This document shows, one piece after another, positions 1 through 64,000 of a DNA stretch of 64,000 nucleotides (its first letter is position 1; the number at the start of each line of letters is the position of its first letter). The stretch covers positions 2,471,001 through 2,535,000 of the forward strand of contig JBAIAA010000409.1 of the NCBI GenBank assembly GCA_037893245.1, given 5' to 3'. The notes beneath the pieces are model-generated. The model ran no database searches, had not been told where the DNA came from, and was given only the letters and a program-made list of their open reading frames with translations. Source of the stretch: Crossaster papposus. Taxonomy: Eukaryota; Echinodermata; Asteroidea; Velatida; Solasteridae. Both the position numbers and the translations under genes were made by a program.

Positions 1-1161
1 CTTTAGAATGAGACCACAATCAATGTGATCAGAGCAACTTTAAATTTTCATGATTCTGCCTACCAATGTATGTACTTGACATAAGTTCTACAACAAAAGA
101 TACAGGTTTTATGGCCAAAAAAACTTGAGGCTTCCAAAATCCATTGCTATGGTTTACGAAAAACGCGCGCAGTACGCACTGAATACAAGTCAGTCAGTGT
201 CGTTTTTGTATTCTTCACGGCCAGGGCTAGTGAAGTGAAGGAACGCACACGCGCCCATGTTGGCGAGGCTGGGGACAACTCGCCTCGATACATCTCGACC
301 GGTGGGACAACTCGTGAACGTATGCAAGGAACGTCTCGCCATCGGCCTCCTGTATGCGATGTGTTCCTTATCGTGCCACTGGCCTAAACGTCCGTCGATG
401 TCAGTTTTTATAATAATCGATATATAGGAAATTCAATATCGAGTATACTCGATATATCGATTATTTTCCGTGTGCAAGATGAAGCCTAAAAACAGCGCTC
501 AATATACTGAAGACCGACAGTTTAATAGGGTTGCATATATACTTCCTACCGGTTTTCGGCTTGATCCTCCGCGCATGTTGTCGGTCCGAACAATATCAAA
601 TTGCGCCAGCCCGCGTGTTGTTTAACGGCGGTTAACCTGTAAAAACCCTCTCTATCTATGGGTCTCCGCCCTACGGGCGTCGTGAGACCCATAGTTCTAC
701 GGGTAATGACTGTATACGTCATAGTCGAGTTGTCTCGTGGTGGAGGGTGGGGGGGGGGGGGTGGAAAGAACCGAGTGCGAACGACCGTCTGTACCTCATT
801 CATTAAACAAATTGTGCATAAGGGAAATGGGGGAAACAAATATCTGTCTTAAAGTCTTGTGTTTTTTTGGTAGCAACAGAGCATTAGGTAAATACAAACT
901 CGATTGTGGTATTGTGCATGCCTTGTGAGGTTTCAACCAATAAGTGTAAAGCGACCAGATTTTACGGGCATCTAAATTACATGTGACATCGGAAAAGTGT
1001 TTAAAACTGGTTCGATGTTTTTATCATCCGTTTAAAACCGGCCACATGACAGGCTTTTGACGAATAGGAATAGGTAAACTTCTAAAATTTAAGAATGTTT
1101 TATTAATTATACATCTATTCTCGCTGCTGTCTACGAAGGGAATGAGATAACTCCCATGGCC
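1..1161. other. No gene seen, upstream DNA
   Basis: Holds short palindromes (CGATATATCGATTA near 450), a 13-G tract near 750, and CTCCGCCCTACGGGCGTCG near 664, which recurs near 62266 as a dispersed repeat. No coding exon could be recognised. Confidence 0.5.
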
Positions 1162-1983
1162 TAAGGCGGCTTACCGAAATTGACTAGCCGTGATTCTGCA
1201 GTCCGTTTGCGTTCTGGCCGATAAGTCTGCAGTTGCTAAGGGAGGCGGGAATCTGCAGACTGGACGGGTGTGTGCGTTCAAGCGCTGCGAGTTTAATGAG
1301 CTCCACCAGCCATGCGCTATTGTCATCTCAACAATGATATAATGAATAAACATGAGTCACTAGAGACCTCATGAATCCGGACGGCCGGTACGCGGAAAGA
1401 CGTGCTATTTAAAAAATAGCACTTGAATTAGAATACGGTCGTTTTCCCAGCTATACTTCTGGATCGCAAAAGAATGTTCCGGCTGCTTTAGGCTAGACCA
1501 ATTTTAGAAAATCAAGTATTAAAAAAAGGTTTAGGATTCCTACCTACATATAGAGTGTTGGACATACCATGGAGGAATTCCTCCATGGACATACTAACAT
1601 TTAAAACAATTACTTTTCATAATCTATGCTCTTCTAATTTTGAAAATACGATGTTAAAAAACCAACATCACTTTTCCTAGTTCGGGATCGTTCTAATACC
1701 AGTTCCAGATCGGGTCAAAACTGTTTCGTAAATAACAAAATATAATTGGGCGAAAATAAATTTCAGTTAGAACCAACTTGAATGAAGCAGATTTTTCGAA
1801 ACTGGTATTAAATAATTTATATAAATACAGTTCATTTAAAATATTTACAATAAGTTTAGTTTTCGTTTAACGTTAGATAGAGCATGCCTGCATGGCCGGC
1901 GCGGCAAAACGAAAACTGCCACGTCACATAAATCGCTTACGCACGTGTAGTTGGTATACAATATAAAAGGTATAACAGCCCTG

Positions 1984-2095
1984 ATACTTCACGACGGCAA
2001 CGACGGCAATTGCCGTCGATGCCCCTACCGATTGCCGCAATGCCCTTTAAAAATCCCACTTTCCACGGCAATTGTTTCCGTGCCCTTTCTCCTGA
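1984..2095. repeat. Fragment of the CAGGCCT-family interior
   Basis: TTGCCGTCGATGCCCCTACC and TTTCCGTGCCCTTTCTCC resemble the left interior of 16103-17011. Confidence 0.45.
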
Positions 2096-2739
2096 AAAAA
2101 AATATATTAAACGATATTCTGCATGCGACTTAAATCTAATAAAATGGCACAGAAAATGAGCTAAAATATAGAGACTGTCAAAACTTGCGACGTCTGTGTG
2201 ATCTATCTGCAGATCCCAGAAAAAAAATTAACGCAACGAACAACTTTCTCATACACACATGCACATATTCGGTCGCAGTTAACACTGGCCCAGACGCGCA
2301 GTAGGATGTGAAAATATTATACCGAATGCAGCGCGGTTCCCTGCAATTATGTATACTAATACTGCACGTGAACCAGTGACGCGGTCATTGATATTATTTT
2401 CCCACTGCGTGTCCGGTCGATCGAGTGTAGTGTTGAATGGCACGACTGTGGCCACGTCCGTGCAGTGCGCGCGGCGGTAGGCCTACTATTAATTAATACG
2501 CACGGCAGGCCTATAACTTGACGTGTGTCGGAAGAATAATCCTCCATCTAAGACAGACATCGAGTAAACAGAACGGCCACAAAAGACAACTTTAGCAACA
2601 AAATAAGATGAACTGAAAAACACTTTAGACTTTAGAATTATAGACATTTATTTTTTTGATTTTATATAAATGTAGGTTTTTAAATTGGGCCTGTGCCTGC
2701 CCTACTCTAAAATATTATAATAATAAAGTTAATGCATAT

Positions 2740-2878
2740 GATGTCACACGCGCTACGCGTACGCGCTAATCGCACGTACAACCGGGCGGAGCGGTGAGGT
2801 CAAACACACTTTGTTTGACCTCACCGCTCCGCATGGTTGTACGTGCGATTAGCGCGTACGCGTAGCGCGCGTGACGTC
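2740..2878. repeat. CpG-rich fold-back, two 68-bp arms
   Basis: Left arm from GATGTCACACGCGC to GAGGTCAAACAC is the reverse complement of the right arm TTTGACCTCACCGC to GCGCGTGACGTC with few mismatches. Would form a near-perfect hairpin. Confidence 0.85.
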
Positions 2879-3548
2879 AATGCAACCCCTTTATTATAAC
2901 TTGTGCAGACCCACTGACAGTCTCTTATTACTAGTTTCCTTATTAGAGTGGTGTGTATTTATTGTGTAAGATTGTATTATTTATGAAATATGTGTTTTTT
3001 CAAAAATTGCCTTGCCTTGAAAGTCCACCCCCCCCCGCCCAAGGGACTAAACAAAAACAATACCAAAAGCAAAAGTCATTTAACAATTTAACACTGGTTT
3101 CCTTGACAACAATGTTCCTATGCAACCATCCTTGTTTTGGCCTTTATTAGCGTCTTCAGGCCGATAATCTCATTGGTGCTAGAATTCCGTCTCCATGACA
3201 ATCTGCTGTCTAGCGCTTAGTTCCCACGGTCAATACTTGGCGATGGGCCAAGAAGTTTAAGTTGTGGACGGCTGTTTACTGTGCAAGTAGTAGACCTAAA
3301 TGTGTTCGTCAATGTTCCTACATGGAGGTCTGCAAGCGCCGTCATCCCCGACGATTTAAGCTGCTTGTTTAAGTATTTTTAAAAATAACATTTAATTGAA
3401 TTGATATAAATCTCCCTAGGATTTTCTAATAGTTTACCTGTCCCAAAATTAATTTGCTTTAATTTATCAACTTGGAGAAGAAACTTCTGTACTGGAAGTT
3501 GTGCCACACAAACATTGCCCGTTAAAATTACTTGTGCGTCCCATATCT

Positions 3549-3653
3549 GCCGTTTTCCAAACCCCAACTTCGTCTCCACTGAGGCTTCGTTCCTGTAGTT
3601 TGGCAATAATGATGGAGCCCGCATAGGGCCTAGGCTGGGGTTTGGAAAACGGC
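3549..3653. repeat. Inverted-repeat element, copy 1
   Basis: Ends GCCGTTTTCCAAACCCC and GGGGTTTGGAAAACGGC; the interior has TTCGTCTCCACTGAGGCTTC. A related copy lies at 51513-51604. Confidence 0.6.
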
Positions 3654-4611
3654 CCGCGTGCTTTTAGTTCCGAGTTGTGCATGCGTGCGATCGCGAAGAA
3701 GATCGCTGGAAAGTTCGAATCGTGTAAATAGGCTGTTTCGTGTATAATATCGCGTAAAGTTTTTTCCTTTCGTTTAGCAGTTTAAAACATAAAGATGGAT
3801 AGAATATGCAAGATAAAGGTATCAGAGGAAATAAGAGATTCTAATCTTTGTTTAAATGATGCAAACTTTAAGAAACTTTGTGATTAATTTTGCAGTGTCT
3901 GTTCGTTAAAACAGAAAAAGGCCATGTATCAATTAGTCCCTTCGTGAAAACGAAAAACTCGATAGGGATACATTTTTCTTAATCCCCTAAAATAATCCCC
4001 CTTAAAAATAATAAATAATATCTCTTAACAATTTAAAACCAATGCCCTCTATTCGTGTTCGTGACATACATGCATGTTCTTTTAATGTCGCCAATAACCA
4101 GTTTGGTATGCTATTTGGTCAACTATTCTGTATTGTGTTCCCTAATATTTATAATAGTGAACCGGGCCCTCCAAATAACGAACACGATCGTTAACTTATA
4201 AATAATACTTGTACTTGGACCGTTTACAAAATCCCTGGCTTCGGCTCTGTATCAGGCTAAAGCCTATTGCTAAACTGCAGAACGAAGACAAAGCTGTTCA
4301 TGATCGTGATCCGGGGCCAGTATGCCAACCATTAAAATAGTTGCGGTTTTGCAAGTCGGTATTCTGCAGACTGACCGGCCATCGTCGTAACTATTCATAT
4401 TTAAATTAGCTCCCTAGCGCTCCAGCTGGCCCGGCGGGTCTGCAGAAGATCGGGTATATTCACGTTGTTTGTTATTTAAATGAAGCGTTCTGGCCCGTGC
4501 TAGGACGGGTAACTAAGGGCTCTTTTGTTTAAAAAGTCTGCAGGAGTCTGCAGAAAGAACGCAGCCGGCACGGCTAGTCAATTTCGGTAAGCCGCCTAAA
4601 CTACTGCTACC

Positions 4612-5036
4612 GGTAGATGATTTTGCAAGATTGAGGCTACTTGGGTTTTTATCCATATGAGGATTTTGGAGGATTGAAGTTATTTGTTACTTTGTATTTC
4701 AATTTGCTCATGCTCTATGAATATTCTCCAAAGAGCTTCAGTCAAGATGTATTAGTTATGTGTCAAGGATAGGAAACGTTTGCCTACCAATGGTCATGTG
4801 CGCAGACTCTTGTTGTAATATGGCACTTAGCAGCTGTTTGTTCCATGTTTGGCTGCTTTATAGCTCAATTGGTAAACCCACTGCAGGATTTTGCAGGATT
4901 CAGGCATTGGTCACCAATAAAAAAAAATATTAGAGAATTTTGCAGGATTCAGGTTACATGGATTCTTAACACTTTGAAAGTGCAGGATCGTGCAGGATTC
5001 AGGTTATGTGTAAGAAAAATAAGGTAGGGAGTTGGG
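4612..5036. mobile_element. Decayed piggyBac-related right end upstream of RUVBL1 exon
   Basis: Contains GGATTGAAGTTATTTGTTAC and repeated GCAGGATTCAGG motifs, and ends GTTGGGG followed by TTAA at 5037-5040. The left boundary is not visible. Confidence 0.5.
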
Positions 5037-5041
5037 GTTAA

Positions 5042-17461
<12,420 letters not shown>

Positions 17462-17772
17462 TTGCGGCCAGGAGACACCCCATCATTTCAGACTAGCATT
17501 CCTGAGTCGCACCAACCCAAATGGCATACTTGTTCTGTCTTCAACTCTGGCCCCGGTGTGGATTGGACTTTCCTATCTGGATTTTCAAGTATTCCGACTT
17601 TTCCTACCTTTTGCCCAACAACTCCGAAAATCGAAATCATGGTGATAATGGCTTAACTCACGTTGCCCATTGGATTTACACAGTGATTGTTTCAGTACTT
17701 AAAGCCAGAGTTGTAACGAGGAACATTGTCGAGTCAATGGTCAAGAAGGTCGAGTCAAATCCAATCAAGTAT

Positions 17773-17986
17773 TTAACAAGTTCGCGCCGTGATTATTTTA
17801 ACATAACCGAGCCGACGCGCGCGATTTTTTTTTAACGAAACTCGATCCGAAGCAGGTTTAGGCCGCCAGTACCGGGAAGCACACCCACGCATTTTCGGCC
17901 TTGCTCATGGCGTGTTTATGCCTCATCCATTTTTAATCTTGGGAAAACTTTGCGTTTATATTCGTCATCCGGCGTGAACTGGTTAA
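17773..17986. mobile_element. MITE-1 copy, 3' of RUVBL1
   Basis: TTAA CAAGTTCGCGCCGTG to CCGGCGTGAACTGG TTAA. Diverged; may lie in the RUVBL1 3' UTR or just beyond. Confidence 0.85.
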
Positions 17987-18007
17987 GTGGAGCCACAAAT
18001 ATTTGAA

Positions 18008-18863
18008 TATATGGGTCTTTCCATAAATAAGGGGGCCAAAGCAGGACATGGTGTTATTTCTCAAAATGTAATTTACTTTCTATATTCTTTGCATGTTCGT
18101 ATGGTGGGGATAGCTCATACGTTTAATGTATAACTTCAATTTCTTGAATCAGATGTTTAGTTTTCATATACGATCCAAAACTATCCATCACACTGTAACG
18201 GAGACACCGGTGTCTCAGTTACAGTGTGAAGTGTGAAACTTGTGACTTGTTTTGCCATAAATTAGTAGGTTTTCATTGAACATTTAAATTTCAAGGGGGA
18301 ATATGTAAACATCATTGGTATACTGTAATTCAGCTATTTTCAATGAAAACCTTCAAAGGTTGGCCAAGCAGTAAAGGCCGACAGTTTTACTTGGTAACCG
18401 TGACACTGGTGTCTTTGTTACACCGTGACTCAAAAAGTCCTGTCTCTCTTATTATGCATGATAAATGTCTGAATCTAGCAAAGTGCATAGTAATACATGC
18501 TACATACATGTATTTCACAGGTTTTCATTGAAAATAGCTGAATTACAGTATACCAATGATGTTTACATATTACCCTTTGAAATTTAAATTTTCAATGAAA
18601 ACCTACTAATTTATGGCAAAACAAGTCACAAGTTTCACACTTCACACTGTAACTGAGACACCGGTGTCTCCGTTACAGTGTGATGGATAGTTTTGGATCG
18701 TATATGAAAACAAAACATCTGATTCAAGAAATTGAAGTTATACATTAAACGTATGAGCTATCCCCACCATACGAACATGCAAAGAATATAGAAAGTAAAT
18801 TACATTTTGAGAAATAACACCATGTCCTGCTTTGGCCCCCTTATTTATGGAAAGACCCATATA
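18008..18863. mobile_element. Large fold-back element, 340-bp arms
   Basis: The left arm (ATGGGTCTTTCCATAAATAA..., 18008-18353) is the reverse complement of the right arm (...TTATTTATGGAAAGACCCAT, 18521-18863). A loop of about 167 bp separates them. Both arms carry CACCGGTGTCTC palindromes. A partial relative is at 9169-9660. Confidence 0.88.
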
Positions 18864-19954
18864 CACATGTACTATACTTTACAATATTAAACACATGCTA
18901 AAGAAACACAAGGTGCAAGTCCACGATACGGTGTTTGTTTGTTGTATCATAGAAGAAGGAAAATTAACTGCTGTATACAATGTACAGATACCATGTATAT
19001 ACGTACTGTATGTAGTATTTCTGACTTGAACACAAACGTGACGTGTCATAAACATAAACCAGCCTTCATTGCAAATATTTTTCGCAAAGTTTTACTCTTA
19101 TTTTTGGGACTGAAGTCTTATTAGTTTTCACTCGAGACGAGTCAAGTCATTTGCCTGTAATGAGTCGAGTTTAGTCGAGTTGCCAAAAGTTGTGACTCGA
19201 GTCGGACTCAAGTTGAGTCGTTACAACTCGGCTCAAAACATTGATTCAAAAGCTTTATTTTCCGTGGGCTCAGTGACATCAAAATACTAGAAATGAAGCT
19301 CGACTTTGCATTGGATACACCGTCTCTTTCCTGCTGTATTTTCATCACAAATTCTATTTTGACAACGCGCACTAGGTAGACAAATGGTGGATCGATGTAA
19401 AACTCATTCACAAAGTTTATCAGAGATTATAGGGAGAACAAGTAACAGTGGATTTAGTGCCAAGCAGAGTTGTAGTCGAGGAGTACCAGCTAAAACCTTT
19501 GAACAATCAAAGTCTTAAAGAATTTAACTTTTGAAGATAAAAGCATTCCGTATTGTACTCGACCGAGTAATTTCCAAATACTTTTCAATTATTTGTTTCA
19601 AAAATTGGATTAAAAAGTATCTTTTATATGCGTCCAAAGTTGATTTTTCTCCTACACTTAATTTGTTGTCTAATACTGTCAATGTTTGTCTCGCTTTGTT
19701 CGCAACAAACGGCTCAAAGTACTGGGAAAGTACTCGACTACAACTCCGATGCCAAGTAACAATGTATTTACATTGTTATTCCACCGTTTTTCTTTTGTTA
19801 GATGTTCTTAGTGATGGTTGGTTTTAGACCATTCAGAATGGACAGAAACAGAACGTTATGATTTCACACTGCACATCTCGAGCATTGCGTAACATTTTTG
19901 GTGATCTTCAGAACTGATTGTATGATTCCAATAATTTTGGGGGATTATTACTCT

Positions 19955-20325
19955 AAAGCCCTGTTCGCACTGGACTTAATGTAATTTGGGCAAACTAACC
20001 GAGCCAATGGGTAACTTACCCATTTCAAGTCCAGTGCGAACAGCCTGGGTAACTTACCAAAGCCGCGTGGGTAGTTTAACCGAGCCAAAGGTGCCCAGGA
20101 AGATTGACCAGGTCAGTTTAACCTGAGCCAGAAAATCCAGTGCGGACGCGACGTCTCGGTTAAATCTTCCGGTCGTAGGTCAAGCAGGGCGCCCTCTTTA
20201 TTGTTTGAGCCAGCTCGGTTAGTTTACCCATGGTCTCGGCAATTATATCCAAGTGCGACAGTGGGAAGATTAACCCATCGGAATGTTAGTTACCCAAAAT
20301 GTTTATCCAGTGCGAACACGGCTTT
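19955..20325. mobile_element. MITE with GCCCTGTTCGCACTGGA ends
   Basis: Left GCCCTGTTCGCACTGGA and right TCCAGTGCGAACACGGC are inverted repeats; interior has repeated GGGTAACTTACC and ACCGAGCCA motifs. Target duplication not clear. Confidence 0.7.
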
Positions 20326-20427
20326 TAAGTTGCAATTTTATAAATTTGACTGTCCTCAACAAAATGGTCTTGGGTTGTTGTTGAACTGTTAGGTCCCCAG
20401 GGAAAAGTCAAATGTGAAAGAATTCCT

Positions 20428-20735
20428 AACTTTAGGATACACCATTTGCAGATATCAAAAGATTTTACTACCGAATTATTAAACAAATATCTTACTTATT
20501 TGAAAGTAAATAATGATTCTAGATATACAGTAATTGTTTCGAAAAATCAAATTGAAGAAAAATAACAGCCACTGCCCAACTACGGTTGAAAACAAATGCC
20601 GTTTTTCTCAGCATCCATGATTGTAAAACTTCGGACAGGTCAATAAATGATATTTACTATAAAATACAACCCCCCCAGATCCACCCATTCATGATAATTT
20701 GAACAATTACCAATGGTGTAATCAACCTGTAATTG
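20428..20735. mobile_element. Decayed MITE-2 copy
   Basis: TAGGATACACCATTTGCAG at left, CAATGGTGTAATCAACCTG at right, internal TTCGGACAGGTCAA. Confidence 0.75.
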
Positions 20736-20736
20736 T

Positions 20737-21087
20737 ATATGACCCGCTCCAAGAAAAGGTGACATACATGTAAGTCGCGCTATGCATTTAATATGAGTAA
20801 TGGCCTGTTAAAGTTGATAGGGTAAATATGTTTGTATAAATTTGATAAATAAAGTGAAACAAAACCTTTTAAGAGTACATGGTTCCAATGTATTGTCTTA
20901 GTTTTGTTGTGTTTCGAAGCATGCGGTCTCAGTTGTGTATTTTGAATTCCATGGAACCATTAATATGCAAAAATCTTGGAACGGGAGGGGTTACATGTAT
21001 GTATGGAGCTGTACTAAATGAAAGCTAATATCCTGGACTTTTCAATCATGTACATGCGACATATGTCACCTTTTCCTGGAGCGGGTA
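20737..21087. mobile_element. TIR element with GACCCGCTCC ends
   Basis: ATATGACCCGCTCCAAGAAA at left inverse to TTTTCCTGGAGCGGGT at right. Related sequence at 48521-48879. Confidence 0.7.
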
Positions 21088-21429
21088 ACCATTTAACCTC
21101 AACTCCCTTCTGTGTGAAATTGGAGGAATCAGGACTGTTAAGTTTTTATTGGCCAGCCATTGGGCCCCAGTAATCAGCATGCTCTGTATTTATGATTACT
21201 AAAGTTTGATTATGGGTACTTGTTTGTGTCAAGGCACTTTAAACATTGGTTCGAGTTGTGTATGATTTTTCTAAGCTTTCACAAATTGTTTTGCTATGAT
21301 ACGATTCTTTTAATAAAACAAGAGTTGGACAAAAATGAAATAGTTTCTAGTTTTACTTCCGTACTGAAGATTTCTTCACCGTGTTCATTAATTGGTGCTA
21401 CGCAGTGTAAATTGTAAACAAAAAAGGAC

Positions 21430-21866
21430 AAACAATTGCTTACGGTCACCATTTTCCGCTAACCGCGCTAGCAGAAAAATTATTTGCTCACCCGGGCCCA
21501 ATTTCATGGCTCTGTTAACCACAGAATTCCTCGCTTACGGTCACCATTTTCCGCTAACCGTGCTAGCACAAAAATTATTTGCTCACCCAGGAAGCACAGA
21601 ATCCTTAGTTTTCGGATGTACGCATGCTCAGAGACCAACATTCCTTGTTTACCGTAAGCACCGAATTTTCTGCTATAGTAAGCAGGGACTTTTCGCTAAC
21701 GGTAAGCAGAGCCAAGAAATTGGGCCCCGGTTAAGCACAGAATCCTTAGTTACGGGATGTACGCATGCTCAGAGACCAAAATACGTTTACCGTAAGCACC
21801 GAATTTTCTGCTATAGTAAGCAGGAATTTTTCGCTAACGGTAAGCAGAGCCAAGAAATTGGGCCCT
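21430..21866. repeat. Tandem pair of GCTTACGGTCACC / CGTAAGCACCG units
   Basis: Two about 136-bp copies (CACAGAATCCTTAGTT to AAGAAATTGGGCCC), preceded by two copies of CTTACGGTCACCATTTTCCG. The open 166-codon frame across it is a repeat by-product. Confidence 0.7.
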
Positions 21867-22340
21867 GGGGCCAATTTCATAGAGCTGCTTAACCAGTTCG
21901 CGCCGGATGACGTATATATACGCAAAAATTTCCCCAAATTCAAAACGGATGACGAATAAACACGCCAAGTTCAAGTTCGGAAATGTATGTCAGCAGCGCG
22001 CAAGGCCGGAAATGCGTGGGTGTGCTACCCAGCACTATCGGCCTGAACACGCTTCGGATCGAGTTTCGTTAAAAATAATCCCGCCCGTCGGCTCGGCGAT
22101 GTTAAAATAATCCCGGCGCGAACTGGTTAAGCATAAAAATTGCTTAAGCACAAAACATTCTTGCTTAGTAAAACCAGCTTACCAGCAACAACTCCATGTA
22201 TATTATTTGTGATTGGTATTTAACTGTTGTTAGCCTAGCATAACGATCATATGGAATTTTGGCTCCTAACTTGATTTACCAAGCAAGTTTTTGTTTGCCT
22301 AAGCAACATTTTGTGCTTAAGCAGCTCTATGAAATTGGCC
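21867..22340. mobile_element. GGGGCCAATTTCAT-ended element hosting a MITE-1
   Basis: GGGGCCAATTTCATAGAGCT at left inverse to AGCTCTATGAAATTGGCCCC at right. A complete MITE-1 is inserted in its TTAA at 21889-22130; removing it restores CTGCTTAAGCA. Confidence 0.85.
21889..22130. mobile_element. MITE-1 copy, nested, reverse orientation
   Basis: TTAA CCAGTTCGCGCCGGATG to CCCGGCGCGAACTGG TTAA. Confidence 0.9.
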
Positions 22341-22342
22341 CC

Positions 22343-22450
22343 TGGTGGCCGAGTGGTTAAGCTCATCGTCTGCGGATATCCGGGGCCCATGATTTGAGTG
22401 CAAAAGATGACGCCACGGTAAGAATATAGCGTGGCTGTACCAGGCTAAGC
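22343..22450. repeat. tRNA-derived SINE fragment
   Basis: GTGGCCGAGTGGTTAAG resembles a tRNA D-arm/A box and is followed by GATGACGCCACGGTAAGAA, which recurs in the fold-back at 54146-54549. No full cloverleaf. Confidence 0.45.
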
Positions 22451-24928
22451 CTAGCCTTGAATAGAAGGCTGCACTATATCCGCAAGGTGGGATCATCGTT
22501 TGTCATAACACCAAACATGTACATAGCCCGCAATGCATTATTATGTGAACATGAACAGGGAAGGAGGTGTGGGTCGGCCGGTAAATCCTAGAACTCAGAA
22601 GATCAGTCCTATTACATATGGGCTCATTGAGTCGAGTCACAAGTCCGTACCCATGAATGCCAACACCACTTAACTTTGTTTCCTTACCACCAATGCAGAT
22701 GTACGTTTCTTTTCTTGGTTCCCTTATTTATACACCCTTAGAAAGGGACAAAAATACCAATTAACCAAAATATTAAATAAAGGAAAATAAACAAAAGGTT
22801 TCTTCAAAAACAATCTTCAAAAAGGCTAAAGCTCGGCCTACAATCGGCGTTAATATTGTAAATATACAATCGCACTTGGGGTAAGTTTCCAAACAAAAAA
22901 AGAAACTTAAAATGTGTGCATTTCAAAAAAAATGTTGGCCAATTATAATTAAAACGCAAGGCTATAGGCCTAAAGTGAAATTGTCCTGCATTGTCTATAA
23001 AGCCTGAAAGTACGCCATCTTGTATTTGTGCTTTGGTCCTTTGGACCCCTCCGTGAACCATGGGCATTTTATACATGGTTGCCATTTCTCTTGCTATAAT
23101 GGTTGATTGTGATTTATAACTGTACATGTACTCTCTTACAAAACCTTCCTGTTTCAAGCAAAATTAAAAATCAGTTGAAAATGTGTAAAAACTAAATAAT
23201 ATATGTTTACCTCCGGATTTTGGTTTTAGGTAACTTTGGGGTTTTGGGGGTTTTGTTGGGGGGGGGGGACATTTACAATGCAATGTGGTAAGAAGCACAC
23301 TGCACATGGCATTGATGTTTTAGTAAGTTACATTTATTTGTATTCTGTGAGATGAAATTTAAAAATGAAAAATTACACATCTTGCCCGACCTCATTGCAT
23401 GTAATCATGCTAAATTGAACCCAATTGAACCCAATTGAACCCAATTTAAAAGGTCTTGACCTAAAATACAAATACATGATATAAACACGGAAGATGTACA
23501 AATAAATAATGCTTATCTCGAAGCCTGGATGTACAACGTAAACGATATAAGCACAGGGCACAAACACAACTGTACCGGTATGTGCGATCTTTCAAAATCA
23601 GCAATTACAATGACTTACTATTGTGACTCACTCTATTAAAACAAAAGTGTCGATTCTTTTCCAAGAATAGACACTTAACTGTACATTCAAGAACTGAACA
23701 TTTAATTTCATTGTTTCGTTATGCAATTGCAACGGGGTCCAGACAGGTCAAAGCTTTCGCATATTTAGCTCACCCAGAATAATGGACTTAATTCATTTCA
23801 TTCATCTTACATTTCAGGGACATGTGAAAGGTATTATACAACATTTGAAGAACAAAAATGGGGGTGCAATTTGAAAATCTGTGGTCATTACAATCATTTG
23901 CACATTAGTACTACTTTCGCCGTAAAGTTGCCTTTAATACAGGGTGGTTAAAACAAAATATTAACCAACATTTAAGGTGATTGTTCACCAACCTACAATT
24001 CCAGAGAATTTATGTTTACCTATTGTTAAAGAGTAGGGTGTTTAGTAATAGTCCTGAAAAAAAATGCTAGGCCTAGCTAAATTGGATTTCAAGATATGGC
24101 CCATTACAAATCGCACAGTATGTACAATACTGGTTTGTCCACGATATATTCTTACATTTAATTTCTGTCTTCAACATGCTTATTTACAATGAAGCTCCCA
24201 TGGACAAGCTAGTGTTGTACAGGCCATCAGTAATGAGCCATATCTTTGACAACTGGGAGAGACACTTGCATGAATTTGGCAAATGCTCGATGCTAATGAA
24301 GACGTTTTGTGCATACAAAAACAATCAGATCGAGTGTCGCCTTTTCCTGTGGTCAATCCCTATTTGTATGCTCTAAGTGTAATTGTGTACAAAAACACAA
24401 TGCCCTCGTATTTCAAAAGAGTTGTGCTACCCCCCTTCCCCCAAACAAAGGATCACTTCATATACTATCAAATTATGTTAGAAGCATATTTAAACAAAGA
24501 CCCAAGACCTAAAAAACATACATAACCTTTAACCTCAGTAATCTGATGAAGAATTGTGTCTTCCCACCCAAGGGCCACTGCATCCATGGAGCTATTAAAG
24601 TGCAGCCCAGTATCAAATAAACAATGATCGGCACACAATGTAGGACTGTGCCTCCCAAAACTTAGCTAAGGCAGCACAAACAATTTGAAAAAATGTGTAC
24701 CCTTCACACGGGTAAAGGATTGCTGATTTGAAGGTTAAAATTTGATACGTGGAGTACATCATAAGTGTGGTTCTGTTGATCCACAAATTGCCAACTCGTC
24801 ACTGATTGGCGCCGTAAATAAAAAAATCAGTGCGATCAGCAGAAATGCCCATTCCATCTGCTAATGTCCACTCCTCAACAGTGATTCCTATCTAAAACTT
24901 CTGGCAAGTACTTCCAGACAAATTCTCC
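22451..24928. other. Intergenic, nothing recognised
   Basis: Probably includes the RAD54L2 3' UTR. A G-tract near 23260 and three tandem AACCCAATTG units near 23415-23442. The small frames here have no recognisable family. Confidence 0.45.
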
Positions 24929-25869
24929 TTATTCGTCCAATTCCACAGTCACAATTGCACTTTGCTCAGTAGCCGGATCACCAACTGGTGTTTCCCCGTT
25001 ACTGGTCTTCCTGACCGAATCGCCATCCAGGAGGCTGTTCAGCGTCAAAGGAAGGTTAGTGTCCGTACCTGCCTTTATCGGCAAGGAGAGACTTGAAGAT
25101 GGTGTGACAGAGGTATTGGTGGAGGGAGGAGTAGAGAGGGCGGAAGGCGGCCTGGGTGCAAGCATGCCTATAGCGGCTAGAGGAACAGTTCCAGCCATCA
25201 AAGGCTTCCGATGTGGGGGCAGTCTGTCGTTTGCAGGAGTGATGGATGGGAGAAGTCCTGACGAGGAGAGAATAGATGCCGTCGTGGGTATGCTCACCCC
25301 GCCAGAATTGTTGACAAGGTTCACTGGGATATTCGGGGACGATGCACCAAGGGTCAAGTTCTGTGTGCCCTGTGGAACCTCCTGCAATGCCAAGTTATTC
25401 AGAGACTGCAGACTCTGCGGGTACCCTAACTGATTGGCTGGGCCCACAGTATTGCCTGAGGAAAAACTACCCAAGACAGTGAAGTCGTTCTTATTCAGGA
25501 GGTGCTGCAAGTTTAGATTGTCACTGTCGCCACCAATTGACAGAATGCCACTACCGGATTCTGAAGAAACGAATTCTGCATTGCTTCCAATCTCACCGCT
25601 GACACCAACACTCGGAAGCCCTGCCGCACTAGTTGTGCTACTCCACTTGGTCTGGTTCTTTCTAGACGCCAGCGTGGTAAACTGGCCGAAGGGAGGCATT
25701 CCCGGCGAGGCCTTGCTGGCCTGAGTTCCGCTCGGGCCTCGTACAGCCAGGATCCGCCCGTCTGTGGTGCGCAGGTACAGGCCCTTCTGGGTCTTGATGA
25801 AAGTAACCGTCTGGCCTGCTTTGATGACGGGACCAGATGTCTGGGTGCTAACACCGGGTAGCACAATAT
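24929..25869 (-). CDS. RAD54L2: RAD54L2 last exon, C-terminal tail
   Basis: Encodes [19 protein letters not shown], then [18 protein letters not shown] (human KGTYIRTSDGRIFAVR), then a long Ser/Pro/Thr/Asn-rich tail ending AIVTVELDE; stop at 24931-24929. The acceptor is GCATGACAG at 25870. Confidence 0.93.
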
Positions 25870-28800
25870 CTGTCATGCAAAACAATAACCAAAGAAAAGG
25901 AACCTCAGCATTTAAGTTTATCAAATATACAGACTGGTTTATATCTAGAAGCATTTCACACGATGGCATTTGTACTTTCTCACCTCCAACCTCTGTGTCT
26001 CAAGTTCAAACCCTCCCAAGGCCAACAAGAGTACAGGATTGTCATTACCTTCCTGATTCCCCTTTTCTCCGAGACATCATGCCAAAGTTTTCCCCCCACA
26101 TCTATAAGCTATCTTGTTTTTTCTCTGTGTATTTTCTTAGAGACCCCTTGGTTTCATGAGGAGGCCATTAAAGGACAAGAAGTTCTCTTACCGGTTGTCG
26201 CGACAATCTTCTGCATGGAGACTCCTGCTTGCTGGAGATCGGCCAGTCTTTGCTGGTGACCGGACGAGACAAATCCGGGGTGGAACTGCGGGACGGGTGT
26301 GGACTGGACCGGGTGGATGCCCGTGATTGGGCGGGGAAAGAACTGTGGAGCACCCCGACCAGGTACACTGTGTACAGTTATGGGGCAAAAATAAAGAGGG
26401 GGGGTTCAATAACATAAACATTTTTACTAAAACATTCACAAATTAGCAACCACTCTTCTCCAATCTTAAAAAAAGCAACTCATGACAAAGTTGCTGAATC
26501 CTAATGCCTACGTCACACTCACATTTTTGTGCGACCACAGCCCCTGATTAGTCATAGCAGTCATAACTGGGGTGAATCAGGATAAAAGTGCCCTAATTGC
26601 ACCCACCTACAAATACTTACAGTCCTACTACGGTGGCACTACAACCTCTACTGTACATATCAGGATGTCTCTAAAAAAAGTATACCCATTTTCAAATTCA
26701 TATTATTGCAAAATTACTGAACATTTCAGAAAAAGGCAAATGTCTGTGGAAAGGGTAGAATGTCCTCTGTCCAATGGTATAAGGTTCATTATGTCATTGC
26801 CATGGATGACTGAACTAACAAGACAGTTATGAAAGGTACTGAAATAGGCACTGTGACAAGTTGGGATGATAAGTCAGGCATGATACTAAGATGCCAGCTA
26901 TGCATTAACAGGAATGGTGACCATCCCCTTGCATTTGTCAGGAAAGGGACCCTGTCATAATTTTTCCAATTTGTTCAACCTCAAACAGCAAAAGAATTTG
27001 TCCTTAAAAACACCTGCCGGAGCTTCGTCACTCAAGTAAAACCAACTTGTCACAGTGCTGATTTCAGTACCTTTCATAAATGTCTTGTTTGTTCAGTCAT
27101 CCATGGCAATGACATAATAAACCTTATACTATTGGACAGGGAACATTCTACCCTTTCCACAGAGATTTGTCGTTTTCTGAAATATTCAGTAGTTTTGCAA
27201 TAATACAAATTTTAAAATGGGTATACTTTTTTTAGAGACACCCTGTATATCGACGTCTGTATAATTTTAAAGCCGATTCATCATGACCTGCTACACACAA
27301 ATGTTCACCCTTTTCACTTTGTGCACATTCTACTGCACATGCTAATGTCAGGCCTCTCGAAAAATACCACTGAAATAGACTCGTCATATCTAACTAAAAA
27401 CATTGACTTTATTTTAGGAGAAACAAATGTAAGGCCGTATTTTCAACAAATTCACATACAAATTTGTACTGGTTGTCAGGTCTGCATCACGACTTGTCAA
27501 GATTCATCAGGATTCACCAAGATGCTGCTACGAGTATGTCCACGAATCACCTGGCTTTTGTGAATCGTGGGCTGTCGTCATTGAAATCGTGACAGTGTGA
27601 CCTTGGCTTAAAGTGCACAACTTCAAAAACAAAACTCACCCATATGTAGACTGCATGACACTGGCCCCTCTTGTATTTGTCATGGGTGCGCTGCCGTCCT
27701 TACCGTAGAAGGCCTGGTAGGAGGGGCGGGCGTAGGACACCCTCAATTGCTTCTCCTCCTCGTAGCTTTTCTTGGCCATGCGTTTTTCGGCGCGGGTCAG
27801 CCGCCGGTCTTTGCGGTCCCAGATTAGGGATTCGGTGCTGAAGGGTGCCTGATTGAATGAAACAACACCAGTCAAAACATTGTAATGATACTATATACAC
27901 GTATTAAAAATAACCCGAAACATTAATAGTTTGACGATTATCGCATTCAATTCTTGTACTGCAATATAATAATAGTAATAGGCAGTTCTTATATAGTGCA
28001 CGTATTTGGGCATTGGGCCCATGAAACCTTCCTAATACCATCTCAGCTTGCTTGGGAGTATACATCTAAGGAGACAAGGAATGGGGATCAATAAGCTGGG
28101 CTTTCTGAAGTTAGATTATGAGTTAGAGAGACACATTTTGGGGTTATCTTTTATACAACTACAACACTTTGGATAAAAGGGGGTGTGCACAATTACTGAA
28201 TAATTCCCTAAGTTTAGCAGCGTGGCCTCCAATATGCCGGGCCCGTCGGCAGAGAGAAGCTTGGCTTTTGTCGTTAACCGCAAACGTCCAGAATGTCAAC
28301 CACAAAAATCAAAGACGCCCGACATGGCAGTTTGGTATTCTTTTGTTAGACAGAAATGCACACCAGCTGCTCACATACAAAGGGGAGCTTATCTGTCAGT
28401 CAAGTCTGGGCGGGCCAGGAAGGTGCCATGTAGTCTATTAATTGGGTGTGTGTCTATTGTCACTGGATGGGCATTAAACAGATTGCAAGGCCCAGGCTTG
28501 CCTGAGGCCTGGCTGGGCATTTGAAAGGCTTTCATGCGTCAGAGATTCGCCGTCTTCCCTAAAGTCGCCTATGGTAAGCAGCAAGAGGTAGATCCTTGTT
28601 GACAAAAATCAACACCGAAAGCAAAGGGTTAAAACGACAACCTGATATAAATACAATTAACAATTATTAGTCAACCTTCGAATTAAATGTACGTATTCTT
28701 TGAAATCCCTAAACAAAATTATTCACAAAATGTAAGTTTCGGTTGTAAGTTGTAAAATGTAAGTTGCGACCCCCTGACCTTGCTGAGGAAGTTGCTGTAC

Positions 28801-31800
28801 TCATTGCAGATGTTGGCCAGCATTGAGTCGGAGTACTTAGAGGCCACGTTGCTGAAGTCTTCGTAGGGCATGTCGTCGGCGTCTGCGTCAAACTCCAGCA
28901 GGGACTCCACCTCCTTCTTGGTCAGGTTCGTCTCGGGGTTCATCTCGTCAACGACACGGTCTGAAACCGTCATTCATCAAAACAAATGTGAATTCTAAGT
29001 TTAGTTTTTTTTGTTTTTATTTTATTTAACCAGTTCGCGCCGGGATTATTTTAACATCACCGAGCCAAGGGGCGCGATTATTTTTAACAAAACTTGATTC
29101 AAAGCGGGTTCAGGCCGATAGTGCCGGGAAGCACACCCACGCATTTCCGGCCTTGCTCGCTTCTGACAGACATTTCCGGCTATGCTCGTGGCGTGTTTAT
29201 GCGTCATACGTTTTGAATCTGGGTAAACTTTGGGTTTATATGAGTCATCCGGCGCAAACTGGTTAAGGGTAGTATATACCGGTACCATTTGCTTTTGCTG
29301 TAATTTAAAAAAAAAGGATGGGTTTAGGAAGGTTCATTTTAGTAAATATGGTAAAAAAAACAAGAAATTGAATGTCATTTTTGTAGTCTGGTTCCTTGAC
29401 TTCCTTCAGATGAAACAGAGCAGTTTATACATGTAGATGTCAGGGAATTATCAGAATAGGAAACCAGACTCCAATGTAGATGGCTTGCATCCATTCACGG
29501 ATGTGTAACAGTATTTGAAAAAATATGTGGACTAATTTATAATTATAAATACTAAATTGGGGGCAGTGTTTGAAAATAGTCGGGTTTTTCCAATAATTGC
29601 TGAATTATCTTTTGTTTTCAATTGTAGATTTTTTCAGAGCAGATCTTACTTCACCATGCCTTTGACGTTGCGTTCGAAACGTGAAAACTGATTTACCCCC
29701 TAAGTGATCGCGTGACCCCGCTTTTAATCTAAGATGGCGTTATCTGCAAATGGCTAGAATTTTCATCGGTTGACATATTTTTATTTTATTTTTATTTGTT
29801 TTTTTGGGGAGCGAGTTCATTTTTACCTGACATTCCTTTCTTTGAGATCTGCCTATCGTAGATCTTCTTCTCCAGCGTGTTGTCAGTCACCATCCGGTAG
29901 ATGTGGCATTTCTTTTTCTGGCCGTAGCGGTAGACGCGACAGACAGCCTGCGCATCGTGGCAGGGATTCCACGAGGCGTCCAAGACGATGACTCGATTGG
30001 CACCGATCAGGTTGATTCCGAGGCAGCCGGCCCTGTGTGTGTGTGTGTGCGAAAACAACAGGAGATTGTTTGTTGTGCATTGTAAGGGTTTAGGTACTTG
30101 TGATGGTTTGTACATGTACGTATATTGCAGGTCCAGTCGCAAGTCCAGTCGCGAGTCCAGTCGCGAGTCCAGTCGCGAGTCCAGTCGCGAGTCCAGTCGC
30201 GAGTCCAGTCGCGAGTCCAGTCGCGAGTCCAGTCGCGAGTCCAGTCGCGAGTCCAGTCGCGAGTCCAGTCGCGAGTCCAGTCGCGAGTCCAGTCGCGAGT
30301 CCAGTCGCGAGTCCAGTCGCGAGTCCAGTCGCGAGTCCAGTCGCGAGTCCAGTCGCGAGTCCAGTCGCGAGTCCAGTCGCGAGTCCAGTCGCGAGTCCAT
30401 TCGCGAGTCCAGTCGCGAGTCCAGTCGCAAGTCCAGTCGCGAGTCCAGTCGCGAGTCCAGTCGCGAGTCCAAGTAAATCATAGGTCCAGTCACAAGTAAA
30501 TCATAAGTCTACTCACAAGTTAAACACAAGTCCCGACCCAAGCAAATTTATCATACCGTGAATCCTCTACATGTACCAAAAAAACCGAGTATAAAGCTCA
30601 TACATTGTATTTGAGTGTTTGTCTAAAGCCCTGCCAAGATTTCTTATCTAAACTTTTAAAGGGGCACATTGCTTTTAAATCTCATAAAATGTTGCTGTTT
30701 GAAAATTGTCCTTATCCTTATAAGAGATGCTCATGCAACAAAACAACTATAATTTCTTGTAATTAGTGAGCAGTGATACAAAAATACAAAAAATGACCTT
30801 TGACCCGCGAAACATAGACGTACCGGTACATGTACAAGTATTTCCAACAGTAAATACGTACCACCGTCCAAATAATGCGCAACATGCACTGTATTTAGTC
30901 GCTAGGCTGGCGCCACAGCCAGTGACCTGGTAAACGCATCAGATGAACTTTAGGGGCACCATTCTCCACCTAGAGCGCAGCAAGGTCGAACATGCACACG
31001 CGCGTGTGCAAACGAACAAAATAGTAAGCGATAAGTTGCGTGACTTTTATAACTACATGTATTAGCGCAATAAGGCGCACGACTCTGTCGGGTAATGCAA
31101 ACGCGTTAATTTATTTATGCTGCGACTAGAAAAACAACTAGCAAAACACCTCCGCCATTTTCTGGAGTCCACAAATTTGGTTCTACAAAATGACGGACCG
31201 TTATTTGTCATGAAATTTTAAAAAAATTATGCAATTCTAAGCAGTTATTATCTTTATATTCTACTTAAAAAAGTAAATTCCCACCTATATCCATTTTATT
31301 TGTATAGCCAAAAATGCCCAATCCAAAGCAATGTACGCCTTTAATCTCTTTGGGGAAGTTTAAGAATGATGAAGAATGAAGAAAACAATTACTAAAGAAC
31401 TTGTGAGGCATGGCTATATTCTAAATGTAGATTTTTATAAATTTAACAGCTATATGTATTAAATGTAATTAAGAGTGTGTATCGGATCCGGGTACTTAAG
31501 TACCCGCCCGCTGATGTCAGGATCCAGTTTCCATAACCGGTTCCCAGATTTCCGGAACCGGTTTCCAGTTTCTCAACCAACTGGGCGATCTTGCCCTATG
31601 TTGGCGGTCTCTCAAATTAGCAGTATCTTTGTTCGAAGGAGCTAGTCAGAAGTGACAAACATCAGAATGCAGTGTGGCCAGGGATCACGCCCGACTTTAT
31701 CAGTTACATACTATGAATCCAGAGTGAGAGTTTCAACCTGGTTTGAAAATCTCAACCCTGGTTTCGGACAGGGTCGAGTTCAACCCAGGTTGAAATCAGT

Positions 31801-34800
31801 CTCAGGGTCATTGGTTGATAGGTTGACATTTTTGACAAGTGTGAAACGCTGCGTGTTTTTAACCCTGCGTCGACCCTGCGATTTGTTCCATGTGAAAAGG
31901 GCTCATGAAAATGCCTCCTTACCTTGTGGAAAGCAGGAAGAGCCAGAAGTGCTTGTTGTTTGCATGGTTGAATTGATTGATCATCTTCTCCCGATCAGAG
32001 GCCGGTGTGCTGCCATCCAGGCCTGAATCAAGAAACCAAATCAATTTCTTTTCATTTCGTATCAACCACAAGGGAAAATGACTAGGTGCAGTTAATACTA
32101 TTTTGAAAATTAAACACACAAATTGGCTGGAGCGGGACTCGAACCAGCGACCTCCGGATTGTCGTTCCGGTGCTCCACCGACTGAGCTATTCAGCCCTGT
32201 GTTGCCAGTTCCTCCAAAAACCAGAGCCCAAGGATGGCAATCAGGAGGTTGCTGGTTCAAGCCCCGCTCCAGTCAACTTCTTTGTTAAATTTTCGAATAT
32301 TCAAAAATTAAATTGGAAAAAAAGAGGGCGAGGGTCCTTTTTGTGTTTTTCTTAGTTTGGCTTGATGTTTATACATGTAATTAGGTTTGCAATGAATTTT
32401 TGCATTTCATTAAATAAAAAGATAAAATAATCACACGTAGAAAATTTAGTCAAGAACATTTTCAGTATGTTGAATACTTTTTGCAACCTACAACATTTTT
32501 CCATTTAATACACGATGCGCTATGCAAAGTTTTGTCAAAACGTCGTAACTCGTCGAGATACAATGTTTTTTTCATGAACATACAATGAGGCTCCTTTACA
32601 CATACATGTACCTTAGCGCGTAGAGCTAAAATCGGCTGAGATCAGAAAACATAATTACTGTATTCCTAAAAAACAGAATTTGATAGGATAGTATCAGGAT
32701 TGGATAGTATGCTTGTGTTTAGCTTGTTTAGGTTGAGGAGTTTGTTAATAATTTGCAGTAGCATCTTATTCAGTGTATGAATAGTCTTTAGTTTGATATT
32801 TTTGTTATTTTCCATTTACATGTACTTCATTTTTGTTTCTCGTATTTTCCACTAACTTATTTTTGTTATTACAAAATAACATATTTTTGTCCTATTGTCT
32901 CATTGTGCTCAATTAGTTTCAAGAAAATACCAAAATAAACTCAACTGGTACCACATACTGTACACAGTAGGTACAAGAACGGGAATTTCAATGACTTTTT
33001 GCACAAACATGATCGTATGGCATTCTGTGTAGGAACGTGCTGAGATACGACATTTTTTGCTATTAAAACACAATTGCTCGTAATCTAGATACGACCTTAT
33101 GGTTTGAATCAATTGAACTCTTGTGCAATAATGTATAGGTGAATCTTTATAACATTACGCAAAAAGCTAAATTTTGACAAATTTGGCATTTACAACGTTT
33201 TTTGCACTTTACACAACAATATGAGAATAAATAGACAAAAATAATCAGATTCGAGAGAAAATTTAATGAAAACAAATGCATGCATGTGCAATGGCTTGCA
33301 ATGAAATCATGCTTAATTTCTAAACACGTATTCATGTAGGTGATGTGTGGTCTAAACACGTACAGATGATTTTTATGGTCGAGGAGCATTGAAACCTGCA
33401 GCACCGAGTCTTTGGAACCATCTGTCACACTGTGTACGCAAAACTGACTCTCTCTTAATATTCAAGTTGTATCAAGTTTACAAGGTCACTTGAGATCCAG
33501 ATTGAGTTTTCTACTCACGGAAGTAGGTCTTATTCCGGACCCATTTCCCGTCAAAGTCTGGTGGGGGATCAGGCGGTTCCGGCATGGTCCTCTCAGCCAG
33601 GAACTTCTCAATCAGCGACAGCGTGCTCAGGCTCTGGCTAAAGACTAGCAGCCGGTCCCCAAGATGGATCGAGCTCTCCAGGATCTCAAAGAGCAGCATC
33701 ATCTTGCCGCCGTTGGACAGCTTGTTGGGCTGGTAGTTCTTCATGATGTCTCGCGCCTGAAAATATACAGGGTGGCCCCAAAAATGAACAAGCATACAGG
33801 TACCTCAACGGACGAGCATACTTCCACTACCCTGAGGCCAGAATTACCTATAACGATGGATGCAGAATCTTTCTCGAGGAAAAGTGATACCAAGATATCT
33901 CAATTTGGTCTAGTACCGGTAGTTTTAGCTCCAGATCCCATTTTTTTTAAAGCGAAGTCAGAGATCCTTTTGCACCAAGAGAAACCTAAACCACAGTTTA
34001 GTTTATAATTCTTGGTGTGAACGGACCTCCGACTGCTCTTCACAAAACAGGATTTAGGCTGTATGGCAATAATTTACCAGTAAATCTGTCAATTAATTAT
34101 AATAAGAAAGACTAGGCCACATATTTGCTTGAAGGCTCACCCATTCAAATGAGATGATCTGATTGACCTTCTCCTGATACGACTGCTCGACGGCCGGCCC
34201 CATGGCTATATCAGGCTCATCCTTCTTAGCATCGCTAGTTGGCTTGGCGGCAGCCTTCTTGACCGACTTGGAACCTTCTTTTTTGCCTTTCTTGGAACAC
34301 CTATCAGGAAAATATATTTCAAAGTCTTAAATTTATGCTTCAATTCCAAAACTGGAAGAAGTTTTTTGGACTGGAATAAAACATACGATTAGACTAAAGA
34401 GCTACATGCATAAATACATTTAGAAAATTCACTGCCAATCTTTTGGCAAAAAGTCCTTAACCCTAACGCTCCTCAATCCTCCAAAATCCTCGTTGCAGTT
34501 TTGGAAGATTTTTGAGGATTAAGGATGAATGGTATTTTTTTTTAATGAGGAGTTTGGAGGATTGAGGCACAATGTTGTTTAAAGTGTAAAGGATTTTTGA
34601 GGATTGAGGCTGAATGGGGTTTTCAAAAAATGATAATTTTGGAGAATTGACTTTTTTCAATACTCCAGAATCCTCATTGCAGTTTTAAAGAATTTTTGAG
34701 GATTGAGAATGAATGGTATTTCAAAAAAATGAGGATTGTTGAGAATTGTGGCACAATTAATGTTGTTTCAAGTGTGGAGGATTTTTGAGGATTGAGGCTA

Positions 34801-37800
34801 ATAGGGTAATTAAAAAATGAGGATTTTGAAGGATTGGGGACGGTTGCTAGCAAAAAGGGCATAGGGGGTTAGGGTTAACAAAAAATAACGTTGACAAAAG
34901 AGGACAATAGTGTGCACCAATGCCAGACGTCCACCATCGAGATAATAATTGTAAAGCGCTTTGACACACTACATTGTAGGGTTATAAAGCGCTTTATAAG
35001 CACCAACATTATTATAATTATCATTTATATGGAAAGTCTTCTGAATAAGTTAAAACAAAAGAGGGAAAATACAGGGCCCACGGTAAAGGTGCTTACGCAC
35101 GTGTGTGATTTTGTGGGTGTTCAGTCTTTGTAAATGCGTAAATGGCCACAAGTTAAGCAAATTAAGTTCAACCAGATGATGTTCATTTGTCGGTGAGTTG
35201 TTCTGGCAAAATGCGATGGAACTGGGCTCAGGGGCATAGTGGAGAAAACTGCAAAAAATGAATAACGGGGGAATTTTTGTATTTTCAGATTGATTGATAT
35301 TTATAATCTTTGGTATGACTACTAACTATATATTTTGTTAAGAAATAGTATGAAAGTAGTAGAATAAATGTGTTTTTGAGAAAAAACAGTTGGCATTTTC
35401 CATATCACATGTACAAAACTTTAAACTTTAAAGGCCTTTTTCTCAACATTTTACTTTTGCAACATGTTGATAAATGCAAACTTTACGCAGCCATAACTTG
35501 TTAATGAAATGTCCAATTGAAGTGCAAGAAACAGGATTGTAAGGAAAATGTTATCCTCTTTTCTAATACATGAGAACCCTCATTTCAACCTCTGCCCAGT
35601 TCCGTATCATTTTGCCAGAACCCCTCACATAAAGTAATACTTCACGTGGCACTGGAAAAGTGTTTAAAATTGGCTCCGGTGTTTTGTCATCCATTTAGAA
35701 CCGGCCAAGTGACCAACGGGAATGAGTAAACTGTCTAAGGTATGATAATATCAAGCAAATTGGTTGCATTATGCATGTCTGAACATAAAAGATGCTGGGT
35801 AATTATGCATACGACTTCGACCCATTGCATCCTTCAAAACTAACTGGCAATGTTTGCCATTCATCCTCAATCTTAAAAAAAAATGACGAGAATTTTGGAG
35901 GATTGAGAAAGTTTAAGCTTTCAGCTTTGTATACCCGTGATAAAGTTTGTAAATTTTGTGCCTAAACTTTAGTTCATATCCCGACCTTGCCGATGTTTCT
36001 GGAAGATCCAAGTCCGTATCCAAGTCGCCCATTTCGTCTCGTTTTAGAAAAACGTCGCAGAGGATATCCGGATGATTCCAAATCTAGGACGGGTACATGT
36101 AGGAAAAGACAGAAAGTTGAATATATCATGTCTTTGGTGCGTCGTGGAGGTCGCCATCTGTTTTCCGTACTGCGTTTTGTCGTCTTTTTCATTGTCATCG
36201 ATGTGCCCCAAAATGTCCCACCTAAAAAATGCAAAACCTGCCCTCTTTCTAGGGCATACCTGTTGATTTTTAGTGTCGCACGCTAGTCTAATAATTGTGC
36301 TGGGTGAGTAGTGGATTTTGCTACTCGCAAGAAGCCAAGTACAGTGGAACGCTGCTATACCGAACACAACTATACCGAACATTCGGCTATACCTAACACC
36401 ATTCTTGGCTCCTGAATTCTGTGTCCAAACATTGTTGTTAAAAATATGTTAACAGATTTTTTTTAAATCCACTGGTATATCAAACGCTATTTAGGCTGTG
36501 TCTTATTCCCGAACGTCAAACGGTCGGTGCTTTATGTTAAATAGTGACGGGTGACTATTATTTCTCAAATGAATAGAAGGGGCAAACAAACTTATGCTTT
36601 AGAATTGTGTGATGAATAAGAATTCAGTGTGATGAATAAAAGCGGGCATACTTGAAGTAGGCAACAAGAGGTGCTATTTAAAAAGGACAGATGTATCTTG
36701 AAAAATAGGCACTCGATGGACTGGCGGCTGAAGAAGAAGAAAACAAAAATCGCTATATCGAACAATCGATATACCGAACAAAATCTGTAGATCCCGTACT
36801 CACTGTACTCACTAGTAGTTTGTCACTAGATTTCTCATCAGAGCAGAAAGACTGACAACGTAAAGTGACAACCCATTATTCCGCAGTGAGATGTTTCTTT
36901 GCATTACTTGAAATTTTATTCTTGGGAGTGAAATCCTGGTGAGAGTGAAGTGGATCAAATGATTCCTTGAATGCTAGCTTCATTGAACAACATCCAGACA
37001 AAAGGCAACTTTAGTGCAGAAACAGTAGTTACTTTTGTCTAAATCAATGGCGTAAAAAAAAATTGCTACTCGCGAGTAACTGCTTTACTCGCACCTGGAT
37101 GAGTACCCGAGTAAATGAAAGTCACAAGTAATACAATGAGTAGCACAACCAGTCGAGTACTCGCGTTACTCGCCGAGCAGTATCCAATAACTTCAAGGTA
37201 GCTGTATTAAAGTACACAATCGCCATTGAAGGAATAATAGCCAGGCTCTCACCTTGCAGCCTACAGAGAACGCCTTGAGCGGATTGGCTGAGCACCATCC
37301 CCCAGCGCCCATCTCAGAGAAGGCCTGCATGAACCTGATGTACAGTCCCCGCTGGAAGGGGGTAAGGCGGACTAGGAGCACACTCTCCTCCTTGGGCGGC
37401 AGAGTGCTGTGAAGCACGGCGAAGCCTCGTCGCTGGACGAAACCTTCCAGGAGGCTGAACAGGACGTGGGCTCGGAACCGCATCAACTGCATGTCCTGTG
37501 GATGGACGAGGAAAATGGTGACGTACACGTTTATGTACAATCTTTGACACCAAATCCAGTGTTGTTTTAAAAAACTATAACTTGATCTACACTATGACCT
37601 GTTACCACAAAATGAGCTTAACCCTAAACCCAGCCAGACGCAGCGCAGTGCATCAGGTAAAACAGCCTAGTGCACCTCTATGCATTCAGCTGTCAACACC
37701 AGTGCGTAAACGACCACAGTGTATGGGAGCTAGTCCCCATTGAGCAATGCCACACTGAAGTTGCATTCTGCTGTGTTGGGTGACCACAGACTCTGAAGCA

Positions 37801-40800
37801 GTTTGACCTTGAGATTTCTGACCTGATAGATCTTGCTGCACTGGGCAGGTTGTTGTTACTTTGACAAATGATGCAGATTGCTGTATTTGGCAGGGTGCTC
37901 AAAGGTTAGGATTTAATAGTCTACTAGAGTACATGTAGTCCAACCATTCTGCGTTCGAGTGAGGTTAATAGTCGAACTATGGTTAACCATAGTTCGAGAC
38001 TGAACTTGCTTAATGATTGCTCCAGGCGTGCCAAATTAGACATACATGTACATTGGAAGGGCATTTAATGCTCACTATAAATGCCCACTATTATTATTAT
38101 TTGTACAGTTGCATTAAAGTTACATGTACATTGTACATGTACATTGTACATGTACATAATCATAGATACTGTACATTTATTGCAAAGCACTCAATGCTTT
38201 AATAGACAACATTTCAGCTATCAAATTGTTCAATGCGCATTTTAAATGTGAAATACAAATAAATGAACGGTCAAATAGTTGATTGTTTTCAAGGTTTCTG
38301 AAAGCATTGATATACACTACATGTACATCGGGTTTTGAAAATGTGACCTACCGGTACGCCATAAATGCAGGTAAAAAAATGTGATCAAAATATGACTGGC
38401 AATAAATTCATAGTGATGGTAAATGTACAGATGCCATTATTGCAATCTCATATTTTATGTCCTAAAATTCTGATTCTGGAGTTCTTAGTGTAATTATTGT
38501 GCATGGTAAAAAAAAAAACCAGAAAATGCATTGACACAATAGAAAAGCAATCTTATAAGAAATCCATGCAATTGACCTACATGTACTAAGAAATACTGTG
38601 TTTTTTAACTCCATGAGTAATCTTATAAGAATTGTGAACCATTTCTTACTTCCTGTATATTCTTAACCCTAACCCACTAGGCCCTTTTTACTAGCAACCG
38701 TCCTCAATCCTCCAAAATCCTCGGATTTCCCTACTTAAAAAAATGCATTCATCCTCAATCCTCAAAAATCCTCCAATTTTTTAACTTGTGTTCAAATCAA
38801 GAGGTACCCACTGCCTCAATCCTCCAAAATCCTTGGATTGCCCCACTAAAAAAATGCATTATCCTCAATCCTCAAAAATCCTCCAATTTTTTAACTTGTG
38901 TTTAAATCAAGAGGTACCCACTGCCTCAATCCTCCAAAATCCTTGGATTGCCCTACTGAAAAAAATGCATTCGTTTTAATTCTCAAAAATCCTCAATTTG
39001 TTTAATTTGTGTAAAATCAAGGGAGAATTACTGCCTCATTCCAATTAATTTGGCCAATGGATACCTAATTTTCAGTTGGGCAGAATTTTTCTTATGGTCG
39101 CGTAATATTCAGTGGGGGTCATTTTTTTACGAAAAATTATGAAATGCTCTTTCTCTTGCAATCTTTATCCAATCATTTTGCCAATGGTCACCTAATAATG
39201 GTCAGTTGGGGTCAGGATTTAGCCAATGGTCACTAAATGGTCACTAGGGGTAAACCCTTAGGCCCTTTTTGCTAGCAAAATCTTCGGATATTTCTTGCCC
39301 AAGTAAGGAGTGGGGGTGGGTCGAATTGTTTTTGCTGGCCAAGTTGGATGCTGGACAGAGTTTGTGGTGAGACTCGGCGGTTGGACTTGGCGATGGGTTG
39401 GGTACCGGTTGTTGTGTTGGGCATGGTGGGTGGTTACTCGGATGTTGAAGATGGGTTGGTGGAGGTTGTGGCTGTGCCACTCTCGTGGTTCTGCTTGTTG
39501 GCTGCATGGTAGCTGGTGAAGCACTTGCCTGGATGGAGATTCACCCCACAGACTACGCAGCCCTTCCTGGTTGTCCTGGTGCGACCTTTCTTGGTGACCC
39601 CATCATGCAGCCGACACCACTTGCACCATTTGGGATAGAGACCTGGCATTGTGTCGCAGAAGTGCCCATCAATGTTGTGGCTGGAGGTGGCCCTCGACCC
39701 TCTGAACTGTTGCATGGCCCCACCGTGGGCATAGCCATCAATCATCTCGGTGGCGAGGGTGACCACAAATGATGAATGGTTGAGGGATTTGGTGGGTTGA
39801 TCCCCCATGCTGTCGTCACTGCCACTGCCCGATGACTCACCGCTATGGTGATGCTGCTTATAGCAGATCCAGGCATTTACCCTAGCAACATCAAGTATAA
39901 AATATACCACCTTTTTCCACCAATACTGCGCCTTGCGACTACATGTGTGGTAGGCCCGCAGCTGGTCATTCCTGTCTACCCCTCCCATGAATTTGATGTA
40001 GTCACAGACCTGGGGTGGAGCAGGAATGACAGTGGACTTGAGAAGCCCGGTGGTTTCATCGGGAATTTTCCGTTTTACATGGTGGACAGCCGGATCCCGC
40101 CATCCCTGGTGGCCTGTTGACACCGTCAGCATACACTTGCTGTCTTTCCATATGGTCACTACAGCTTGGCCTTTCTGTCTGACATAAAAAGTCCCTTTGG
40201 GCACCTTTCTCATCTGGGTTATTCTTTCTCGCTGGGGATTTTCAGCCACGTTGAGGAGGTCTTTTGGGAGGCCTTTGCTGTTGGCTTTGACTGCACCTGT
40301 GAGATATATTTCAGATCGAATGAGTAGATCGGTTGCCAGGCTCACAGATGTGTACAGGCGGTCGGTGAAGAGGTGGTGATACTTTCCACAGTGGTGCTTT
40401 GTTATTGATTTCACCATCGCTGCCATGGTCGTTTTCTTGTGTGGATGAACTTTGAAGTTCACCATGAAGCCACTCCTTGCCTCTGTCATGGCATATACTT
40501 TGAAGCCAGCGCGGATAGGCTTCATTGGCATGAAGAATTTCTTGATGTTGGCCTTGAAGCCCCTGTACTTTATCATGGCTTCATCCACCGTGAGCTCCCG
40601 GCTGGTATTGAACTTTTCCATGCACCGCTTTCTCACCTCGTCCCACAATGGCTGAAGGGGGTAGACAGGGTGCTTTTTCATAAAGCTGTAGCGGTGAGCC
40701 TTGTCTTTGAGGTGTTGAGGGTCTTTGGCTGGGTCACTGCATGCCCAATACTGGTTGAGCACATCATACCGGTTTCTGGTCATGGTGGCACTGATGAGTC

Positions 40801-43800
40801 TGTTTTGTAAACCGGGATGAGTCGACCAGTAGTTCCTGTACTTTCCAATTTTGACGACTCCCATCAACAGATGGATCCCAATGAACGCCCGCATCTCAGC
40901 TAGGGAAGTAAGCTTTTGCCTAGCAAGATGAAGCTTGGCGTTTGTCCATTCGGCCATCCGGGACAGGAGTACCAAAGGAAAAAAACGAACAAAGTAGTAC
41001 ATTGGAGATGTACTCTGGTGGAAGGTTGGACCAGGTGGTTTTGTCCCTTTAAACCGATGAATGGGGACGTCAGTCAGCTTTCTTGTCCATCCATCCTTGT
41101 CTTCAGGGAAGTCTGGCTGGTAGACGGATGGAGGGTCTGGGTCGTCGTCAGACTTCGGTTGTTGGATTTTTGTTTTTTTTCTTGGTTTGGTAGACTTTGT
41201 AATCTTCCTTGGGAGTGGGGGCTCTGGGATATCACTGACTTCCTCCTCATCCTCCTCATCCTCCTCTTCCTCCTCTTCCCCATCCTCCTCCTGCTCATCC
41301 TCCTGCTCTTCCTCCTCCTCCTCATCATCTTCATTCTTTTCATCATTATCGCTTGTATATTCCATGCATGACTCCTCTGCTGCTTTGGTAGCATCTGCTG
41401 CTTTGGCAGCATCAACTGCATCGTCAAGGAATTCCTCCTCACTTTCGGAGCAGCTCTGCACCACAGCTCGGTAGTGTCGACGGGACAGTGCGACACCAGC
41501 ATCTCTGGCGCTTGCCCGAAGTGTAGCCCGCAGCTCCGCTTCTTCCTCTGCAGCTGTTCGTCTTCTCTTCTTCTTTTGTAGAGGAGCTTTTCCTTTTCCA
41601 GCTTTGCCCTGAATATTTTTCTTCTCCTTCTCCTTCTCCTTCTCCTCGTCCTCGTCCTCGTCCTCCTCCTCCTCCTCATCAGTGCTAGTAACCAAAAGCC
41701 CCTTTTTCTTCTCCCTCCTCCTTTTTTTCTCCTTCCTCCCCTCCTCTTCTACATCAGAAACTCTGGTGTGAATCTGCTCCTTTCTCTTCTTCTTATTTCT
41801 CCTCCTTTCCCTTCTCCTCTTCATCTTCTCCTTTCTCATCTTCTCTCCTTCCTCATCAGAGTTGCTAAGGCTGAAGTCATCATCAGAGCTGCTGATCTGA
41901 AGCTTCTCCTTTCTCTTCTTTTCTTTCCTTATCTTCACCTCTTCCTCAGATGTACTCGGCAGAAACATCTTTTTCTTCTTCTTTATCTTCTGCTTTTCCT
42001 TGTATTTTTCTCCTTCCTCCTCACAGCTTGACACCAATACCTTTTTCTTCTTTCTTTTGCGGTTATCCCCCATGACGGAAGACAGAAACAGAATTCCCTC
42101 CTCTCTAGACAAAGAACTCTGTAGTGACTGTACAACTTTACTCAAAGATGTTCAAATATGAACTGGGGAGAGTAGTAAATTTTAAGCGTATTTATAGGAA
42201 AACTGGAAGATAAGTATTCAAGTATTACATAATTTTAAGACTTACCTTTTGATGAATGTTTAAATGAAATTCAATAATCTATTGATAACATAATTTGTTT
42301 CACAAAAGATGCATTGTCTTGAAAACGTACTTACCTTGGTGTAAATGGAATGTTCCACAAGTTTTGGAAAAATACACAAAGTAAAAATGAAGCCCAGACT
42401 TCAGATGATCTAGATCACAGCCCTTCCCCATAAGTCAGAGACCCAGAAACCAACTGGTGTTGTTGAATAAGACAAGGCAATAGCATGATTGATTACTTGG
42501 CAGGTAAAATCCTGACCACTCTTTATGTACACAATGTAATGGGATACTCATGGGGCAGCCTTTGCTTTGAACAATGGACTGTGTGTCCTTTGAGCAATAC
42601 ACTTGGTTCATGTAAAGTGCACAGCATATAATTAGTGTACTATTATAAACTGTTTCATGTCCTTATACCTTTGTATACAAAACAAATTAATTTGTAGATC
42701 CATACCAGTAACCTACATGTACATGTACTACCCGGGCCCAAGTCAAACCAATCTCCCAATGCATTCTTAGGCCGAATGACCATACAATCCTCCAAACTCC
42801 TCATTTTTTGAAAACCCCATTCAGCCTCAATCCTCAAAAATCCTTATTTTGTTAAAACCCCATTCAGCCTCAATCCTCAAAAATCCTCATTTTTTAAAAA
42901 ACCCATTCAGCCTCAATCCTCAAAAATCCTCATTTTTTAAAAACCCCATTAATAACATTGTGCCTCAATCCTCCAAAATCCTCATTTTTTTAAAACCCCA
43001 TACAGCCTCAATCCTCAAAAATCCTCCAAAACTGCAATGAGGATTTTTGAGGATTGAGGAGCGTTAGGGTTAAAAGAATCTTGTCAAATTCAACTCGCTT
43101 TTCTTACTGTTTCTTACTTGCTGTGGATTCTTATAAGATTCTTATATTATTCAGACCATATATACGATTCTTATAAGAATCTTATAAGAATCTTACAAGA
43201 TCTTATAAGTTGAAATTTTGTGGCGACAGGTCACATATTGATTATACATCTTCCCGACACAAAATTACACTTTACGGACTTTACCTTGTGCGTGCTGTCA
43301 ATGCACTGACCATTCAGGATGGGCCTCTCAAAGAGGTTGGCAAACTCATGCCGGGTACCGAGGAAGTTAGGTCGGACAAAGTCCACCATGCACCAGTACT
43401 CCTGCAGGTTGTTCTGCAGCGGGTAACCGGTCAAAACCACTCGTCGCCTGAGGTAAAATATTTTTGACAATTTTAAATGTTGCCTTATTTCTTGCACATG
43501 TTCAAAAGAAAGGCAGGCAACTTTTTTTGGAATAACAAAAATAATACAAAAAACACTATGAAATTGCAAGCGCAGTGTTTTGTTTTTAATGGCGTTTAGG
43601 ATACACCATTTGCAGATATCGAAAAATTTTACTAACAAGTTAATGAGAAATATTTTACTTATTTGAAAGTAAATAATGATTCTGGGCATCCAGCAAAATG
43701 ATTGCGCTAGATATCATGTAATTGTTACGAAAAATTTAATTAAACAAAACAAAGTTACCATTGCCAGACAACTGCCCGACGCCGGTTGAATAACAGTCGG

Positions 43801-46800
43801 CATTTTGTGCTATAAATGTGTCGCATTAAAAAAAACCAAAAAAAACAGCCATACCTTGTCCTGATGTTCTTGAGCGCTTTTGAGATCCCCGCTTGAATGT
43901 TCTTGATCCGGTGGCCCTCGTCACAGACCACTAGGTCCGGCCCCGGCCTGCACAGTGCCTTGTAAAACCCTTCCGCCATCATGGAAATCTTGTCTTCTTC
44001 CTCCAGGTCGATTATCTCCGGCTCGTCGACGATGGCGGCGTCTGACGCCTTTTTCTTCCTCTTCTTCTTCTTTTTTCGGTTGGTGAGGTGTTTGAATAAA
44101 GAGGAGGTGGGGGTGGCGGATACGGCAGAGGCCCCCCGGATGCTCAAGAGACGGTACATCTCATAGCCCATCAAGAGCACGCCGCCAGTCTTGTACCAGG
44201 TGGCTGGGATGAATTCCACAAAAAAAAAGGTTAACAGGTTTCACTATTACGGATTGCTGAGAAAGTAGAGTACCGTGTCCGGGTTCGAGTCTGGCCTGGG
44301 ACTACGGTGCATGTGCATTACGGTGCACTTCTCCCTACCCAGGAGTAAAATGGGTACCTGTGATGGTTATTGTAGTCGATTTAGCTGCTTTGCGCAGAAA
44401 TGGCAGCATTGAGCTGTTTACTCCAAAGGGAGCTGAGATGGTATTTGGAATGTTTCGTGGGCCCAATGACCAGAGTAATATTGTAAAGCGCTTTGATACC
44501 GGTGGCGATATAAACACCACAAATTATTATTATTATGTAATAATTTTTGTCAATCACACTAGGAAAGGGCATGATGTGATTTTGCATTCAAAATGGACCA
44601 GTCATTAGCAGGATGTAAATTCAACAGATTTTCCAAAATCATACTCCACAAATTCACATCCTTTTCTTCCAAATTTACATTCTTGAATAAAGTCTTAAAA
44701 ATCCAAATTCACATCGAGTTTTCGCACCTTTCAAAAATCTGGTAATAAGTTGTAAAATCCAACTTCAAATCCTATATTACATGTACGATTGAGGTGAGAA
44801 AACAGGATGTGAATTTGGATTTTTACGACTTAATTCACGATGTGAATTTGGAAGAGGATGTGAATTTGGAAGAGGATGTGAATTTGGAAGAGGATGTGAA
44901 TTTGGAAGAGGATGTGAATTTGGAAGAGAATTTGAATTTGGAGCATTTTGGTGTGATTTAAAACCACATCCTGCTGATGATCATGTCTGCAAAATCACAT
45001 CATGCCCTTTCCTAGTGTCCTGTGTATGACAAACTGTGCCCCAGGGGTTGGGGAGGTTAGAACACCCCAAATCTGTTTGATTCTCCTGAAGATTTGTCCC
45101 TTTCAAATGACATTTGCACCCTCGGGCAATCTTTTTTCAATGAACTATGTGTATGTTCACCCGATCGTTTTGAATTTTCAACAGTAAGTTTTCTGAAAAA
45201 AATGCGACTTCCTCAAAATCCGATTGTCCCAGTTGCGATCACACATGGGCACTTTTTATGTTCCTTTTTATGTTTTCGGGTTAAGTTTGTCTCTGAACTG
45301 TCGCCGTAGTCATTTTTTCCCACAATTTACCCTCAACAAATCTAAAACCTGCCCTATTTCCAGAAAGTTAATCCTTCTTTCAACTACAAAAAAACAACTG
45401 AGTTGTGACAATTTGAAAATACTGAAAACTCTGTTTAACTCCTGTACCCTAATCCTGCCAAATGCAGTGCAGTGCATCAGGTAAAAAAAATCTGGTGCTC
45501 TTTGATGCATTCAGCAGTCAACACCAGTGCATAAACAACCACAGTCTAACGCTCGGTTTAGACAGGCGTTCCACAGTCTCGCCGAACCAAATTGAAATCA
45601 AGTCGCTCCTGACTCGCTCCCGAGTCGCTCTAACAACTCCAGCAGTCGATCGTTTGCCGTCTGGCGCGCCTTGTCACCCTTATTCGTTTCAGACGTCTGA
45701 CTAAATTCACTCATTTGGTTCGGCGCGACTGTGGAACGTCTGTCTGAACCGAGCGTAAGATTATTAAGAGCTAGTCCTCATTGAACAATGCCAGAGATGG
45801 ATTCTACTTTGTTGAGTGACCACAGACTCTGAGACAGTTTAGCCTCGACATTTTTGACCTCGTGGAACTTGCTGCACTGGGCAGGGTTGTCACTTTGACA
45901 AATGATGCATGTTGCTGCATCTGGCAGGGTTTCTAGCCAAAATACCCTGGAGGGTTAGAGTTAACTTACTGATAACCTGATGTCGCGCAGCCATGTTCCT
46001 GTACATGTCGTTCATGACGTAGAGCGGAAACTGCCGGTACACAGTGTCCTCGGGGAAGTCTCCCCCGTCAACCTTCGTCTCCGATTGCGGCGAGGAGGAC
46101 GACGCCTGACCGTCGCAGGACGACATCGATGCGTCTCCGTTCCCTAGCAACCACTCCATTGTAGGAGTCGATGTACCAGTCCCTCCCCGACTGTCACAGT
46201 CTCCCCGCAGCGACGTACTCCCTTCCGACTCGGCGTTATTCAGCAGTTTCGTTTCATTGTCTGTCGTGCCCGCTTTAGCCTTTCTGGCAGAGCCCTTCTT
46301 TTTGTTCTGAGTTTCGTCCTCTGTCAGGACACCATTTGACCGACGTTCCGGCAACCAAATGCAGAACTCCGCCACCCAGTTTTGAATCGTGTTGATGGGG
46401 ACAATGCAGAGAACCTTCAGAAAAGAGGAAAATTCATTTCTATAAATCAAAATGACTGTGTTGAAATTGTTTCAACCCAAAAAGATTTCCAAATCCTCCA
46501 ACAAGGGATCTGCGGATCGCGAGTGTAGCCTCTTCCAGGGGTTGATCCCCATGTTTCGTGTTCTTTATTAACCCTAACTCAGGCCTCAAAGTTCCCGGCG
46601 GCCACGACGGCCATGGCCGCCGGTGCCCTTCATACTGGCCGTGGTGCCTCGAGAAAATCTGACATTTTTACGGCCAAAAATGCCTTGCCCTTTTTCTCCG
46701 ATGGCCGCCGTGCCCTTTTTGAGATCAAAATTAATGTTTTTATGTCGGCGATAAATGGCACACGGCGGTCGCCGGGACGGAGTATTTTGTGTGCAAATAA

Positions 46801-49800
46801 AATCGGTGTCGGAAATGTATGCCCGAATGCATTCTCTACAGTAACAGTACATGTGGTACTCGGCCGCCAACGAGACATTTATCGTGTATATTGTACTGCA
46901 TGTCCATGTGCACCGTGCAACCAGCGAACAAATTTGCAGCGCGTGATGACGTAGTGAATTTGTTCATGTCAGGGGTCGGTGCTTAGCCTTTCCTCCAGCC
47001 GTGGAGATTCTAATCAGCTGTCGCATGGGCGTTTGTAACGTGAAATTATTCCATTTACGACTAGAGAAAGAGATTAAAACTTCTTCGCTCGCGATAATTT
47101 TTTTACGCGCCGTTTTAATCGACTTTTCATTGAGTTTGGAGGAAATTATAAAGAATCAAAAATGACAATTTCTGCAAAAGTTGTTACAAAATCAATTTTT
47201 GTGGCACACATTGTAACAAACATCGGGAATTTCGCTTGAAAAGTCAAAAATTCGGATTTCCGAATAAATTCGGAAAAATTGCATCTCTGACTCTGATCAG
47301 AGGGGGGCCTACAAATAATTCAGTTATTATCTTGGTTGCATCATGGAGGAAAGAAAATGTTGTATGTTGCTTTAGGGTTTTTTTTTTTGGGGGGGGGGGA
47401 GTTTTCAACTTTGAACAGTTTTCATAATTTGTTGTCTTTTTCTCTTCTCTCAAAATAACAGAAATTGTTTCATGATGTTTATTCTTTATGGCCTTGGTGC
47501 CCTTTCGTTAACTTGCAAGTTGGCCTTGGTGCCCTACCTCATGGCCTCGGTGCCCTTTAAAAATTTGACCAATTCAAGGCCAAAGTGGCCTTGCCCTAAA
47601 AATTGCGAAGTTTGAGGCCTGCTAACTCCCTAGAATGTGTACAAAATCATATTGATTTTGGAGGATTTGGGAGGGTAAGGGTCAACGACAAGCTTTTTTT
47701 TTCTCAAAAGCTTGCTATTTCATTGTCTAAGAAGTTACTATGTAATTTGTAAAGTCAGTTACAGGTACTCGATTTCATAATTTTGAACTTGTTCCTGACA
47801 TCAACGGTCAGGTACTCGGGTATCTGTTTCTGATGCACACTTTTACCAAGAATATTATTCTTCTTAGATGAGATGCCGGTCATTTGAAGGTTACTACCGT
47901 GCCCATGCCGGTATAAACCAATTTCACACATTTCAAGATTTTAACCAGTTCATGTCAGATGCCGTGTATGTATACACGCAAAGTTTTTTCCAGGATTCAA
48001 AATGAATGACAAATAAACACATCATAAGCAAAGGCCAGACATTTCTGTCAGCGATGCCGGCCTGAACCCGTCTTGAATTGAGATTTGTGAAATACAATCC
48101 CGTGCCTGTACCCCTTTAAAGGTAAGAATACACCATTGGTAATTGTTTGAATTATCATGAATGGGGTAGTTGTATTTTATATTTTTAAGTATCGTTTAAC
48201 TGATCTGTCATAAGTTTTACAATCATGGATGCTGAGAAAAGCAAGACAAACGGCATTCATTTTCAACCGGCGTCGGGCTGTGGTTCTTATGTTTTTGACA
48301 TTTTTAATTCAGGTTTCATTCAAATAAATGTTAATTTTGATAAACATAGTGAAAAAAATACCATTTTGTGTGCATCGATCTGTTGTACCCGGTACTACAA
48401 CAGAGCCGGCTATCTCAAATCCTGCTTTCTCGATTGTGTAATTTGAACTCCAAGGAAGTAATCAATATGCAAACATGTCATACCGGTATCTCCAGAACGG
48501 GAGGAGCTATGGAGCTCTATTATATGTGACCGGCTCTACAAAAAGGTGTATTATGTCGCAAATATGAGTTATACACATGGTTAAAAAGCCCACAACGTAA
48601 GCTTTCATTTGGTATATAATAGAGTTTCACAGCCCCTCGGTATTTACATATTGATTACTTCCTTGGAGTTCAAATTGCACAACTGAGAAAACGGGCTTTG
48701 AAATAGCCGGCTCTGTTGTACTACAACAGAACGATGCACACAAAATAGTATTTTTTGTCCACTTTATTCATCAAAATCAACATTTCTTTGAATGTTTACC
48801 CTCTCAATGTTGAGCGGACCTTTAATTGATAGTGCACAGCGCGACTTAATACAACATTTTGTAGAGCCGGTCACATATACCTAATGAAAGTTGACGTTGT
48901 GGGCTTTCCATCCATGTACCGACACCCTGTATGTAACTCAATTTTTGTGACATAATACCCTCTTTTGTGGAGCGGGTCACATCTACATGTATATAGCCTA
49001 TTTACGACATTAAATTTGTTCTCTATTTAATAGAAAGACATTAAAAATTTGTCCTTAACCCATCAAACTAAACCCATCAAAATCCTCAGCATGTTTTGTT
49101 AGGGTGGGTACAGTACAAGTCTTTACGTTGTGGGCTTTCCAACCGTGTATATAACTTAATTTCACTTTTTTTTGCAACATAATACCCTATTTTGTGGAGT
49201 GAGTCACATATAAAAAAAAAAGCTGGTCAAATTTGAATATATTTGCCATTTTGTGAATTCTACTCACGGTTTTGGCCTCGGTGTGTCTCAGGAAGATGTC
49301 GATGAAAGCTATCATCTGCAGCGTCTTTCCCAAGCCCATGCTGTGAGCCAGAATGCAACCAAAGCCGGGCGTTACTCGAAATCTGGACAGCGACTCCACC
49401 AGGTTATCGTACAGGAAGCGGATGCCTCCAATCTACAGCAAGATGAAAAGGTACCGTGCAAGCAGTGTTGTTATAATGTCCGTCACAAGTAGGGGTGTGT
49501 ATTCACATGTAGTTCAGGAATCGGGCACCAGATTACAAAAAACACGAGTACCCGGGTACCCGTTAAAGAAACTTCAACCCCAAAATTGAAATCCCAGAAG
49601 TTCCCTTTCAGCTTGTTCAAAAAGGCACACTATAATACTGCCACATCAGTGAATTAAAAATAGAAGTGTTCACAGTGAACTTTGCTTTAAGGGGTAAACT
49701 GTCCGCACAATTACATTGTAAGCTTCTATCCTCAACTTAAAGTACCAGTACCATTGCAGTACCCCAACGCACAAGCACTTCATTGTGTTATTTATGCATG

Positions 49801-52800
49801 ACAATAAAGAGAATAAATATGTGGTTGGCCGGTTTTAAAGGTACGTTTAAAACCGACTCATGAACCTGGACGAGTTTATAATGACATTAACAATGTCAAA
49901 CCGTATCACAGGTATCGCTACATGTACGTGTTTAGAAATACAAAAAAAGGTCATTGCTAGCCATTTTGTGTGGAAATAAAACTTGAATTGGAAAGTTTAA
50001 TTCGAAAGTGAATTTTGGGGTATTTGAATTTTTGGTTTTTGTTTGGTATTAATTTGTTTTTATTGATTTGTTTTCTGTTTACACGATACGTATCGTGATA
50101 CGCATCACATCGCCACCCAAGTATCATAATACGTATTGTATTGTGAGAAAGTGGTATCGTTAAACCCTTATTAATAAACCATGATCCATGGTCCTTGATC
50201 CAACTTGCTCCTACCTGGTGCGGCTTGACGCTCCTGGCAATCTGGGGCGGCAGAAAGATGTCCTCCTCGTCTTGCGGGCGGCTGACGTTGACCACGACCC
50301 TGCCAAAGATGTCCGGCTGGTTCAAGGCGTCATTGGTGTGCATCCCGCTGACTTCCTCCTCCTTCCCCCTGACCCCCTCGTCAGACTCCGCCCCTTCGTC
50401 GTCATCCTCGTCGCTCAGGATGGTCACACCGTCGTCGTCGCTGGAGATCTCAATCACATCTACACAGAAATATACAGTGTGAGTTAAAAAGTAAGTGACC
50501 GTGAGAATTTATATTTCCCTGTATTAAAATATATATATATATATATATATACAGGGTGTCTAAAAAAAATGCAAAATATAACGCAATACCACACGTAGAA
50601 TGTATAACTAACATCGAAAATATAGATACGGTTTCAAAGATACTGGTTATCACTTTAACATGAGACATCAAACGTCAAAATCTAACAATGTTTGACAGAG
50701 TTATAAATAATTTCCCAAGGAGGGGTCAAATTGACCATGGGACCAAGTTTTTTAATTTTGTTTGGAAACTGTAAGTGTAGACTTGAAATCAAGTCGTTAG
50801 ACATTGTCGTCTTTGTCTGTGCAGGCTCCAACGAATTGAACCAGTGTTGAGCCATGGGTGTGAGGTTGCGTGCATAATTACGTGACATACTGTAACAGAA
50901 ACTGGACCAACGAGTAGGCGATTATGCATGTTACATGTACGTTACGCGATTATATACGCACTGGAAAGCACAGCAAACCTAGCAAACCTAACAAACTTCA
51001 ACAACTAACAGCTAAGGTTTAGTAATTATTGGTACACTGTACTGAACCTATAAGTACTAAACCTGCCAAACTCCAACAGTTGACGTTTGATTGACTTCGC
51101 ACAGATGGGTCAATGCATTGCATTTACTTGGTACAGATCATCCTGAGCCACGCAGAGTTTACCGGGCTCTGGAACTGTCGCCCTCAAACCCTGCGGACAT
51201 TTGCAGCAATCATTAAACAAGTTGGCTAATACATGATATGAACGTCCACCCCTGGTAAAATGACAATTTCTACCACTATATTTAATTTTATTGGCGTTTA
51301 GGTAGCTTTTCAGTCTTTTATGTTTCTTATTCTGTATAATATATAATAGCAAAGCTTTATTTTACGTTCTGTACGTTAATTTCTACAATTTTTTCGATTA
51401 ATTTTAATGTTTACGTGGGAGGATGAACATTTGTGAGAACACCTCAGATGTCAAAGCGAATGGACTAATAGAAATGCGCGTTGGTTCGCATGCCTTTGGC
51501 TGTTTTTTTAACCCCAGCTTTGACTTCGTCTCATGCTTCATTCATAAAGTTTAGCAATAGGCTGTAGCCGGAGACGGATCCAAAGCCAGGGTTTGGGAAA
51601 TGACCTTGGTCTGTTTGTAATGGAGGCTCTGATTGGGCGCATGATTTTTTTCGCTAATAACCACGGATCTTGCCGTATGTCCGCAGGGCTTTGAGCGCTA
51701 TTAGTAGAAAGCACGTAAAAGCGCTGCGTGGCTCAGGATGGGTACAGATGGGTCATTGCATTGTTCAGTTTCTAAATTTGGTACATGTACCTTGTGGAAA
51801 CCTGAACACAATGGGAACAATGGGAGTCAAAAGGTCTTCACAGGGCAATTTCTATAGATGAATAGCTCTCCACAAGAATTATCATTTGGGTTAGGGTATA
51901 ATATAGGGTATATTGGGTCAAAACCCAGAAAATCAATTGAGGTTGAAAAAGAAGCATTTTGAAAAAGGTGCTCGACTTTCTAACCATTTAGTACACGAGA
52001 ACAAAGAGATGTCTCCACAAGGATACAAATTTGAGGATGAGTGTATCAGTGCAGTGATGACTGGCCAGTGGTATTACGTGCTTAAGTAGTGGTGTACACA
52101 TACAGGGTGTACACTTACAGTTGACCAGGAACTGTGCTGTGACCAGCCGAGGTTCATCCACGAATAAATGCCGGTGCATTCCCCCAAAACTTCAACATTT
52201 GTACATGTCTCATGCCTTTCTGTCCTGAACCTCACAGAATTCAACAGGGTCTCCCTGGGCCTTTAGTACTGAGTCAAATAAAGTCCAACAACAAGTTGCT
52301 ATGGTTTAGTAGCAAACCTAGCAGAACCTCCAGTTCGAGTTTGATGGTTTGGAGTAGTAAGGGTTAACTATCTCATTTATTTTGTATTTATTTATTTATT
52401 TATGTCATCTTTAATGAGGGTAAACTACAATCAGTGCACAGCACTGCTTTTCAAGGAGGCCCTCAGGTGCTGAATTGCGAAGGATGCGGCTACAACGTAG
52501 TCGAGCCACTGGCACATAAAGGCGCCTATGGCAGCCGGGCACATCGACTCATATATGACTACGGAGCACATCCTGAGATCGAAAGTGTTTGATTTTTCCC
52601 AGAAGAAAGAAAACCGGAGGACCCGGAGAAAAACCCTTGTGACACAGGAGAGAACCAACGCACAACTCTACTCACATATGGTCCCGGGCCACATTGGTGA
52701 GAGGCGAGCGCTTTACGCACAAGCCACCCGTGCCACCCTAAAAATCATCTCACCTTTCTTCTGGGTGGCCATGGCTGCGTCTCGGCTCATTCTTCTAGCG

Positions 52801-55800
52801 AGTTCCTCGTCCCCTTCACTGCTGCTGCTTCCCAGGATGATGCACTCCTCCTCGCTCTCCTCCGCTGTAGCTGCTGCTATTGTCGGCACAGTGGGCGACG
52901 TTGGGACGATGGCATCAGCAGCGATCTCAACCGTCGCTGCAGCGGATGACGGCAACCCCTGGCTGCTGCCCTCTAGGGGTGGCTGGGGGCCTAGGATTTC
53001 CATTAACTCCGGAGGAATAGCAAACGCTTTAAAACAAAAATATGTAAATATTTCAAGTTGAGATCGGTATTTTACAAAGTTGCTATTATTATAAAACAGT
53101 TGTTAAGACAATTTGTATGCGAGGTATTCTGGCAAAATAAGGAGGAACTGGGCAAAAGCTGTAAAGCAAATTGCAAATTAGAAAAATTGCGGTGATTTTT
53201 GTTGTTTTTTTACTTTATTTATATTCGTAATAATTTATATGTCTACTGCACATATATGTCTACTGCACATGCATGTATGCTTAAGAAATAGTATAAAAAT
53301 CTTCAAGTGAAATTTAAAAAAATTAGAGCAAAAACAATTAGCATATTTCATTTTTAAAAGACTACAAACCAAGAACTTTAAAGGTCGGTTTTCCTTCTTC
53401 AGTATTGTACATTGTTGACATTATGATGATAACTTTAAATTTTAACAGCCATAACTTATTATCTGAATGTTTAATTGAAGTGTAAAACATAGTATTTTAA
53501 AGAGAATTGTATTCTCCTTCCTAATACCTGCATTTAATAACTCTCATCTTTACTTCTGCTCAGAATGCCTCACATACAATGTATGAAATGTCGTCTGTGA
53601 ATCGTCTGTGAAATATCACAAGGGGGGGGGGGGGCGGGACTTGAGTGACAAAGTCCCAAATTTACCTATCGACGTTCATGACCATTGTCCAATTGTAGTG
53701 TCTGTTGAACATCACATGATATTCCAAATCTTGGACAAACCTAAAACTTATCCAGCCACGTGTGCCCTGTTCGTTAACCAGTTCGCGCCGGGATTATTTT
53801 AACATCACCAAGCCGAGGGGCGGGAATATTTTTAACGAAACTCGATCCGAAGCGGGTTCAGGCCGATAGTGCCGGGAAGCACACCCACGCATATCCGGCC
53901 TTGCTCGCTGCTGACAGACATTTCCGAACTTGAACTTGGCGTGTTTATGCGTCATCCGTTTTGAATTTTTGGAAAACTTTGCGTTTATATACGTCATCCG
54001 GCGCGAACTGGTTAAAATGCAATACGCGAATACACGTTAAATTTAACGCAAACGCTCAAGTGGTCTATTACCATGATTATACTAATCTTGTTTGCAACAC
54101 AGTGGCCAAACGAATATAGCTTGGTTTGTTCTGTTCATATTTCTTGGGTACCTGAAATTTAAAACTTTAATATGGCGAAATAATACGCTTTAATAACGTT
54201 GAAAAACTGTATAGTATTTGTTTTATGTTTGCTTATTAATCAGGACCCTAAAATGAAAAGCAATATGCGCCGTCCGCCTACAACAGGTGACGTCACGGTA
54301 AGAACATAGCGTGGCTATACACACACTCGTGCACGCATGTTGCTAGGCTGTGCATGGTATAGCCACGCTATGTTCTTTACCGTGGCGTCATCTTTTGTGG
54401 GCGGGGGAACGGCGCATATTACTTTGCATTTTATGGTTACGATTAATGAGCAAACATAAACAAATATTAAGTTTTTGCAGTTGTTAAGTTATTAAAGCGT
54501 TATTAAAACGTATATTTCGCCATATTAAAGTTTTTAATTTTAGGTACCCTTTAAGTTTTCCCTTTTCTTGGATGGTGAAAATATGAGTGGGGGTCCAGGG
54601 AGTCTGCATTATTCAGATACGGGTTATACAAGCAACTGGAAAATGGGAAAAGCTTTTTTGCGAATTTGTCGAACGAACGTCTGCATTTCCAAGTCAGAAA
54701 TCCAAGTCAACTCCTTAGATATAATTAGAGCACGTGTGTAAAGTTGTCTAAGGGGCGTGGCTAACTCACAAACGACAATAGGTCAATTGTTTTCACCACG
54801 AGTGGGCCACAGTAAGTGATAGTCCATTATACAAACAAGTACATGTACTTCCTAAAAAAAAAAAAAATTGTTGGCATGCCTTATTCACGGGTCGGCCGTT
54901 TTAAATTGAAAGCGAAAAAGAATCTTCATTTTTGGAACGTAATGAAATAAAGTTAATTACAAATTAATACCAGTCTGCTATGATGAATATTTCAAAATTG
55001 GCGATTAATGATACGCTAACGTTTTAAGCCACATTAAAGAAAAACAAAATTAAAGCAAAGATAGGAACGCATACATACATGTACATGTAGTCTGGCACCA
55101 TCAAATTCAACAGTTTACAAGGCCTCGATTTTGTCGCAAGATCCACATCCTCGCGCGTGTAAACAAACAAAATAGCATGCGACAGTTGCACACATTTTTT
55201 AATTATTAGCGTGATAAGACGCTTGACTTTGTCACGTAATGTAAATGTGTTCATTAATTTATGCGCATATATTAAAGGTAGGATACACCATTTGCAGATA
55301 TCAAAAATATTTACTACCGAATTATTAGGAAATATCTTACTCATTTGAAATTAAATAATGATTCTAGGCATCCAGCAAAATGATTGCGCTAGATATCCTG
55401 TAATTATTCTGAAAAATTTAATTTAAAAAAGAAAAAATTCGCGATCGCCGTACGGCGATCGTGAAAAAACAAAGATAACATAAGAATAATTGCTCGACGC
55501 AGGTTGAAAACAAACGCTGTTTTTCGGGCTTTTCTCGGCATCCATGATTGTAAAACTTCAGACAGGTCAGCTAATAATATTTACTATAAAATACAACCCT
55601 CCAAACCTAACCATTCATGATAAATCAAGCAACTACCAATGGTGTATCCTACCTTTAATATATAAGTGTATATACGCGGATATTAACGCTCAACAAAATC
55701 GGTTATGTGATTCAGGAAGCACGATCAAAAATGGCTTCACCGTGAATAAGGTGTGATTGAGGACAAGGGTAAGGACGATCGAGAGACATCATACCTCCGT

Positions 55801-58800
55801 TCAGAGCCGCGGCGTTTTTCTGTTCCTCCAGCCGTTTGCGTCGTTCTTCTTCCTCCTGCTGGGCAGTCAAGGTATCTGCCGTCAGCTCCCCGTGGGTCAG
55901 AAACTTCCTAGCAAGACATGAATGCAATACAATTACAGTACAGTGCAACAGAAAGCTAACACTGTGAATGAGAATTTCAGTCCCTATTCCCTTTTTCCAT
56001 TTCGCAAGCGAAATTTTCCCACTTGTGTGAAAAGGTGTGAAAACATTTTCCCACTTGTGTGAACAGGTTTAATCAAAATGTCACTTGAGTGAAAATATTT
56101 TCCCACTTTTGTGAAATGAAATTAAATATCCTGGAAAGTTAAAAAAAAAAGAATGTTCCCATTTTGGTTTGGTAAAAGTGTGCGAAATGTTTTATTAGAC
56201 GAAATGGGATTTTGGAGTAAAATATTTGTAAATAGCCGGGAGAACCTATACGTCACGAGCCACGAAACCTGACCACCAGGCACAACACAACCAGCCAAGC
56301 CAATTAACCCCCCAAACTTACTTAATATTCCTTCTCCTTTGGGGGGGTTTATTTTTCTTCTTCTTCTTCGCATCTGTCCCTTCTGCCTCATCTCCACCGT
56401 TACTTTCCTCTTCCTCCTCGTCGTCCTCATTCTGTCCTTTCTTTCTCTTCTTCTTTGGGCCGGCGAGGGTTTTACTCTTGACCCTGAGTGCATTCCTCCG
56501 TTTCACCTTTAGCTGTGAGGTACTGGGCTAATGAAGAAAGGCAAAAATGGTAATCTCATCGTACCTCGAATGTATAAAGTCAGCTACTTTGTGGTTGTTT
56601 TTGTATGGGAAGTTGCTAACCACAAGGCCCACAACAGGCCACTCAAGGTGATTGGCTACATAGAACAGGAAATAAAGAGGAAATCATAGGGTAAAAAGAT
56701 GGCAATTAATATCACGTTTAAATTGGGACAAATTATAAGTTGATGGGAAGCTAGATGTAGGAAGTAAATTCCAGAGTAAGGCAGTACGTGGGAAGAAACT
56801 GGAAGAATATCGCAAAGTATTTGCCTTGGGAACAACTACAGTATACATGGATGTGATTGAGCACAGAAACGTGTGTTATGGCCAAAGGTACGGTTGGGTG
56901 GAACAACCAAACATTTTGTAAAGGGGTGGTTTAGAAAATTTTCTTCCAATTTTGTATTAAAATCGAAGTTCATTTTAACTGTATTTAGACTTGATAATTT
57001 TGAAATATTAAAACCAAGCAAATCTGTGGGTGAGGTGTTATAAAACAAATATTGAATACTTTATCTCGTGGTGTAGTCAAACTAGCTTCCCTCAGAGATC
57101 CATGGAGCATTCCATTTGCTTCCGGAGAACAAAATGCTCCATGGATCGCCTCGGGAGACGGAATACTCCATGGATCACCTCCGAAGGCTAGTTTTACCAC
57201 ACCACTCAAAGAATTCAATGTTTGTGTAATATCCCAGTGTCAAAATGCGTTCTGTGGGCTTAGGTGTGCAAACCTTCATCTCCTCAGGAACACTCAGAAA
57301 AGACATGGTCAGGTTGGCGTCGGCCTCGGTGCTTGGGGCTGGCGGAGTACTACTGGGCTCAGTGGAAGGACCTTGGTTTGTGGCAGATGTGTCGTCGTCG
57401 TCATCCATGGCATCGTCATCGTCATCGCCATCGCTGTCACTGTCCGATGACATTCGGTCGTCATCGTCATCTGGCACGTCTGACAAATAGTAGAAATAGG
57501 TATAAGAAATGGATTATTTATTATTCTTTCACCCACTCTCCCAAAACCAGATTTTTCTTTTCAATTTTGTGTTCAAGCAATACAAAATGTATTCACTTTT
57601 AAATAAGACAAAAGGGAAAGTCCAATAGTACAATGTACAATGTACAGGTACTGTACGTGCACGCAACAGGTAGAACCATCTAAGATAATAATAGATATTT
57701 TTCTTTTTAATTCCAATGTTAGGCATCTGCGAGGAGAATATACATTAAGGCCGCGTCTGAATTGCTTACATGTAGGTCTTGACCCATAACAACTACGTGT
57801 AACAAGGCTGACAAGAGATGTAGCCGTAGCTCTGGGAGCCCGTTTCAGACACGGCCATAGTTTCCTTTTATTAGCCTTTGCAATGGTTTACTAATTCAAG
57901 AAAACCGGGTTAATACGTATGGGGTAAAAAAAAAGAGCCCTTTTCCTAGACTTACCCTAAAATAAGATTGGTCCATGTACATGTATTGTAATTATTACTT
58001 TACCAATTTCAAAGTCATTGCATCACGACAATAATTTAGTGGAGACGACAGTTTTCATCCCACCAGAAATGCAACCCATAATAAAAAGTCTTCTCTTTGT
58101 TTAGGTTTGAAAACACCCAAAACTATATTTGTTGCTCTAACTTTGGATATACATGTACATGTGTACTCTTTGTACATGTGTACTGTACTTTGTGTACTTT
58201 GTACATTTGTACTCGTGTACTAAGAAGTCCACGGGGTAAAGGAAGAGTGGATGGTTTGTGAGCTTGCACATGTCTACAGGGAATGTTTCTCCCACTCTGA
58301 CAAATAGCTTCATATACATGTACATACATACAGAGGCACCCATTCGCATTGTTGTATCACTGTGGAGACATGGCTTTGTTCTCGTGTACAAAATGGTTAG
58401 AAAGGCGAGCACATTTTTCAAAATGCTCCCATTTTAACCACAATTATTTTTCTGGGTTGAAATTTTGACCCAATATACCCTACCGGTATATTATACCCTT
58501 AAACCCAAACACTAACCCTAACCCACATTCTAACCCTAGTTTTTAAGTAATTTAAGTACAATCCAAAAATCTATTTCGTTAAATTCCCAATGGAGACCTA
58601 TTCATCTATAGAAATTACCCTTTGGAGACATTTTCACTCCCATTGTTCTCATTGTGTTCAAGTCTCCAGAGGGTACCGTATTTCGCACCATTTTTGGGGG
58701 TTAGGGTTACAGTACATGTATCTGTGTGTGTACATGCATGAGTGGACATAGTGAACAATAGATGACAAAAGGGTCCACTATTGACAAACATCCACAATTG

Positions 58801-59484
58801 AGATCCGTTTACAAAACATATGGAGGTTTTCTGAAAGTATTTATACACACAAGTGTTAACAAAACATTCACATTGAAAATTCAGGAGAACCAAAATCAAA
58901 CTTGTTAAAGAGCATCAAAACCATAATGACCGAAGATCTCCTAAGGCCTTTTCGAATCCCTGGCTTCGTCTTCGTCTTTGGCTTAAGGCGATTTTAGATT
59001 CCCAACTGCGATATCCCCTGCCACATTTTGATGCCTGTTGTGCTTCAGAAACATTCAATCCATCGTTTTGAACCCAAAAGTTAGACTATTTAAATTTGCT
59101 TTAATTTCTATTTGCTTCTCAGTAATTCGGAATTTGGAAAAGGCCCTATATTTCCCTTTGTTCCTGTACTACATGTATAACCTAACCCAATAGACTTTAG
59201 CGTACACCTAAACACCCTAGTGTGCTTCTGTCCTAAAAGGTTATGTAATACATGAACATGTATTATGTATACTACAATTGTTAATCTGCAAATCCCATGT
59301 CTACTTATGTACATTGTACATGTGTACCTTCTGGGGTAGAGTTACTGTCGTCAAAATTGAAGTTGGGCAAACTACTTGATGGCGAGGGTGGGGACATGGA
59401 GGCATCGCTGCCGATGCCTTCTGGCAGAAAGTCATTCATGTTAGCGGAACCATTATCGTCACTGAAGATCACTTCGGAGTCCAT
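24929..59484 (-). CDS. RAD54L2: RAD54L2 (ARIP4) SNF2-family ATPase, 20 coding exons
   Basis: Twenty GT-AG exons with consistent phases join into 4875 bp: 1624 residues and a stop (human about 1467). Order: acidic and Lys-rich N-terminus (1-320); motif I GLGKT near 433-437; motif II DEGH near 698-701; motif [12 protein letters not shown]; motif IV FSQSL; motif [10 protein letters not shown] near 1059-1067; motif [13 protein letters not shown] near 1082-1092; Ser/Thr/Pro-rich C-terminal tail. DEGH, IWNHPD and TSARC match human RAD54L2 rather than RAD54 itself. The start is the ATG at 59484-59482, in a strong context (AAGATGG). An open frame continues 9 codons upstream to the acceptor, so the 5' UTR is probably spliced. 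Family knowledge: nuclear DNA-dependent ATPase that interacts with the androgen receptor and with SUMO. An intact piggyBac element sits in intron 10 on the same strand. Confidence 0.95.
26192..26367 (-). CDS. RAD54L2: RAD54L2 exon 19
   Basis: Encodes [20 protein letters not shown] to [15 protein letters not shown]. The end aligns to human LQRAGVLVQKVVTT. Pro-rich. Confidence 0.88.
26661..27245. mobile_element. Fold-back element, 585 bp, RAD54L2 intron 18
   Basis: CAGGATGTCTCTAAAAAA at left inverse to TTTTTTAGAGACACCCTG at right; arms of about 200 bp with CATTGCCATGGATGACTGAA and its inverse. Confidence 0.8.
27640..27848 (-). CDS. RAD54L2: RAD54L2 exon 18
   Basis: Encodes [40 protein letters not shown] and ends STYG, aligned to human LTKAEKKAAKKSYEEDKR. 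Confidence 0.94.
27849..28778. other. RAD54L2 intron 17, SINE-like remnant
   Basis: A TATAATAATAGTAATAGGCAG string near 27965 resembles a reversed SINE tail. Otherwise nothing. Confidence 0.4.
28779..28960 (-). CDS. RAD54L2: RAD54L2 exon 17
   Basis: Encodes [20 protein letters not shown] to [10 protein letters not shown], aligned to human DRVVDDLNPMLNFTRKEVEN. Confidence 0.94.
29026..29266. mobile_element. MITE-1 copy, RAD54L2 intron 16
   Basis: TTAA CCAGTTCGCGCCGGG to CCGGCGCAAACTGG TTAA. Confidence 0.88.
29827..30032 (-). CDS. RAD54L2: RAD54L2 exon 16, motifs V and VI
   Basis: Encodes [19 protein letters not shown], then [15 protein letters not shown] to QISKKGMS. The acceptor is a CA repeat ending in CAG. 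A 12-bp minisatellite lies about 100 bp upstream in the intron. Confidence 0.96.
30131..30466. repeat. 12-bp minisatellite, 28 units
   Basis: Unit GTCCAGTCGCGA repeated 28 times; only a few units vary (GTCCAGTCGCAA, GTCCATTCGCGA). All six frames are free of stops, which creates spurious Ser-Arg-Glu, Pro-Val-Ala-Ser and Leu-Asp-Ser-Arg frames. In RAD54L2 intron 15, about 100 bp from the exon 16 acceptor. Confidence 0.97.
30500..31922. other. RAD54L2 intron 15, nothing clear
   Basis: AT-rich DNA; a cluster of CCGGTTCCCAGATTTCCGGA-like palindromes near 31540; no gene. Confidence 0.45.
31923..32022 (-). CDS. RAD54L2: RAD54L2 exon 15
   Basis: Encodes [18 protein letters not shown] to WLFLLST plus two bases, aligned to human LDGSTPAFERERLINQFN. 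Confidence 0.94.
32125..32196 (-). repeat. tRNA-like SINE head
   Basis: On the minus strand a 72-nt tRNA-like sequence has A box TAGCTCAGTCGGTGGAG and B box GGTTCGAGTCC, an acceptor stem with one mismatch and a 5-bp anticodon stem. The anticodon loop ACGACAA lacks U33, so a working tRNA is unlikely. A second, inverted copy of the 3' half lies at about 32245-32273. Most likely SINE. Confidence 0.6.
33519..33756 (-). CDS. RAD54L2: RAD54L2 exon 14, motif IV
   Basis: Encodes [20 protein letters not shown], then [20 protein letters not shown] and [14 protein letters not shown] is motif IV. Confidence 0.95.
34141..34300 (-). CDS. RAD54L2: RAD54L2 exon 13
   Basis: Encodes [19 protein letters not shown] to [12 protein letters not shown] aligns to human YEW. 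A Lys-rich linker separates the two RecA-like lobes. Confidence 0.9.
34461..34874. mobile_element. Non-autonomous piggyBac derivative (414 bp)
   Basis: TTAA flanks at 34457-34460 and 34875-34878. The left end CCCTAACGCTCCTCAATCC matches the right terminus of the 38667-43069 element. The right end (GCTAGCAAAAAGGGC then GGTTAGGG) matches that element's left terminus. The interior is only subterminal repeats. Inserted inverted to the full element, in RAD54L2 intron 12. Confidence 0.88.
34947..35035. repeat. SINE tail
   Basis: TTGTAAAGCGCTTTGACAC, TAAAGCGCTTTATAAGCACC and an ATTATT-rich end, as in many tRNA-derived invertebrate SINEs; the same GTAAAGCGCTTTGA string occurs at 44484. Confidence 0.55.
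35986..36083 (-). CDS. RAD54L2: RAD54L2 exon 12
   Basis: Encodes [20 protein letters not shown] to LPETSA plus two bases. IWNHPD and the reconstituted TSARC junction are both found in human RAD54L2. Confidence 0.93.
36342..36805. mobile_element. TA-flanked mariner-like MITE
   Basis: TA then CAGTGGAACGCTGCTATACC at left, ACTCACTG then TA at right; ATACCGAAC motifs near both ends. Short imperfect TIR. RAD54L2 intron 11. Confidence 0.55.
37253..37495 (-). CDS. RAD54L2: RAD54L2 exon 11
   Basis: Eighty-one codons from [20 protein letters not shown] to [11 protein letters not shown], aligned to human [20 protein letters not shown]. Confidence 0.95.
37622..37912. mobile_element. TTAA-flanked CCCTAA element, RAD54L2 intron 10
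   Basis: TTAA at 37618-37621 and 37913-37916; begins CCCTAAACCCAGCC and ends AGGTTAGGAT. The interior (GTGCATCAGGTAAAA, CATTGAGCAATGCCA) is shared with the 45439-45960 copy. Confidence 0.65.
38697..39030. repeat. Subterminal repeats, transposase 3' side
   Basis: Three imperfect tandem blocks of about 120 bp, each with CCTCAATCCTCMAAAATCC motifs, AAAAAATGCATTCATCC and CAAGAGGTACCCACTGCC. The same motif class occurs at the other end in inverted orientation. Confidence 0.75.
39434..42145 (-). CDS. piggyBac-family transposase, 903 aa, intact
   Basis: Residues 1 to about 330 are low complexity, alternating Lys/Arg-rich and Glu/Asp/Ser-rich blocks. From about 375 the DDE_Tnp_1_7 fold follows: [19 protein letters not shown], then [20 protein letters not shown]. 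Likely catalytic aspartates are D521 ([11 protein letters not shown]), D595 (LFTDRLYTS) and D724, with D727 also conserved (GGVDRNDQL). The C-terminal part (about 825-880) has a Cys/His-rich domain including [12 protein letters not shown] and [15 protein letters not shown], like the cysteine-rich end-binding domain of piggyBac transposases. No stop or frameshift interrupts the frame. It would catalyse TTAA-specific cut-and-paste transposition in the nucleus. The N-terminal extension is longer than in the classic insect transposase (about 594 aa). Confidence 0.93.
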   Translation of the reverse strand: MSKVVQSLQSSLSREEGILFLSSVMGDNRKRKKKKVLVSSCEEEGEKYKEKQKIKKKKKMFLPSTSEEEVKIRKEKKRKEKLQISSSDDDFSLSNSDEEGEKMRKEKMKRRRERRRNKKKRKEQIHTRVSDVEEEGRKEKKRRREKKKGLLVTSTDEEEEEDEDEDEEKEKEKEKKNIQGKAGKGKAPLQKKKRRRTAAEEEAELRATLRASARDAGVALSRRHYRAVVQSCSESEEEFLDDAVDAAKAADATKAAEESCMEYTSDNDEKNEDDEEEEEEQEDEQEEDGEEEEEEDEEDEEEVSDIPEPPLPRKITKSTKPRKKTKIQQPKSDDDPDPPSVYQPDFPEDKDGWTRKLTDVPIHRFKGTKPPGPTFHQSTSPMYYFVRFFPLVLLSRMAEWTNAKLHLARQKLTSLAEMRAFIGIHLLMGVVKIGKYRNYWSTHPGLQNRLISATMTRNRYDVLNQYWACSDPAKDPQHLKDKAHRYSFMKKHPVYPLQPLWDEVRKRCMEKFNTSRELTVDEAMIKYRGFKANIKKFFMPMKPIRAGFKVYAMTEARSGFMVNFKVHPHKKTTMAAMVKSITKHHCGKYHHLFTDRLYTSVSLATDLLIRSEIYLTGAVKANSKGLPKDLLNVAENPQRERITQMRKVPKGTFYVRQKGQAVVTIWKDSKCMLTVSTGHQGWRDPAVHHVKRKIPDETTGLLKSTVIPAPPQVCDYIKFMGGVDRNDQLRAYHTCSRKAQYWWKKVVYFILDVARVNAWICYKQHHHSGESSGSGSDDSMGDQPTKSLNHSSFVVTLATEMIDGYAHGGAMQQFRGSRATSSHNIDGHFCDTMPGLYPKWCKWCRLHDGVTKKGRTRTTRKGCVVCGVNLHPGKCFTSYHAANKQNHESGTATTSTNPSSTSE
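42770..43062. repeat. Subterminal repeats, transposase 5' side
   Basis: At least seven copies of a CCTCAATCCTCAAAAATCCT-type motif separated by T-rich and CCCATTCAGC-type spacers, with an inverted copy next to the terminus. Likely transposase binding sites. Confidence 0.8.
43285..43447 (-). CDS. RAD54L2: RAD54L2 exon 10, motif III
   Basis: Encodes [19 protein letters not shown] to [14 protein letters not shown], nearly identical to human. The donor at 43284 opens the intron carrying the piggyBac element. Confidence 0.96.
43592..43800. mobile_element. MITE-2 fragment (left half)
   Basis: TTAGGATACACCATTTGCAG, GGCATCCAGCAAAATGATTG and GACGCCGGTTGAATA. Between RAD54L2 exons 9 and 10. Confidence 0.75.
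43855..44203 (-). CDS. RAD54L2: RAD54L2 exon 9, DEGH box
   Basis: Encodes [19 protein letters not shown], a basic run [10 protein letters not shown] (likely NLS), EIIDLEEED, then [19 protein letters not shown] with motif II DEGH, ending ALKNIRT. Confidence 0.96.
44250..44540 (+). repeat. SINE-like element with ATT tail
   Basis: GGGTTCGAGTCTGG (B-box like), TTGTAAAGCGCTTTGATACC, then an ATTATTATTATTAT tail. RAD54L2 intron 8. Confidence 0.55.
44556..45018. mobile_element. Fold-back element with 31-bp perfect TIR
   Basis: 44556-44586 is the exact reverse complement of 44988-45018 (core AGGAAAGGGCATGATGTG). Contains an 18-bp tandem array at 44839-44928. RAD54L2 intron 8. Confidence 0.88.
44839..44928. 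repeat. 18-bp tandem repeat, 5 units
   Basis: GATGTGAATTTGGAAGAG repeated five times, then a diverged sixth. Confidence 0.92.
45439..45960. mobile_element. TTAA-flanked CCCTAA element abutting exon 8 donor
   Basis: TTAA at 45435-45438 and 45961-45964. Shares GTGCATCAGGTAAAA and GAACAATGCCA with 37622-37912 and is interrupted by a TAA-flanked MITE at 45550-45755. Its right TTAA occupies intron positions +6 to +9 of the RAD54L2 exon 8 donor. Confidence 0.7.
45550..45755. mobile_element. PIF/Harbinger-like MITE with TAA duplication
   Basis: Ends CGCTCGGTTTAGACAG and CTGTCTGAACCGAGCG are inverted repeats, directly flanked by TAA at 45547-45549 and 45756-45758. A 3-bp TWA duplication is typical of PIF/Harbinger. 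Nested inside the 45439-45960 element. Confidence 0.75.
45970..46414 (-). CDS. RAD54L2: RAD54L2 exon 8, motif Ia plus Ser-rich insert
   Basis: Begins [17 protein letters not shown] (motif Ia) and ends NMAARHQVI. Between them is a Ser/Gly/Asp-rich insertion much longer than in human, including SARKAKAG and [14 protein letters not shown]. Its donor GTAAGT overlaps a transposon TTAA at 45961-45964. Confidence 0.93.
46580..47621. mobile_element. CAGGCCTCAAA-ended element with 6-bp target duplication
   Basis: Perfect 11-bp inverted ends CAGGCCTCAAA and TTTGAGGCCTG, flanked by CTAACT at 46574-46579 and 47622-47627. Interior TGGCCGCCGTGCCCTTTTTG and CAAGGCCAAAGTGGCCTTGCC are shared with 16103-17011. 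It split an older TTAA-CCCTAACTCCC element. RAD54L2 intron 7. Confidence 0.85.
47941..48115. mobile_element. Diverged MITE-1 copy
   Basis: TTAA CCAGTTCATGTCAGATG, then GCCGGCCTGAACCCG and GAATTGAGATTTGTGAA. Directly followed by a MITE-2 fragment. Confidence 0.65.
48116..48290. mobile_element. MITE-2 fragment
   Basis: TTAAAGGTAAGAATACACCA, GTTTAACTGATCTGTCATAA and TTTTCAACCGGCGTCGG, reverse orientation. Confidence 0.7.
48300..48879. repeat. Fold-back related to the GACCCGCTCC family
   Basis: AACTCCAAGGAAGTAATCAA and TACAACAGAGCCGGCTAT occur in both orientations (48447-48470 / 48650-48675; 48406-48415 / 48700-48720). TATATGTGACCGGCTCTACA (48521) inverts at 48860-48879. Extra right-end copies lie near 48965 and 49190. 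Confidence 0.65.
49268..49432 (-). CDS. RAD54L2: RAD54L2 exon 7, helicase motif I
   Basis: Fifty-five codons from [18 protein letters not shown] to [10 protein letters not shown] with [11 protein letters not shown], the ATP-binding motif I. Confidence 0.96.
50215..50459 (-). CDS. RAD54L2: RAD54L2 exon 6
   Basis: Encodes [20 protein letters not shown] through [17 protein letters not shown] to RSVKPHQ. It aligns to human VIELSSGEED and [25 protein letters not shown] is a second SUMO-interaction-like motif. Confidence 0.93.
50527..50550. repeat. AT microsatellite
   Basis: About eleven TA dinucleotides next to the ACAGGGTGT terminus. Confidence 0.9.
50549..50850. mobile_element. Relative of the 5739-6710 element, right end not seen
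   Basis: Begins ACAGGGTGTCTAAAAAA after an AT microsatellite and shares TTTGACAGAGTTATAAATAA and GGTCAAATTGACCATGGGAC with 6475-6530. Lies in RAD54L2 intron 5. Confidence 0.55.
51513..51604. repeat. Inverted-repeat element, copy 2
   Basis: ACCCCAGCTTTGACTTCGTC through AGCCAGGGTTTGGGAA, matching the 3549-3653 element with divergence. Lies in RAD54L2 intron 5. Confidence 0.5.
51741..51970. repeat. Dispersed repeat, copy 1
   Basis: AACACAATGGGAACAATGGG, CAATTTCTATAGATGAATAG and ATAGGGTATATTGGGTCAAA; the inverted copy is at 58455-58690. Confidence 0.65.
52754..53026 (-). CDS. RAD54L2: RAD54L2 exon 5
   Basis: Encodes [19 protein letters not shown] through [20 protein letters not shown] and AATQ-like MATQKK. 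The hydrophobic-acidic patch [13 protein letters not shown] resembles a SUMO-interaction motif. Phase matches both neighbours. Confidence 0.85.
53774..54015. mobile_element. MITE-1 copy, RAD54L2 intron 4
   Basis: TTAA CCAGTTCGCGCCGGG to CCGGCGCGAACTGG TTAA; close to the 16413 copy. Confidence 0.9.
54146..54549. mobile_element. 404-bp fold-back, RAD54L2 intron 4
   Basis: GGGTACCTGAAATTTAAAAC at left inverse to TTTTTAATTTTAGGTACCC at right; an inner hairpin pairs TAGCGTGGCTATAC with GTATAGCCACGCTA. Confidence 0.8.
55272..55658. mobile_element. Full MITE-2 copy, RAD54L2 intron 4
   Basis: TTAA AGGTAGGATACACCATTTG to CAATGGTGTATCCTACCT TTAA; interior palindrome around GCGATCGCCGTACGGCGATCG trimmed to its core GCCGTACGGC. 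Confidence 0.9.
55795..55907 (-). CDS. RAD54L2: RAD54L2 exon 4
   Basis: Encodes [20 protein letters not shown] and [17 protein letters not shown], aligned to human QEELERRKRLEQQ. Probably helical. Confidence 0.88.
56000..56110. repeat. Degenerate TTTTCCCACTTGTGTGAA repeat
   Basis: Four imperfect units in RAD54L2 intron 3. Confidence 0.6.
56322..56527 (-). CDS. RAD54L2: RAD54L2 exon 3, Lys-rich
   Basis: Encodes [16 protein letters not shown] to KPPQRRRNI with basic clusters PKKKRKK and AKKKKKNK (likely NLS). RRRNIKKFL aligns with human RRNIRKLL. A second in-frame acceptor at 56512 would shorten it by five codons. Confidence 0.8.
57069..57204. repeat. Small fold-back, RAD54L2 intron 2
   Basis: GTGGTGTAGTCAAACTAGC pairs with GCTAGTTTTACCACACCAC; three CTCCATGGATC-like strings inside. 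Confidence 0.75.
57274..57479 (-). CDS. RAD54L2: RAD54L2 exon 2, acidic
   Basis: Encodes an Asp/Ser-rich stretch beginning [18 protein letters not shown] and ending [10 protein letters not shown]. Low complexity; supported by splice phase on both sides. Confidence 0.8.
58455..58690. repeat. Dispersed repeat, copy 2 (inverted)
   Basis: TTTTGACCCAATATACCCTA, CTATTCATCTATAGAAATT and CCATTGTTCTCATTGTGTTC are the inverse of the 51741-51970 strings. Confidence 0.65.
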
Positions 59485-59512
59485 CTTGGGTGGGTTTTTC
59501 TGTTTTTCTTTT
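59328..59512 (-). CDS. RAD54L2: RAD54L2 exon 1 (first coding, start at 59484)
   Basis: Encodes [20 protein letters not shown] through DDSNSTPE. Acceptor CTTTCCACAG, donor GTACAC. The 28 bases before the ATG are open (KEKQKNPPK), so an upstream in-frame start in another exon cannot be excluded. Confidence 0.8.
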
Positions 59513-59621
59513 CTGTGGAAAGATGCAAGGAGACATTCAGGAAATGTAAATATGTAGGTTCAAGTATACTTCCAGAAGATTAAGGTGTTTACAAACCTTA
59601 CATTACAGAGACACAAATTAA

Positions 59622-60075
59622 CACTAAACCCCCAAGGCCCATTTTTGCTACATGTAGCAACCATCCTCAGTCCTCAAAAATCCTCTAATTGTTTAACTTA
59701 CATGTATTTTCAAATCGAAGGGTATCCACTGCCTCAATCCTACCTCGGATTGCCATAATATTAAAAAAATGCATTCATCCTCAATGCTAAACAATCCTCC
59801 ATTTTTTAAAACTTCAAATTGAAGGGTACTCACTGCCTTAATCCTTCAAAATCCTCAAAGATTTTGCAGGATGAGGGCACTTGGAAGTTGATGCATCAGA
59901 AGAATTTGAAGGATTGAAGGCGTATGGGGCTTTGCCACTGGAAGATAATGAAGGATCCAGGCCATAAAGCCTAAAACTAATGCTGGATGATTTTGCAGGA
60001 TTGAGGTTACTTGGGTATTTATCCAAATGAGAATTTTGGAGGATTGAGGTTATTTGTTACTTTGCACTTTCACAC
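59622..60075. mobile_element. Decayed piggyBac-related element next to RAD54L2 exon 1
   Basis: TTAA at 59618-59621 is followed by a diverged terminus (CACTAAACCCCCAAGGCCC). CCTCAATCC-type repeats and the AAAAAAATGCATTCATCC spacer are shared with 38697-38900. The 3' half (GGATTGAGGTTACTTGGGTA) matches 4630-4690. The right boundary is approximate. Confidence 0.65.
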
Positions 60076-60752
60076 TGCTCAGGCTCTATGCATATTCTCC
60101 GTTCAGTCAAGGTACATACATGTACATGCTTACATGTAAGTCAAGGTGTACAATGTAATTACGTAAACTATACGTTTTAGTGAAATAACTCTTGTAGGAC
60201 GAAATTATCGGGACCAGTATTTCATATTTATGCACTATCTTGGTAGGCCGGGACATAGGCCCCTCTGGATGGGTGACTGTATTGCCTTAAACGTAAAACG
60301 AAAAGGTGAACATTTTGCTCAGTGACATCGCAAAATTATCCACATGAACATCTCTTCATCGCTAGTACTTAGGGGGGACAATACAAATTTTAATATTGCT
60401 TTTAGGAAGTTATTTGGGACTATTTCTTGAAGGGCTTGGTGAGTAGATTGCAAATCTCTTTCAACTTTCAAAATCGGTCAAAGCGTTGCCAAGTTATGGT
60501 CCGATAAACTTTTCAGATTGCGCTTTTTCCTAGACAACAAACGTATTAAGCAACAGTAATTAAAAAGTGTTTTTTGAACCATCTCATTTATTCTATTTAC
60601 ATCTTTCAAGCATTTCAAATCATCTTTTCTAGTATGTATGTTGCTCATATTTTTCATATAAGTCTTTCTTTTTCAGATGATACATTTCATGAGATCTGCA
60701 AATTCTCATGTTGTTACTCTAGTGGGTCTGCACGGTGTGTATGACACCCCTA

Positions 60753-61152
60753 CTACAGTCAAACCTTGATATAGCGGCCATCGACGGTGCCGTTTTTTTG
60801 TGGCCACTATACGCAAGTGGCCACTATAGCAAAACGTACACATGTACACACACATATACATGTACATGTATGAAGTCCAGGAACCAAACAACAGGAGAGA
60901 TTTCAAAGTCAACAGAGGGCGCACTTCATTTCTGCGGCCGGAGTACACAGGTTTCACGGCAATGTAATTGCACACATTTTATTTCCTGTGGGCTAATATG
61001 GGTTGGCCACTGGCCGCGTTACGCAGTGGCCGCATTAGCAGAAATGGTTATGGTATGTTTATGCAAGAATCAAACTGGGACCAAGCAAAGGTGGCCAGTT
61101 AAGCCAGGTGGCCGCTGTATCAAGGTAGCCGCAATGGCAGGTTTGACTGTAG
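60753..61152. mobile_element. TA-flanked Tc1/mariner-like MITE (400 bp)
   Basis: CTACAGTCAAACC and its inverse GGTTTGACTGTAG at the ends, TA on both sides; interior GTGGCCACTATAGC motifs in both orientations. Confidence 0.75.
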
Positions 61153-61159
61153 TAGTAGT

Positions 61160-64000
61160 CGACTATGAGGGCGCCTTTTCACTCTTCCGTGGATCGTCTT
61201 GGATCTGAGCACCCAATGCCCTGCAACGACTTATCGACGCGGGATCCCTTTACGTGCACTCGATCTTGATCTTAATGTGTGTGTGGGGCGCTTTGAAACG
61301 TTGCCTGCTAAGCACGTCTCGGATTCAAGACTACGCAACAAACACGTACGTTAGCGGAAGAGAGGCAAAGCACTCGCATTCGACAACTAGTAATTAGAAG
61401 ATGGCCGAGTGGATTGTTTGCGATATCTTATCACCCATTTAGAAAGAGGATGCCTACACCATGTAAGCCTATACCTACTAAGATAGTGCCGGGCCTGATA
61501 ATTTCGTCTCACGACTCATGAACGTTATTTCGCTCAAACGTATTTGACAAGTGCTGGAATGGCATAAAAAACAAGTTTCACTGCACTTACTGTTTGTAAA
61601 AACCTTACAGTTCTGGAAATATAATACCACATACATTGTATGTAGACCCTAAAATCATTACCCAAACATCATTCTTTGTGAATATTAAAAACATGTTGTG
61701 GTTTTCGTTTACGACACGGTCGATACACTTTGACCTGTGACATCACAGACATCCGGCATAATATAATGCGCGCGGCGCGGCCATATACAAAAATGGGGTC
61801 GAATGTCTTGGATTTGCAGGTCAAAAATTGATCATGAATACCCCCGAAGCCCCTGAAGCTGATCTTGGACACATACAGTACATGTACAGTATAAAAAGGC
61901 TACATGTATTTAGGTGATTATGATGTATTTTTGTGGATTTTGGCGACATTTTGAACCACATTTAAGACATTTCACCTGATGCATGTTGTCCAACATTACT
62001 CCTAATAACTATGGGGCTCCTGATGTCGCAGGGCAGAGCTTCATAGTTAGAGAGGGTTTTTACAGGAATAGTTTTTACCTTTTTTACATAAGATGGGCAA
62101 GATTTGACCGGTTTTATTGGTGCAACAGCTGGAGTTGATAAAATACTCAATATACTTTTTTTTTAGGTAGACCATGCAGCATATTAGGAGTAATTGCACG
62201 TAATTTGTTCATGGTTTATATTGTTTAACGTCATGTACAAACCCTCTCATCTAAACTATTAATCTCCGCCCTGCGGGCGTCGGGAGCCCTATACTACTGG
62301 ATACAGTTATAGGCCGGGTATAAACTTTGACTATACAATGTAGCAATCTAAATCATGACCTCCGTTTACATACAACAAGCAATTTAAAGCTCTGAATAAA
62401 AATATCAAGGGTTTCACAGACATTTACCGTAAACCGGCAAATTATTGATTGTGTCTTCGTTTCATAAATAAATGTCAAGGTAAAAATACCCTACACTAGA
62501 CTTCTTCTTTTTCTTTACGCCATGGCTATTTTTACGCAACCGTAAACCTACTAGACATTACTTCGGGTATTTTTACGCAAGTTCCGCGGATCCGGTAGCG
62601 CATGCGCAGTCCTAGTTAATTGTATAATATTAAAGTCCCTATTGTTGTGTATCATACACGACTTTTATACCTTTTTCTATAACTAAGACCCTATCTAGAT
62701 GAGATTATTTAGGTGCATAATTAATTTTGGTTAATAGAAAAAGGTATTAGGAGTTATACAATTAACCAGGCCCAGGGACTGTATCCATTTATTTTGGTGA
62801 ATTATGGCTGTCAACCGTCGGGGGTCGTCATATGTTTCACGCGTATTGAGTTTCCCTTTTCTGTGTCGCGGAAACCAGTTTTATCACGTGAAAATAGCCG
62901 AAGTACATGTACATGTACGTAGTACGTAGGTTTTAATACGGTCACGTAAAAATAGCCACTTTCTTTCTTTACTCACCAAGAACAGGAACCAGAGATATTC
63001 ATAAATCTGTCTCACGCAGTCAAATACATTTCTAGTATTTGATGGGCGGCAATTTACATGAACAAAAATGTCATAATTTAAGACACAAATGAAAGTTGAA
63101 ACAATAACTTTTCCATAATGCCTGGTTTACGTCTTTCGTGCTCTTTGTGCTGCCTGTTATGCAAGGAAAACCTAAATTGGAACCTAAACAAATTAAGAAC
63201 CTCGCCCGTTCTAAATTAAACTTTTGCAAGTCGGTTCAATATTGTAGTACATGCACTGCCCGGACGACATGCAATGTTGCGACACGTCATCTAGTTTTGA
63301 ACGCGTTATTTTGATATATATTTTCCCCCTCTTTAATGGAGGAGCATAGCCACAATTTATTTAGGTATTGTCAGATCTAAGCCACATAGAGAAAAAAATA
63401 GGCCACGTCCGAAATCCAAATCTCTTTGTCCATTACAACTGCACGTGACCCGTAGACGTAACTCGATCTGGAACTCTGTTTCGGCGCGGCGGATACGGCA
63501 GCGATTTACCCATTGGAGTGACTAGCATGAAGTTTAAACAAAATGTCCGCCTTTGCAAGTATTTGTGGTTGCGGGCGCCAAATTGCGAATAAAGCCAAAA
63601 TAAGAAACAGCGGGTGGCTATGGTGTCCCGTAAACGACATTGTGTATTGACGATTGTTCGACTACTAAACCAGCAAAGGTGGAGAAAATGTCCAACTGAG
63701 GTTTCCCCTGTAAAGAACATCCACAACATTTATTTTCTTCTGGGAATGGGAATTACCAAAAATCTGTTACCAGAAATTATAAGAAACCTATGAAGAGATT
63801 TTGTGAACCACGAATTATACGTTTTGAAAATCGGGTACAAAATGTTAACCCTTTTTTCATTATTAATTTTGTTTTAAAAGTGTTTCTTAATTTACACAGA
63901 AATTTCAAACAAAACCGACGAAAAATTGAGGTAGGTTTTGTCAATCATTTAAAGGCAGTCGTTCAAGAGTTCTAGCTACATGTAACATACGTTTACGAAT
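61160..64000. other. No gene seen, upstream of RAD54L2
   Basis: Contains the CTCCGCCCTGCGGGCGTCG repeat near 62266 and repeated GTATTTTTACGC strings near 62525-62575. No exon of a known gene was recognised on either strand. Confidence 0.45.

Follow-up and report, generated by a model that had tools for sequence, protein, structure and literature searches.

The tips of piggyBac itself begin with CCC, and PGBD1-5 are domesticated genes derived from piggyBac; to our knowledge, few piggyBac elements have been demonstrated to work. Intact copies are reported from several phyla of invertebrates, with sea urchins among the hosts (excerpts of PMC10813416). Lit. data used for the assignment: tip motif CC(C/T)T and usual tip length 12–19 bp (excerpts of PMC2872659); tip range 4–24 bp (excerpts of PMC10813416); aspartates D268, D346, D447 (and D450) of piggyBac, with their roles (available text of PMC2533014). 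For piggyBat, a third subterminal binding site that restrains transposition is reported in the available text of PMC11707139, the authors of which consider that such restraint may be widespread among transposons with subterminal arrays.

The element described here is located in the window, i.e. the whole 64,000-nucleotide stretch of Crossaster papposus DNA that was analysed; the features are collected in Table 1. It is very probably a recent cut-and-paste transposon of the piggyBac superfamily, autonomous-looking, that was inserted at TTAA within an interspersed repeat in an intron. The ends were found as given in the original prediction: both TTAA duplications are intact, the CCCTAAC and GTTAGGG termini adjoin them directly, and periodic subterminal repeats follow on either side. 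The target-site duplication is present at the window element and at a second complete copy (C845), and the CC(C/T)T motif of piggyBac tips is present as CCCT. The exact inverted tip is 7 bp only, after which the ends diverge (CCCTAACCCACTAGG vs CCCTAACGCTCC); it is shorter than the usual length and falls inside the wider range quoted above. Search of the window with TTAACCCTAAC at ≤1 mismatch gave 11 matches vs 1.73 expected from shuffles (0 of 100 shuffles reached 11); exact matches (n = 5) were the ends of the 4403-bp element and of its 414-bp relative (four) and an unpaired one at 46568. The tips (TTAACCCTAACCC) look like TTAGGG telomere repeats; this likeness was given no weight. No paper naming the element was found in the literature search; Repbase or another source may contain it.

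Table 1: Positions (window numbering) of the element, its parts, its short relatives and the neighbouring exons.
Feature	Position	Strand	Remarks
piggyBac element, structurally complete	38667..43069	- (transposase strand)	4403 bp between TTAA copies
Left TTAA target-site duplication	38663..38666		
Right TTAA target-site duplication	43070..43073		
Left tip CCCTAAC	38667..38673	+	
Right tip GTTAGGG	43063..43069	+	inverse of left tip
Left subterminal array	38702..39021	+	motif AATCCTC(A/C)AAAATCCTC; steps 51/61/49/61 bp; 110-bp period x2.9
Right subterminal array	42785..43026	+	motif of left array; steps 43/43/43/52/43 bp; 43-bp period x5.4
Extra inverted motif copy	43039..43060		adjoins right tip
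Transposase gene	39434..42073	-	879 aa from first ATG; open frame continues to 42145
Conserved transposase part	39437..41128	-	residues 340–903 (903-codon numbering); aspartates and Cys/His-rich tail
Charged N-terminal tract	41129..42073	-	26% K+R, 30% D+E over 315 residues
Short non-autonomous relative, 414 bp	34461..34874	-	TTAA 34457–34460 and 34875–34878; both 7-bp tips exact
Decayed short relative	59622..60049	+	left tip altered; right end not identified
Decayed short relative	4616..5037	-	left end like that of L018 (sister subfamily; by eye); right end not identified
SNF2-family exon, upstream of intron	43285..43470	-	boundaries approximate, without splice-site mapping
SNF2-like exon, downstream of intron	37325..37490	-	boundaries approximate; Pfam match below cut-off

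The single 903-codon frame and the three correctly placed aspartates of the original prediction were both recovered. The frame (minus strand, 39434–42145) comprises 903 codons if the TTG start is counted; from the first ATG (42073) it encodes 879 aa, and this ATG is suited as the true start because the 25-bp insertion of copy C845 falls upstream of it. Pfam search: DDE_Tnp_1_7, E 3.1e-62, 211 bits (cut-off 22.4), residues 380–759 covering profile positions 1–349 of 349; PDB sequence search: piggyBac 6x67, E 3.8e-24; piggyBat 9c0f, E 2e-22. The catalytic residues D521, D595 and D724 and a fourth conserved one, D727, align with the conserved aspartates of piggyBac; in an alignment of 12 sequences from this genome, that of the window included, the first, third and fourth are invariant, and L023 and L067 have Asn in place of the second. 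The tail is rich in Cys (C841, C844, C863, C866, C875) and His (H847, H871, H880, H887); its alignment with the piggyBat tail is weak (6.8 bits), and the eight-cysteine pattern set out in excerpts of PMC10813416 is absent from these 5 Cys and 4 His. The charged N-terminal tract is of unequal length in the two complete copies. AlphaFold prediction on the 12 rows was poor (mean pLDDT 44). In viral contigs, 600 stretches fitted a peptide pattern, none of which was confirmed by tblastn as a relative of the transposase; no match to it was found in phage records.

By analogy with known piggyBac biochemistry, the transposase would dimerise and its Cys/His-rich tail would bind the repeated subterminal motifs; the aspartates would cut the tips via hairpin intermediates, leaving TTAA overhangs, the donor gap would be resealed footprint-free, and the element would join a new TTAA. 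Short copies with matching ends might be moved by the same protein or by its ancestors.

The RAD54L2 intron of the original prediction stood as an intron of an SNF2 gene of the Rad54/ATRX kind. Same-strand frames with SNF2 motifs flank the element on either side. Four frames matched SNF2, of which only 43234–43713 exceeded the Pfam cut-off (46.8 bits); the rest gave 15.9–19.7 bits vs 24.9, the downstream exon 19.7 bits (E 5e-4), and a fifth frame matched Helicase_C (24.1 bits, cut-off 23.5). Among PDB entries, 43234–43713 was closest to ATRX (E 5e-16), followed by a RAD54-like protein (E 6e-10). Judged by these matches, the element lies within an intron, ca. 37490–43285, of a Rad54/ATRX-type SNF2 gene, for which RAD54L2 would be a fair name, ATRX being the other candidate. 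The target of the insertion is an interspersed repeat. One copy of this repeat (C617, L050) continues across the junction and is free of the element (identity at 472 of 580 columns), with the 4-bp site in single copy as TTAT; another (C306) is also without the element, ca. 77 bp being missing beside the site. Both sites are paralogous rather than allelic; the 40 candidates scored for each flank included no allelic contig.

The mitochondrial COX1 of the assembly contains no stop codon under genetic codes 4, 5, 9, 13 and 14, but 7 under code 2; codes 9 and 14 yield an identical protein that retains the residues conserved in COX1 (AAA read as Asn, ATA as Ile, AGA as Ser). Code 9 is used by echinoderms as well as by flatworms, and the protein appears echinoderm-like, as would suit an animal that is possibly an echinoderm. 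Search of the 1.02-Gb genome gave 106 matches, with 40 of the 2841 candidates scored and the counts, in consequence, lower bounds; at least eight matches longer than 1 kb were located at at least six places, the window included. It had been proposed to look for near-identical copies with TTAA flanks, and one complete copy was found: C845:898552-903147, 4596 bp, own TTAA, intact tips. Window vs C845, K2P: 0.0066 (noncoding, left), 0.0081 (noncoding, right), 0.0083 (catalytic part, residues 340–903), 0.0161 (N-terminal tract, residues 25–339); indels of C845: +9, +162 and −1 bp within the coding part and, elsewhere, +25 and −2 bp. The identity of 96–97% returned for C845 by the genome search understates the likeness because indels of the charged tract lower it; substitutions alone correspond to K2P 0.007–0.016. 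The remaining scored copies of this subfamily (A) longer than 1 kb were truncated or interrupted by stops: C184 lacks the left end and contains stops; C669 (90%), C217 (86–92%) and C656 (81%) are broken. Two right-end copies of 99% (L034, L035) were dropped as separate copies, their surroundings also agreeing (1 mismatch and 2 gap openings over 4323 aligned bases); they represent either one locus present in duplicate in the assembly or one that was duplicated recently.

The structurally complete and probably recent state claimed at the outset is supported by the intact structure, by near-identical C845 (K2P 0.007–0.008 outside the N-terminal tract) and by the element-free paralogous junction. 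The age of the insertion is relative only; an absolute age would need a substitution rate. The near-identical sibling indicates recent movement of the family, and further movement may be possible. On the sequence, the chance that the transposase of the window copy is still functional is about even. A reading only a little short of even is that of a recent copy already dead, the ends and frame of which are intact from too little time having passed and the protein of which carries a disabling change. It is favoured by the sibling, in which the 1-bp deletion frameshifts the N-terminal tract (first Met of the catalytic-part frame 183 residues in), and by the full frame together with both ends occurring in the window copy only, among the subfamily A copies seen; against this, the window frame runs without stop or frameshift, and its aspartates and conserved columns match those of the relatives.

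Short relatives: Tips with TTAA at ≤2 mismatches were found in the genome 585 times (right) and 568 times (left); the reversed tip patterns gave 0 matches each in the same search. Among the 100 places listed per tip, 21 tip pairs (by eye) enclose 259–481 bp. The assertion that old copies in the window are heavily decayed held for 59622–60049 and 4616–5037 and failed for 34461–34874, in which both TTAA and both tips are exact. It is unlikely that the 500-plus genome tips are a current burst of short copies mobilised by this very element: the tip counts would agree with a burst, but the short copies examined (few) are more diverged than the complete pair, that of the window showing ≤91% identity to any scored relative (40 of 1164 candidates scored). 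Nine short copies with equal scores were at first considered as a young burst, which was dropped; in the two that were fetched (L072, L073), the 20-bp flanks are identical as well, and the short copies were therefore probably amplified inside a larger repeat.

That the locus is a domesticated piggyBac-derived host gene that happens to retain transposon ends, a contingency raised in the original prediction along with a lack of other copies, is very improbable: the long open frame would suit it, as would the low dN/dS of the complete pair (0.21, i.e. below 1; residues 340–903; 8 synonymous and 6 non-synonymous changes, 14 differences), but a low ratio is also expected for a transposase descended through active ancestors, and instead of a single copy with its ends lost, a multicopy element was found at different sites (matches over 1 kb counted above), one other copy having both tips intact and the paralogous junctions being without the element.

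The window element and its sister subfamilies were compared over 20 loci. Subfamily B (51–56% protein identity to the conserved part of the window transposase) comprises 12 copies, 96.2–99.6% identical among themselves; 10 of the 12 are stop-free in the matched part, though one of these (L024) has gained 1 bp and lost 4 bp there. In 7 of the 12 B copies the right tip was located, each time at TTAA and with differing flanks (by eye); both ends are present in L018. A further locus, L023, is 84–85% identical to B, and L025–L027 form a third group (72–99% identity within it). dN/dS (12 pairs) was 0.12–0.58 in 10, of which one includes L024; the pair L019–L024 gave 0.98, and A vs B was not computable. 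The values with L024 (0.47, 0.98) were distrusted, its insertion and deletion lying in the compared part. Among the loci compared, subfamily B has more young copies than that of the window, and more than one piggyBac lineage has thus inserted recently in this genome.

Subterminal arrays of A and B were compared by a motif search with AATCC and TCCT fixed, in which the copies are not independent. In A (loci L009 and L010; L011 and L012 not included), the units read AATCCTC(A/C)AAAATCCTC, and all 22 have C as the seventh base; in B (10 of 12 loci; L019 and L021 not included), they read AATCCTGCAAAATCCTG, with G at the seventh position in 62 of 78. Right-end steps: A, 43 bp (one 52); B, 42–47 bp, or 87–90 bp where a unit is unmatched. 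The first left-end step is 51 bp at both A loci and at 4 of 10 B loci; one B locus has 99 bp, and five are without units in the stretch examined. Neither motif was found in the third group (L025–L027) by a weaker motif scan. It is put forward tentatively, at rather less than an even chance, that A and B switched the array motif along with their transposases and kept the geometry, the arrays being putative transposase-binding platforms selected for spacing. If true, the A/B set would serve as a natural experiment in which to ask whether transposition is driven or restrained by such arrays, as reported for piggyBat; with the pair, equal in spacing but unlike in motif, it could be tested directly how the transposase reads its ends. 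With intact ends, frame and aspartates and a near-identical sibling, the window element can reasonably be put forward as a candidate new active piggyBac and as a possible genetic tool for marine invertebrates.

Comparison with known systems: piggyBac of Trichoplusia ni (6x67/6x68), which gave the best PDB E-value, shares the TTAA target, tips starting with CCC, the DDD residues and the second D of GGVDxxD; in contrast to its 594-residue chain, the window protein is longer (879 aa, with a 315-residue charged N-terminal tract), and the window element has subterminal arrays (5 units left, 6 right). Its tail of 5 Cys plus His differs from the eight cysteines given for seven piggyBac clades in excerpts of PMC10813416. 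With piggyBat of Myotis lucifugus (9c0f), the window protein aligns as one stretch (residues 414–764). According to the available text of PMC11707139, piggyBat has asymmetric ends with repeated binding sites, resembling the window element, and Cys3His1 and Cys2His2 zinc sites in its tail, numbers that would fit the 5 Cys and 4 His of the window tail; the motif is another one, the window element has arrays at both ends, and its zinc ligands are only putative. Intact TTAA elements of the sea urchin Lytechinus (4.65–5.97 kb, 5–16-bp tips) encode transposases of 559–614 aa vs 879 aa in the window, as compared by description only (excerpts of PMC10813416). MITEs of corals, with AmiPB1 as their piggyBac partner, offer the same relation as here, short TTAA copies sharing the tips of an autonomous element, but with the tip CCCTTTCCCGTCC and in another host (excerpts of PMC2872659). 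Beside these systems, the window element is a piggyBac-type element of an ordinary kind already known, though in an unusually good state of preservation; mildly novel, as far as the arrays indicate, would be the change of motif between two subfamilies at constant spacing (ca. 43 bp at the right end).

The left tip of the window element, together with the flanking TTAA, reads TTAACCCTAACCC and is similar to telomeric TTAGGG repeats. Since CCCTAAC was common to loci of three subfamilies, short telomere-like matches in the Crossaster papposus genome may be transposon ends.

Matches to both the left and the right end of the family of the window element were found at six places on contig C725 of the same assembly (G000), within ~312 kb; these places may belong to a larger unit that has been duplicated. 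L034 (contig C1399) and L035 (C911) each hold a 215-bp fragment of the right end that is truncated on the left and has 99% identity to the window element; its surroundings agreed between the two contigs. A short piggyBac relative, of which two copies were compared (L072, C164; L073, C78), was identical in both, 20-bp flanks included, and seems to be carried within a larger interspersed repeat.

Contig C8 (>5.2 Mb) of the assembly gave COX1 matches at two places, both free of stops under the standard code and additional to the mitochondrial contig C1841 (16,330 bp); the assembly may thus have taken in a bacterial chromosome, as C8, along with the host's own sequences. In the window, a tandem repeat, one frame of which reads (DSRL)n, lies a short way upstream, in the direction of the gene, of the Helicase_C exon of the SNF2-type host gene.

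Coordinates of the sequence features
Feature	Location	Coordinates
TTAA and left tip	window	38663-38675
(DSRL)n tandem repeat	window	~30120-30470
COX1 match	C8	5208663-5210009
COX1 match	C8	2872001-2873343
Six-place cluster	C725	633801-945433
(KKS)n tract, long	L013	~999-1540
(KKS)n tract, long	L016	~3490-4340

Transposases of the sister subfamily carry at their end, after the Cys/His tail, a (KKS)n tract encoded by 9-bp repeats; it is short at loci L014 and L020. In the subfamily of the window element, variation lies in the charged N-terminal tract, in contrast to the terminal (KKS)n of the sister subfamily.
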